In this document: piece after piece, positions 1-37,709 of the stretch
Position numbering within the stretch: the stretch's first letter is position 1
Layout: every line of letters starts with the position of its first letter
NCBI GenBank assembly: GCA_025361845.1
Contig: JANYJL010000032.1
Coordinates: forward strand, 1 to 37,709
DNA from: Rhizobacter sp.
GTDB taxonomy: Bacteria; Pseudomonadota; Gammaproteobacteria; Burkholderiales; Burkholderiaceae_C
DNA length: 37,709 nt
Direction: 5' to 3'
Program-made: the position numbers and the translations under genes
The notes under the pieces: generated by a model
What the model was told of the DNA's origin: nothing
The model's database searches: none
What the model saw: only the letters and a program-made list of their open reading frames with translations

Positions 1-60
1 ATCAGCCGATCTGCCGCTGCATTGCCCGACGCCCTCCATGAAATTGTGGAACAGTCATGA
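1..60 (+). CDS. 3' end of an unidentified upstream ORF, or displaced nagZ N-terminus
   Basis: An open frame runs in from the window edge for 19 codons and ends with TGA at 58-60, overlapping the nagZ ATG at 57 (ATGA). It is too short to identify. It could be the end of an upstream gene that is translationally coupled to nagZ. It could also be the missing N-terminus of NagZ, placed in another frame by a one-base deletion near position 56. The sequence to the left of the window would settle this. Confidence 0.3.
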   Translation: MSRSAAALPDALHEIVEQS

Positions 61-1034
61 CCGGCGGCTTGATCCTGTTCGCGCGCAACTGGGTCGGTCG
101 TGGCCAACTGGTCGAGCTGACGAGCGAGATCAAGTCGATCCGCCCCGATGTGCTGATCTGCGTCGATCATGAAGGCGGTCGCGTGCAGCGTTTTCGCACC
201 GATGGTTTCACGCACCTGCCGCCGATGCGCGCTTTGGGCGAGCTGTGGATGAAGGACGCACTCACCGCGACGGATGCCGCCACGGCCGCCGGCCACGTGC
301 TCGGCGCCGAGTTGCGCGCCTGTGGCGTCGACCTCAGCTTCACGCCCGTGCTCGACCTCGATTTCGGCGCCAGCAGCGTGATCGGCGACCGCGCCTTCCA
401 CCGCGATGCGCGCGTCGTTTCCATCCTCGCGAAGAGCCTGATGCACGGCCTGCTGCTCGCCGGCATGCACAACTGCGGCAAACATTTCCCCGGCCACGGT
501 TTCGTGAAAGCCGATTCGCATGTGGCCGTGCCGGTGGACAAGCGCACGCTCAAGGCCATCCTGGCCGACGACGCTTTGCCCTACGAAGCTCTGAGCACCA
601 GCCTGGCCAGCGTGATGCCGGCGCACGTGATCTATCCGAAGGTCGATGCGCTGCCGGCCGGCTTTTCGCCGCGCTGGTTGAAAGACATACTTCGCCAGCA
701 GCTCGGCTTCACCGGCGCGGTGTTCAGCGACGACCTCAGCATGGAAGGCGCGCGCCACATCGGTGGCACGGTCGTGAGCTACAACGATGCCGCGGCCGTG
801 GCCCTGAACGCGGGCTGCGACATGGTGCTGTTGTGCAACCAGTCGGTGGGTGATGGCAGTGCGGTCGATGCCTTGCTCGATGGCCTGGCCGAATCGCACG
901 CGGCCGGGAACTGGCAGGCCGACCCGGACAGCGAAGCCCGCCGCCTCGACCTGCTGCCGCAAACCGCGCCGCTGACCTGGGACGCGTTGATGCATCAACC
1001 CGCCTACCAGCGCGCCCTCGAGCGCCTGCCCTGA
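57..1034 (+). CDS. nagZ: Beta-N-acetylhexosaminidase NagZ (N-terminus apparently short)
   Basis: GH3 enzyme that removes N-acetylglucosamine from anhydromuropeptides in the cytoplasm during peptidoglycan recycling. Family landmarks are DHEGGRVQRF at residues 37-46, KHFPGHG at 142-148 followed by ADSH (the His/Asp loop), and SDDLSMEG at 224-231, which carries the nucleophilic Asp. The called start gives 325 residues, while relatives have about 340-360. The protein begins at the GGLILFARNW strand, so roughly 25 residues that normally form the first barrel strand are missing. An in-frame stop at 39-41 blocks extension upstream. The identity is firm; the start, or the integrity of the 5' end, is not. 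Confidence 0.93.
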   Translation: MTGGLILFARNWVGRGQLVELTSEIKSIRPDVLICVDHEGGRVQRFRTDGFTHLPPMRALGELWMKDALTATDAATAAGHVLGAELRACGVDLSFTPVLDLDFGASSVIGDRAFHRDARVVSILAKSLMHGLLLAGMHNCGKHFPGHGFVKADSHVAVPVDKRTLKAILADDALPYEALSTSLASVMPAHVIYPKVDALPAGFSPRWLKDILRQQLGFTGAVFSDDLSMEGARHIGGTVVSYNDAAAVALNAGCDMVLLCNQSVGDGSAVDALLDGLAESHAAGNWQADPDSEARRLDLLPQTAPLTWDALMHQPAYQRALERLP

Positions 1035-1156
1035 GCCCCGCCCGCGCGCGCTGAGCGGCGTTTCAGCACACCCTCAAGTTCGAGCGCCAGCGACCGAAAA
1101 CTCCGTCACTGGGCGGGCCCGTACCGTCGCCCTCGGCTCGATTCGAGGAGGTTGAC

Positions 1157-4147
1157 GTGAACATGGATGGGCCCCGCACCGCCGACCTGATGCCACCGAG
1201 CCCGGTGAGCGCGGCCGGCCTGCCTGCGGCCCCGCGGCTCGACCCCCCCGATCTGCCCGAGAACATCTACCGCGTGCTGATCGACCAGGCCCGCGTGGGC
1301 GTGTTCGCGACTCAGGAAGGGCGACTGCTCTACGTCAATGCCCGGGTGACCGAGATGTTCGGCTACAGCCGTGCCGAGATGCTGGGCGGCATGGACCCCA
1401 TGATGCTGACCGCGCCCGGCGACCGAGCGCGTGTCCGGGAGGAGGTTCAGCGCCGCGCCGCCGGCTTGCCCTCGCACGCCTACGACGCCGACTTCATCTG
1501 TCATGGTGGCCGCATCTTCAACGGGCGCGTCTTCGGCATCCAGGTCGAATTGATGGGCCGGCCCGCCCACATCGTGACCGTCCACGACATCAGCGAAATG
1601 AAGCAGGCCGTGCTGGCCGCCGAGCAGCGCAACCGTCTGCTCGCGCAGACCGAGGAACTGGCGCGCCTCGGCTCGTGCTCGTACGAACTGGCCACCGGCC
1701 TGGCGACCCAGTCCGCCGGCATGTTCAGGATCTTCGGTGAACCCGTCAGCGATGCCCCTGTCCCCAGCGAATGGCTGATGGAGCGCCTGCCCGCCGGTGA
1801 AGAAGCCAGCGTGCGCGCCATCCTGAACAACGTGCAGCCGCAGCACCCTTGCGAGTTCGAGCACCGCATCGTCCACACCGACGGCAGCCTGCGCACCGTG
1901 CTGCACCGGGCCATCGCCGAGGTGGACGAACACGGGCGCAGCACCCGCATCGTCGGCATCCTGCAAGACATCACCGCCCAGCGCGCCGCCGAACAGCGCC
2001 TCGACCTGCTGAGCAATACCGACGAAGTCACCGGCTTGCCGAACCGCGTGTCCCTGCTCGATCACCTGGACGACGTGCTGCGCCAAGCCCAGCGCGACGA
2101 AGCCCGCGTCGCGCTGCTGGTGTTGCAGATCGATCAGTTGAAGCTCGTCAGCGAATCGCTGGGCTATGCGGGGGCCGACACCTTGCTCAACCAACTTGGC
2201 CAACGCCTGCTGCGCACCGCCCGCCCGGGTGACCGGCTGGCCCACCTGGGCAGCGGTGAATACGCCTTGGTGCTGAACCAACTCGAAGGGCCTGAAGACG
2301 AACTCGCCTTGCCGGCAGCGCAGGCCATCGTCGAAGCGCTCGCCACGCCGTTCGTGATCGACAACACCGAAGTCAGCGTGACCTGCTCGATGGGTGCCAG
2401 CCTCCACCCGCGCGACAGCGCCGCCGCACCCCTGCTGCTTCAGCAGGCCCAGGCCGCACGCGACCGTGCGCATGAACTGGGCGACAACCGCCTGTGCGCC
2501 TACACGCCGGCTGCTCATGGCAAGGCCGCCGCCCGCCTGGCCATGGAAGCCGGCCTGCGCCGCGCGCTGGCGCGCCAGGAGTTCCACCTGCACTACCAGC
2601 CGCAACTCGACCTGGCCAGCGGCGCCGTGGTCGGCGTCGAGGCCTTGCTGCGCTGGAACGATGCGGCCATCGGCCCGGTGTCGCCGGCCGATTTCATCCC
2701 GCTGGCCGAAGAGACCGGCCTCATCCTGCCCATCGGCGAATGGGTGCTGCGCGCGGCCTGCGAGCAAAACCTCGCCTGGCAGCGCGCCGGCCTGCCGCCG
2801 ATCCGCGTGGCGGTGAACCTCTCGCTGCGGCAACTCCAGCAGCCCGACATCGCCCGGCGCATCCAGGCCATCCTGCACGAGACTCGCCTGGAGCCGCGCT
2901 ACCTCGGCCTGGAGATCACCGAGGGCCTGCTGATGCAGGAAAGCGAGCACGTGGCGCGCACACTCGGCGAGCTGAAAGCGCTGGGCATCGAGATCTCGCT
3001 CGACGACTTCGGCACCGGCTACTCGAACCTCAACTACCTGCGCAAGCTGCCGATCGACGTGGTGAAGGTCGACCGCTCTTTCGTGCACGACGTGACGGCC
3101 GCGCCGCACGATGTGTCGATGACCCGCGCCGTCATCACCATGGCGCACAGCCTGCAGATGAAGGTGCTCGCCGAAGGGGTGGAAACCGAAGGCCAGCTCT
3201 CGCTGCTGATCGCCAACAAGTGCGACCAGATGCAGGGCTACTACTTCAGCGCGCCGATCAGCGCGCAGGCGGTGGCCGAGATGCTGCAAGAGCGCCGGCA
3301 ACTGCCCGAGCACCTGCTGCAACGGCGCGCTCGCAAGCGCACCCTGCTGCTGGTGGACGACGAAGAGAACATCGTCTCCGCGCTCAAGCGCCTGTTGCGC
3401 CGCGACGGCTACCACGTCGTCACCGCGAGCAATGGCCCGCAAGGCCTGCAACGCCTGGCCGAGCACGAGGTGGACGTGATCCTGTCCGACCAGCGCATGC
3501 CCGGCATGACGGGTGTGGAGTTCCTGCGCCGCGCCAAGGAGCTGTACCCGGACACGGTGCGCATGGTGCTGTCGGGCTACACCGAACTCACCTCGATCAC
3601 CGACGCCATCAACGAGGGTTCGATCTACAAGTTCCTGACCAAACCCTGGGACGACGAGCGCCTGCGCATGCACATCGAAGAGGCCTTCAAGCACAAGGAG
3701 ATGGTGGATGAAAACCACCGCCTGGGCAGCGCCGTGCAGTACGCGAACGAGGAGCTGGCGCAGGTGAACGAGCGCTTGCAGAAGCTGCTGAAGGCGCAGC
3801 ACGAGCAGATCCACCGCGAGGAGACGAGCCTCGTCATCGCGCGCGAACTGCTGGAAAACATTCCCGCGCCGGTGATCGGCTTCGATGTCGAAGGCATGGT
3901 CGCCTACCTGAACGCAGATGCCGAGTTGCTGTTCGCCCACGAGCCCGCGCTGCTCGGCCGCTGGGCCGAAGACGCCTTGCCGGCCGACCTGGCGCGGGTG
4001 TGGCGGCAAGGCGATGGTGTGCCGCAACGCATCGAACTCCTGGGCCGCGGCTACCAGGCCGTCTGCCGAACCATCCACAAACCCTCACGCTCGCGCGGCA
4101 AGTTGTTGGTGCTGTCGCCTTGCGTGGAACTGGCCCTGGCCGATTGA
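1157..4147 (+). CDS. PAS-PAS-GGDEF(degenerate)-EAL-REC(-PAS) c-di-GMP phosphodiesterase
   Basis: Cytoplasmic 996-residue signalling protein predicted to degrade c-di-GMP. The order is PAS (about 35-150), PAS (about 165-275), GGDEF-like (about 280-445), EAL (about 455-700), receiver (729-845), coiled coil, and a small PAS-like end (about 890-985). The cyclase motif reads GSGEY at 365-369 instead of GGDEF, so synthesis is unlikely. The EAL site looks intact: E495-A-L, NLS, EITE, DDFGTGYS, VKVDRSF and EGVET are all present. The receiver phosphoacceptor is D778 (SDQRMPG), with LTKPW as the conserved Lys region. No membrane segment is seen. The GTG start at 1157 follows GAGGAGG at 1145-1151; ATG at 1163 is an alternative. 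It is the first gene of the signalling operon, and the downstream kinase is the likely phosphodonor. Confidence 0.93.
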   Translation: MNMDGPRTADLMPPSPVSAAGLPAAPRLDPPDLPENIYRVLIDQARVGVFATQEGRLLYVNARVTEMFGYSRAEMLGGMDPMMLTAPGDRARVREEVQRRAAGLPSHAYDADFICHGGRIFNGRVFGIQVELMGRPAHIVTVHDISEMKQAVLAAEQRNRLLAQTEELARLGSCSYELATGLATQSAGMFRIFGEPVSDAPVPSEWLMERLPAGEEASVRAILNNVQPQHPCEFEHRIVHTDGSLRTVLHRAIAEVDEHGRSTRIVGILQDITAQRAAEQRLDLLSNTDEVTGLPNRVSLLDHLDDVLRQAQRDEARVALLVLQIDQLKLVSESLGYAGADTLLNQLGQRLLRTARPGDRLAHLGSGEYALVLNQLEGPEDELALPAAQAIVEALATPFVIDNTEVSVTCSMGASLHPRDSAAAPLLLQQAQAARDRAHELGDNRLCAYTPAAHGKAAARLAMEAGLRRALARQEFHLHYQPQLDLASGAVVGVEALLRWNDAAIGPVSPADFIPLAEETGLILPIGEWVLRAACEQNLAWQRAGLPPIRVAVNLSLRQLQQPDIARRIQAILHETRLEPRYLGLEITEGLLMQESEHVARTLGELKALGIEISLDDFGTGYSNLNYLRKLPIDVVKVDRSFVHDVTAAPHDVSMTRAVITMAHSLQMKVLAEGVETEGQLSLLIANKCDQMQGYYFSAPISAQAVAEMLQERRQLPEHLLQRRARKRTLLLVDDEENIVSALKRLLRRDGYHVVTASNGPQGLQRLAEHEVDVILSDQRMPGMTGVEFLRRAKELYPDTVRMVLSGYTELTSITDAINEGSIYKFLTKPWDDERLRMHIEEAFKHKEMVDENHRLGSAVQYANEELAQVNERLQKLLKAQHEQIHREETSLVIARELLENIPAPVIGFDVEGMVAYLNADAELLFAHEPALLGRWAEDALPADLARVWRQGDGVPQRIELLGRGYQAVCRTIHKPSRSRGKLLVLSPCVELALAD

Positions 4148-4151
4148 TGCC

Positions 4152-4328
4152 ATGAACACCGAAGCCCCTGTCATCGACCCAGTTCCGCCATCGGGAGCCG
4201 AGCCGCAGCCCGTGGCCACGCCGCAATGGCTGCGCCTGCAAAGGCTGTTCCGCCACACGCTGAAGGCCGGCGCGGTGAACCCACTGCTGCTCATCGTGCC
4301 GCAGTACCGGCAGGAGGATGAAGCATGA
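4152..4328 (+). CDS. Small hypothetical protein coupled to the HDOD gene
   Basis: A 58-codon ORF that starts four bases after the phosphodiesterase gene and overlaps the next gene by ATGA at 4325-4328. The product has a Pro/Ala-rich first half and a basic, amphipathic second half (LRLQRLFRHTLKAG). No family is recognised. It has no good Shine-Dalgarno of its own, so re-initiation after the upstream stop is the likely entry. The AGGAGG for the HDOD gene lies inside its last codons. It may be a real small protein or merely a coupling device; the tight packing favours translation, but nothing in the sequence gives a function. Confidence 0.45.
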   Translation: MNTEAPVIDPVPPSGAEPQPVATPQWLRLQRLFRHTLKAGAVNPLLLIVPQYRQEDEA

Positions 4329-5167
4329 CGCTGATTCAGGCCGACACCATCATCGCCCGCGTGTGCGAGTTGCCCGCCTTGCCCGCGGTGGTGATGGAGC
4401 TGATCCAGTCGCTCGGCGACGACGACATGAACGCCGACCAGCTCGCGAAGAAGATCTCGAACGACCAGGCACTCGCCGCCAAGACGCTGCGCCTGGCGAA
4501 CTCGTCCTTCTACGGCATGTCGCGTCAGGTGACCTCGATCACCGATGCCACCGCCATCCTCGGCCTGCGTACCTTGCGCTCTGTGGCCATGGCCGCTGGC
4601 CTGGCCGGCAGCTTCCCGGCCACGGTGAACGGCGGCTTCGATTTCAAGGCCTTCTGGCGCCACTCGATAGGCACGGCCCTGTGCGCGCGCGCATTGGCCG
4701 CAGCCCTGCGTCGCGAAGAGGAAATCGCGTTCACGCTCGGCCTGTTGCACGACATCGGCCGCCTCGCGCTGGCCACCGCCTTCCCGGAGCAGTTCGCCAA
4801 GACGCTCGCGCACCAACGCGCCAACGACCTGCTGCCGATGGACGCCGAGCGCAGCGTGCTCGGCACCGACCACGCGTCCGTCGGCGGGCTGATTGCCGAG
4901 CATTGGCGTTTTTCGCCGGCGATCGTGCAGGCGATCACCAGCCACCACGCGCCGGCCGATGGCGACGAAGCGAACCTGGCCGACCTGCTGCACGTGGCCG
5001 ACAACATGGCGCATGCGCTCGACATGTCGCGGCAGGAAGACGATGCGGTTCCGCCGCTGTCGATGCCCGCCTGGTCCCGCCTGGCGCTCGACGAAGCCCG
5101 CTGCAAGCAGGTGTTTCGCCAGGCCGAAACCCAACACGAAAGCGTCTGCCAGGCGCTGCTGACCTAA
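4325..5167 (+). CDS. HDOD domain protein
   Basis: The 280-residue product is almost entirely one HDOD domain (about residues 8-215), a catalytically uncertain relative of HD hydrolases found in signalling pathways. Hallmarks are the LPALPAVV start, the helix with LRLANSSFYG, ILGLRTLRS, and LGLLHDIGRLAL, which keeps the His-Asp pair. AGGAGG at 4314-4319 precedes the ATG. It lies between a c-di-GMP phosphodiesterase and a histidine kinase, so a role as an output or adaptor protein of the same pathway is likely. Its molecular activity cannot be read from the sequence. Confidence 0.9.
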   Translation: MTLIQADTIIARVCELPALPAVVMELIQSLGDDDMNADQLAKKISNDQALAAKTLRLANSSFYGMSRQVTSITDATAILGLRTLRSVAMAAGLAGSFPATVNGGFDFKAFWRHSIGTALCARALAAALRREEEIAFTLGLLHDIGRLALATAFPEQFAKTLAHQRANDLLPMDAERSVLGTDHASVGGLIAEHWRFSPAIVQAITSHHAPADGDEANLADLLHVADNMAHALDMSRQEDDAVPPLSMPAWSRLALDEARCKQVFRQAETQHESVCQALLT

Positions 5168-5179
5168 GGAGACCCACCC

Positions 5180-5293
5180 ATGAACAATCTGGTGCCCACT
5201 CGCGCCCGGGCCGCCGCGCCGGGCCACCCCAAGCCAGGCCCGACCCTCGCGGCGGGTCGCTCGTCGTACCCGGCGAGCGGGGTGCGGTCATGA
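5180..5293 (+). CDS. Putative 37-residue leader ORF ahead of the histidine kinase
   Basis: ATG at 5180 follows a good ribosome-binding site (AAGGAG, 5166-5171, spacing 8). The ORF ends at TGA 5291-5293, which overlaps the kinase ATG (5290) in an ATGA junction. The peptide is rich in Arg, Pro, Ala and Gly and matches no family I know. The DNA contains a hairpin, CGACCC/GGGTCG (5241-5246 with 5254-5259). The base composition resembles the GC-rich mosaic repeats seen between genes in some Burkholderiales. It may be an inserted repeat that happens to stay open and couples translation of the kinase. Confidence 0.4.
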   Translation: MNNLVPTRARAAAPGHPKPGPTLAAGRSSYPASGVRS

Positions 5294-6201
5294 GTGACGA
5301 GGTGACCCACGACCGCGTGCAGGAACTGCTGCTTGCGAACGACCAGTTGAAGCAGGTCAACGCCGAGTTGTCCGTCGCGCGCGACAAGCTCGTCCAGTCT
5401 GAAAAACTCGCCTCCATCGGCCAGCTCGCGGCGGGTGTGGCACACGAGATCAACAATCCGATCGGCTACATCTTTTCGAACTTCGGCACGCTCGAGAAGT
5501 ACCTGGCCGATCTGTTCTCGATGCTCACGGCATATGAAGCAGCCGAACCTGCGCTGGCCGGCACGCCGGCCGGCGCGAAGCTGAAGGCACTGCGTGAAGC
5601 GGTCGAACTCGACTTCCTGAAGGAAGACATTCCCACGCTGATGTCGGAGTCGAAGGAAGGCATCACGCGGGTGCGCAAGATCGTGCAGGACCTGAAAGAT
5701 TTTTCGCGTGTCGATTCGGCCCAGGAATGGCTGCGCGCCGATCTGCACCACGGCATCGACTCCACCTTGAACATCGTCAACAACGAGATCAAGTACAAGG
5801 CCGACGTGGTGAAGCACTACGGCGAGATTCCGGACATCGAGTGCCTGCCGTCCGAGCTGAACCAGGTGTTCATGAACCTGCTCGTGAATGCGGCGCACGC
5901 GATCACGGCCGAGCGCGGCACCATCACCATTCGCACGGGCCTTGGCAGCGGCACCGACGTCGACAAGGTCTGGGTCGAGGTGGCCGACAACGGCGGCGGC
6001 ATCGCGCCCGAGAACCTGAGCCGCATCTTCGACCCCTTCTTCACCACCAAGGCGGTGGGCAAGGGCACCGGGCTGGGCTTGTCGCTGTCGTATGGCATCG
6101 TGAAGAAACACGCCGGGCACATCGAGGTGTCGAGCGTGGTGGGGCAGGGCACCACGTTCCGCATCACGTTGCCGGCCGTGCGCGCCGCGGTCGAGGCCTG
6201 A
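5290..6201 (+). CDS. Soluble sensor histidine kinase
   Basis: Two-component kinase of 303 residues with no membrane segment, hence cytoplasmic. A coiled coil (about 8-40) leads into the HisKA domain with phosphoacceptor H52 (GVAHEINNP). An unusually long dimerisation region of about 85 residues follows. The HATPase domain (about 185-298) has N box NQVFMNLLVNAAHAI, G1 box VADNGGGIAPE, F box FDPFFTTK, and G2 box GKGTGLGLSLS. It has no PAS or other sensor domain of its own, so input must come from a partner, perhaps the PAS-EAL-REC or HDOD protein. Receiver proteins follow immediately and are its probable targets. The start at 5290 is chosen because it overlaps the upstream leader ORF. Confidence 0.92.
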   Translation: MSDEVTHDRVQELLLANDQLKQVNAELSVARDKLVQSEKLASIGQLAAGVAHEINNPIGYIFSNFGTLEKYLADLFSMLTAYEAAEPALAGTPAGAKLKALREAVELDFLKEDIPTLMSESKEGITRVRKIVQDLKDFSRVDSAQEWLRADLHHGIDSTLNIVNNEIKYKADVVKHYGEIPDIECLPSELNQVFMNLLVNAAHAITAERGTITIRTGLGSGTDVDKVWVEVADNGGGIAPENLSRIFDPFFTTKAVGKGTGLGLSLSYGIVKKHAGHIEVSSVVGQGTTFRITLPAVRAAVEA

Positions 6202-6204
6202 GCG

Positions 6205-7542
6205 ATGACCGTCGAGTGGGCCGCTGACCTCGCGCTGCCGGCAGCCGCCGAAGCGGCGCCTGTCGACGAGCCCTGGACCGTGCTCTGCGTCGATGACGAA
6301 GCGAACATCGTCTCGGCCTTGCGGCGCCTGTTCCGCGGCAGCGGCTACCGCGTTTTCACCGCGCTGAGCGGGGCCGAGGCGCTGGAGCTGATGGGCCGCG
6401 AGCAGGTGGACCTGGTCATCTCCGACATGCGCATGCCGCTGATGGACGGCGCGCAATTGCTCGAACAGGTGCGCACACGCTGGCCCGCCACCACGCGCAT
6501 CCTGCTGACGGGTTATGCCGACGTGGCCTCGTCGGTCGCGGCCATCAACCGGGGTGAGGTCTACCGCTACATCACCAAGCCCTGGAACGACGGCGAGATC
6601 TTGATGAACGCGCGCCAGGCCTTCGAGCGCCAGGCGCTCGAACGTGACAAGCAGCGTCTGGAGCAGCTCACACAGCACCAGAACGCCGAGCTGAAAGACC
6701 TGAACGCGACACTCGAACAGCGTGTGGCCACGCGCACCGCTGAGCTGACTCAGGTGGGCGAGCGCACCAAGCGCAACTACCTCAACTCGATCAAGGTGCT
6801 GTCGGACCTGGCCGGCCTGCGCAACCCCACCCTGGTGGGCCATGCCCGGCGCGTGGCCGATCTGTCGCGGCGCATCGGCCGCAAGCTCGGCATGAGCGAA
6901 GCGCAGGCGATGGAGGTCTTCATCGCCGGCCTGCTGCACGATGTCGGGCACATCGGTCTGCCCGATGCCGTGCTGACCAAGACGCTGCCGAAGATGTCGA
7001 CCAGCGAGCTGGCGCTGTATCAGAAGCACGCGGTGATGGGCGAGCAGGCGCTGATGCCGCTGGACGACATGCAGGCCGTGGTCGGGCTGATTCGCTCGCA
7101 CCACGAACGCCACGACGGCAAGGGCACGCCCGACCGCCTGGCCGGCAACGACATTCCGCTCGGCGCGCGCATCCTGGCTCTGGCCGATGCGTACGACGAT
7201 TTGCAGAACGGCCATGTCATCGCCTCGGGCCTGTCTGCGGCCGAGGCGGCCACCTTCGTGCAGTGCGGTCGTGGCAACCAGTTCCAGCCCGAGGTGGTGG
7301 ACGCCTTCGTGCAGGTCTTGGCCGACATGGTCCCGCGCCCCGAGGCCAAACCGATTCCGACGCACACCGACGCACTCATGCCCGGCATGGTGCTGGCCAG
7401 CGAACTGCGCTCGCCCGAAGGCGTGATGCTGCTGGCCGCCGACCAGCCGCTCACCGCCGACCTGATCCGCCGCATCCGCCAGTACGAACTGCGCGACGGC
7501 CTGACCCTGATTCTTCTGATCAAACCCGTGGGGACCCCGTGA
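6205..7542 (+). CDS. Response regulator with REC and HD-GYP-type domain (motif GTP)
   Basis: RpfG-like protein of 445 residues. The receiver (about 25-145) has phosphoacceptor D74 (SDMRMP) and ITKPW. A coiled coil (about 150-190) joins it to an HD-GYP domain (about 195-370) with H245-D246 (GLLHDVGHIGLPD) and the HHERHDGKG motif. The signature reads G307-T308-P309, so the Tyr of GYP is Thr. About 70 more residues follow the domain. Canonical members hydrolyse c-di-GMP with a bi- or trinuclear iron site; the metal-binding His and Asp residues look retained, but partner binding through GYP may differ. It starts three bases after the kinase stop and is probably phosphorylated by that kinase. Confidence 0.92.
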   Translation: MTVEWAADLALPAAAEAAPVDEPWTVLCVDDEANIVSALRRLFRGSGYRVFTALSGAEALELMGREQVDLVISDMRMPLMDGAQLLEQVRTRWPATTRILLTGYADVASSVAAINRGEVYRYITKPWNDGEILMNARQAFERQALERDKQRLEQLTQHQNAELKDLNATLEQRVATRTAELTQVGERTKRNYLNSIKVLSDLAGLRNPTLVGHARRVADLSRRIGRKLGMSEAQAMEVFIAGLLHDVGHIGLPDAVLTKTLPKMSTSELALYQKHAVMGEQALMPLDDMQAVVGLIRSHHERHDGKGTPDRLAGNDIPLGARILALADAYDDLQNGHVIASGLSAAEAATFVQCGRGNQFQPEVVDAFVQVLADMVPRPEAKPIPTHTDALMPGMVLASELRSPEGVMLLAADQPLTADLIRRIRQYELRDGLTLILLIKPVGTP

Positions 7543-8132
7543 TGCAACGCATGCTGCTGCTCGACGATGAGCCGAACGTATTGACCGCGCTGAAACGCGC
7601 GCTGCGCCTGGGCTTCGGGCCCGAGCTGCGGGTCGAGGCGACGAGCGATCCGCACATCGCCCTCGCGCGCCTGGCCGAAGTGGCCTTCGACCTGGTGGTG
7701 TCGGACTACCGCATGCCGCTGATGGACGGCCTGACCTTCCTCAAGCGCGTGCGCGCCGCGCACCCGGGTGTGGTGCGCGTGATGTTGAGCGCATCTTCGG
7801 AGATCGACACCGTGATGAACGCGGTGAACGATGCCGAGGTCTTCCGCTTCCTCGCCAAACCCTGGCAGCAGGAGGCCCTGATCGCGCAGGTGCGCGAGGC
7901 CTTGGCCCGAGCCGCCAGTGCGCGCGGCGAACGCGAGCTGGCCGATGCGATGCGGCTGCAAACCGGCCAGGCGAGCCCCGGCGAAATCGAACGCCGCCGC
8001 CTCGAAGCGCTGGAGCCCGGCATCACGCACGTGGAGTGGGGTGCCAGCGGCGAAGTGCTGATGCCGACTGGCCTGCCCGACGTGACCGAACTCGACGGCA
8101 TCAGCGCGACGGAGTTCGGGCGACTGAGTTGA
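7542..8132 (+). CDS. Response regulator receiver protein
   Basis: A 196-residue protein with an N-terminal receiver domain (about 3-120): acidic pair DDE near residue 8, phosphoacceptor D55 (SDYRMP), conserved Ser in MLSASSE, and Lys in LAKPWQ. The remaining ~75 residues form a helical linker and a short tail with no recognised output domain. The start overlaps the preceding stop as TGATG (7540-7544), indicating translational coupling. The receiver resembles those of the other two REC proteins in this operon. It may act as a phosphate sink or protein-interaction regulator. It is the last gene of the signalling operon. Confidence 0.88.
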   Translation: MQRMLLLDDEPNVLTALKRALRLGFGPELRVEATSDPHIALARLAEVAFDLVVSDYRMPLMDGLTFLKRVRAAHPGVVRVMLSASSEIDTVMNAVNDAEVFRFLAKPWQQEALIAQVREALARAASARGERELADAMRLQTGQASPGEIERRRLEALEPGITHVEWGASGEVLMPTGLPDVTELDGISATEFGRLS

Positions 8133-8142
8133 GCGTGCGCGC

Positions 8143-8169
8143 TTGTGTGTCGGTCGGCATGCCGATAAT
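8143..8169 (+). promoter_or_regulatory. Candidate promoter for the enoyl-CoA hydratase gene
   Basis: TTGTGT (8143-8148) and GATAAT (8164-8169) are separated by 15 bp, 27 bp upstream of the hydratase ATG. The -10 box is close to consensus, but the -35 box is weak and the spacer is short. The call rests on pattern alone. Confidence 0.3.
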
Positions 8170-8195
8170 GGCGCTTCCGCAACGGAGCTCAGCGC

Positions 8196-8984
8196 ATGGC
8201 CTACGAACACATCCTCACCGCCGAACACGGCGAAGGCGCCTTGCGCGTCGGCCTCATCACCTTGAACCGGCCGAAGCAGCTCAACGCGCTGAACGATGCG
8301 CTGATGGACGAGCTGGGTGCGGCCTTGCAGGCCTTCGATGCCGATCCGACGATCGGTTGCATGCTCATCACCGGCAGCGAGAAAGCCTTTGCCGCGGGTG
8401 CCGACATCGGCGCGATGGCCAAGCTCGAATTCGTCGATGCTTACAAGGCCGACTTCATCACCCGCAACTGGGAAACGATCCGCCAGGTGCGCAAGCCGGT
8501 GATCGCCGCGGTGGCCGGCTTCGCGCTCGGCGGCGGCTGCGAGCTGGCGATGATGTGCGACTTCATCATCGCGGCCGACACGGCGCGCTTCGGCCAGCCC
8601 GAGATCAAGCTCGGCATCATCCCCGGCGCGGGCGGCACGCAGCGCCTGCCGCGTGCGGTCGGCAAGGCGAAGGCGATGGACATGGTGCTGACCGGCCGCA
8701 TGATGAACGCCGATGAAGCCGAGCGTGTCGGCCTGGTCTCACGGGTGGTGCCGGCCGACAAGTTGATGGACGAAGCGCTGGCCGCGGCGGCATCGATCTG
8801 CACGATGAGCCTGCCGAGTGTGATGATGGCCAAGGAGTGCGTGAACCGCGCCTTCGAAGGCTCACTCGCCGATGGGGTGTCTTACGAGCGCCGGCTGTTC
8901 CATTCGCTGTTCGCCACACTGGATCAGAAAGAAGGCATGGACGCCTTCGTGGCCAAGCGCAAGCCGGCCTTTCAGCACCGATAG
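8196..8984 (+). CDS. Enoyl-CoA hydratase
   Basis: Crotonase-family enzyme of 262 residues, the usual length, that adds water to trans-2-enoyl-CoA in beta-oxidation or related acyl-CoA degradation. The oxyanion-hole segments [11 protein letters not shown] and [12 protein letters not shown] are present. Both catalytic glutamates are in place, E116 (GGGCE) and E136 ([18 protein letters not shown]), 20 residues apart as in rat crotonase. It stands alone between the signalling operon and a convergent MFS gene, so the exact pathway cannot be inferred. The sequence resembles the broad-substrate short-chain hydratases often annotated as paaF or ech. Confidence 0.93.
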
Positions 8985-8999
8985 ATCGGCATCGACAGT

Positions 9000-10202
9000 T
9001 CAGGCGCCGACGGGCTGGGCCACCGGCAGCGCCGCGCGCTGCGGCAGCACCTGGGCGCGCCAGCCAACCAGCAGCATCGCGCCGGTCAGCCCCACGACGA
9101 CCGCGGCCGGCGAGCCCAACGCGGCGATGCGGCCCAGCAGCATCGGGCCGAGCAGGCCACCCGCCGACGCGATGCTGGCCATGCCGGCGATGGTGTGGCC
9201 ACCCAGGCGCCCGGCCGCTGAGTAGAGGATCGGGAACACCGCCGCCTGCCCCAGGCCCGCCACCATCAGCGCGACGAAGGCCAGCGGCACCGAGGGCATC
9301 AAGCTCACCGCCACCAGCATCACTGCGCCGAGCAGTGCGCCCCCACGCACCAGCCGGCGCGGCCCGAAGCGATGCGCCAGCGGGTCGGTCAGCATGCGGC
9401 CGATGAACATCGAGAGGCTGAAGGTTCCGAGGCCCAGGGATGCGGTGCTCGCGCTCGCGCCCATCACGCTGTGCAGCAGCAGGGGCGTCCAGCCGTCGAT
9501 GCCGCTGGCGACGATGGAGGCCAGTGCACCCAGCGTGCCGAAGGCCAGCACGGCGCGGCTGGGCCGGTGCGAGCCGCTCTCGGTCGGCTCGTGCGGCGCG
9601 ACGATGTCAACCGCGAAGCGGCGCGACAACCACAAGTAGCCGGCGCTCACGCCCAGGCCGACGATGGCGAAGTGCTGGTGCGCCGACAGGCCCGCGGCCA
9701 CCGCCGCACTGCTGACGATCGCCGCACCCGTGACACCGAGGTAGAAGAGGGCGTGCAAGCGCCCCATGCAGAAGCGGCCCGTGCGGTTTTCGAAGTGCAC
9801 AGCCTGGCTGTTCACGGCCACGTTCAGCCCGTTCATCAGCAGGCCCTGGCAGAACAATGCCGGCAGCAGCGTGGCCAGGCCACCCGGCCACCACGGCAGC
9901 AGGGCCAAGCCGAGGCCGAGCAGGATGCCGTTGCAGGTGAGCAGGGCGCGGCTGCCCTTGTGCAGCAGCATCCAGCGGGTGAGCGGGTAGGCCGAGACGC
10001 CCCCCGCGCCCGCGGCCAGCAGGCACCAGCCCCAGTCGCCTGCGTTCAGGCCGTACTCGGCCTGCAGCGCCGGCTGGCGCGACATCAGTGTGGCGAAGGT
10101 GACCCCGAGGCCGATGAAGCTCGCCACGTGGTGCCAGAAAGCGGAAGGAGCGGGTGCCTCTGCACGGACGGCAGCGGTCGAAACAGAAGATGGCGAAGAC
10201 AT
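9000..10202 (-). CDS. MFS transporter
   Basis: Inner-membrane major facilitator protein of about 400 residues with roughly 12 hydrophobic segments in two halves. The first begins near HHVASFIGLGVTFATLM, and the second half starts after the HEPTES hydrophilic loop. The fold resembles the YbjJ/fucose-permease-like branch, but the substrate cannot be told. The start at 10202 (MSSPSSVS) leaves a short cytoplasmic tail; the frame is open further upstream, but that would overlap the preceding gene. It lies 49 bp downstream of the glucokinase-regulator fusion on the same strand and may be co-transcribed, which would fit a sugar or sugar-acid substrate. The gene converges on the hydratase gene with only 15 bp between them. 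Confidence 0.85.
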   Translation of the reverse strand: MSSPSSVSTAAVRAEAPAPSAFWHHVASFIGLGVTFATLMSRQPALQAEYGLNAGDWGWCLLAAGAGGVSAYPLTRWMLLHKGSRALLTCNGILLGLGLALLPWWPGGLATLLPALFCQGLLMNGLNVAVNSQAVHFENRTGRFCMGRLHALFYLGVTGAAIVSSAAVAAGLSAHQHFAIVGLGVSAGYLWLSRRFAVDIVAPHEPTESGSHRPSRAVLAFGTLGALASIVASGIDGWTPLLLHSVMGASASTASLGLGTFSLSMFIGRMLTDPLAHRFGPRRLVRGGALLGAVMLVAVSLMPSVPLAFVALMVAGLGQAAVFPILYSAAGRLGGHTIAGMASIASAGGLLGPMLLGRIAALGSPAAVVVGLTGAMLLVGWRAQVLPQRAALPVAQPVGA

Positions 10203-10251
10203 GCCGCGCCATTGTCGCGGCTTCTGCCGATGCGCGCTTTCAAGCTCGTTT

Positions 10252-12111
10252 TCAACGACTGTGCGAGCTGAGAACCCCGAAGCGCTGGTCGTCCTGCCGC
10301 GCCAGCGAGCGACTGATGAGGTCACGGCGTTGCAGCGCCAGATCGGTGACGAGCACGTCGATGATCACCGTCTGCATCAGGCGCGAGACCATCGGCACGA
10401 GCGCCCCCACGTCGTCCGGGTGATCGACCGGCAGCACCACGTCGGCGAGCCGTGCCAGTTCGCTTTGCTGTGGGCACACGGCCACCACCGTCGCGCCGGC
10501 CTTGCGCGCACGCGCCACGGCCTCGTTGCTCGGGTCGTGCGTGCCGGAGTTCGAGAGCACCAGCAGCACGTCTTCCGCACTCAGGAAGGTGGCGGTCAGG
10601 CTCTGCAACTGCACGTCGGTGCGCGCCACCGCGACGAGGCCGAGGCGGCCGAGCTTGAGTTGCGCTTCGTCCGCCGTCGCAGTGGCGCTGCCGGTGCCGA
10701 AGATCTCGATGCGGCGGGCGCGCGCCAGCTCGCTCACCGCACGTTCGAAGGCCTCGGGCCGCAGCCGGTCGCGCAGGCCGACGAGGGCCGAGATCGAGTT
10801 GTTGAAGATCTTCGCAAAGCGCTCGGCCGCCGGATCGCCGGCATGCACTTCGGAGTGCGTCACCTGGGTGCTGCCGGTCAGGCCCGCGCCCAGGCGCAGC
10901 TTGAAATCGGCCAGGCCCTTGAAGCCCATCGAGCGGCAGAAGCGCAGCACCGTCGGCGTGCTGACCTTGCAGCGCTCGGCGATCTGCACCACCGGGTCGG
11001 TGAGCCAGGCGCGCGGGCCGGAGAGCACGTCTTGCGCAACCTGGCGTTCGGCGACGCTGAGGCGCACGAGCGCGATGCGCACTTCTTCGAGCAGGCGGCC
11101 TGCACCGTGCGCCGCGGCGAGGTGTTCGTCGAGCATCGCCGAGACGCCGCGCAGCGCGGTGCGCGGCGCCGCGATCACGTAGGTCGGGATGCGCGAGAGC
11201 CAGGGCGTGAAGCGACCCTTGCGCTCGAAGCGTTCGCGGAACTTGGAGGCCTGGAAGAAGCCCAGCACCTTGGGCACGATGCCGCCGCCGATGTAGAGGC
11301 CACCGACGCTGCCGAGCGTGAGCGCCAGGTTGCCCGCCACCGTGCCGAGCATCGCGCAGAACGCGGCGAGTGCGCGCTGCGCGATCGGGTCCGCGGGATC
11401 GGTTTGTGCTGCCGCCGAGATCTCGGCCGCACTCAGACGCGCCGGGCTGTGGCGTGCGTGTGCGGCGAGCGCTTCGTAGATCAATTCCAGCCCCGGCCCC
11501 GACACCAGGCGCTCGGCCGAGGCATGGCCGAAACGACGGTGCGCGAGTGCCACCGCGAGCACTTCGTCGGCGTCCTGCGGCGGGTAGGTGACATGGCCGC
11601 CTTCGGTGCCGAGCGCGACGTTGTGGTCCTGAAACGGCACCAGGCCCGACACGCCGAGCCCCGTGCCGGGGCCGAGCACGCCAAGTACGCCGCCGGCCTG
11701 CGGCGCGCCGCCGCCGACCTGCACGATCTCTTGCGCTTCGAGACCGGGCAGGCTCATCGCCAGTGCGGTGAAGTCGTTGACGACCAGCAGGGTTTGCAGC
11801 TTGAGGTTGCGCCGCACCGCCTCGATCGAGAACTCCCACTCGTGGTTCGTCAGCTTCACCCAATCGCCAGTGATCGGGTTGGCGAGCGAGAACGCCGCAT
11901 GCCGCACCGGCGGCGCACCGTGTTCATCCAGGAACGCACGCGCGGCGGCTTCGAGCGAAGCGTGGCGCTCCACCGGCACCACCTCGGCGGCCCAGAAACG
12001 CCCGGGTGCGGACTCGAGCGCGAAGCGCGCATTCGTGGCGCCCACGTCGGCCAGCAGGCGCAAACCGTCGGGGTAGACCACGTCGTCCAGAGAGGGGGTG
12101 TCCGTTGCCAT
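10252..12111 (-). CDS. glk: Bifunctional glucokinase / RpiR (HexR-like) transcriptional regulator
   Basis: A fusion of 619 residues. The N-terminal half (about 15-335) is a bacterial glucokinase that phosphorylates glucose with ATP: LLADVGATNARFAL phosphate loop, NDFTALAM with the catalytic Asp, GPGTGLGVSG, GTEGGHV, and LYIGGGIVPK. The C-terminal half has an RpiR helix-turn-helix (IAERCKVSTPTVLRFCRSMGF) and an SIS sugar-phosphate-binding domain (VLLVLSNSGTHDPSNEAV). Such fusions are known in Burkholderiales. The regulator half resembles HexR, which senses the Entner-Doudoroff intermediate KDPG. The start MATDTPS is preferred over an in-frame start 105 bp upstream, because the latter would lie beyond the promoter proposed here. 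It is divergent from the alpha-glucoside operon and probably regulates both itself and that operon. Confidence 0.95.
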   Translation of the reverse strand: MATDTPSLDDVVYPDGLRLLADVGATNARFALESAPGRFWAAEVVPVERHASLEAAARAFLDEHGAPPVRHAAFSLANPITGDWVKLTNHEWEFSIEAVRRNLKLQTLLVVNDFTALAMSLPGLEAQEIVQVGGGAPQAGGVLGVLGPGTGLGVSGLVPFQDHNVALGTEGGHVTYPPQDADEVLAVALAHRRFGHASAERLVSGPGLELIYEALAAHARHSPARLSAAEISAAAQTDPADPIAQRALAAFCAMLGTVAGNLALTLGSVGGLYIGGGIVPKVLGFFQASKFRERFERKGRFTPWLSRIPTYVIAAPRTALRGVSAMLDEHLAAAHGAGRLLEEVRIALVRLSVAERQVAQDVLSGPRAWLTDPVVQIAERCKVSTPTVLRFCRSMGFKGLADFKLRLGAGLTGSTQVTHSEVHAGDPAAERFAKIFNNSISALVGLRDRLRPEAFERAVSELARARRIEIFGTGSATATADEAQLKLGRLGLVAVARTDVQLQSLTATFLSAEDVLLVLSNSGTHDPSNEAVARARKAGATVVAVCPQQSELARLADVVLPVDHPDDVGALVPMVSRLMQTVIIDVLVTDLALQRRDLISRSLARQDDQRFGVLSSHSR

Positions 12112-12168
12112 GTTCAGAAGGAGGGGCCAGCCAGCGCCGGTGGAATGTAGCGGGAATCCCGGGCGAAA

Positions 12169-12183
12169 TGTACTCAGATTACA
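12169..12183. promoter_or_regulatory. Candidate HexR/RpiR operator 1
   Basis: TGTACTCAGATTACA has outer arms TGTA/TACA and matches the general form of HexR sites (TGTA-N7-TACA). It shares 11 of 15 bases with the second site at 12318-12332, in the pattern TGTAC-N4-ATTACA. It lies 58 bp upstream of the glucokinase-regulator start and overlaps that gene's candidate -10 box, which suggests autoregulation. Confidence 0.65.
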
Positions 12184-12204
12184 TTCGGCCGCGCTCGGTT
12201 TCAA
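12178..12204 (-). promoter_or_regulatory. glk: Candidate promoter of the glucokinase-regulator gene
   Basis: On the minus strand TTGAAA (12204-12199) and TGTAAT (12183-12178) are separated by 15 bp. Each box matches five of six consensus bases, though the spacer is short. The -10 box falls inside the proposed operator at 12169-12183, so a bound repressor would block it. Confidence 0.4.
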
Positions 12205-12238
12205 GGGAGCGTTCACTGGCGTCCAAAAGATCGGGTTA

Positions 12239-12253
12239 CCCCGTAGAACGGGG
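12239..12253. terminator. Short hairpin in the divergent control region
   Basis: CCCCGT (12239-12244) and ACGGGG (12248-12253) form a perfect 6-bp stem with a 3-base loop between the two operators. On the plus strand it is followed by CAATTTG, on the minus strand by a short T run further on. It may insulate the divergent units or act as an attenuator; it lacks a clear U tract. Confidence 0.25.
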
Positions 12254-12317
12254 CAATTTGAAACCGCTTTGAGTCATCAACGGATTTCCACTAGGGAAAG
12301 CACTGATGCCACCTGGG

Positions 12318-12332
12318 TGTACGAAAATTACA
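12318..12332. promoter_or_regulatory. Candidate HexR/RpiR operator 2
   Basis: TGTACGAAAATTACA is the second copy of the TGTAC-N4-ATTACA pattern, 44 bp upstream of the sugar-binding-protein ATG and 134 bp from the end of site 1. Its position suggests that it controls the alpha-glucoside operon, with the divergent fusion protein as the obvious ligand-responsive regulator. I could not identify a convincing promoter to set beside it. Confidence 0.65.
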
Positions 12333-12376
12333 TTGCCTCGGCGTCTTCAGCGCCACTCCACCTTCGAGGAAATTCA

Positions 12377-13648
12377 ATGAAATTCAACACCACCCGGCTG
12401 CTCGCGGCTGTCACCCTGGCCTACGGCGCCGCGCTGAGCGCGCATGCCGCCACCATCACGATGTCCTGCGGCACGAACGCCGCCGACCTCGAGTACTGCG
12501 GCAAGTACGCTGAGGAATGGGCGAAGAAGAATGGCCACACCATCAAGATGTACTCGCCCCCGGCCAGCACCACCGACAACCTGGCCCTGCTGCGTCAGCA
12601 GTTCGCCGCCAAGTCGTCCGACTTCGACGTGCTCATGATCGACGTGGTCTGGCCCGGCGTCATCAAGGACCACCTGGTCGACCTGAAGAAGTACAGCAAG
12701 GGCGCCGAGTCCAAGCACTTCCCGGCGATCGTGGCCAACAACACCGTCGACGGCAAGCTGCTCGGCATGCCCTTCTTCACCGACGCCGGCCTGCTGTTCT
12801 ATCGCAAGGACCTGGTCGAGAAGTACGGCCTGAAGGCGCCGAATACCTGGGACGAGTTGACCGCTGCAGCCACCAAGATCCAGGAGGGCGAGCGCAAGGC
12901 CGGCTCGGCCGACTTCCAGGGTTTCGTGTTCCAGGCCAAGGCCTATGAAGGCTTGAGTTGCGATGCGCTGGAGTGGGTGGCCTCCTTCGGTGGCGGCGAG
13001 ATCGTCGACAAGGCCGGCAACATCACCATCAACAACCCGGGTGCCGCCAAGGCTCTGGACACCGCAGCCTCGTGGGTCGGCACCATCGCCCCGGGCGGCG
13101 TGCTGAACTACAACGAAGAAGACGCCCGCGGCGTGTGGCAGAACGGCAAGGCCGCCTTCATGCGCAACTGGCCCTACGCCTGGTCGCTGGGCCAGGCAGC
13201 CGACAGCCCGATCAAGGGCAAGATCGGCGTGGCCGCCTTGCCGGGCGGCAGCGGTGCCGGTGCGAAGAAGGCCGCCACGCTCGGCGGCTGGCAACTCGCG
13301 GTGTCGAAGTACTCGAAAAACGTCGATGCGGCGGCTGCGCTGGTGATGTACATGACGAGCCCGGAGATCCAGAAGAAGCGTGCCGTCGGCGGCTCCTACA
13401 ACCCGACGATTCCCGAGTTGTACAAGGACAAGGACATCGTCACCGCCAACCCGTTCATGGGTGAACTGCTCGACGTCTTCACCAACGCCGTGGCGCGCCC
13501 CGCTACCGCCACGGGCCTGAAGTACCCCGAAGTCAGCAATGCCTTCTGGGACGCAGCGCACGACGTGATGGAAAAGAAGGCCACCGGTGCCGAAGCCGTC
13601 AAGAAGCTCGAAGGTAAGCTGAAGCAGATCAAGCGCGCCAAGTGGTGA
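12377..13648 (+). CDS. ThuE-like sugar ABC transporter, periplasmic binding protein
   Basis: A 423-residue family 1 extracellular solute-binding protein. The Sec signal peptide MKFNTTRLLAAVTLAYGAALS is followed by a cleavage site after AHA (about residue 24). The segment FDVLMIDVVWPGVI resembles the trehalose/maltose-binding protein ThuE of rhizobia. The GAGGA box at 12366-12370 supports the ATG at 12377. It is the first gene of an operon with two permeases, three GH13 glucosidases and an ATPase, so the ligand is probably an alpha-linked glucose disaccharide such as maltose, trehalose, sucrose or isomaltose. Which of these cannot be decided from sequence. Hairpins just downstream may keep this gene expressed above the permeases. 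Confidence 0.92.
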   Translation: MKFNTTRLLAAVTLAYGAALSAHAATITMSCGTNAADLEYCGKYAEEWAKKNGHTIKMYSPPASTTDNLALLRQQFAAKSSDFDVLMIDVVWPGVIKDHLVDLKKYSKGAESKHFPAIVANNTVDGKLLGMPFFTDAGLLFYRKDLVEKYGLKAPNTWDELTAAATKIQEGERKAGSADFQGFVFQAKAYEGLSCDALEWVASFGGGEIVDKAGNITINNPGAAKALDTAASWVGTIAPGGVLNYNEEDARGVWQNGKAAFMRNWPYAWSLGQAADSPIKGKIGVAALPGGSGAGAKKAATLGGWQLAVSKYSKNVDAAAALVMYMTSPEIQKKRAVGGSYNPTIPELYKDKDIVTANPFMGELLDVFTNAVARPATATGLKYPEVSNAFWDAAHDVMEKKATGAEAVKKLEGKLKQIKRAKW

Positions 13649-13661
13649 GCTGATCGTGGGT

Positions 13662-13684
13662 GACTGTCGCCTCGCGCGGCAGTC
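13662..13684 (+). terminator. Intercistronic hairpin 1 after the binding-protein gene
   Basis: GACTGTCGC (13662-13670) pairs with GCGGCAGTC (13676-13684), nine pairs including one G-U, with a 5-base loop. There is no U tract. A hairpin here would partly stop transcription or protect the upstream mRNA end, a common way to keep binding protein in excess over permease. Confidence 0.45.
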
Positions 13685-13689
13685 CCTCC

Positions 13690-13720
13690 GGCGGGGTGGG
13701 GGTTGAGCCCGGACCCCGCC
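13690..13720 (+). terminator. Intercistronic hairpin 2 after the binding-protein gene
   Basis: GGCGGGGT (13690-13697) pairs perfectly with ACCCCGCC (13713-13720) around a 15-base loop. It follows the first hairpin by five bases and lies 30 bp before the permease ATG. Together they form a double stem in the gap between binding protein and permease. Confidence 0.4.
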
Positions 13721-13749
13721 AGTCCTTCTGTCTAGCGGCGGCAAACACC

Positions 13750-14664
13750 ATGAAAAACAGAGTTCGCACAGCTTGGCTGTTCCTGGCCCCGATGCTGGTC
13801 CTGATGATCCTGGTGGCCGGCTGGCCGCTCGGGCGTTCGCTCTGGTTCAGCCTGACCGAGACGAATATCAACGACATGTCGGCCAGCACCTTCATCGGGC
13901 TGGGCAACTACTGGGGCGAATTCGGCCTGTTCGGCAACCCGAACTACTCCGAAGGCTTCTGGCACAGCGATTGGGGTACGGCGATCGCCAACACCTTCAA
14001 GTTCTCGATCGTGTCGGTGGTGCTCGAAACCTTGTGCGGCCTCGGTGTGGCGATGCTGCTCAACCAGGAATTCAAGGGCCGCACCCTGGTGCGCACCGCG
14101 GTGCTCGTGCCGTGGGCGATCCCGACCATCGTCTCGGCCAAGATGTGGGGCTGGATCCTGCACGACCAGTTCGGTCTCGTGAACCAGTACCTGGTCGACT
14201 GGGGCCTGATCGCCAAGAAGATTGCCTTCACCGCCGACCCGTCCTGGGCGCTGTGGACGGTGGTCGGCGTCGATGTGTGGAAGACCACGCCCTTCATGGC
14301 GCTGCTGATCCTCGCGGCATTGCAGACGCTGCCCAAGGATTGTTATGAAGCCGCACGGGTCGACGGAGTGCACCCGCTGCGCCTGTTCTGGAAGGTGACG
14401 TTGCCGCTCATCAAGCACCCGCTGCTGGTAGCCGTGATCTTCCGCCTGCTCGATGCGCTGCGCATCTTCGACCTGATCTTCGTGCTCACTTCCAACAGCG
14501 GCAGCACCATCAGCATGTCGGGTTACGTGCGCCGCGAGATGGTCGACAACGGCAACATGGGCTACGGCTCGGCGGCTTCGACTTCGCTGACCTTGATCAT
14601 CTTCCTGTCGGCGCTGGTCTTCATGACAGCGGCGCGTGTCAAGTTGTCGGAGGAATCCAATTGA
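13750..14664 (+). CDS. ThuF-like sugar ABC transporter permease
   Basis: Inner-membrane permease of 304 residues with about six transmembrane segments, the first at AWLFLAPMLVLMILVAGWPL. The EAA loop that docks the ATPase reads EAARVDGVHPLRLFWKVTLPL (about 199-219). Its sequence follows ThuF closely through VLVPWAIPTIVSAKMWGW and DVWKTTPFMALLILAALQ. The ATG at 13750 leaves a short cytoplasmic N-terminus. It forms a heterodimer with the next gene's product, whose start overlaps its stop. Confidence 0.93.
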   Translation: MKNRVRTAWLFLAPMLVLMILVAGWPLGRSLWFSLTETNINDMSASTFIGLGNYWGEFGLFGNPNYSEGFWHSDWGTAIANTFKFSIVSVVLETLCGLGVAMLLNQEFKGRTLVRTAVLVPWAIPTIVSAKMWGWILHDQFGLVNQYLVDWGLIAKKIAFTADPSWALWTVVGVDVWKTTPFMALLILAALQTLPKDCYEAARVDGVHPLRLFWKVTLPLIKHPLLVAVIFRLLDALRIFDLIFVLTSNSGSTISMSGYVRREMVDNGNMGYGSAASTSLTLIIFLSALVFMTAARVKLSEESN

Positions 14665-15497
14665 ACCAACGTCCGCTCTGGGGCAACATCGTCCTGTATT
14701 TCCTGGCGACCTTGATCGTTGTCATCTCGGTCTACCCGTTTCTCTACACGATCGCGACCTCGTTCAAGTCGGGTTCGGCCTTGTTCGACGCCGCCCTGCT
14801 GCCCAACGACCCGACCTGGAAAAACTACGTCCAGCTGTTCGAAGGGCGCCAGCCATTCGGGCGCCACCTGCTGAACTCGATCATGGTGGCCACGGTCACG
14901 GTGGCGATCGCGATGGTGATGGCCATCACCGCGGCTTACGCGTTGGGTCGCATCCAGTTCAAGGGCAAGGCCCCGCTGATGCTCGCGATCCTGGCGGTGT
15001 CGATGTTCCCGCAAGTGGCGGTGCTGTCGGGCATGTTCGAACTGCTGCAAGCGCTGGGCCTGTACAACAAGGCGATTGGCCTCGTGGTGCCTTACACCGT
15101 GTTCACGCTGCCCTTCACGGTCTGGATTCTCACGACCTTCATGCGCGGCCTGCCGAAAGAGCTTGAAGAGGCCGCCATCATGGACGGTTGCGGCCCGCTG
15201 CGCATCATCTTCGAGGTCTTCATGCCGCTGCTCGCACCGGCGATGGTCTCGACCGGCCTGCTCGCCTTCATCGGCGCGTGGAACGAGTTCCTGTTCGCGC
15301 TGACGTTCGTCTCCGAAGACTCGCAACGCACCGTGCCGGTGAGCATCTCGTTGATCTCGGGCGCCACCGCGTTCGAGATTCCCTGGGGCAGCATCATGGC
15401 CGCGTCGGTCATCGTCACGGTGCCGCTGGTGGCCCTGGTGCTGGTGTTCCAGAAGAAGATCGTGTCCGGCCTGACGGCTGGTGCAGTCAAGGGCTGA
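14661..15497 (+). CDS. ThuG-like sugar ABC transporter permease
   Basis: Second permease, 278 residues, MalG family, with six predicted membrane segments and an EAA loop at EEAAIMDGCGPLRIIFEVFMPL. The start is an unusual TTG at 14661 that overlaps the upstream TGA (TTGA), preceded by GGAGGA at 14649-14654. The next in-frame ATG would delete the first membrane segment. It pairs with the ThuF-like permease in the membrane. Confidence 0.92.
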   Translation: MNQRPLWGNIVLYFLATLIVVISVYPFLYTIATSFKSGSALFDAALLPNDPTWKNYVQLFEGRQPFGRHLLNSIMVATVTVAIAMVMAITAAYALGRIQFKGKAPLMLAILAVSMFPQVAVLSGMFELLQALGLYNKAIGLVVPYTVFTLPFTVWILTTFMRGLPKELEEAAIMDGCGPLRIIFEVFMPLLAPAMVSTGLLAFIGAWNEFLFALTFVSEDSQRTVPVSISLISGATAFEIPWGSIMAASVIVTVPLVALVLVFQKKIVSGLTAGAVKG

Positions 15498-15513
15498 TCG
15501 ATCAGTCGGTGCG

Positions 15514-17157
15514 ATGAAAGCTGCGAACAGCAACTGGTGGCGCGGCGGGGTGATCTACCAGATCTACCCGCGCAGCTACCAGGACAGCAACGGCGACGGC
15601 ATCGGCGACCTGCCGGGCATCACGCGCCGGCTGGAGCACATCGCGCGCCTGGGGGCAGACGGCATCTGGCTCTCGCCCTTCTTCAAGAGCCCGATGAAGG
15701 ACTTCGGCTACGACATCACCGATTACTGCGATGTCGATCCGATGTTCGGCACCCTGGCCGACTTCAAGACCCTGGTGAGCCGCGCTCATGAACTGGGCCT
15801 GAAGGTGATGATCGATCAGGTGTACTCGCACACCGCCGACCTGCACCCTTGGTTCGTCGAAAGCCGTTCCAGCAAGACCAATGACAAGGCCGACTGGTAC
15901 GTCTGGGCGGATGCGAAGAACGACGGCAACCCGCCGAACAACTGGCTGTCGATCTTCGGCGGCAGCGCCTGGCAATGGGACACGCGGCGTAAGCAGTACT
16001 ACCTGCACAACTTCCTGACCAGCCAGCCCGATCTGAACTTCCACAGCCCGGCGGTGCAGGATGCCGTGCTCGCCTCGGTGAAGTTCTGGCTCGACTTCGG
16101 TGTCGATGGTTATCGCCTCGACGTCGTCAACTTCTACTTCCACGACCAGCAGCTGCGCGACAACCCCGGCCGCGGCATGCCCGACGGCAGTGACCCGGCG
16201 GTCAGCCCGGTCAACCCGTATGCTTGGCAGTGGCACCGGTTCGACAAGAGCCAGCCGGAGAACCTCGCCTTCCTGAAGCGCCTGCGCGCCCTGGTGGACT
16301 CGTACCCGGACACGACGATGGTCGGCGAGATCGGCGATGACGATGGCCTGGCTCGCGTCGCCGAATACACCGGCGGTGGCGACAAGCTGCACATGGCGTA
16401 CTGCTTCGACCTGCTGGGTGAGCCGCACAGTGCCACGTTCCTGCATGGCGTGTTCACGCGCTTCAATGAAGTCGTTGGCAGCGGCTGGCCCTGCTGGGCG
16501 CTGACCAACCACGACATCCCGCGCGTGGCCACGCGCTGGGGCGGCAGACAAGCGGCACCCGGTTTGCTCCGCCTGGCCGCTGCGCTGCAACTCAGCCTGC
16601 GTGGCACGGCGTGCATCTACCAAGGCGACGAACTCGGCCTGCCCGAAGCCGAATTGGCCTTCGAGGATCTGCAAGACCCTTACGGCATCACGATGTGGCC
16701 CGAGTACAAAGGCCGCGATGGCTGCCGCACACCGATGCCGTGGAGCCAGGCCGCTGCCGATCTCGGTTTCGGTTCAGTGGGTAGCAAGACGAAGCCGTGG
16801 TTGCCTGTCGCCGAAAGCCACCGCGCGCTCGCCGTCGATGCCCAAGAGGCCGATGCCGACTCTTTGTTGCACCATTACCGTCACCTGCTGGAATGGCGCC
16901 GCGGCCAGCCGGCGCTGATCCATGGCGACATGACATTGCTGCCCAAGCACGAGCAGGTGCTGGCCTTCGTGCGCAGCCACGGCGACAGACGGGTGCTGTG
17001 CGCCTTTAACCTGAGCGAGCGCACGGCCACGCTGGCGCTGCCTGCCGGCCTGCCAGCCGCGGAGCCGATCAACGGCAGCGGTGTTCGTGGTGCCAGCGTG
17101 CAAGGCGCCCAAGTGACGTTCGAGCCCTGGGCTTGCATCTTTTGCACCGTCTCATGA
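15514..17157 (+). CDS. Alpha-glucosidase, GH13 subfamily 23 type (copy 1)
   Basis: A 547-residue cytoplasmic glucosidase with no signal peptide, acting on imported alpha-glucosides. The layout matches the Halomonas enzyme HaG, with catalytic D203 (nucleophile, GYRLDVVNF), E272 (acid/base, VGEIGDD) and D334 (TNHDIPR). Each is offset by one from HaG D202/E271/D333. The residue after the nucleophile is V204; HaG has Thr there and prefers alpha-1,4 links, while Val in related enzymes goes with alpha-1,6 activity. It lies 16 bp after the permease gene and overlaps copy 2 by ATGA. The two copies are closely similar along their whole length, indicating tandem duplication. Confidence 0.93.
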   Translation: MKAANSNWWRGGVIYQIYPRSYQDSNGDGIGDLPGITRRLEHIARLGADGIWLSPFFKSPMKDFGYDITDYCDVDPMFGTLADFKTLVSRAHELGLKVMIDQVYSHTADLHPWFVESRSSKTNDKADWYVWADAKNDGNPPNNWLSIFGGSAWQWDTRRKQYYLHNFLTSQPDLNFHSPAVQDAVLASVKFWLDFGVDGYRLDVVNFYFHDQQLRDNPGRGMPDGSDPAVSPVNPYAWQWHRFDKSQPENLAFLKRLRALVDSYPDTTMVGEIGDDDGLARVAEYTGGGDKLHMAYCFDLLGEPHSATFLHGVFTRFNEVVGSGWPCWALTNHDIPRVATRWGGRQAAPGLLRLAAALQLSLRGTACIYQGDELGLPEAELAFEDLQDPYGITMWPEYKGRDGCRTPMPWSQAAADLGFGSVGSKTKPWLPVAESHRALAVDAQEADADSLLHHYRHLLEWRRGQPALIHGDMTLLPKHEQVLAFVRSHGDRRVLCAFNLSERTATLALPAGLPAAEPINGSGVRGASVQGAQVTFEPWACIFCTVS

Positions 17158-18824
17158 GCACCCAGAACGCCCCAGCCAAGGCACCCAACAACGGTTGGTG
17201 GCGCGCTGGTGTCATCTACCAGATCTATCCGCGCAGCTTTGCCGACAGCAATGGCGACGGCATCGGCGACCTGCGCGGCATCACGCGGCGGCTGGATCAT
17301 GTCGCCCAACTCGGGGTCGATGCCATCTGGCTCTCGCCGTTCCAGAAAAGTCCGATGAAGGACTTCGGCTACGACATCAGCGACTACTGCGATGTCGACC
17401 CGATGTTCGGCAACCTCGCCGACTTCAAGGCGATGGTCGCGCGTGCCCACGAACTCGGCCTGAAGGTCATGATCGACCAGGTGCTCTCGCACTGCTCCGA
17501 CCAGCACCCCTGGTTTATCGAGAGCCGCTCGAGCAAGACAAATGCGAAAGCCGACTGGTTCGTGTGGGCCGACGCGAAGGACGATGGCAACCCGCCGAAC
17601 AACTGGCTGTCGGTGTTCGGCGGCAGCTCGTGGCAGTGGGACACACGCCGCAAGCAGTACTACCTGCACAACTTCCTGACCAGCCAGCCCGACCTGAACT
17701 TCCACAACCCGGCGGTGCAGGATGCGCTGCTCGCCTCCGCCAAGTTCTGGCTCGACCTCGGCGTGGACGGCCTGCGCCTGGACGCCATCAACTTCTGCTA
17801 TCACGACGCCGAGTTGCGCAGCAACCCCGGCGCGGGCGAGCCCGATGGCAGCAACCCGACCGTGGCGGCATCGAACCCCTATGCCTGGCAGCACCACATC
17901 TACGACCGCAGCCGCCCCGAAGCGCTGGGCTTTCTGCAACGCATCCGCAGCTTGACCGACCAGTACCCGAACGCCGCGATGGTCGGCGAGATCGGCGACG
18001 AATCCGGCATGGTGATGGTGGCGCAGTACAGCAGTGGCGGCGACAAGCTGCACATGGGCTACTGCTTCGACCTGCTGGCCGATCGCTTCGATGCGAGCTA
18101 TGTGCGCGGCGTGATCGCCAAGTTCGAAAGTGTCGCGGCCGCGCCCGAGCAGGGCTGGGCCTGCTGGGCGCTCTCGAACCACGACTGCAAACGTGTCGCC
18201 ACCCGCTGGGGCGGCGCCAACCCGCCGGCCGGCCTGCTGCGCCTGATGCCGGCGCTGCAACTCAGCATGCGCGGCGCCGCCTGCATCTACCAGGGCGAAG
18301 AACTGGGCCTGCCCGAGGCCGACATCGCTTTTGAAGATCTGCAAGACCCGTATGGCAAGACCATGTGGCCGGAGTTCAAGGGCCGGGACGGTTGCCGCAC
18401 GCCCTTCCCCTGGGACTCGCGTGCCAGCGACCTCGGCTTCAACAGTGGCGCCAAGAACGGCAAGCCCTGGTTGCCTGTCGCGGAAAGCCACCGCGCCCTC
18501 GCGGTCGACCGGCAAGCGCTGGACGGCGGTTCGCTGCTGCACCGCTACCGCCATCTGCTGAAGTGGCGCAAGGCCCAGCCCGCGCTGATGAAGGGCGACC
18601 TGAGCCTGCTGCCCGCGCACGAGCAGGTGCTGGCCTACGTGCGCAGCGGTGGCAACGACCGCCTGCTGTGCGCCTTCAACCTGAGCCCGTTGCCGGCGAC
18701 CCTGTCGTTGGGCAGCGAGCGTGTTACCGCCGTCCTCGACGACAGCGGCGCCACAGGCGCCTCGGCGCAAGGCAGCACCGTCAACTTCGAACCCTGGGGC
18801 GTGATCTTCGCGCGCCTGGCCTAG
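17154..18824 (+). CDS. Alpha-glucosidase, GH13 subfamily 23 type (copy 2)
   Basis: A 556-residue paralogue of the preceding gene, also cytoplasmic, starting at ATGA overlap 17154-17157. The catalytic set is D210 (GLRLDAINF), E279 (VGEIGDE) and D344 (SNHDCKR). The residue after the nucleophile is A211, where copy 1 has Val; in GH13 glucosidases Ala or Thr here usually goes with alpha-1,4 specificity. DNA identity with copy 1 is especially high around 17580-17730. Retention of both copies with a different specificity residue suggests division of labour between linkage types; this is an inference. Confidence 0.93.
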   Translation: MSTQNAPAKAPNNGWWRAGVIYQIYPRSFADSNGDGIGDLRGITRRLDHVAQLGVDAIWLSPFQKSPMKDFGYDISDYCDVDPMFGNLADFKAMVARAHELGLKVMIDQVLSHCSDQHPWFIESRSSKTNAKADWFVWADAKDDGNPPNNWLSVFGGSSWQWDTRRKQYYLHNFLTSQPDLNFHNPAVQDALLASAKFWLDLGVDGLRLDAINFCYHDAELRSNPGAGEPDGSNPTVAASNPYAWQHHIYDRSRPEALGFLQRIRSLTDQYPNAAMVGEIGDESGMVMVAQYSSGGDKLHMGYCFDLLADRFDASYVRGVIAKFESVAAAPEQGWACWALSNHDCKRVATRWGGANPPAGLLRLMPALQLSMRGAACIYQGEELGLPEADIAFEDLQDPYGKTMWPEFKGRDGCRTPFPWDSRASDLGFNSGAKNGKPWLPVAESHRALAVDRQALDGGSLLHRYRHLLKWRKAQPALMKGDLSLLPAHEQVLAYVRSGGNDRLLCAFNLSPLPATLSLGSERVTAVLDDSGATGASAQGSTVNFEPWGVIFARLA

Positions 18825-18859
18825 TCAGATTTCCCCACCGTCCAACCACCGAGCACGCC

Positions 18860-19996
18860 ATGTCACGCATCGACTTCAAGAACATCAGCAAGCGGTATGC
18901 CCCTGGTCTGCCGATGACGATCAACAACGCCAACCTGACGATCGACAAGGGCGAGTTCTGCGTCTTCGTCGGCCCGTCCGGCTGCGGCAAGTCCACGCTG
19001 CTGCGCATGGTGGCGGGCCTGGAAGACATCACGGCCGGCGAACTCAGCATCGCCGGCAAGCGGGTCAACGACCTGCCGCCCGCCCAGCGCGGTGTGGCCA
19101 TGGTGTTCCAAAGTTACGCGCTCTACCCGCACATGACCGTCGCCGAAAACATGGCCTTCGGCCTGCGTGTGATGGGCTCGGACAAGGCCGAGATCGACCG
19201 CAAGGTCAAGAAGGCCGCCGACATCCTGCAACTCGGGCCGCTGATGGAACGCCTGCCCAAGGCCTTGTCCGGCGGCCAGCGTCAACGCGTCGCGATCGGC
19301 CGTGCCATCGTCAAGGAACCCGATGTGTTCCTGTTCGACGAACCGCTGTCGAACCTGGATGCCGCGCTGCGGGTGCAGACGCGCCTGGAAATCGCCAAGC
19401 TGCACCACGACATCGGCACCGCCAGCATGATCTACGTGACACACGATCAGGTCGAGGCGATGACGCTCGCCGACAAGATCGTGCTACTGCGCGCCGGCAA
19501 GGGTGTCGAGACGGACGGCAGCGTGGCCCAGTTCGGCACGCCGATGGACCTGTACCACCGGCCGCAGAACCTGTTCGTCGCCGAGTTCATCGGCAGCCCG
19601 AAGATGAACGTGATGCCCGGCAAGTTCGTGCGTGCGGAGGGCGACTACGCCGTCGTCGAGGTGCACGGCGAACAGATCACGGTGGCCGTCGATGCACGCT
19701 CCGCGCAAGCAGGTGCCGCGGTCACGATCGGCATTCGCCCCGAGCATTTGCTGGCCGGTGAGGAGGGCCCGGGCTCGCCGCTGCACGTCACCCTGTTCCA
19801 GATGGAACGGCTGGGCGACAGCTCGCTGCTCTACCTCACGGTGGCTCCCGGCGCGCCGCTGGCCACGCTGCGCCTCGAAGGGCACGCAACGCAATCCACC
19901 GGCGACCGCGTCACGCTGCGCCTGCGGCCCGAGCAGTGCCATCTGTTCGACGCGCAAGGCCAGGCCTTCCGCCGCACGGTTCAACTTCCCGCCTGA
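18860..19996 (+). CDS. Sugar ABC transporter ATPase (MsmK/UgpC/ThuK type)
   Basis: The 378-residue ATPase that powers the ThuEFG-like importer. Walker A is GPSGCGKST at 38-46, followed by a Q loop (MVFQSYALYPHMTV), signature LSGGQRQRVAIGRA, Walker B VFLFDEPLSNLD and the switch His (YVTHDQ). The C-terminal ~130 residues form the TOBE/OB regulatory domain typical of MalK-like proteins (GIRPEHL and related segments). These proteins can be the target of inducer exclusion. It sits between glucosidase copies 2 and 3, so the operon interleaves transport and hydrolysis genes. Confidence 0.95.
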   Translation: MSRIDFKNISKRYAPGLPMTINNANLTIDKGEFCVFVGPSGCGKSTLLRMVAGLEDITAGELSIAGKRVNDLPPAQRGVAMVFQSYALYPHMTVAENMAFGLRVMGSDKAEIDRKVKKAADILQLGPLMERLPKALSGGQRQRVAIGRAIVKEPDVFLFDEPLSNLDAALRVQTRLEIAKLHHDIGTASMIYVTHDQVEAMTLADKIVLLRAGKGVETDGSVAQFGTPMDLYHRPQNLFVAEFIGSPKMNVMPGKFVRAEGDYAVVEVHGEQITVAVDARSAQAGAAVTIGIRPEHLLAGEEGPGSPLHVTLFQMERLGDSSLLYLTVAPGAPLATLRLEGHATQSTGDRVTLRLRPEQCHLFDAQGQAFRRTVQLPA

Positions 19997-20068
19997 CGCC
20001 GATCACTTCGTGTCGGTGCTCCCAAGGCGGGGGCATGCATCGGCACGTCCGTTTCAAAGGAGACGTGC

Positions 20069-21772
20069 ATGAAGAAGACGTGGTGGAAAGAGTCCGTCGT
20101 CTACCAGATCTACCCGCGCAGCTTTTGCGACAGCAATGGCGACGGCGTCGGTGACCTGCCGGGCATCAGCTCGAAGCTCGATCACCTGAAGACGCTCGGC
20201 GTCAACGTGGTCTGGTTGTCGCCGGTCTACAAGTCGCCCAACGACGACAACGGCTACGACATCAGCGACTACCGCGCCATCATGGACGAGTTCGGAACCA
20301 TGGCCGACTTCGACACCATGCTCGCCGGCATGCACGAACGCGGCATCAAGCTCGTGATGGACCTGGTGGTGAACCACACGTCCGATGAACACGCCTGGTT
20401 CCAGGAGGCGAAGAAGTCGCGCGACAACCCGTACCACGACTACTACATCTGGCGTGAAGCCAAGGATGGCCGCGAGCCGAACAACTGGGAGGCCGCCTTC
20501 AGCGGCTCGGCCTGGCAGTGGAACGAGGCGACGGGCGAGTACTTCCTGCACATGTTCTCGAAGAAGCAGCCGGACCTGAACTGGGAGAACCCGAAGGTCC
20601 GCGCCGAGGTCTTCGAGATGATGCACTTCTGGTTCAAGAAGGGCGTCGACGGCTTCCGCATGGACGTCATCAACATGATCTCCAAGCCGTGTGCGGCCGA
20701 TGGCAGCCTGCCCGATGCGCCGGTGATCCGGCCCGGCTTCCTGCAACCCGGCTTCATGATGGTGACCAATGGGCCCAAGCTGCTCGACCACCTGGCCGAG
20801 ATGAAACGCGAGGTCCTGGCGAAATACGACTGCATGTCGGTCGGCGAGGCACCGCTGGCGACCATCAAGCAGGGTGTGGAGATCACGAACGAAGAGACCG
20901 GCTCGCTCAACATGCTGTTCCAGTTCGAGCACATGGACCTCGACTCGATCGGCGGCCACATGATGGGCAAGTGGGCGTACAAGCCGCTGGAGCTGCACGA
21001 TCTGAAGGCGACGATGACCCGCTGGCAGAACGCGCTGGACGGCCGTGGCTGGAACAGCCTGTACCTGTCGAACCACGACCAGCCGCGACCGGTCTCGCGC
21101 TTCGGTGACGACAAACAATACCGCGTCGAATCGGCCAAGATGCTCGGCACCTTCCTGCACTTCATGCAGGGCACGCCCTACGTTTATCAGGGCGAAGAGA
21201 TCGGCATGACGAACGTGCGCTTCGCGACGATCGAGGAGTACCAGGACATCGAGTCCGTCAACATGTACCGGGAGGCGGTGAACGATCGCCACATGAAGCC
21301 CGCCGAGGTGCTGGAATCCATCTACGCCAAGGGCCGTGACAACGCGCGCACACCCTTGCAGTGGGATGCGAGCGCGAACGCCTGTTTCACGAGTGGCAAG
21401 CCGTGGTTGAAGCTGAACCCGAACTACCGCGAGGTCAACGCGGCGCAGGCCCTCGCCGATCCGGACTCGGTGTTTCACTACTACCGGCGGCTGATCGCAC
21501 TGCGCAAGGCGAACCCGGTGATGGTTTACGGGCACTACGCGCTGATCCTGGCCGAGCACCCGGAGATCTACGCCTACACCCGCACGCTCGAGGGCGATCG
21601 GCTGCTGGTCGTCTGCAACTTCAGCGGCAACACGCCGATGTTCAAGCTGCCGGCGGACATCAACTTCGGCGCGGCCGAACTGGTGATCGCCAATCTCGAT
21701 GTCGCCTCCGGCACCGACCTGCGAGCGCTGATGCTGCGGCCCTGGGAGTCGCGTGTCTACCGGCTGCGCTGA
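20069..21772 (+). CDS. Oligo-1,6-glucosidase-type alpha-glucosidase (GH13)
   Basis: A 567-residue cytoplasmic GH13 enzyme of the oligo-1,6-glucosidase/sucrase-isomaltase-like group, distinct from the two copies upstream. Catalytic residues are D199 (GFRMDVIN), E260 (VGEAP) and D337 (NHDQPR). V200 corresponds to the Val that gives Bacillus oligo-1,6-glucosidase its alpha-1,6 specificity. QPDLNWENP is also typical of the group. AAGGAG at 20056-20061 precedes the ATG. It is the last gene of the operon and probably cleaves isomaltose, panose or similar sugars; trehalulose or sucrose activity is also possible. A strong hairpin follows. Confidence 0.92.
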   Translation: MKKTWWKESVVYQIYPRSFCDSNGDGVGDLPGISSKLDHLKTLGVNVVWLSPVYKSPNDDNGYDISDYRAIMDEFGTMADFDTMLAGMHERGIKLVMDLVVNHTSDEHAWFQEAKKSRDNPYHDYYIWREAKDGREPNNWEAAFSGSAWQWNEATGEYFLHMFSKKQPDLNWENPKVRAEVFEMMHFWFKKGVDGFRMDVINMISKPCAADGSLPDAPVIRPGFLQPGFMMVTNGPKLLDHLAEMKREVLAKYDCMSVGEAPLATIKQGVEITNEETGSLNMLFQFEHMDLDSIGGHMMGKWAYKPLELHDLKATMTRWQNALDGRGWNSLYLSNHDQPRPVSRFGDDKQYRVESAKMLGTFLHFMQGTPYVYQGEEIGMTNVRFATIEEYQDIESVNMYREAVNDRHMKPAEVLESIYAKGRDNARTPLQWDASANACFTSGKPWLKLNPNYREVNAAQALADPDSVFHYYRRLIALRKANPVMVYGHYALILAEHPEIYAYTRTLEGDRLLVVCNFSGNTPMFKLPADINFGAAELVIANLDVASGTDLRALMLRPWESRVYRLR

Positions 21773-21803
21773 CCTGCTTGCAATGCTTCTGTAGGTAAAG
21801 ACC

Positions 21804-21834
21804 GGGCGTGGGCGTCATCGACGCGCCCGCGCCC
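21804..21834 (+). terminator. Probable terminator hairpin of the alpha-glucoside operon
   Basis: GGGCGTGGGCG (21804-21814) pairs with CGCCCGCGCCC (21824-21834), 11 pairs with one G-U and a 9-base loop. It lies 31 bp after the last glucosidase gene. The following GCGTTGTCTG is only weakly T-rich, so the call rests on stem strength and position. Confidence 0.45.
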
Positions 21835-21873
21835 GCGTTGTCTGGGGTATCCGAACACCACAGGAGACCCCCC

Positions 21874-22212
21874 ATGGACCTGCACACCTGGCAACGCAAA
21901 CTCATCCCCGCGGGGCTCTTGATGTCGGCCCTGCTCTCCGGCTGCGTGATCGCGCCGGCGCGGCCCTACTACGCGGCCGACGAGGAGGTGGTGATGGCCG
22001 CGCCGCCACCCCCGCAGCAGGAATACATCGGCGTCGCGCCGGCCGTCGGCTACGTCTGGCTCGGCGGCTACTGGGGTTGGACGGGCCGCAGCCATGTCTG
22101 GGTCGGTGGCCACTGGGACGCCCCGCACGTCGGCCAACGCTGGATGCCGCACACCTGGATCCAGATGCGTGGTGGCTGGCACCTGCGCCCCGGCCATTGG
22201 GAACGCGGCTGA
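21874..22212 (+). CDS. WXXGXW-repeat lipoprotein
   Basis: A 112-residue protein with a lipoprotein signal: LLMSALLSGC with lipidated C24. A Pro-rich spacer (APPPPQQ) leads into Trp/Gly repeats of the form YVWLGGYW, HVWVGGHW and GGWHLRPGHW, typical of the small YXWXXGXW (BcpO-like) family. The function of the family is unclear; the protein should sit on the periplasmic face of the outer membrane. CAGGAG at 21861-21866 supports the ATG. It is transcribed after the operon's putative terminator and is probably independent. Confidence 0.85.
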   Translation: MDLHTWQRKLIPAGLLMSALLSGCVIAPARPYYAADEEVVMAAPPPPQQEYIGVAPAVGYVWLGGYWGWTGRSHVWVGGHWDAPHVGQRWMPHTWIQMRGGWHLRPGHWERG

Positions 22213-22215
22213 GCT

Positions 22216-22860
22216 TCAGAGCGCGGGTGCGTCGTGGTCGAACAGGCCCGGCGCCCCACCCAGCGGCGCGCCTTCGATGCTGAGCAGTCGCAGCTTGGTC
22301 GCGAGGCCGCCGCGGGCCGAAAAGCCGCCCGCCTGACCCCCGGCGGCCAGCACACGGTGGCAGGGCACGATCGGCGCGTAGCCGTTGCGTGACAGCGCCC
22401 GGCCGACGGCGCGCGCCAGGCTGGCATCGCCGAGCTGTTGCGCCACCTCGCCATAGGTCAGCGTCGTGCCGGGCGGTATCGCACGCGTGATGGCATAGAC
22501 GCGCCGGTGCAGCTCGGGCACGCCGCTCATGTCGAGCCGCACGTCCTCGAAGGTCACGCCCTCTCCGCGCAGCAGCGCGACGATGCCCTCGCAGGCCTGC
22601 TGCACCTCTGTCGGGGGTGTCGCCTCACGTGCACCTGCAAAGCGCTGCTGCAGCCGCGCACGGGTTGCGCCGGCACTGGCTTCGGGCAACTGGCAGCCGA
22701 CGATGCCGTTCGCGCCCCAGGCCAGGCCACACGGGCCGATGGCCGTCTCGAACACACAGAAGCCGATGCGCGGTGTGCTGTCTGGCGATGGAGCCGATGG
22801 GTTCACGGTGTGGCGATCCGGGGTGCCGCTGAAGTCTATGCGGGCCACGAGCCAGTGCAC
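22216..22860 (-). CDS. Methylated-DNA-protein-cysteine methyltransferase (Ogt type)
   Basis: Suicide DNA-repair protein that transfers the methyl group from O6-methylguanine to its own cysteine. The active site IVPCHRVLA is present, with C167 counted from the GTG at 22860. Upstream are YGEVAQQLGDASLARAVGRALSRN (DNA-binding helix and Asn hinge), and downstream GGFSARGGLATKLRLLSIEG. There is no Ada-type DNA-binding domain. The start is uncertain: GTG at 22860 gives 214 residues, whereas GTG at 22806 gives 196 and a larger gap to the divergent phosphofructokinase gene. Only 3 bp separate its stop from the convergent lipoprotein gene. Confidence 0.9.
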   Translation of the reverse strand: MHWLVARIDFSGTPDRHTVNPSAPSPDSTPRIGFCVFETAIGPCGLAWGANGIVGCQLPEASAGATRARLQQRFAGAREATPPTEVQQACEGIVALLRGEGVTFEDVRLDMSGVPELHRRVYAITRAIPPGTTLTYGEVAQQLGDASLARAVGRALSRNGYAPIVPCHRVLAAGGQAGGFSARGGLATKLRLLSIEGAPLGGAPGLFDHDAPAL

Positions 22861-22950
22861 AATTCGCGCGCAGTTCGAACAGACCGCCGCGTCGCGAAGC
22901 CCGCAATCTCGAACCGAGGCGACCCGGCCCCCAGACTCAGGAGCAGAACG

Positions 22951-24168
22951 ATGTCATCAGGAAAAATTCTCGTCGCCCAAGGCGGCGGCCCGACCGCCGT
23001 GATCAACCAGTCGATGGTCGGCGTGGCCCTCGAAGCGCGGCGCTTTCACGACGTGAAGCGCGTGTACGGCGCGCGCCACGGCGTGCGCGGCATCGTCGAC
23101 GAAGACTTCGTCGACCTCACGCAGGAAACCAGCCACAACCTCGAAGGCGTGGCCGCCACGCCCTCGTCGGCGCTCGGCTCCACACGCGACAAACCGGACC
23201 TGAAGTACTGCCAGGAAATCTTCAAGGTGCTGCGCGCGCACGAGATCGAGCACTTCTTCTACATCGGCGGCAACGACTCGTCGGACACCGTGCGCATCGT
23301 CAGCGAAGAGGCGCACAAGGCCAACTACCCACTGCGTTCGATCCACATTCCGAAGACGATCGACAACGACCTCGTCGCCAACGACCACACCCCCGGCTTC
23401 GCCTCGGCTGCACGCTTCGTGGCGCAAGCTTTTGCGGGCGTGAACCTCGACAACGCGGCACTGCCCGGCATCTATGTCGGTGTCGTGATGGGCCGGCACG
23501 CCGGCTTCCTCACCGCGGCGGCAGCGCTCGGCAAGAAGTTCCCGGACGACGGCCCGCATCTGATCTACCTGCCCGAACGCGCCTTCGACCTCGCGAAATT
23601 CCTGGCCGACGTGAAGACCACCTACGAGCGTTACGGGCGCTGCGTGATCGCCGTCTCCGAAGGCATCCACGATGCGGCTGGTGTGCCGATCCTGAGCATG
23701 CTCGCCAAGACCGTCGAACACGACCCGCACGGCAATGTGCAGCTCTCAGGCACCGGTGCGCTGGCCGACCTGCTGTGCGAAGAGATCAAGTCCAAGCTCG
23801 GCTACAAGCGTGTGCGCGGCGACACCTTCGGCTATCTGCAACGCAGTTTCATCGGCTGCGTGTCCGACGTGGACCAGCGTGAGGCGCGCGAGGTCGGCGA
23901 GAAGGCCGTGCAGCACGCGATGTGGGGCGCTGTCGACGGCTCGGTGACGATCAAGCGCACCGGCTACTACTCGGTCGACTACGAACTCGTGCCGCTCAAC
24001 GTGGTGGCCGGCAAGACACGCGTGATGGAAGACGAATTCATCGCCGCCAATGGCACCGATGTGACCGATGCCTTCCGCCTCTACCTGCGCCCACTGCTCG
24101 GCTCGGGCATGCCGGATGCGTTCCGGCTGCGCCAGGCCGCGGTGGCCAAGGTGCTGACGGCGAAGTAG
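22951..24168 (+). CDS. pfp: Pyrophosphate-dependent 6-phosphofructokinase
   Basis: A 405-residue enzyme that interconverts fructose 6-phosphate and fructose 1,6-bisphosphate, predicted to use PPi instead of ATP. The donor-site motif reads GGN108-D109-S, with Asp where ATP enzymes have Gly (GGDGS). The catalytic segment is PK135TIDND, with Lys where ATP enzymes have PGTIDND; both are hallmarks of PPi use. It is reversible and can serve glycolysis or gluconeogenesis. AGGAG at 22939-22943 fits the start. It lies near the sugar operon but has no visible TGTA-type operator upstream. Confidence 0.93.
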   Translation: MSSGKILVAQGGGPTAVINQSMVGVALEARRFHDVKRVYGARHGVRGIVDEDFVDLTQETSHNLEGVAATPSSALGSTRDKPDLKYCQEIFKVLRAHEIEHFFYIGGNDSSDTVRIVSEEAHKANYPLRSIHIPKTIDNDLVANDHTPGFASAARFVAQAFAGVNLDNAALPGIYVGVVMGRHAGFLTAAAALGKKFPDDGPHLIYLPERAFDLAKFLADVKTTYERYGRCVIAVSEGIHDAAGVPILSMLAKTVEHDPHGNVQLSGTGALADLLCEEIKSKLGYKRVRGDTFGYLQRSFIGCVSDVDQREAREVGEKAVQHAMWGAVDGSVTIKRTGYYSVDYELVPLNVVAGKTRVMEDEFIAANGTDVTDAFRLYLRPLLGSGMPDAFRLRQAAVAKVLTAK

Positions 24169-24192
24169 CGGCAACAGGCCTGAGTCAGCGCC

Positions 24193-24750
24193 ATGATCGA
24201 GTCACGCCGGAACTTCTTCGTCGTGACCGGGGCTTCGGGCTCCGGCAAGTCCTCGATCATCGCGGCGCTGCGGCATCGCGGTCATCTGTGTGTCGACGAG
24301 ATCGGCCGGCAGCTCCTGCAGGAACAGGTTCGCCTGGGCAGCGATGCGACGCCCTGGCAGGACCACCCGGCTTTCATGGAACTGCTGCTCACGCATTCCA
24401 TGCAGGCCTTTGAAGCGGTCGAAGAGCGGTTGATGCCGGTGTTCTTCGACCGCGGCATTCCGGAGTGCATCGGCTACTCGCGGGTGCTGAAGCTCGGTGT
24501 GCGTGAGCACCACCGGGACGCAGCGGAAGGTTTTCGCTACAACCCGACCGTGTTCTTCACGCCGCCGTGGGAGCAGATCTATCGCAACGATGCCGAACGG
24601 CGCCACGGCTTCGAAGCGGGCCGCGAGGCCCATGCCGAGGTTCTCAGGGCGTACCGGGAATGTGCCTACGAACTCGTCGAGGTGCCCCGGGCGCCGGTCG
24701 AGGAACGCGTTGATTTCATCCTGCACCGCGCCCGCCAGTTGTTGGCGTGA
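24193..24750 (+). CDS. P-loop AAA family ATPase / kinase-like protein
   Basis: A 185-residue P-loop protein with Walker A GASGSGKS at 13-20 and an acidic Walker B-like VDEIGRQLL near residue 35, followed by FFDRGIPECIGY (DRG motif of nucleotide-kinase-like proteins). It resembles the AAA_28 group, whose members are often annotated simply as ATPases. The substrate is unknown. It follows pfp by 24 bp on the same strand and may be co-transcribed; it converges on the OmpA-like gene with an 18-bp gap. Confidence 0.8.
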   Translation: MIESRRNFFVVTGASGSGKSSIIAALRHRGHLCVDEIGRQLLQEQVRLGSDATPWQDHPAFMELLLTHSMQAFEAVEERLMPVFFDRGIPECIGYSRVLKLGVREHHRDAAEGFRYNPTVFFTPPWEQIYRNDAERRHGFEAGREAHAEVLRAYRECAYELVEVPRAPVEERVDFILHRARQLLA

Positions 24751-24768
24751 CGCAGCAGTCGACCCGGA

Positions 24769-25974
24769 TCAACCGCAGGGCACGATCTTGAATTCGACGC
24801 GCCGGTCAAGCGCGTCGACCGCATCGTCGGTGGCGCTGCCGACGATGTTCTCGCGGAAGCCCTTGCCGTCGGCCTTGGTCTTGGCGCCCAACTCGGCCGC
24901 CTCGGTGGCCAGCTTCTGCTTGATGAAGGTGGCCCGCTTCAAGGACAGCGCGTCGTTGACAGGCGCCGATCCAGTGTGGCTGGTGTGGCCGACGATCGTC
25001 ATGCACACCTTCGCGGCCGTGCCTTCCCGCGCGATCTGGCGCAGCCACATGCCGTAGGCGCCGCTGACCTTGGAGTCGGACCAGAACTCGGTGCCGCCCG
25101 GGTTGAACAGGAACTTCACGCCGAGCTGGTTCGCGGCGATGCCCATGGCGACGACACGGCCGAAGGCTTTCTCCGCCTCGACCATGTTGCCCAGCTTCAC
25201 ATTGGTGAGGTAGATGCCGTTGAACACCCGCACCTGCTCGCCGGCCGGCGTGGCCAGCGCGCTGCGGTACTGGCCCAGCGCGTCCTGGTACTTCTCGGCG
25301 TTGTAGAGGTTGGTCGCGTCGTTGATGACAGCGGCCGCGCCGATGCGCTCGATGTAGGTCGCATCCGCCGGTGCGCCGGGCTTGCCGGCCGAGGTGGCGA
25401 TGTAGCCGTCGATGACCTTGTCTTTCACCAGGATCGGGCTGTCGCGGAAGTAGGGCGTGGGCGTCGTGTCGAGCCCTTCGTCCTTGGCGAGCGACGAGGC
25501 TTGTGCGACGACGTTGCCGGTCTTCAGGTCGGTGAGTGCCAGGTCCAGGCGCAGCGGTGACTTCGGCTTTTCCGGCGCCACGCGTGTCATCGTGCCGGTG
25601 AGCAGGTAGGGCGTCTTGCTGAGGTTCGAGGCGCGGAAGGGCAGGATCTCGAAGGACTCGTACTTTGCCGTCATGCGCTCGGTGACACGTTGCTCCAGCA
25701 GGCGCGTCGCCGCGGTCTGCTGGCCGGAGGCAGCGTCGAGCATCGGGTCGAGCACCAGGCCGCGTTTGCCGCTGAGCTTGGTCAGGAAGGCGGGCAGTTT
25801 TTGCGTCTGCGCGACGAGTGAATCGGTGGCCGCGGCGGCAGCCTCGTCGAATGGCAGTTCGGTGTCGGGCGATGAAGCCGGCGGCTTCGATGCGCAAGCC
25901 GCCATCAGCAGCGCGACACAACACAGCGCAAGAGACAGCAGGGCTCTTGCCGACCCGGGTTTGAAGAGCGTCAT
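24769..25974 (-). CDS. OmpA-like lipoprotein coupled to a Ser/Thr kinase
   Basis: A 401-residue envelope protein. The signal ends in a lipobox LMAAC (lipidated C27). The middle includes a TPR-like stretch (NAEKYQDALGQYRSAL and VKLGNMVEAEKAFGRV), and the C-terminal ~130 residues are an OmpA-type peptidoglycan-binding domain (VGHTSHTGSAPVNDALSLKRA and DRRVEFKIVPCG). The start at 25974 overlaps the kinase stop by ATGA and has AAGGA six bases upstream; the ATG at 25980 has no room for a ribosome site. It is probably anchored in the outer membrane and bound to peptidoglycan, working with the upstream kinase in envelope sensing. The partnership is an inference from coupling. Confidence 0.88.
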   Translation of the reverse strand: MTLFKPGSARALLSLALCCVALLMAACASKPPASSPDTELPFDEAAAAATDSLVAQTQKLPAFLTKLSGKRGLVLDPMLDAASGQQTAATRLLEQRVTERMTAKYESFEILPFRASNLSKTPYLLTGTMTRVAPEKPKSPLRLDLALTDLKTGNVVAQASSLAKDEGLDTTPTPYFRDSPILVKDKVIDGYIATSAGKPGAPADATYIERIGAAAVINDATNLYNAEKYQDALGQYRSALATPAGEQVRVFNGIYLTNVKLGNMVEAEKAFGRVVAMGIAANQLGVKFLFNPGGTEFWSDSKVSGAYGMWLRQIAREGTAAKVCMTIVGHTSHTGSAPVNDALSLKRATFIKQKLATEAAELGAKTKADGKGFRENIVGSATDDAVDALDRRVEFKIVPCG

Positions 25975-27716
25975 TTGCATTCCTTCCGCAAGAACGCCGT
26001 CTCGTCGGCCGTGAGTGCTTCGAGAGAGGCTTTTTGAAGAATATCACTGCACCGCGACGAGTTTGTTTCGCTCCTAGGGGGGGCGGCCGAGGCGCGTGGT
26101 TCGCGCTCGGCCGGCTTGGGTTCAACGGTCTTGGTTTGCGCCTTGGTGGGTTTGGCGATGGGGGCTGGTGTGGGTATGCGTGCGGGCGCCGGTTGCGGAG
26201 CCGGAGCCGGAGCGGCGACCGGCGCGGGCGCGGGCGCGGGCGCAGGCGCAGGCGCAGGCGCAGGCGCAGGCGCAGGCGGCGGTGCGGGTGGTGTGATGGG
26301 CTTGGGCACCGGTGCAGGGGCAGGGGCAGGGACTGGAGCAGGCGCGGGCTTGGGAGCTGGAGCCGGTGGCGGCTTGGGTGCCGGTGCCGGTGTGACGACA
26401 GCCGCTTCGGGCGCCGGCGCGCGCACCGCGGGTTCGACGGTCGTCGCGTCCTGCTCTTTCTGCACCGTGAACAACAGCGGCGTTGCCGCCAGCGCCGCCA
26501 GCCCCGCTGCCGCGCCGACGAGCTTGAGCCAGTGCCGCGGCGCTGCACGAGGCGCTGGCGGGATCGGTGTTTCCAGGTCGATCGGGTCGTAGCTGGCCGT
26601 CGTCGTCCGCGGTTTGTCGGAAGGCCGCTCGATGGCCGCGGCCGGCACTGGTCTCGACGCAGGCGGTGGCGGTGCCTGCACCACCACCGGCGGCCGCGGG
26701 TTCAGCAGCGCCCGGAACTGCGCCACGTCCTGCGGCCGGTCCTGCGGGCGCAGTTCGAGTGCTGCATCGATCGCGCGCAGGAAGTTCGCGCTGTAGCGCC
26801 CCTCGGCCTGGATGCGCAGCGGCACCAGCGTGTCCGACATCAGCCGTTCGACGGACGACATCGGCGCCTGCCCCGTGATCGCGCAATAGACCACGCTGGC
26901 CAGCGCGTACAGGTCGGTCCAGGCGCCCTGCGCCATCGCCGCTACTTCGCCGTACTGCTCGATCGGCGCGTAGCCGGGCTTGAGCATCACCGTCAGCGCC
27001 TGCGTCATGTCGCCGATGACACGGCGTGCCGCACCGAAGTCCAGCAGCAGCGGACCGGTGGCGGTGAGCAGGATGTTGTCGGGCGCGATGTCGCGGTGAA
27101 AGCAGGGCCCTTCGAGCAGCACCGCCAGCGCGTCCAGCAGCGGGTCGAGCCACAGCCGCAGCGCGGCTTCGTCCGGTGGTGAGGCACGTTCGGCCAGCGC
27201 ACGCTTGAGCGTCGGGCCTTCGTAGTAGGGCATCACCATGTAGGCGGTGCCGTGCTCTTCCCAGAAGCGATAGACCTTCACGAGCGAGCGGTGGTCGAAG
27301 CGCGCCAGCAGCCGCGCCTCGTTGACGAAGCTCTTGAGCCCGGCCTTGAAGGTGTCGCGGTGGCGTTCGGATTTCACTACCACGTCGAAGCCGCCATTGG
27401 CACGTGCCGCCAATGAGGACGGCATGTATTCCTTCAGCGCCACATGGCGTTGCAGCGAGGTGTCGTAGGCCAGGTAGACGATGCCGAAGCCACCTTCCCC
27501 GATCAGGCCCTTGATCTCGAAGTCGCCGATGCGCGTGCCCTCGGGCAGGGTGTGGCCGAAGAACGAGGAACTGCTGACGAAATCGCCGGGGCTGCCGGTG
27601 GTAACGGGCGCACCGGGGTAACGTGTGTTGTCGGCGTCGATGGGAGGCAAGCGAGGGACCTTGTGGCGGCAGGCGGGAGCGGCCCGATTGTCGGCGCTCG
27701 CCAGCGCGCCATGCAA
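25971..27716 (-). CDS. Membrane-anchored eukaryotic-type Ser/Thr protein kinase
   Basis: A 581-residue protein. The kinase domain (about 65-340) has Gly loop GEGGFG (73-78), catalytic Lys K95 (VALKE), H207-R208-D209 with N214 (HRDIAPDN), and DFG at 226-228. One membrane segment follows at about 397-417. An extended Ala-Pro region (about 430-545) comes next, then a C-terminal piece with two Cys residues (CSDILQKA and LRKEC). The kinase is cytoplasmic, and the Ala-Pro rod would cross the periplasm towards the wall. There is no PASTA domain. No ATG or GTG precedes the kinase domain in frame; the TTG at 27716 with GGAG just upstream is the best start. It is coupled to the OmpA-like lipoprotein gene. 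Confidence 0.88.
   Translation of the reverse strand: MHGALASADNRAAPACRHKVPRLPPIDADNTRYPGAPVTTGSPGDFVSSSSFFGHTLPEGTRIGDFEIKGLIGEGGFGIVYLAYDTSLQRHVALKEYMPSSLAARANGGFDVVVKSERHRDTFKAGLKSFVNEARLLARFDHRSLVKVYRFWEEHGTAYMVMPYYEGPTLKRALAERASPPDEAALRLWLDPLLDALAVLLEGPCFHRDIAPDNILLTATGPLLLDFGAARRVIGDMTQALTVMLKPGYAPIEQYGEVAAMAQGAWTDLYALASVVYCAITGQAPMSSVERLMSDTLVPLRIQAEGRYSANFLRAIDAALELRPQDRPQDVAQFRALLNPRPPVVVQAPPPPASRPVPAAAIERPSDKPRTTTASYDPIDLETPIPPAPRAAPRHWLKLVGAAAGLAALAATPLLFTVQKEQDATTVEPAVRAPAPEAAVVTPAPAPKPPPAPAPKPAPAPVPAPAPAPVPKPITPPAPPPAPAPAPAPAPAPAPAPAPVAAPAPAPQPAPARIPTPAPIAKPTKAQTKTVEPKPAEREPRASAAPPRSETNSSRCSDILQKASLEALTADETAFLRKECK
26221..26280. repeat. Hexanucleotide tandem repeat within the kinase gene
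   Basis: Ten 6-bp units in a row on the plus strand: three GGCGCG, six GGCGCA and one GGCGGC. On the coding strand they give alternating Ala-Pro. Gain or loss of units keeps the frame and only changes the length of the periplasmic rod, so this is a likely site of length variation between strains. Confidence 0.85.
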
Positions 27717-27762
27717 GCACGCTCCGGGCCGGGTTCCGCAAAGCCCCGCCCGGCCGGTGGTT

Positions 27763-29378
27763 TCAGCCCGAGACGCCCCGCAGGCGCATCGCCATCACGA
27801 GCTGGTTGCGCAAGGCTTTCACCAGGGTCAGCTCGTTGGCGTTCACGCTCAGGCTTTGCGCTTGTGCGCGGTCCCCGTATATCAGGCCGACGGCCTTGCC
27901 GTTCAGCATCAAGGGCAGCAGCAGAAAGCAGGGCGCCTTCACCTGTTGTTTGAACCAGGCCGGCAGGCGCTGCGCGATCAGCGGGTTTCGGTGTCGGAAA
28001 TCAACGTGTCGGCGCCCTTGCTGCACAGCAGGCCGAACAGGTCGGCCGGCGGCTGCATCGGCACGCGGAACAGCGGCGCCAGCCGAGTCGCGTCGTCGCC
28101 CACGCCGAGGCGGCCGACCAGGTTGCCGCTCGCACCCTCGCGCAGGCACAGCAGCACACGTTGCAGGCCCAGCGCATCGCGCAGCAGGCCGACGACCGAT
28201 TGCAGCACCTCGGCCAGCGGCTGCTCCGACATCGCCATCTGGCTGACGGCTTCGAGTGCCGCGCTCAAGGCGCCAGCGACTTCGGGTGGATTCGCCGCCG
28301 CGGCAGTCGGCTTGGCCGCCGGCTTGGATGATTCGGGTGACGCAGGCGAAGCCGCACGCGCTGCCGGCTTCGAGCCCGCCGGTGCCGCCGCCTTGGCCTG
28401 CCGCGGCTTGGCGAAGCCGATCACCAGGGCGAGCTCGGCCCACTGCGCCATCACGCGCTCGACCATGGCCGGTAGTTCATCCTGGCCCAGGCCCAGCGGC
28501 ACGGCTTGGCCGTGGGCGAACGCGGCCACGCAACATGCCATCGCGTCTTCGTTGCCATCGGCCTGTACCAGGGCGCTGGCCAACTGGTTGGCTGCGGTGC
28601 AGGCGACACGCAGGTACTCGTTGCGCCCCACCGCGCGGTGCGGGTCGGCGGGTTCGAGCCGGCGCAGTGCGTTTTGCAGCACTTCGGGCCAGCCCCACTG
28701 GCGCACCACCTCGATCGCCAGATCGTCGTAGCCCATGCCCAGCACCTGGCGCGAGACGGCCTGCAAGGCCGCGTGGTCCGCGGTCTCGCACTCGGCGAGC
28801 CGCGCCTCGATTTCGGTCGCCTCGGCCGGGAAGTGCATCCACGCGAGCATCGTGCCAAGGTTCTGGAACAGGGCGGTGATGTAGGCGTTCTCTTCCTGCT
28901 GGCGTTGCGGGCAGAACTGCGTGGCCAGCAGGGCGGCCAGCAAGGCGCGGCTGAACTCCTGCTGCACGCGGGCGCCGTCCGGGCCCTTGGGCAGCCGCTC
29001 GAACAGCGTCAGCGAGGTGGCGAGCATGCCGACCGGCTGAAAGCCCATCAGTGCGACTGCGCGCGAGAGGCTGGCGATGCTGCCGCCCCCGACCGAGCTG
29101 TAGAACGCGGTGTTGATCATGCGCAGCAGCTTGTTGCTGAGCGCCACGTCACCCATCACTTCGTCGGTGAAGGTGCGCATGTGCGCGACCTCGGAACGTG
29201 CGACCGACTGGATGCCGCGGATCGAATCCTTCAGCGAAGGAAAGTCGGCGTGCTTCTTCATGCGTTGCAGCAGGCGCTGCAACTGCGCTTCGCGTTCGGC
29301 GGCTTCCTGCGCCAGCGTGTCGTCGTCGGGCGTTTCGGCCGCGGCGTCGACCACGGGTGCGGGATCGGGCATGTCCAT
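27763..29378 (-). CDS. HDOD-GAF signalling protein, frameshifted near its 3' end
   Basis: HDOD domain at about 40-240 (FPSLKDSIRGIQS, MINTAFYSSVGGGSIASLSRAVALMG), an Ala/Pro-rich linker, then a GAF-like domain from about 360 (LQSVVGLLRDALGLQRVLLCL). The first frame (27978-29378) stops after LISDTETR at 466 residues. The rest of the GAF domain continues at once in another frame (NPLIAQRLPAWF to RLRGVSG) and ends at 27763. Adding one base in the GGGTTT stretch at 27983-27988 restores a protein of about 538 residues. The cause may be a sequencing error or a recent mutation. The start ATG at 29378 precedes the domain closely. It is the second HDOD protein in the window and has no signalling partner beside it. 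Confidence 0.85.
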
Positions 29379-29450
29379 GCGGTCCGATTGTCGAACCGGT
29401 GGCCGCCGGCGGGGTGCCGAACAGGGTGACGAAGCGCCCCCATTTGCCCA

Positions 29451-29477
29451 ATCGCGCACGCCCGCGGGGCGCGCGAT
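29451..29477 (-). terminator. Hairpin after the DUF1415 gene
   Basis: ATCGCGC (29451-29457) pairs with GCGCGAT (29471-29477), with further GC pairing possible inside. It lies 11 bp beyond the DUF1415 stop on the minus strand, before the HDOD-GAF gene. It has no clear U tract, so it is only a candidate terminator. Confidence 0.4.
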
Positions 29478-29487
29478 CAGGAAGGCA

Positions 29488-30036
29488 TCACAGCCAGAGC
29501 CTGGCCCAGCCCGCCGCGCCCAGGCGGCGCAGTGTCTCGATGTTGCGTTCGTAGATGTCGGCCGCATCCGGGAAGGCCGCCACCGCCTTGTCGATGCTGC
29601 TCTCGCGCAGCAGGTGCAGGGTGGGGAAGGGCGCGCGGTTGCTGAAATTGTCGATGTCGTCCGGTGCCGTTCCGGCGAACTGGTAGTCGGGGTGGAAGCT
29701 CGCGATCTGGATCTCGCCGTCGAGGTGGAGTTCGGCGAGCGCTGCGTCGGCCACGTCGAGAAAGTCGTTGTAGTCGGCGAAGTCGCCCAGCACATGCGGG
29801 TGAATCAGGACCGTGGTGTCGGTCTGCTCGGCCGGTATGTCGCGCAGCCATTCGAGTTCGCGCACGAGGTCCGCGCGCAGCGTGGCCGTGTCGGTGGCCG
29901 CACTCGTGGCCCAGCGGATCTGCTGCTTCAGGTGCACGGCCTTCGCGAACGGGCACAGGTTCAGGCCGATCACGGCGCGTTCGAGCCAGCGCTGTGTCGC
30001 GGTGATGGCTTGTTCCGCGGTGGGTCGTTCGCTCAT
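29488..30036 (-). CDS. DUF1415 family protein
   Basis: A 182-residue soluble protein of a conserved proteobacterial family of unknown function. Recognisable segments are WLERAVIGLNLCPFAKAV near the start, VLIHPHVLGDFADYNDFL in the middle, and IASFHPDYQFAGTAPDDIDNFSNRAPFP with THLLRE-like TLHLLRESS after it. The conserved Cys in NLCPFA and the His/Asp residues suggest a catalytic or metal site, but no activity is known to me. It lies 15 bp downstream of the IclR gene on the same strand; this pairing is probably incidental. Confidence 0.88.
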   Translation of the reverse strand: MSERPTAEQAITATQRWLERAVIGLNLCPFAKAVHLKQQIRWATSAATDTATLRADLVRELEWLRDIPAEQTDTTVLIHPHVLGDFADYNDFLDVADAALAELHLDGEIQIASFHPDYQFAGTAPDDIDNFSNRAPFPTLHLLRESSIDKAVAAFPDAADIYERNIETLRRLGAAGWARLWL

Positions 30037-30051
30037 GTCAGTCGTCCTTCG

Positions 30052-30825
30052 TCACAACAACGGCCGTAACAACTGCGCCGTCTCCTGCAAGAGCGGCAGC
30101 AAGCGCTCCACTGTCTGCTCGCGGGTCATGCCCTGCATCTGCAGCGTCATGCCCACGGCGCCCTTGCAGTCTCCCTTGCGATCCTTCAAAGGCACCGCGA
30201 TGCCGCGCAGGCCCATGTTCAGCTGCTGATCGGCAACCCAGTAGCCGAGTGCCCGCGCCGCATACACGCCTTCGAGAAAGCGCTCGGCCTCGCTCACGCC
30301 TTCGGGTGTGAAGACCGCGAACTCGTGCTTCGCGACCCAACGTTGCAGTGTGTCGTCATCGAAGGTCGACAGGATCACCGCGCCCGGCGCCACCGTGTGC
30401 GCCGGTACCCGTGCCCCGGCATGAAAGCCGATGCTCACCAGCCGCGGGCTGTTGCTGCGCGCCACGTAGACCACCTCGTGGCCGTCGAGCACGCTCATGT
30501 TGACGGTCTCGCCGCAGGCCATCGACAGGCGCTGGATGAAGGGCTGCACCAGCCGCGGCAAACGTGCCGCGCCGAGGTAGCTCTGGCCCAGGCGCAGCAC
30601 CCGCGGCATCAGCCAGAACAGCTTGCCGTCGGTGGCGGCGTAGCCGAAGTGGCACAGGCTCAGCAGGTAGCGGCGTGCAGCCGTGCGGGTGATGCCGGCA
30701 CGCTCGGCCGCTTCGCTCGGCGTGAGCCGGTTGTGGTCGTCGTCGAAGGCTTCGATGACGCGCAGACCCTTACCCAGGCCCTCGATCAGGTCCTTGCGGT
30801 CGATCGCAAAACCGGCTTCGTCCAT
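30052..30825 (-). CDS. IclR-family regulator, PcaU/PobR/PcaR type
   Basis: A 257-residue regulator with a winged helix-turn-helix (about 15-75; LTPSEAAERAGITRTAARRYL) and an IclR ligand domain (about 85-250). The lead segment DLIEGLGKGLRVIEAF is typical of the PcaU/PobR/PcaR branch, which controls catabolism of protocatechuate, 4-hydroxybenzoate, quinate and shikimate, usually as an activator responding to the aromatic substrate. It is divergent from the shikimate-dehydrogenase-like gene with a 155-bp gap that carries an operator-like palindrome and direct repeat. It therefore probably activates the 30981-37709 operon and may repress itself. Confidence 0.9.
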   Translation of the reverse strand: MDEAGFAIDRKDLIEGLGKGLRVIEAFDDDHNRLTPSEAAERAGITRTAARRYLLSLCHFGYAATDGKLFWLMPRVLRLGQSYLGAARLPRLVQPFIQRLSMACGETVNMSVLDGHEVVYVARSNSPRLVSIGFHAGARVPAHTVAPGAVILSTFDDDTLQRWVAKHEFAVFTPEGVSEAERFLEGVYAARALGYWVADQQLNMGLRGIAVPLKDRKGDCKGAVGMTLQMQGMTREQTVERLLPLLQETAQLLRPLL

Positions 30826-30869
30826 CGTTGCCCTCCCGATACGGCGCCTAGTGGAAACCCCAGAAGCGA

Positions 30870-30903
30870 GCGATCAGCGCCCGCACTGCGCGATCATCGC
30901 GCA
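30870..30903. promoter_or_regulatory. Candidate IclR (PcaU-like) operator: palindrome plus direct repeat
   Basis: TGCGCGAT (30887-30894) and ATCGCGCA (30896-30903) form a perfect 17-bp palindrome around one C. GCGATCAGCGC at 30870-30880 repeats GCGATCATCGC at 30890-30900 in direct orientation, exactly 20 bp apart, or two helical turns. A palindrome plus one extra direct repeat is the described architecture of the Acinetobacter PcaU site. The site lies upstream of the candidate promoter, as expected for an activator. Confidence 0.5.
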
Positions 30904-30920
30904 AACGAGTGTGACGCGCC

Positions 30921-30949
30921 TTGTGGCGAACCCTGCCGCTGCCTATCGT
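30921..30949 (+). promoter_or_regulatory. Candidate promoter of the hydroaromatic operon
   Basis: TTGTGG (30921-30926) and TATCGT (30944-30949) are 17 bp apart, 31 bp before the dehydrogenase-like ATG. Both boxes are imperfect, which fits a promoter needing an activator. The operator candidate ends about 17 bp upstream of the -35 box. Confidence 0.35.
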
Positions 30950-30980
30950 TCGCCCATCGGCAACACAGGCCTGAAGCGAC

Positions 30981-31832
30981 ATGAACATCACCGGCAGCAC
31001 GCGCGTCTTTTTCATCCTCGGCGACCCGATCGCCCAGGTGCGTGCGCCCGAGCTTTACAACCACCTGTTCACCCGCCACGGAGTGGACGCCGTGCTGGTG
31101 CCGGTGCAGGTACCGCCGCCCGCACTCGAAGGCTTCGTGCGTGGCGCGATGAGCGCCCGCAACATCGACGGGCTCTGGCTCACCATTCCGCACAAGGCCG
31201 CGTTGCTCGGCATGCTGGACCGCTGTGACGCACTCGGTCGCGCCGCCGGTGCGGTGAACGCGGCGCGGCGCAATGCCGACGGCACGCTCGAAGGCGCGCT
31301 GTTCGATGGCACCGGCTTCGCCAAGGCGCTCGACCACTTCGGCATCCCCGTCGCCGGCCGGCGTGTGCTGCTGGTCGGCGCGGGTGGCGCGGGCATGGCC
31401 ATCGCAGCGTCTCTGGCCACCCGCGGTGTTGCGGAACTTGCTCTGTTCGATGCCGGCCCGGGCCGCGCCCACAGCGTGGCGCAGCGCGTGCGCGCCGCGT
31501 TCGCGGCGCCCGTGACCACGGCCGAGAGCAACGACCCTTCAGGCTACGACCTCATCATCAACGCCACGCCGCTCGGTCTGAAGGACAGCGACCCGCTGCC
31601 CTTCGACGTGAACCGCATCGATGCGAACGCCGCGGTCATCGACATCCTGATGACGCGCCAGGCCACGACGCTCTTGAAGGCCTGCGCGGCACGCGGCATC
31701 ACCGCGCACCCCGGCTACGAGATGCTCGTGCAGCAGATCCCCGAATACCTTTCCTTCTTCGGCTTCGATAGCCTCGCGCAAGAACTGCAGGCCGACAGTT
31801 CGGAAGTGCGCGCCTTGCTTCAGCCGCGCTGA
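30981..31832 (+). CDS. Shikimate dehydrogenase-like protein (SDH-like, quinate/shikimate context)
   Basis: A 283-residue NAD(P)-dependent dehydrogenase of the AroE superfamily. Catalytic K72 (LTIPHK) and D109 (LFDGTGF) are in place, and the Rossmann loop is VGAGGAG. The shikimate-carboxylate motif, normally SxS in HSxSP, reads QVRAP (V20, R21, A22), so both serines are gone. This marks a divergent branch, not the biosynthetic AroE. The context (IclR activator, transporter, dehydratase-like gene) suggests a catabolic role: oxidation of quinate, shikimate or a related hydroaromatic acid to the 3-dehydro form. The substrate is an inference. Confidence 0.85.
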   Translation: MNITGSTRVFFILGDPIAQVRAPELYNHLFTRHGVDAVLVPVQVPPPALEGFVRGAMSARNIDGLWLTIPHKAALLGMLDRCDALGRAAGAVNAARRNADGTLEGALFDGTGFAKALDHFGIPVAGRRVLLVGAGGAGMAIAASLATRGVAELALFDAGPGRAHSVAQRVRAAFAAPVTTAESNDPSGYDLIINATPLGLKDSDPLPFDVNRIDANAAVIDILMTRQATTLLKACAARGITAHPGYEMLVQQIPEYLSFFGFDSLAQELQADSSEVRALLQPR

Positions 31833-31886
31833 AAACCTTTCCCTTCACGACGTTCAAACCCACCCTTTCCAATCCTGGAGACAAAC

Positions 31887-33032
31887 ATGACAACGAAGCA
31901 CTTCATCACCACCGCACTGGCGACCGCGTGTTTTGCGCTGGCCGCGCAAGCGCAGGCCGAGACCATCAAGATCGCCGAACTGGTCGAGCTCTCGGGTGCA
32001 GGCGCCACGGCCGGTACCAACTTCAAGAACGGCGTCGAGCTGGCGGTGAAGGAGATCAATGCGGCCGGCGGCATCCTCGGCAAGAAGATCGAGACCCTCA
32101 CGTCCGACACGCAATCGAACCCGGGCGTCGCCAAGGGCCTGGCGCAAAAGGCGGTGGACGACAACGTGTTCGCGGTCTTCGGCCCGGTGTTCTCGGGCTC
32201 GATCCTCGTCAGCATGGCCGAGACCAAACGCGCCGAGATCCCCAACTTCACCGGCGGTGAAGCGGCCTCGATCACGCAGCAGGGCAACCCCTACATCTTC
32301 CGCACCTCGTTCACGCAGACCACGGCGATGCCGAAGGTGGCGCGTTACATCGCCAACGGCCTGAAGGCGAAGACCGTTGCCGTCATCTATGTCAACAACG
32401 ACTTCGGCAAGGGTGGTCGCGACTCGATCACCAAGGCGCTCGAAGCGCTGGGCGCGAAGGTGGTGGCCGACATCTCGACCGACTCCGGCCAGGTCGACTT
32501 CTCGGCTCCGGTGCTGAAGGCCAAGCAGAGCAATGCCGACGCGGTGTTCGTCTACTCGAACGAAGAAGAATCGGCACGTGCGCTGCGCGAACTGCGCAAG
32601 CAGGGCTGGACCAAACCCATCGTCGGCGAAACCACGCTGACGGGCCAGAAGGTGATCGAGCTGGCGGGTGATGCCGCCAACGGCGCGGTCGCCCACGTCG
32701 GCCTGACGATCGACGCACCGAACCCGCTGATGCTCAAGTTCAAGGCCAAGTTCTACCAGGAGTACAAGTACTTCTCGGACCACAACGGCATCAAGGGCTA
32801 CACCGGCGTGTACCTGCTGAAGGCCGCGATCGAGAAGACCGGCAAGCTCGACCGCGTGGCGGTGGCGAAGGTGCTGCACGGCCTGACCGTGACGGCCGCG
32901 AAAGAGCCCGGCGTGATCATGGACGTGAGCGTGGATGCCAACGGCGACCTCGACCGCGAAAGCTTCATCGTCGAGGTGAAGGACGGCAAGCAGGTCGTCA
33001 AGGAAACGCTGCCGGCGCTGAGCAAGAAGTAA
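31887..33032 (+). CDS. Liv-type ABC transporter, periplasmic binding protein
   Basis: A 381-residue type I solute-binding protein (LivK/Leu-Ile-Val family). The signal peptide MTTKHFITTALATACFALAA ends at AQA before ETIKIAEL. GGILGKKIETLTSDTQSNPG, FGPVFSGS and FGKGGRD are typical fold segments. TGGAG at 31876-31880 precedes the ATG. The family also transports aromatic and other carboxylates, and the neighbours point to a hydroaromatic acid, not amino acids, as ligand. A strong hairpin separates it from the permease gene. Confidence 0.9.
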   Translation: MTTKHFITTALATACFALAAQAQAETIKIAELVELSGAGATAGTNFKNGVELAVKEINAAGGILGKKIETLTSDTQSNPGVAKGLAQKAVDDNVFAVFGPVFSGSILVSMAETKRAEIPNFTGGEAASITQQGNPYIFRTSFTQTTAMPKVARYIANGLKAKTVAVIYVNNDFGKGGRDSITKALEALGAKVVADISTDSGQVDFSAPVLKAKQSNADAVFVYSNEEESARALRELRKQGWTKPIVGETTLTGQKVIELAGDAANGAVAHVGLTIDAPNPLMLKFKAKFYQEYKYFSDHNGIKGYTGVYLLKAAIEKTGKLDRVAVAKVLHGLTVTAAKEPGVIMDVSVDANGDLDRESFIVEVKDGKQVVKETLPALSKK

Positions 33033-33052
33033 GCGCCGCCGCACCGCTGTGC

Positions 33053-33087
33053 CTGGCCTCCGACCCGCCGCGTGCGGGTCGGGCCAG
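33053..33087 (+). terminator. Intercistronic hairpin after the binding-protein gene
   Basis: CGACCCGC (33061-33068) pairs with GCGGGTCG (33074-33081) around a 5-base loop. The stem continues as CTGGCC (33053-33058) with GGCCAG (33082-33087) beyond a 2-base bulge, giving 14 pairs. There is no U tract. It probably protects the upstream mRNA or attenuates the permease genes. Confidence 0.5.
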
Positions 33088-33141
33088 CCTTCCCTACGCC
33101 CCTGACCGGCAGTTCGCGGTCACCTTCATCGAGCCACGAAC

Positions 33142-34017
33142 ATGACCGATTTCCTCCAACTCTTTATGTCCGGCATGGCCACCGGCAGCATCTACGCGCT
33201 CGCCGCGTTGGGCTTCACGCTGCTGTGGCAAGCCTCCGGCACCATCAACTTCGCCCAGGGCGAATTCGTGATGCTGCCGGCCTTCATGATGCTCGGCTTC
33301 GCCTCCTTCGGCGCGCCGATGGCCCTGGCCTTCGTGTTGACCTGCCTCGTCAGCGTCGGCGTGCTCGGCTGGGCCTTCAAACGCGGCATCGTCGATCCGC
33401 TGCTGCGCTTCGGTTTGATGCCGATCGTGGTGGCCACCATCGGCCTGGCGATCGCGATGCGCAACGGTGTGCGCGCCGGCTACAGCGCGGAAGCGCATCC
33501 GTTCCCGAGCCTGTTCGTCGACAAGCTGTTCAACGTGGCGGGGGTCACCGTCACGCTGGCCGACATCGGCACCCTGGTGCTGGCGTTGGCCCTCGTGATC
33601 GTCACGCAATCCTTCCTCGCCAAGACCGTCACCGGCCGGGCGATGCAGGCGGTGGCGCAGAACACCGAGAGCGCCACGGTGCTCGGCATCAACGTGCCGC
33701 GCATGGTGTTCTACACGTTCGCGATCAATGCGCTGCTGGCCTGCGCCGCGGCGATCCTCGTCACGCCGACCTACCTCGCCAAGTTCGACATGGGCGAGTC
33801 GCTCGGCAACAAGGCCTTCTTCGCCGCGATCATCGGCGGCTTCAACAACACGCGTGGCGCGCTGCTCGGTGGCCTGATCGTCGGCGTGGCCGAGAACCTG
33901 GCCGGCGCCTACATCTCGCCGGCCTACAAGGACGCCGTCGCCCTCGTCATCTTCATGCTCGTGATCCTGTTCAAACCACAGGGTCTCTTGGGCAAGAAGG
34001 AAGAACGGAAAGTCTGA
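33142..34017 (+). CDS. LivH-like ABC transporter permease
   Basis: A 291-residue inner-membrane permease with about eight hydrophobic segments. The N-terminal SGMATGSIYALAALGFTLLW and GTINFAQGEFVML are hallmarks of LivH. The C-terminal half has GGFNNTRGALLGGLIVGVAENL. It pairs with the LivM-like protein encoded 12 bp downstream. Only a weak ribosome site precedes the ATG, consistent with lower expression than the binding protein. Confidence 0.93.
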   Translation: MTDFLQLFMSGMATGSIYALAALGFTLLWQASGTINFAQGEFVMLPAFMMLGFASFGAPMALAFVLTCLVSVGVLGWAFKRGIVDPLLRFGLMPIVVATIGLAIAMRNGVRAGYSAEAHPFPSLFVDKLFNVAGVTVTLADIGTLVLALALVIVTQSFLAKTVTGRAMQAVAQNTESATVLGINVPRMVFYTFAINALLACAAAILVTPTYLAKFDMGESLGNKAFFAAIIGGFNNTRGALLGGLIVGVAENLAGAYISPAYKDAVALVIFMLVILFKPQGLLGKKEERKV

Positions 34018-34029
34018 GGAGCACACACC

Positions 34030-35016
34030 ATGAAAAAGTCCACTCTGCTGGCCGGCCTCGTTCTGGTGCTGTTCCTCGCCATCCCGCCCTTCCTGAAGAG
34101 CTATGGCATCTACCTGTTCAGCTACTGGCTGATCTTCGTCATCGCCACCATGGGCCTCAACCTCACGGTCGGCTATGCGGGCCAGAAGTCGCTGGGACAC
34201 GCGGCCTTCTTCGGCATCGGGGCCTACACCGTCGCCATCCTGATGAAGGCGGGCTTCAGTTTCTGGTTCGGCCTGCCGGTCGCGATGATCGGTTGTTTCG
34301 TCGTCGGCCTCGGCCTGGGTTTTCCCGCGCTGCGCGTGCAGACCATCTACCTCGCCTTCGCGACACTCGGCTTCAACACCGCCGTGTGGCTGGTGATGCG
34401 CAATGAAGAGTGGCTGACCGGCGGCACCTTCGGCATCAACAACATCGCGCGGCCGAGCCTGTTCGGCTTCTTGCTCGATGGTGCGTTGCCCTACTACTAC
34501 TTCATCCTCGCGGTGACGATCATCCTCGGCGCGCTGTTGTGGCGCCTGCTCAGTTCGCCCTGGGGCAAGGCCTTCACCGCGCTGCGCGACAACCCGATCC
34601 GCGCCGAGAGTCTGGGCATCAATGTGCAGGCCTACACGCTGCTCGCCTTCGCGATCGGCGCGGTGTTCGCCGGTGTCGCTGGTGCGCTGTTCGCATCGCT
34701 GGTGCAGTTCATCGAGCCGGCACCGTTCGCGGTGGGCGCTTCGATCATGATGTACCTGATGGTCGTGCTCGGCGGCCCGGGTTACTTCTTCGGCCCGCTG
34801 CTCGGTTCCGCAGTCGGCGTGCTCTTGCCAGAGTGGCTGCGCTTCGCCCAAGCCTGGTACCTGTTCGTCTTCGGCGCGGCCGTCGTACTGCTGATGCTGT
34901 GGCTGCCCGATGGGTTGCTGAGCATTCCTGATCGTCTGCGCAACCGGCGTCTTGCCAAGGAAGCATCCGCGGCACGCGCCGCATCTGCCGCAGCGGCGAT
35001 GGGAGCCCAATCATGA
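34030..35016 (+). CDS. LivM-like ABC transporter permease
   Basis: A 328-residue permease with about nine membrane segments. TVGYAGQKSLGHAAFFGIGAY and ALRDNPIRAESLGIN are typical LivM signatures; the latter is the ATPase docking loop. The protein ends in an Ala-rich basic tail (about 305-328) not needed for the fold. GAGGAG at 34016-34021 precedes the ATG, and its stop overlaps the next start by ATGA. Confidence 0.93.
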   Translation: MKKSTLLAGLVLVLFLAIPPFLKSYGIYLFSYWLIFVIATMGLNLTVGYAGQKSLGHAAFFGIGAYTVAILMKAGFSFWFGLPVAMIGCFVVGLGLGFPALRVQTIYLAFATLGFNTAVWLVMRNEEWLTGGTFGINNIARPSLFGFLLDGALPYYYFILAVTIILGALLWRLLSSPWGKAFTALRDNPIRAESLGINVQAYTLLAFAIGAVFAGVAGALFASLVQFIEPAPFAVGASIMMYLMVVLGGPGYFFGPLLGSAVGVLLPEWLRFAQAWYLFVFGAAVVLLMLWLPDGLLSIPDRLRNRRLAKEASAARAASAAAAMGAQS

Positions 35017-35774
35017 GCAGTCCGGTTCTGAAGGTCACCGACCTCAAGAAGGCCTACGGCGCCATCCAGGCCGTCGGCGGTGTGTCGTTCGAAGTGATGC
35101 CGGGAGAAATCTTCGGCGTCATCGGGCCCAACGGTTCGGGCAAGACGACGATGTTCAACAGCGTGCTCGGGCAGATCACGCCCGACGCCGGCAAGATCGA
35201 ACTCAACGGCCAGGACATCACCCAGCTGAGCCCGCTGGAGCTGAACCGGCGTGGCGTCGGCCGCACCTTCCAGACCTTGCAGGTGTTCGGCAAGATGACG
35301 GTGCGTGACAACCTGATCGTCGCCGCCCAGGAACACAAGGGTTCGATGGGCAGCCGCATGCTCGCGCCGGGTGATTCGGGCCTGGGCGCGAAGGCGGACG
35401 AATTGATCGACCTGTTCCGCATCCGCCACGTCGCCGACAAACCCGCCGGCGCGCTGAGCTACGGCCAGCAGAAGCTGGTCGACATCGCGATGGCCTTCAT
35501 GAGCGAGCCGGCCCTGGTGCTGCTGGACGAACCTTGCGCGGGTGTGAACCCGAGCCTCGTCGGTGGCATCAGCACCTTGCTCAAGCAACTGAACGCCAAG
35601 CGCGGCGCAAGTGGCATGGGCGGCAGCTTCATCGTGATCGAACACAACATGGACTTCGTGATGGACCTGTGCCACCGCATCATGGTGATGGTCGAAGGCA
35701 AGGTGATGGCGATCGGCACACCGGCCGAAATCCGCGGCAACAAGCAGGTGCTCGACGCTTATTTGGGTAACTGA
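35013..35774 (+). CDS. LivG-like ABC transporter ATPase
   Basis: A 253-residue ATPase. Walker A is GPNGSGKTT at 38-46, with RTFQTLQVFGKMTV as the Q-loop region, signature LSYGQQK, Walker B ALVLLDEP followed by CAGVNP, and switch IEHNMDFVM. These match LivG, including the long insertion after the Q loop. It forms a heterodimer with the LivF-like ATPase 14 bp downstream. Confidence 0.94.
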   Translation: MSSPVLKVTDLKKAYGAIQAVGGVSFEVMPGEIFGVIGPNGSGKTTMFNSVLGQITPDAGKIELNGQDITQLSPLELNRRGVGRTFQTLQVFGKMTVRDNLIVAAQEHKGSMGSRMLAPGDSGLGAKADELIDLFRIRHVADKPAGALSYGQQKLVDIAMAFMSEPALVLLDEPCAGVNPSLVGGISTLLKQLNAKRGASGMGGSFIVIEHNMDFVMDLCHRIMVMVEGKVMAIGTPAEIRGNKQVLDAYLGN

Positions 35775-35788
35775 CCTGGGGAACTGAC

Positions 35789-36529
35789 ATGGCAAATGAA
35801 ATCGGTATCGAATTCGACAACGTGGTGGCGGGCTACAAGGATTTCATGATCCTGAACAACCTGTCCTTCAAGGCCAAACGCGGCGCGATCACCTTGCTGC
35901 TCGGGCCGAACGGTGCAGGAAAATCGACCGTGCTGAAGACGCTCTTCGGCGTGCTGAAGGTGCGCCAGGGAAAGATCAAGCTGGAGGGTGAAGACATCAC
36001 CGGCACGGACTCGCGCGGCCTGCTCGCCAAGGGCGTGGCCTTCGTGCCGCAGGGGCGCAACCTGTTCGGGCAGCTGAGCGTGTTCCAGAACCTCGAACTC
36101 GGCGGCATCACGCTCGGCATGAAGACGACGCACGAGCGCATCCCCGAGGTGCTGGAGCGTTTCCCGCGCGTGAAGGAGCGGCTGCACTCGCAGGCCTCGG
36201 CCTTGTCGGGTGGCGAGCAGAAGCAGCTCGAGATCGGCCGCGCGCTGCTGCTGCGCCCGCGTGTGCTGCTGATCGACGAGCCGTCGATCGGCCTCTCGCC
36301 GCTGATCGTGCTCGATGTGTTCAAGCTGCTGCGCAAGCTCGCCGACCAGGGCACGACGGTGCTGATGGTCGAGCAGAACGTGAAGAGCGCACTCAAGTTC
36401 TCGGACGAGGCGATCGCGCTCGAATCCGGCCACCAACGCATGCACAAGCGGGCCGACGAATTGCTTTCGGATCCGAACCTGGAGCACCTGTTCCTGGGCA
36501 GCGCGGCGGCCGCGCCGAAGGCGGCCTGA
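35789..36529 (+). CDS. LivF-like ABC transporter ATPase
   Basis: A 246-residue ATPase. Walker A is GPNGAGKST at 39-47, with FVPQGRNLFGQLSV as the Q-loop region, signature LSGGEQKQLEIGRAL, Walker B VLLIDEPSIGLSP and switch MVEQNVKSAL. It completes a five-part Liv-type importer. The gap to the next gene contains a possible internal promoter. Confidence 0.94.
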   Translation: MANEIGIEFDNVVAGYKDFMILNNLSFKAKRGAITLLLGPNGAGKSTVLKTLFGVLKVRQGKIKLEGEDITGTDSRGLLAKGVAFVPQGRNLFGQLSVFQNLELGGITLGMKTTHERIPEVLERFPRVKERLHSQASALSGGEQKQLEIGRALLLRPRVLLIDEPSIGLSPLIVLDVFKLLRKLADQGTTVLMVEQNVKSALKFSDEAIALESGHQRMHKRADELLSDPNLEHLFLGSAAAAPKAA

Positions 36530-36558
36530 AGCCCGCAAAAATCGCTGGCAAAAGCGCT

Positions 36559-36586
36559 TTGGCCCGGCCGCGGAGCGCTTGATAAT
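36559..36586 (+). promoter_or_regulatory. Candidate internal promoter before the VOC gene
   Basis: TTGGCC (36559-36564) and GATAAT (36581-36586) are 16 bp apart, 35 bp upstream of the preferred VOC start. The 10-bp palindrome AAAGCGCTTT (36551-36560) overlaps the -35 box and could be a binding site. Both calls rest on pattern only. Confidence 0.3.
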
Positions 36587-36621
36587 GGGCGCATTGAACC
36601 GAGTCTGAACCGAGGATGCCG

Positions 36622-37500
36622 ATGAGCCCGAGCGACCGCGAAGCGATCTCCACCGCCACCAACCCGCTCGGCCTGGACGGCATCGAGTTCGTCGAATACT
36701 CGACCAGCAAACCCCAGGCGCTCGGCCAGGTGCTGGAAATGATGGGTTTTCGCCCGGTCGCACGGCACCGCTCGCGGGAAGTGCTGCTGTACCGCCAGGG
36801 TGGCATGAACGTGATCGTGAACGCGCACGACAGCGGCCTGCCGCGCAGCGTGCGGCCGTCCGAGACGCCGGTGATCGCGGCCATCGCGCTGCGCGTGCGC
36901 GACGCGGCCGCTGCCTACAAACACGTGCTGGCGCGCGGCGCCTGGGCGGTGCCGACCAACGTGGAGGTGATGGAGCTCAACATCCCGGCGATCCACGGCG
37001 TGGGCACGAGCCGCATCTACTTCGTCGACCGGACGCGCGACTTTTCGATCTACGACGTCGATTTCATTCCGATTCCGACCGTGGACCTGAAGCCGCCCGC
37101 GCTGCACGGCATGCACTTCTTCGGCCTGGTGCAGTACATCGGCGTCGAGCGCACCGAAGACTGGACCGAGTTCTACGCCGAGCTGTTCGGCTTCAAGCCG
37201 CTGTCCGACGCAGAACGTTTCGGCGTGCTGCCCAAGGGGCGTGTGCTGAAGAGCCCGTGCGAGGGCTTCTTCTGGCAGCTGATCGAACCCGAGCCAGGCC
37301 TCTTGGACCTGGAAGGCGACGAGCTGCTGCAACGCATCGGCATCGGCACGCCCGACGTGCTGGGCGCGGTGGCGGCCCTGCGCGCACGCGGTGTCGGCTT
37401 CGTCGAATCGCAGGGCGTGCACTCCGATGCGCGCGGTGCGCTGACCCAGGGCTACCTCGGTGGTGTGATGTTCGAGCTGGTCCACAATGACCGTGCCTGA
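36622..37500 (+). CDS. HPPD-like VOC protein, resembles the C-terminal domain of QuiC
   Basis: A 292-residue protein with two vicinal-oxygen-chelate halves, related to 4-hydroxyphenylpyruvate dioxygenase. In true HPPD the iron ligands are His, His and Glu in the C-terminal half. Here the counterparts read H165 (GMHFFG), R238 (QRIGIGTPDV, where HPPD has QHIALAT) and E285 (MFELVHN). The central ligand is lost, so dioxygenase activity is doubtful. In pseudomonads an HPPD-like domain is fused behind 3-dehydroshikimate dehydratase (QuiC); the next gene here encodes the dehydratase-like part. ATG at 36622 is preferred over 36616, because GAGG at 36612-36615 then has a six-base spacing. Confidence 0.82.
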   Translation: MSPSDREAISTATNPLGLDGIEFVEYSTSKPQALGQVLEMMGFRPVARHRSREVLLYRQGGMNVIVNAHDSGLPRSVRPSETPVIAAIALRVRDAAAAYKHVLARGAWAVPTNVEVMELNIPAIHGVGTSRIYFVDRTRDFSIYDVDFIPIPTVDLKPPALHGMHFFGLVQYIGVERTEDWTEFYAELFGFKPLSDAERFGVLPKGRVLKSPCEGFFWQLIEPEPGLLDLEGDELLQRIGIGTPDVLGAVAALRARGVGFVESQGVHSDARGALTQGYLGGVMFELVHNDRA

Positions 37501-37524
37501 TACGACCGCGCAGCACGCCGCATC

Positions 37525-37709
37525 ATGAGTCAATTCACAGGGAACATCGACGGTTTCGGGATGGACACCATCTCGCTCGCGGGCACGCTGCCCGCCAAGC
37601 TGCGCGCGGTGCGCGAGGCCGGCTTCTCGCAGATCATGCTGTCGGCGCGCGACATCGTCGGTCACGAGGCCGGTGTCGAGGCGGCGGTGCAGGCGGTACG
37701 CGACAGCGG
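37525..37709 (+). CDS. TIM-barrel protein, probable 3-dehydroshikimate dehydratase (partial)
   Basis: The first 61 residues of a gene cut by the window end. FGMDTISLAGTLPAKLRAVREAGF and the next strand (SQIMLSARDIVGHEAG) match the start of sugar-phosphate-isomerase/AP-endonuclease-2-type barrels, in particular the N-terminal domain of QuiC (TVSLSGTLPEKL). That enzyme converts 3-dehydroshikimate to protocatechuate. The gene follows the HPPD-like gene by 24 bp. The catalytic metal ligands lie beyond the window, so the assignment depends on the N-terminus and context. Confidence 0.7.
   Translation, partial: MSQFTGNIDGFGMDTISLAGTLPAKLRAVREAGFSQIMLSARDIVGHEAGVEAAVQAVRDS

Follow-up and report, generated by a model that had tools for sequence, protein, structure and literature searches.

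Which protein acts at the pair of palindromes lying between a glucokinase-regulator fusion gene and a divergent alpha-glucoside operon in Rhizobacter sp., and what would it control from there? The window, by which we mean the whole stretch of DNA analyzed (37,709 nucleotides), contains the putative operators O1 (TGTACTCAGATTACA, minus strand TGTAATCTGAGTACA; 12169 to 12183) and O2 (TGTACGAAAATTACA, minus strand TGTAATTTTCGTACA; 12318 to 12332), neither with an assigned strand, exactly where an earlier note had placed two HexR-like 15-mers. Both are exact TGTA-N7-TACA palindromes of 15 bases, the HexR-type form that had been proposed for them, and they lie within a 265-bp gap between divergent starts at 12111 (minus strand) and 12377 (plus strand). 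One site accompanies each divergent gene, again as described before: the fusion-proximal O1 is located 57 bases ahead of the ATG of the Glk-RpiR fusion, and the operon-proximal O2 is located 44 bases ahead of the ATG of the binding protein. The pattern that the two sites were said to share, TGTACNNNNATTACA, matched the window exactly twice, and at two or fewer mismatches its observed match count in the window was reached by none of 100 shuffles, confirming the twin-site observation.

We considered that the two palindromes might have arisen by chance in an intergenic gap richer in A+T, given that only eight bases are fixed in TGTA-N7-TACA and that the remaining copies in the genome appear random. 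The form is not enriched genome-wide in general, with 16 places in the 4.5-Mb assembly versus 26 for a reversed control, and 9 of the 13 other places examined were inside long, high-GC3 ORFs. The two next-best genome matches to the HexR form both sit within coding sequence and were rejected as extra regulon members on that account. However, the Poisson chance of two palindromes falling within one 265-bp gap is ~4.4e-7, and the conservation of the pair in all relatives already contradicts chance, such that we regard coincidence as extremely improbable.

Conservation was assessed with orthologues gathered from the family, the order, the nearest genus, and named genomes. Each of the seven genomes in the window's clade carries one site beside each divergent gene; O1 has a counterpart in six relatives, and O2, together with its 'AA' flank, is conserved in seven genomes. 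Leptothrix discophora, Sphaerotilus mobilis, and the genomes G059, G640, and G646 have the same two genes in divergent orientation, with one site per gene, and the operon-side site of these five relatives aligns with O2, AA flank included. A first impression that Sphaerotilus hippei had lost its sites was ruled out: a LacI-family gene (L017:4943-5971) is inserted between operon and fusion in this species, and both sites were found beyond it, kept inside the new divergent gap made by the insertion. The sequence TGTARTNNNNYTACA matches exactly once in the whole genome of each of L. discophora, G059, and S. hippei, in every case at the operon-side site, and has no exact match genome-wide in S. 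mobilis, whose two sites are one-mismatch matches. Among the 32 orthologue loci, 22 held at least two sites at one mismatch or fewer (shuffle mean, 0.02), and at least one exact site was present at 19 (shuffles, 0.02).

The presumed binder of these sites is encoded on one side of the gap. The Glk-RpiR fusion (10252 to 12111, minus strand; 619 aa) consists of a glucokinase domain (residues 19 to 329) followed by HTH_6 (340 to 408) and SIS (461 to 589) domains, the RpiR HTH and SIS being matched by PF01418 and PF01380. Among curated models, PRK14101 ('bifunctional transcriptional regulator/glucokinase') fits it best; the fusion carries the corresponding order of glucokinase and then RpiR regulator in one chain and scored 844.6 bits, below the cut-off of 920, while the zwf-linked fusion L175 reached 1186 bits. 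Aligned over 276 aa, the RpiR part and E. coli HexR are 35% identical. Against the curated HexR model NF008451, the fusion scored 183.7 bits, below the cut-off of 296, and a standalone zwf-linked HexR stretch, at 267.9 bits, was also under it. The claim that a HexR-like domain adjoins the sites stood with respect to the RpiR HTH and SIS encoded next door; HexR membership in the strict sense was not supported. On the other side of the gap, a plus-strand operon begins with a sugar ABC transporter substrate-binding protein (SBP_bac_1; 12377 to 13648), which is 72 to 87% identical in relatives, and continues with MalF/UgpA-like (13747 to 14664) and MalG-like (14661 to 15497) ABC permeases, two GH13 alpha-glucosidase-like enzymes (15514 to 17157 and 17154 to 18824), a MalK/UgpC-like ABC ATPase (18860 to 19996, start codon estimated), and a TreC-like GH13 enzyme (20069 to 21772). 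From family knowledge, we take the role of this operon (12377 to 21772) to be alpha-glucoside uptake and hydrolysis.

The arrangement of sites across Burkholderiales points to the fusion as the binder. Elsewhere in the family, most genera encode the fusion divergently from a plain glucokinase gene, and GGTAGCAAAACTACA then usually lies beside the glucokinase gene and TGTAGY-N3-RCTACA beside the fusion. Divergent fusions in the wider Burkholderiales almost always have sites, usually one per gene, and fusions that are co-directional behind a GH13 gene, glk, or zwf as a rule have no site ahead of the fusion. Six fusions are zwf-linked; in four of these (L165 to L168), zwf is preceded by an exact TGTAGT-type palindrome, one has one-mismatch sites in the zwf/edd gap, and one has none. 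The site thus tracks the promoter from which the fusion is transcribed, an argument for the fusion as its binder. Given the nonrandom, clade-conserved pair and this rule of site placement, O1 and O2 are best explained as operators of the divergently encoded fusion, a reading that we hold to be quite probable, and they are most likely bound by the fusion itself. Two further arrangements were observed in this survey. One lineage of fusions whose recognition helix contains Asp (L180, L181, and L182; family f23) has three upstream TGTAAT-type palindromes instead of two, and three genomes (G514, G307, and G596; L171 to L173) encode two Glk-RpiR fusions ~10 to 15 kb apart, one of them directly behind a GH13 gene.

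The earlier note had named Entner-Doudoroff genes as the place to look for further sites, and this expectation failed: no site precedes zwf (L094) or edd (L121) in the window genome, whose assembly is 90.65% complete in 399 contigs. The only zwf found in this 90.65% complete genome is another paralogue, without HexR, and we rejected membership of the Entner-Doudoroff regulon here given that zwf and edd are without sites. In the window genome, edd is broken up between two overlapping frames (G000:C47:4868-6671; L121 and L122), probably through an assembly error or a frameshift. One alternative is that the fusion runs an Entner-Doudoroff regulon here with KDPG as effector, as the homologous PRK14101-type fusions appear to do behind zwf, those of L165 to L168 having TGTAGT-type palindromes before zwf, but the siteless zwf and edd, the scores under both curated cut-offs (HexR and PRK14101), and the replacement of an effector-loop Arg in the window clade, described below, make this quite unlikely.

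Another alternative, which we consider unlikely, is that O1 and O2 belong to a standalone HexR (or an RccR-like protein) of central metabolism and that the fusion merely adjoins them. RpiR motifs are alike, and relatives do encode such a protein: a separate RpiR gene comes immediately after zwf in S. hippei, S. mobilis, L. discophora, and G059, and these proteins are 38 to 40% identical to E. coli HexR. However, the zwf (beside HexR) and edd of those four relatives carry another element instead, e.g., TGAAACAAAGTTACA or TGTAACTTAGTTTCG, with the consensus TGWAAC-N3-GTTWCR; exact TGTAAT-type sites are confined to the fusion locus; and the window genome (90.65% complete, 399 contigs) yielded no standalone HexR-like gene. 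It looks as though zwf and edd of these relatives are regulated by a different, standalone HexR with different half-sites. E. coli zwf, which served as a positive control, has TGTAATTTTCTTACG, differing by one base from the site of G059, G640, and G646. We also observed a GTAAC-N5-GTTAC-type palindrome upstream of ppc (PEP carboxylase) in each of the nine family genomes whose close ppc orthologue was examined (G000:C120:25632-25646, corresponding to L204:1533-1547; ppc upstream regions L205 to L213); a more distant orthologue (L214) was without it. This palindrome resembles the standalone HexR element, yet it is also present with other fusion types, and ppc was not assigned to the regulon given that the element occurs in relatives irrespective of fusion type.

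The protein sequences were compared at the recognition helix and the effector loop. In a tree of RpiR parts, the window clade (support 1.0) falls outside the group of E. coli HexR, standalone HexRs, and PRK14101-type fusions (support 0.82, with a distant outgroup). The fusion keeps the Arg pair of the recognition helix motif RFCR, the counterparts of Arg54 and Arg57 of P. putida HexR. The residue after 'VS' in this helix, to which Glu49 of P. putida HexR aligns, is Thr in the window clade, Gln in other fusions, Lys in standalone HexR, Asp in a further family, and Glu in E. coli. A homology model led to Glu49 being named as a residue that recognizes DNA (PMC5902321). Half-site bases 5 and 6 vary along with this residue and are mostly AT with Thr (TGTAAT), GY with Gln (TGTAGY), AC with Lys (TGWAAC), AT with Asp (TGTAAT), and AT or AG with Glu (TGTAAT in E. 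coli). The solved regulators 8ju9 and 8k3b, which we believe to be RccR, have Glu at this position and presumably pair it with TGTAGT. The correlation is a suggestive lead in which each class is essentially one lineage; for this reason, and because Glu would also pair with TGTAGT, we rejected a simple one-residue helix code. SpNanR, which reads DNA mostly indirectly (PMC12713135), was a further reason not to accept one.

After the SIS loop motif S-x-[ST]-G, E. coli HexR, four standalone HexRs, and five zwf-linked fusions all have Arg, and five window-clade proteins have Thr, Ala, or Glu. Given that HexR and RccR answer to acidic KDPG (PMC5489143, PMC5902321), the missing loop Arg makes KDPG doubtful as the effector of the window clade, and we infer a different signal for this clade, the simplest candidate being glucose 6-phosphate produced by the fused kinase, an argument drawn from context and from a single loop position. 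We propose that a dimer of the RpiR domain of the fusion would bind O1 and repress its own gene, whose -10 region it probably covers, and would repress the alpha-glucoside ABC/GH13 operon from O2. Imported alpha-glucoside would be hydrolyzed to glucose, from which the kinase half would make glucose 6-phosphate; this compound or a close derivative may then bind the SIS domain and release the DNA.

Repression by promoter occlusion is plausible from the placement of the candidate promoters. The best minus-strand candidate, TTGAAA-N17-TAATCT (12176 to 12204; 5/6 and 3/6 consensus bases), has its -10 inside O1, and the best operon candidate, ATGCCA-N17-TACATT (12306 to 12334, plus strand), has a -10 that overlaps the end of O2. 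Both are weak, matching 8 of 12 consensus bases each, and a threshold promoter scan returned no promoter at its cut-off, neither candidate reaching it. The reported overlap of O1 with a -10 box is weak and at most suggestive.

The fusion resembles HexR in its HTH_6 and SIS domains, in its RFCR helix, and in having a 15-bp TGTA-N7-TACA operator near its own gene. Published sites are TGTAATTAAATTACA for HexR and TGTAGT-N3-ACTACA for RccR, and Pseudomonas HexR represses in its apo form (PMC11906056, PMC5489143, PMC5902321); HexR can repress or activate depending on position (PMC11906056). Unlike HexR, the window protein is fused behind a glucokinase, scores under the HexR cut-off, has its sites at an alpha-glucoside operon and its own gene instead of zwf/edd, and belongs to a clade without the effector-loop Arg. 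With PRK14101 it shares domain order, length, homology along the whole protein, and operator form, whereas it falls below that cut-off, forms a separate clade in the RpiR tree, and differs in half-site bases 5 and 6 (AT versus GY) and in the recognition-helix residue (Thr versus Gln). RccR of Pseudomonas, another RpiR-family protein with paired 15-bp operators (TGTAGTTTTACTACT and TGTAGTAAAACTACA, 68 bp apart before aceE; PMC5489143), differs in being standalone, KDPG responsive, and in control of pyruvate/glyoxylate genes. The original reading of the sites as HexR-like operators stood in the HexR/RccR form, the HexR-like neighbor, and the conserved pair, and it was not supported for Entner-Doudoroff regulon membership or at the strict HexR cut-off. 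The operator type is a known one (HexR-like), which in this clade seems to serve an unexpected local target, a sugar operon, instead of central glucose metabolism. The regulon of the window clade looks local, with two sites only, and not Entner-Doudoroff. We tentatively suggest, with somewhat less than even confidence, that a side branch of HexR-like fusions left the Entner-Doudoroff regulon and became a self-contained alpha-glucoside switch whose kinase half makes the signal (glucose 6-phosphate or a relative) that is read by its DNA-binding half. Such a two-site system is experimentally small and could be used to ask if a regulator-fused kinase senses its own product, and RpiR proteins with matched, differing half-sites offer a set for studying DNA recognition in a poorly understood family.

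A LacI-type operator was also suspected in the window gap from TTTGAAACCGCTTTGAG and was rejected given that no even palindrome of 14 to 20 bases reached 75% symmetry. In L016 and L018, TCGCAATCGATTGCGA, a perfect 16-base palindrome in the style of a LacI operator, lies between the two operators, which suggests that a second regulator may act on the alpha-glucoside operon at these loci.
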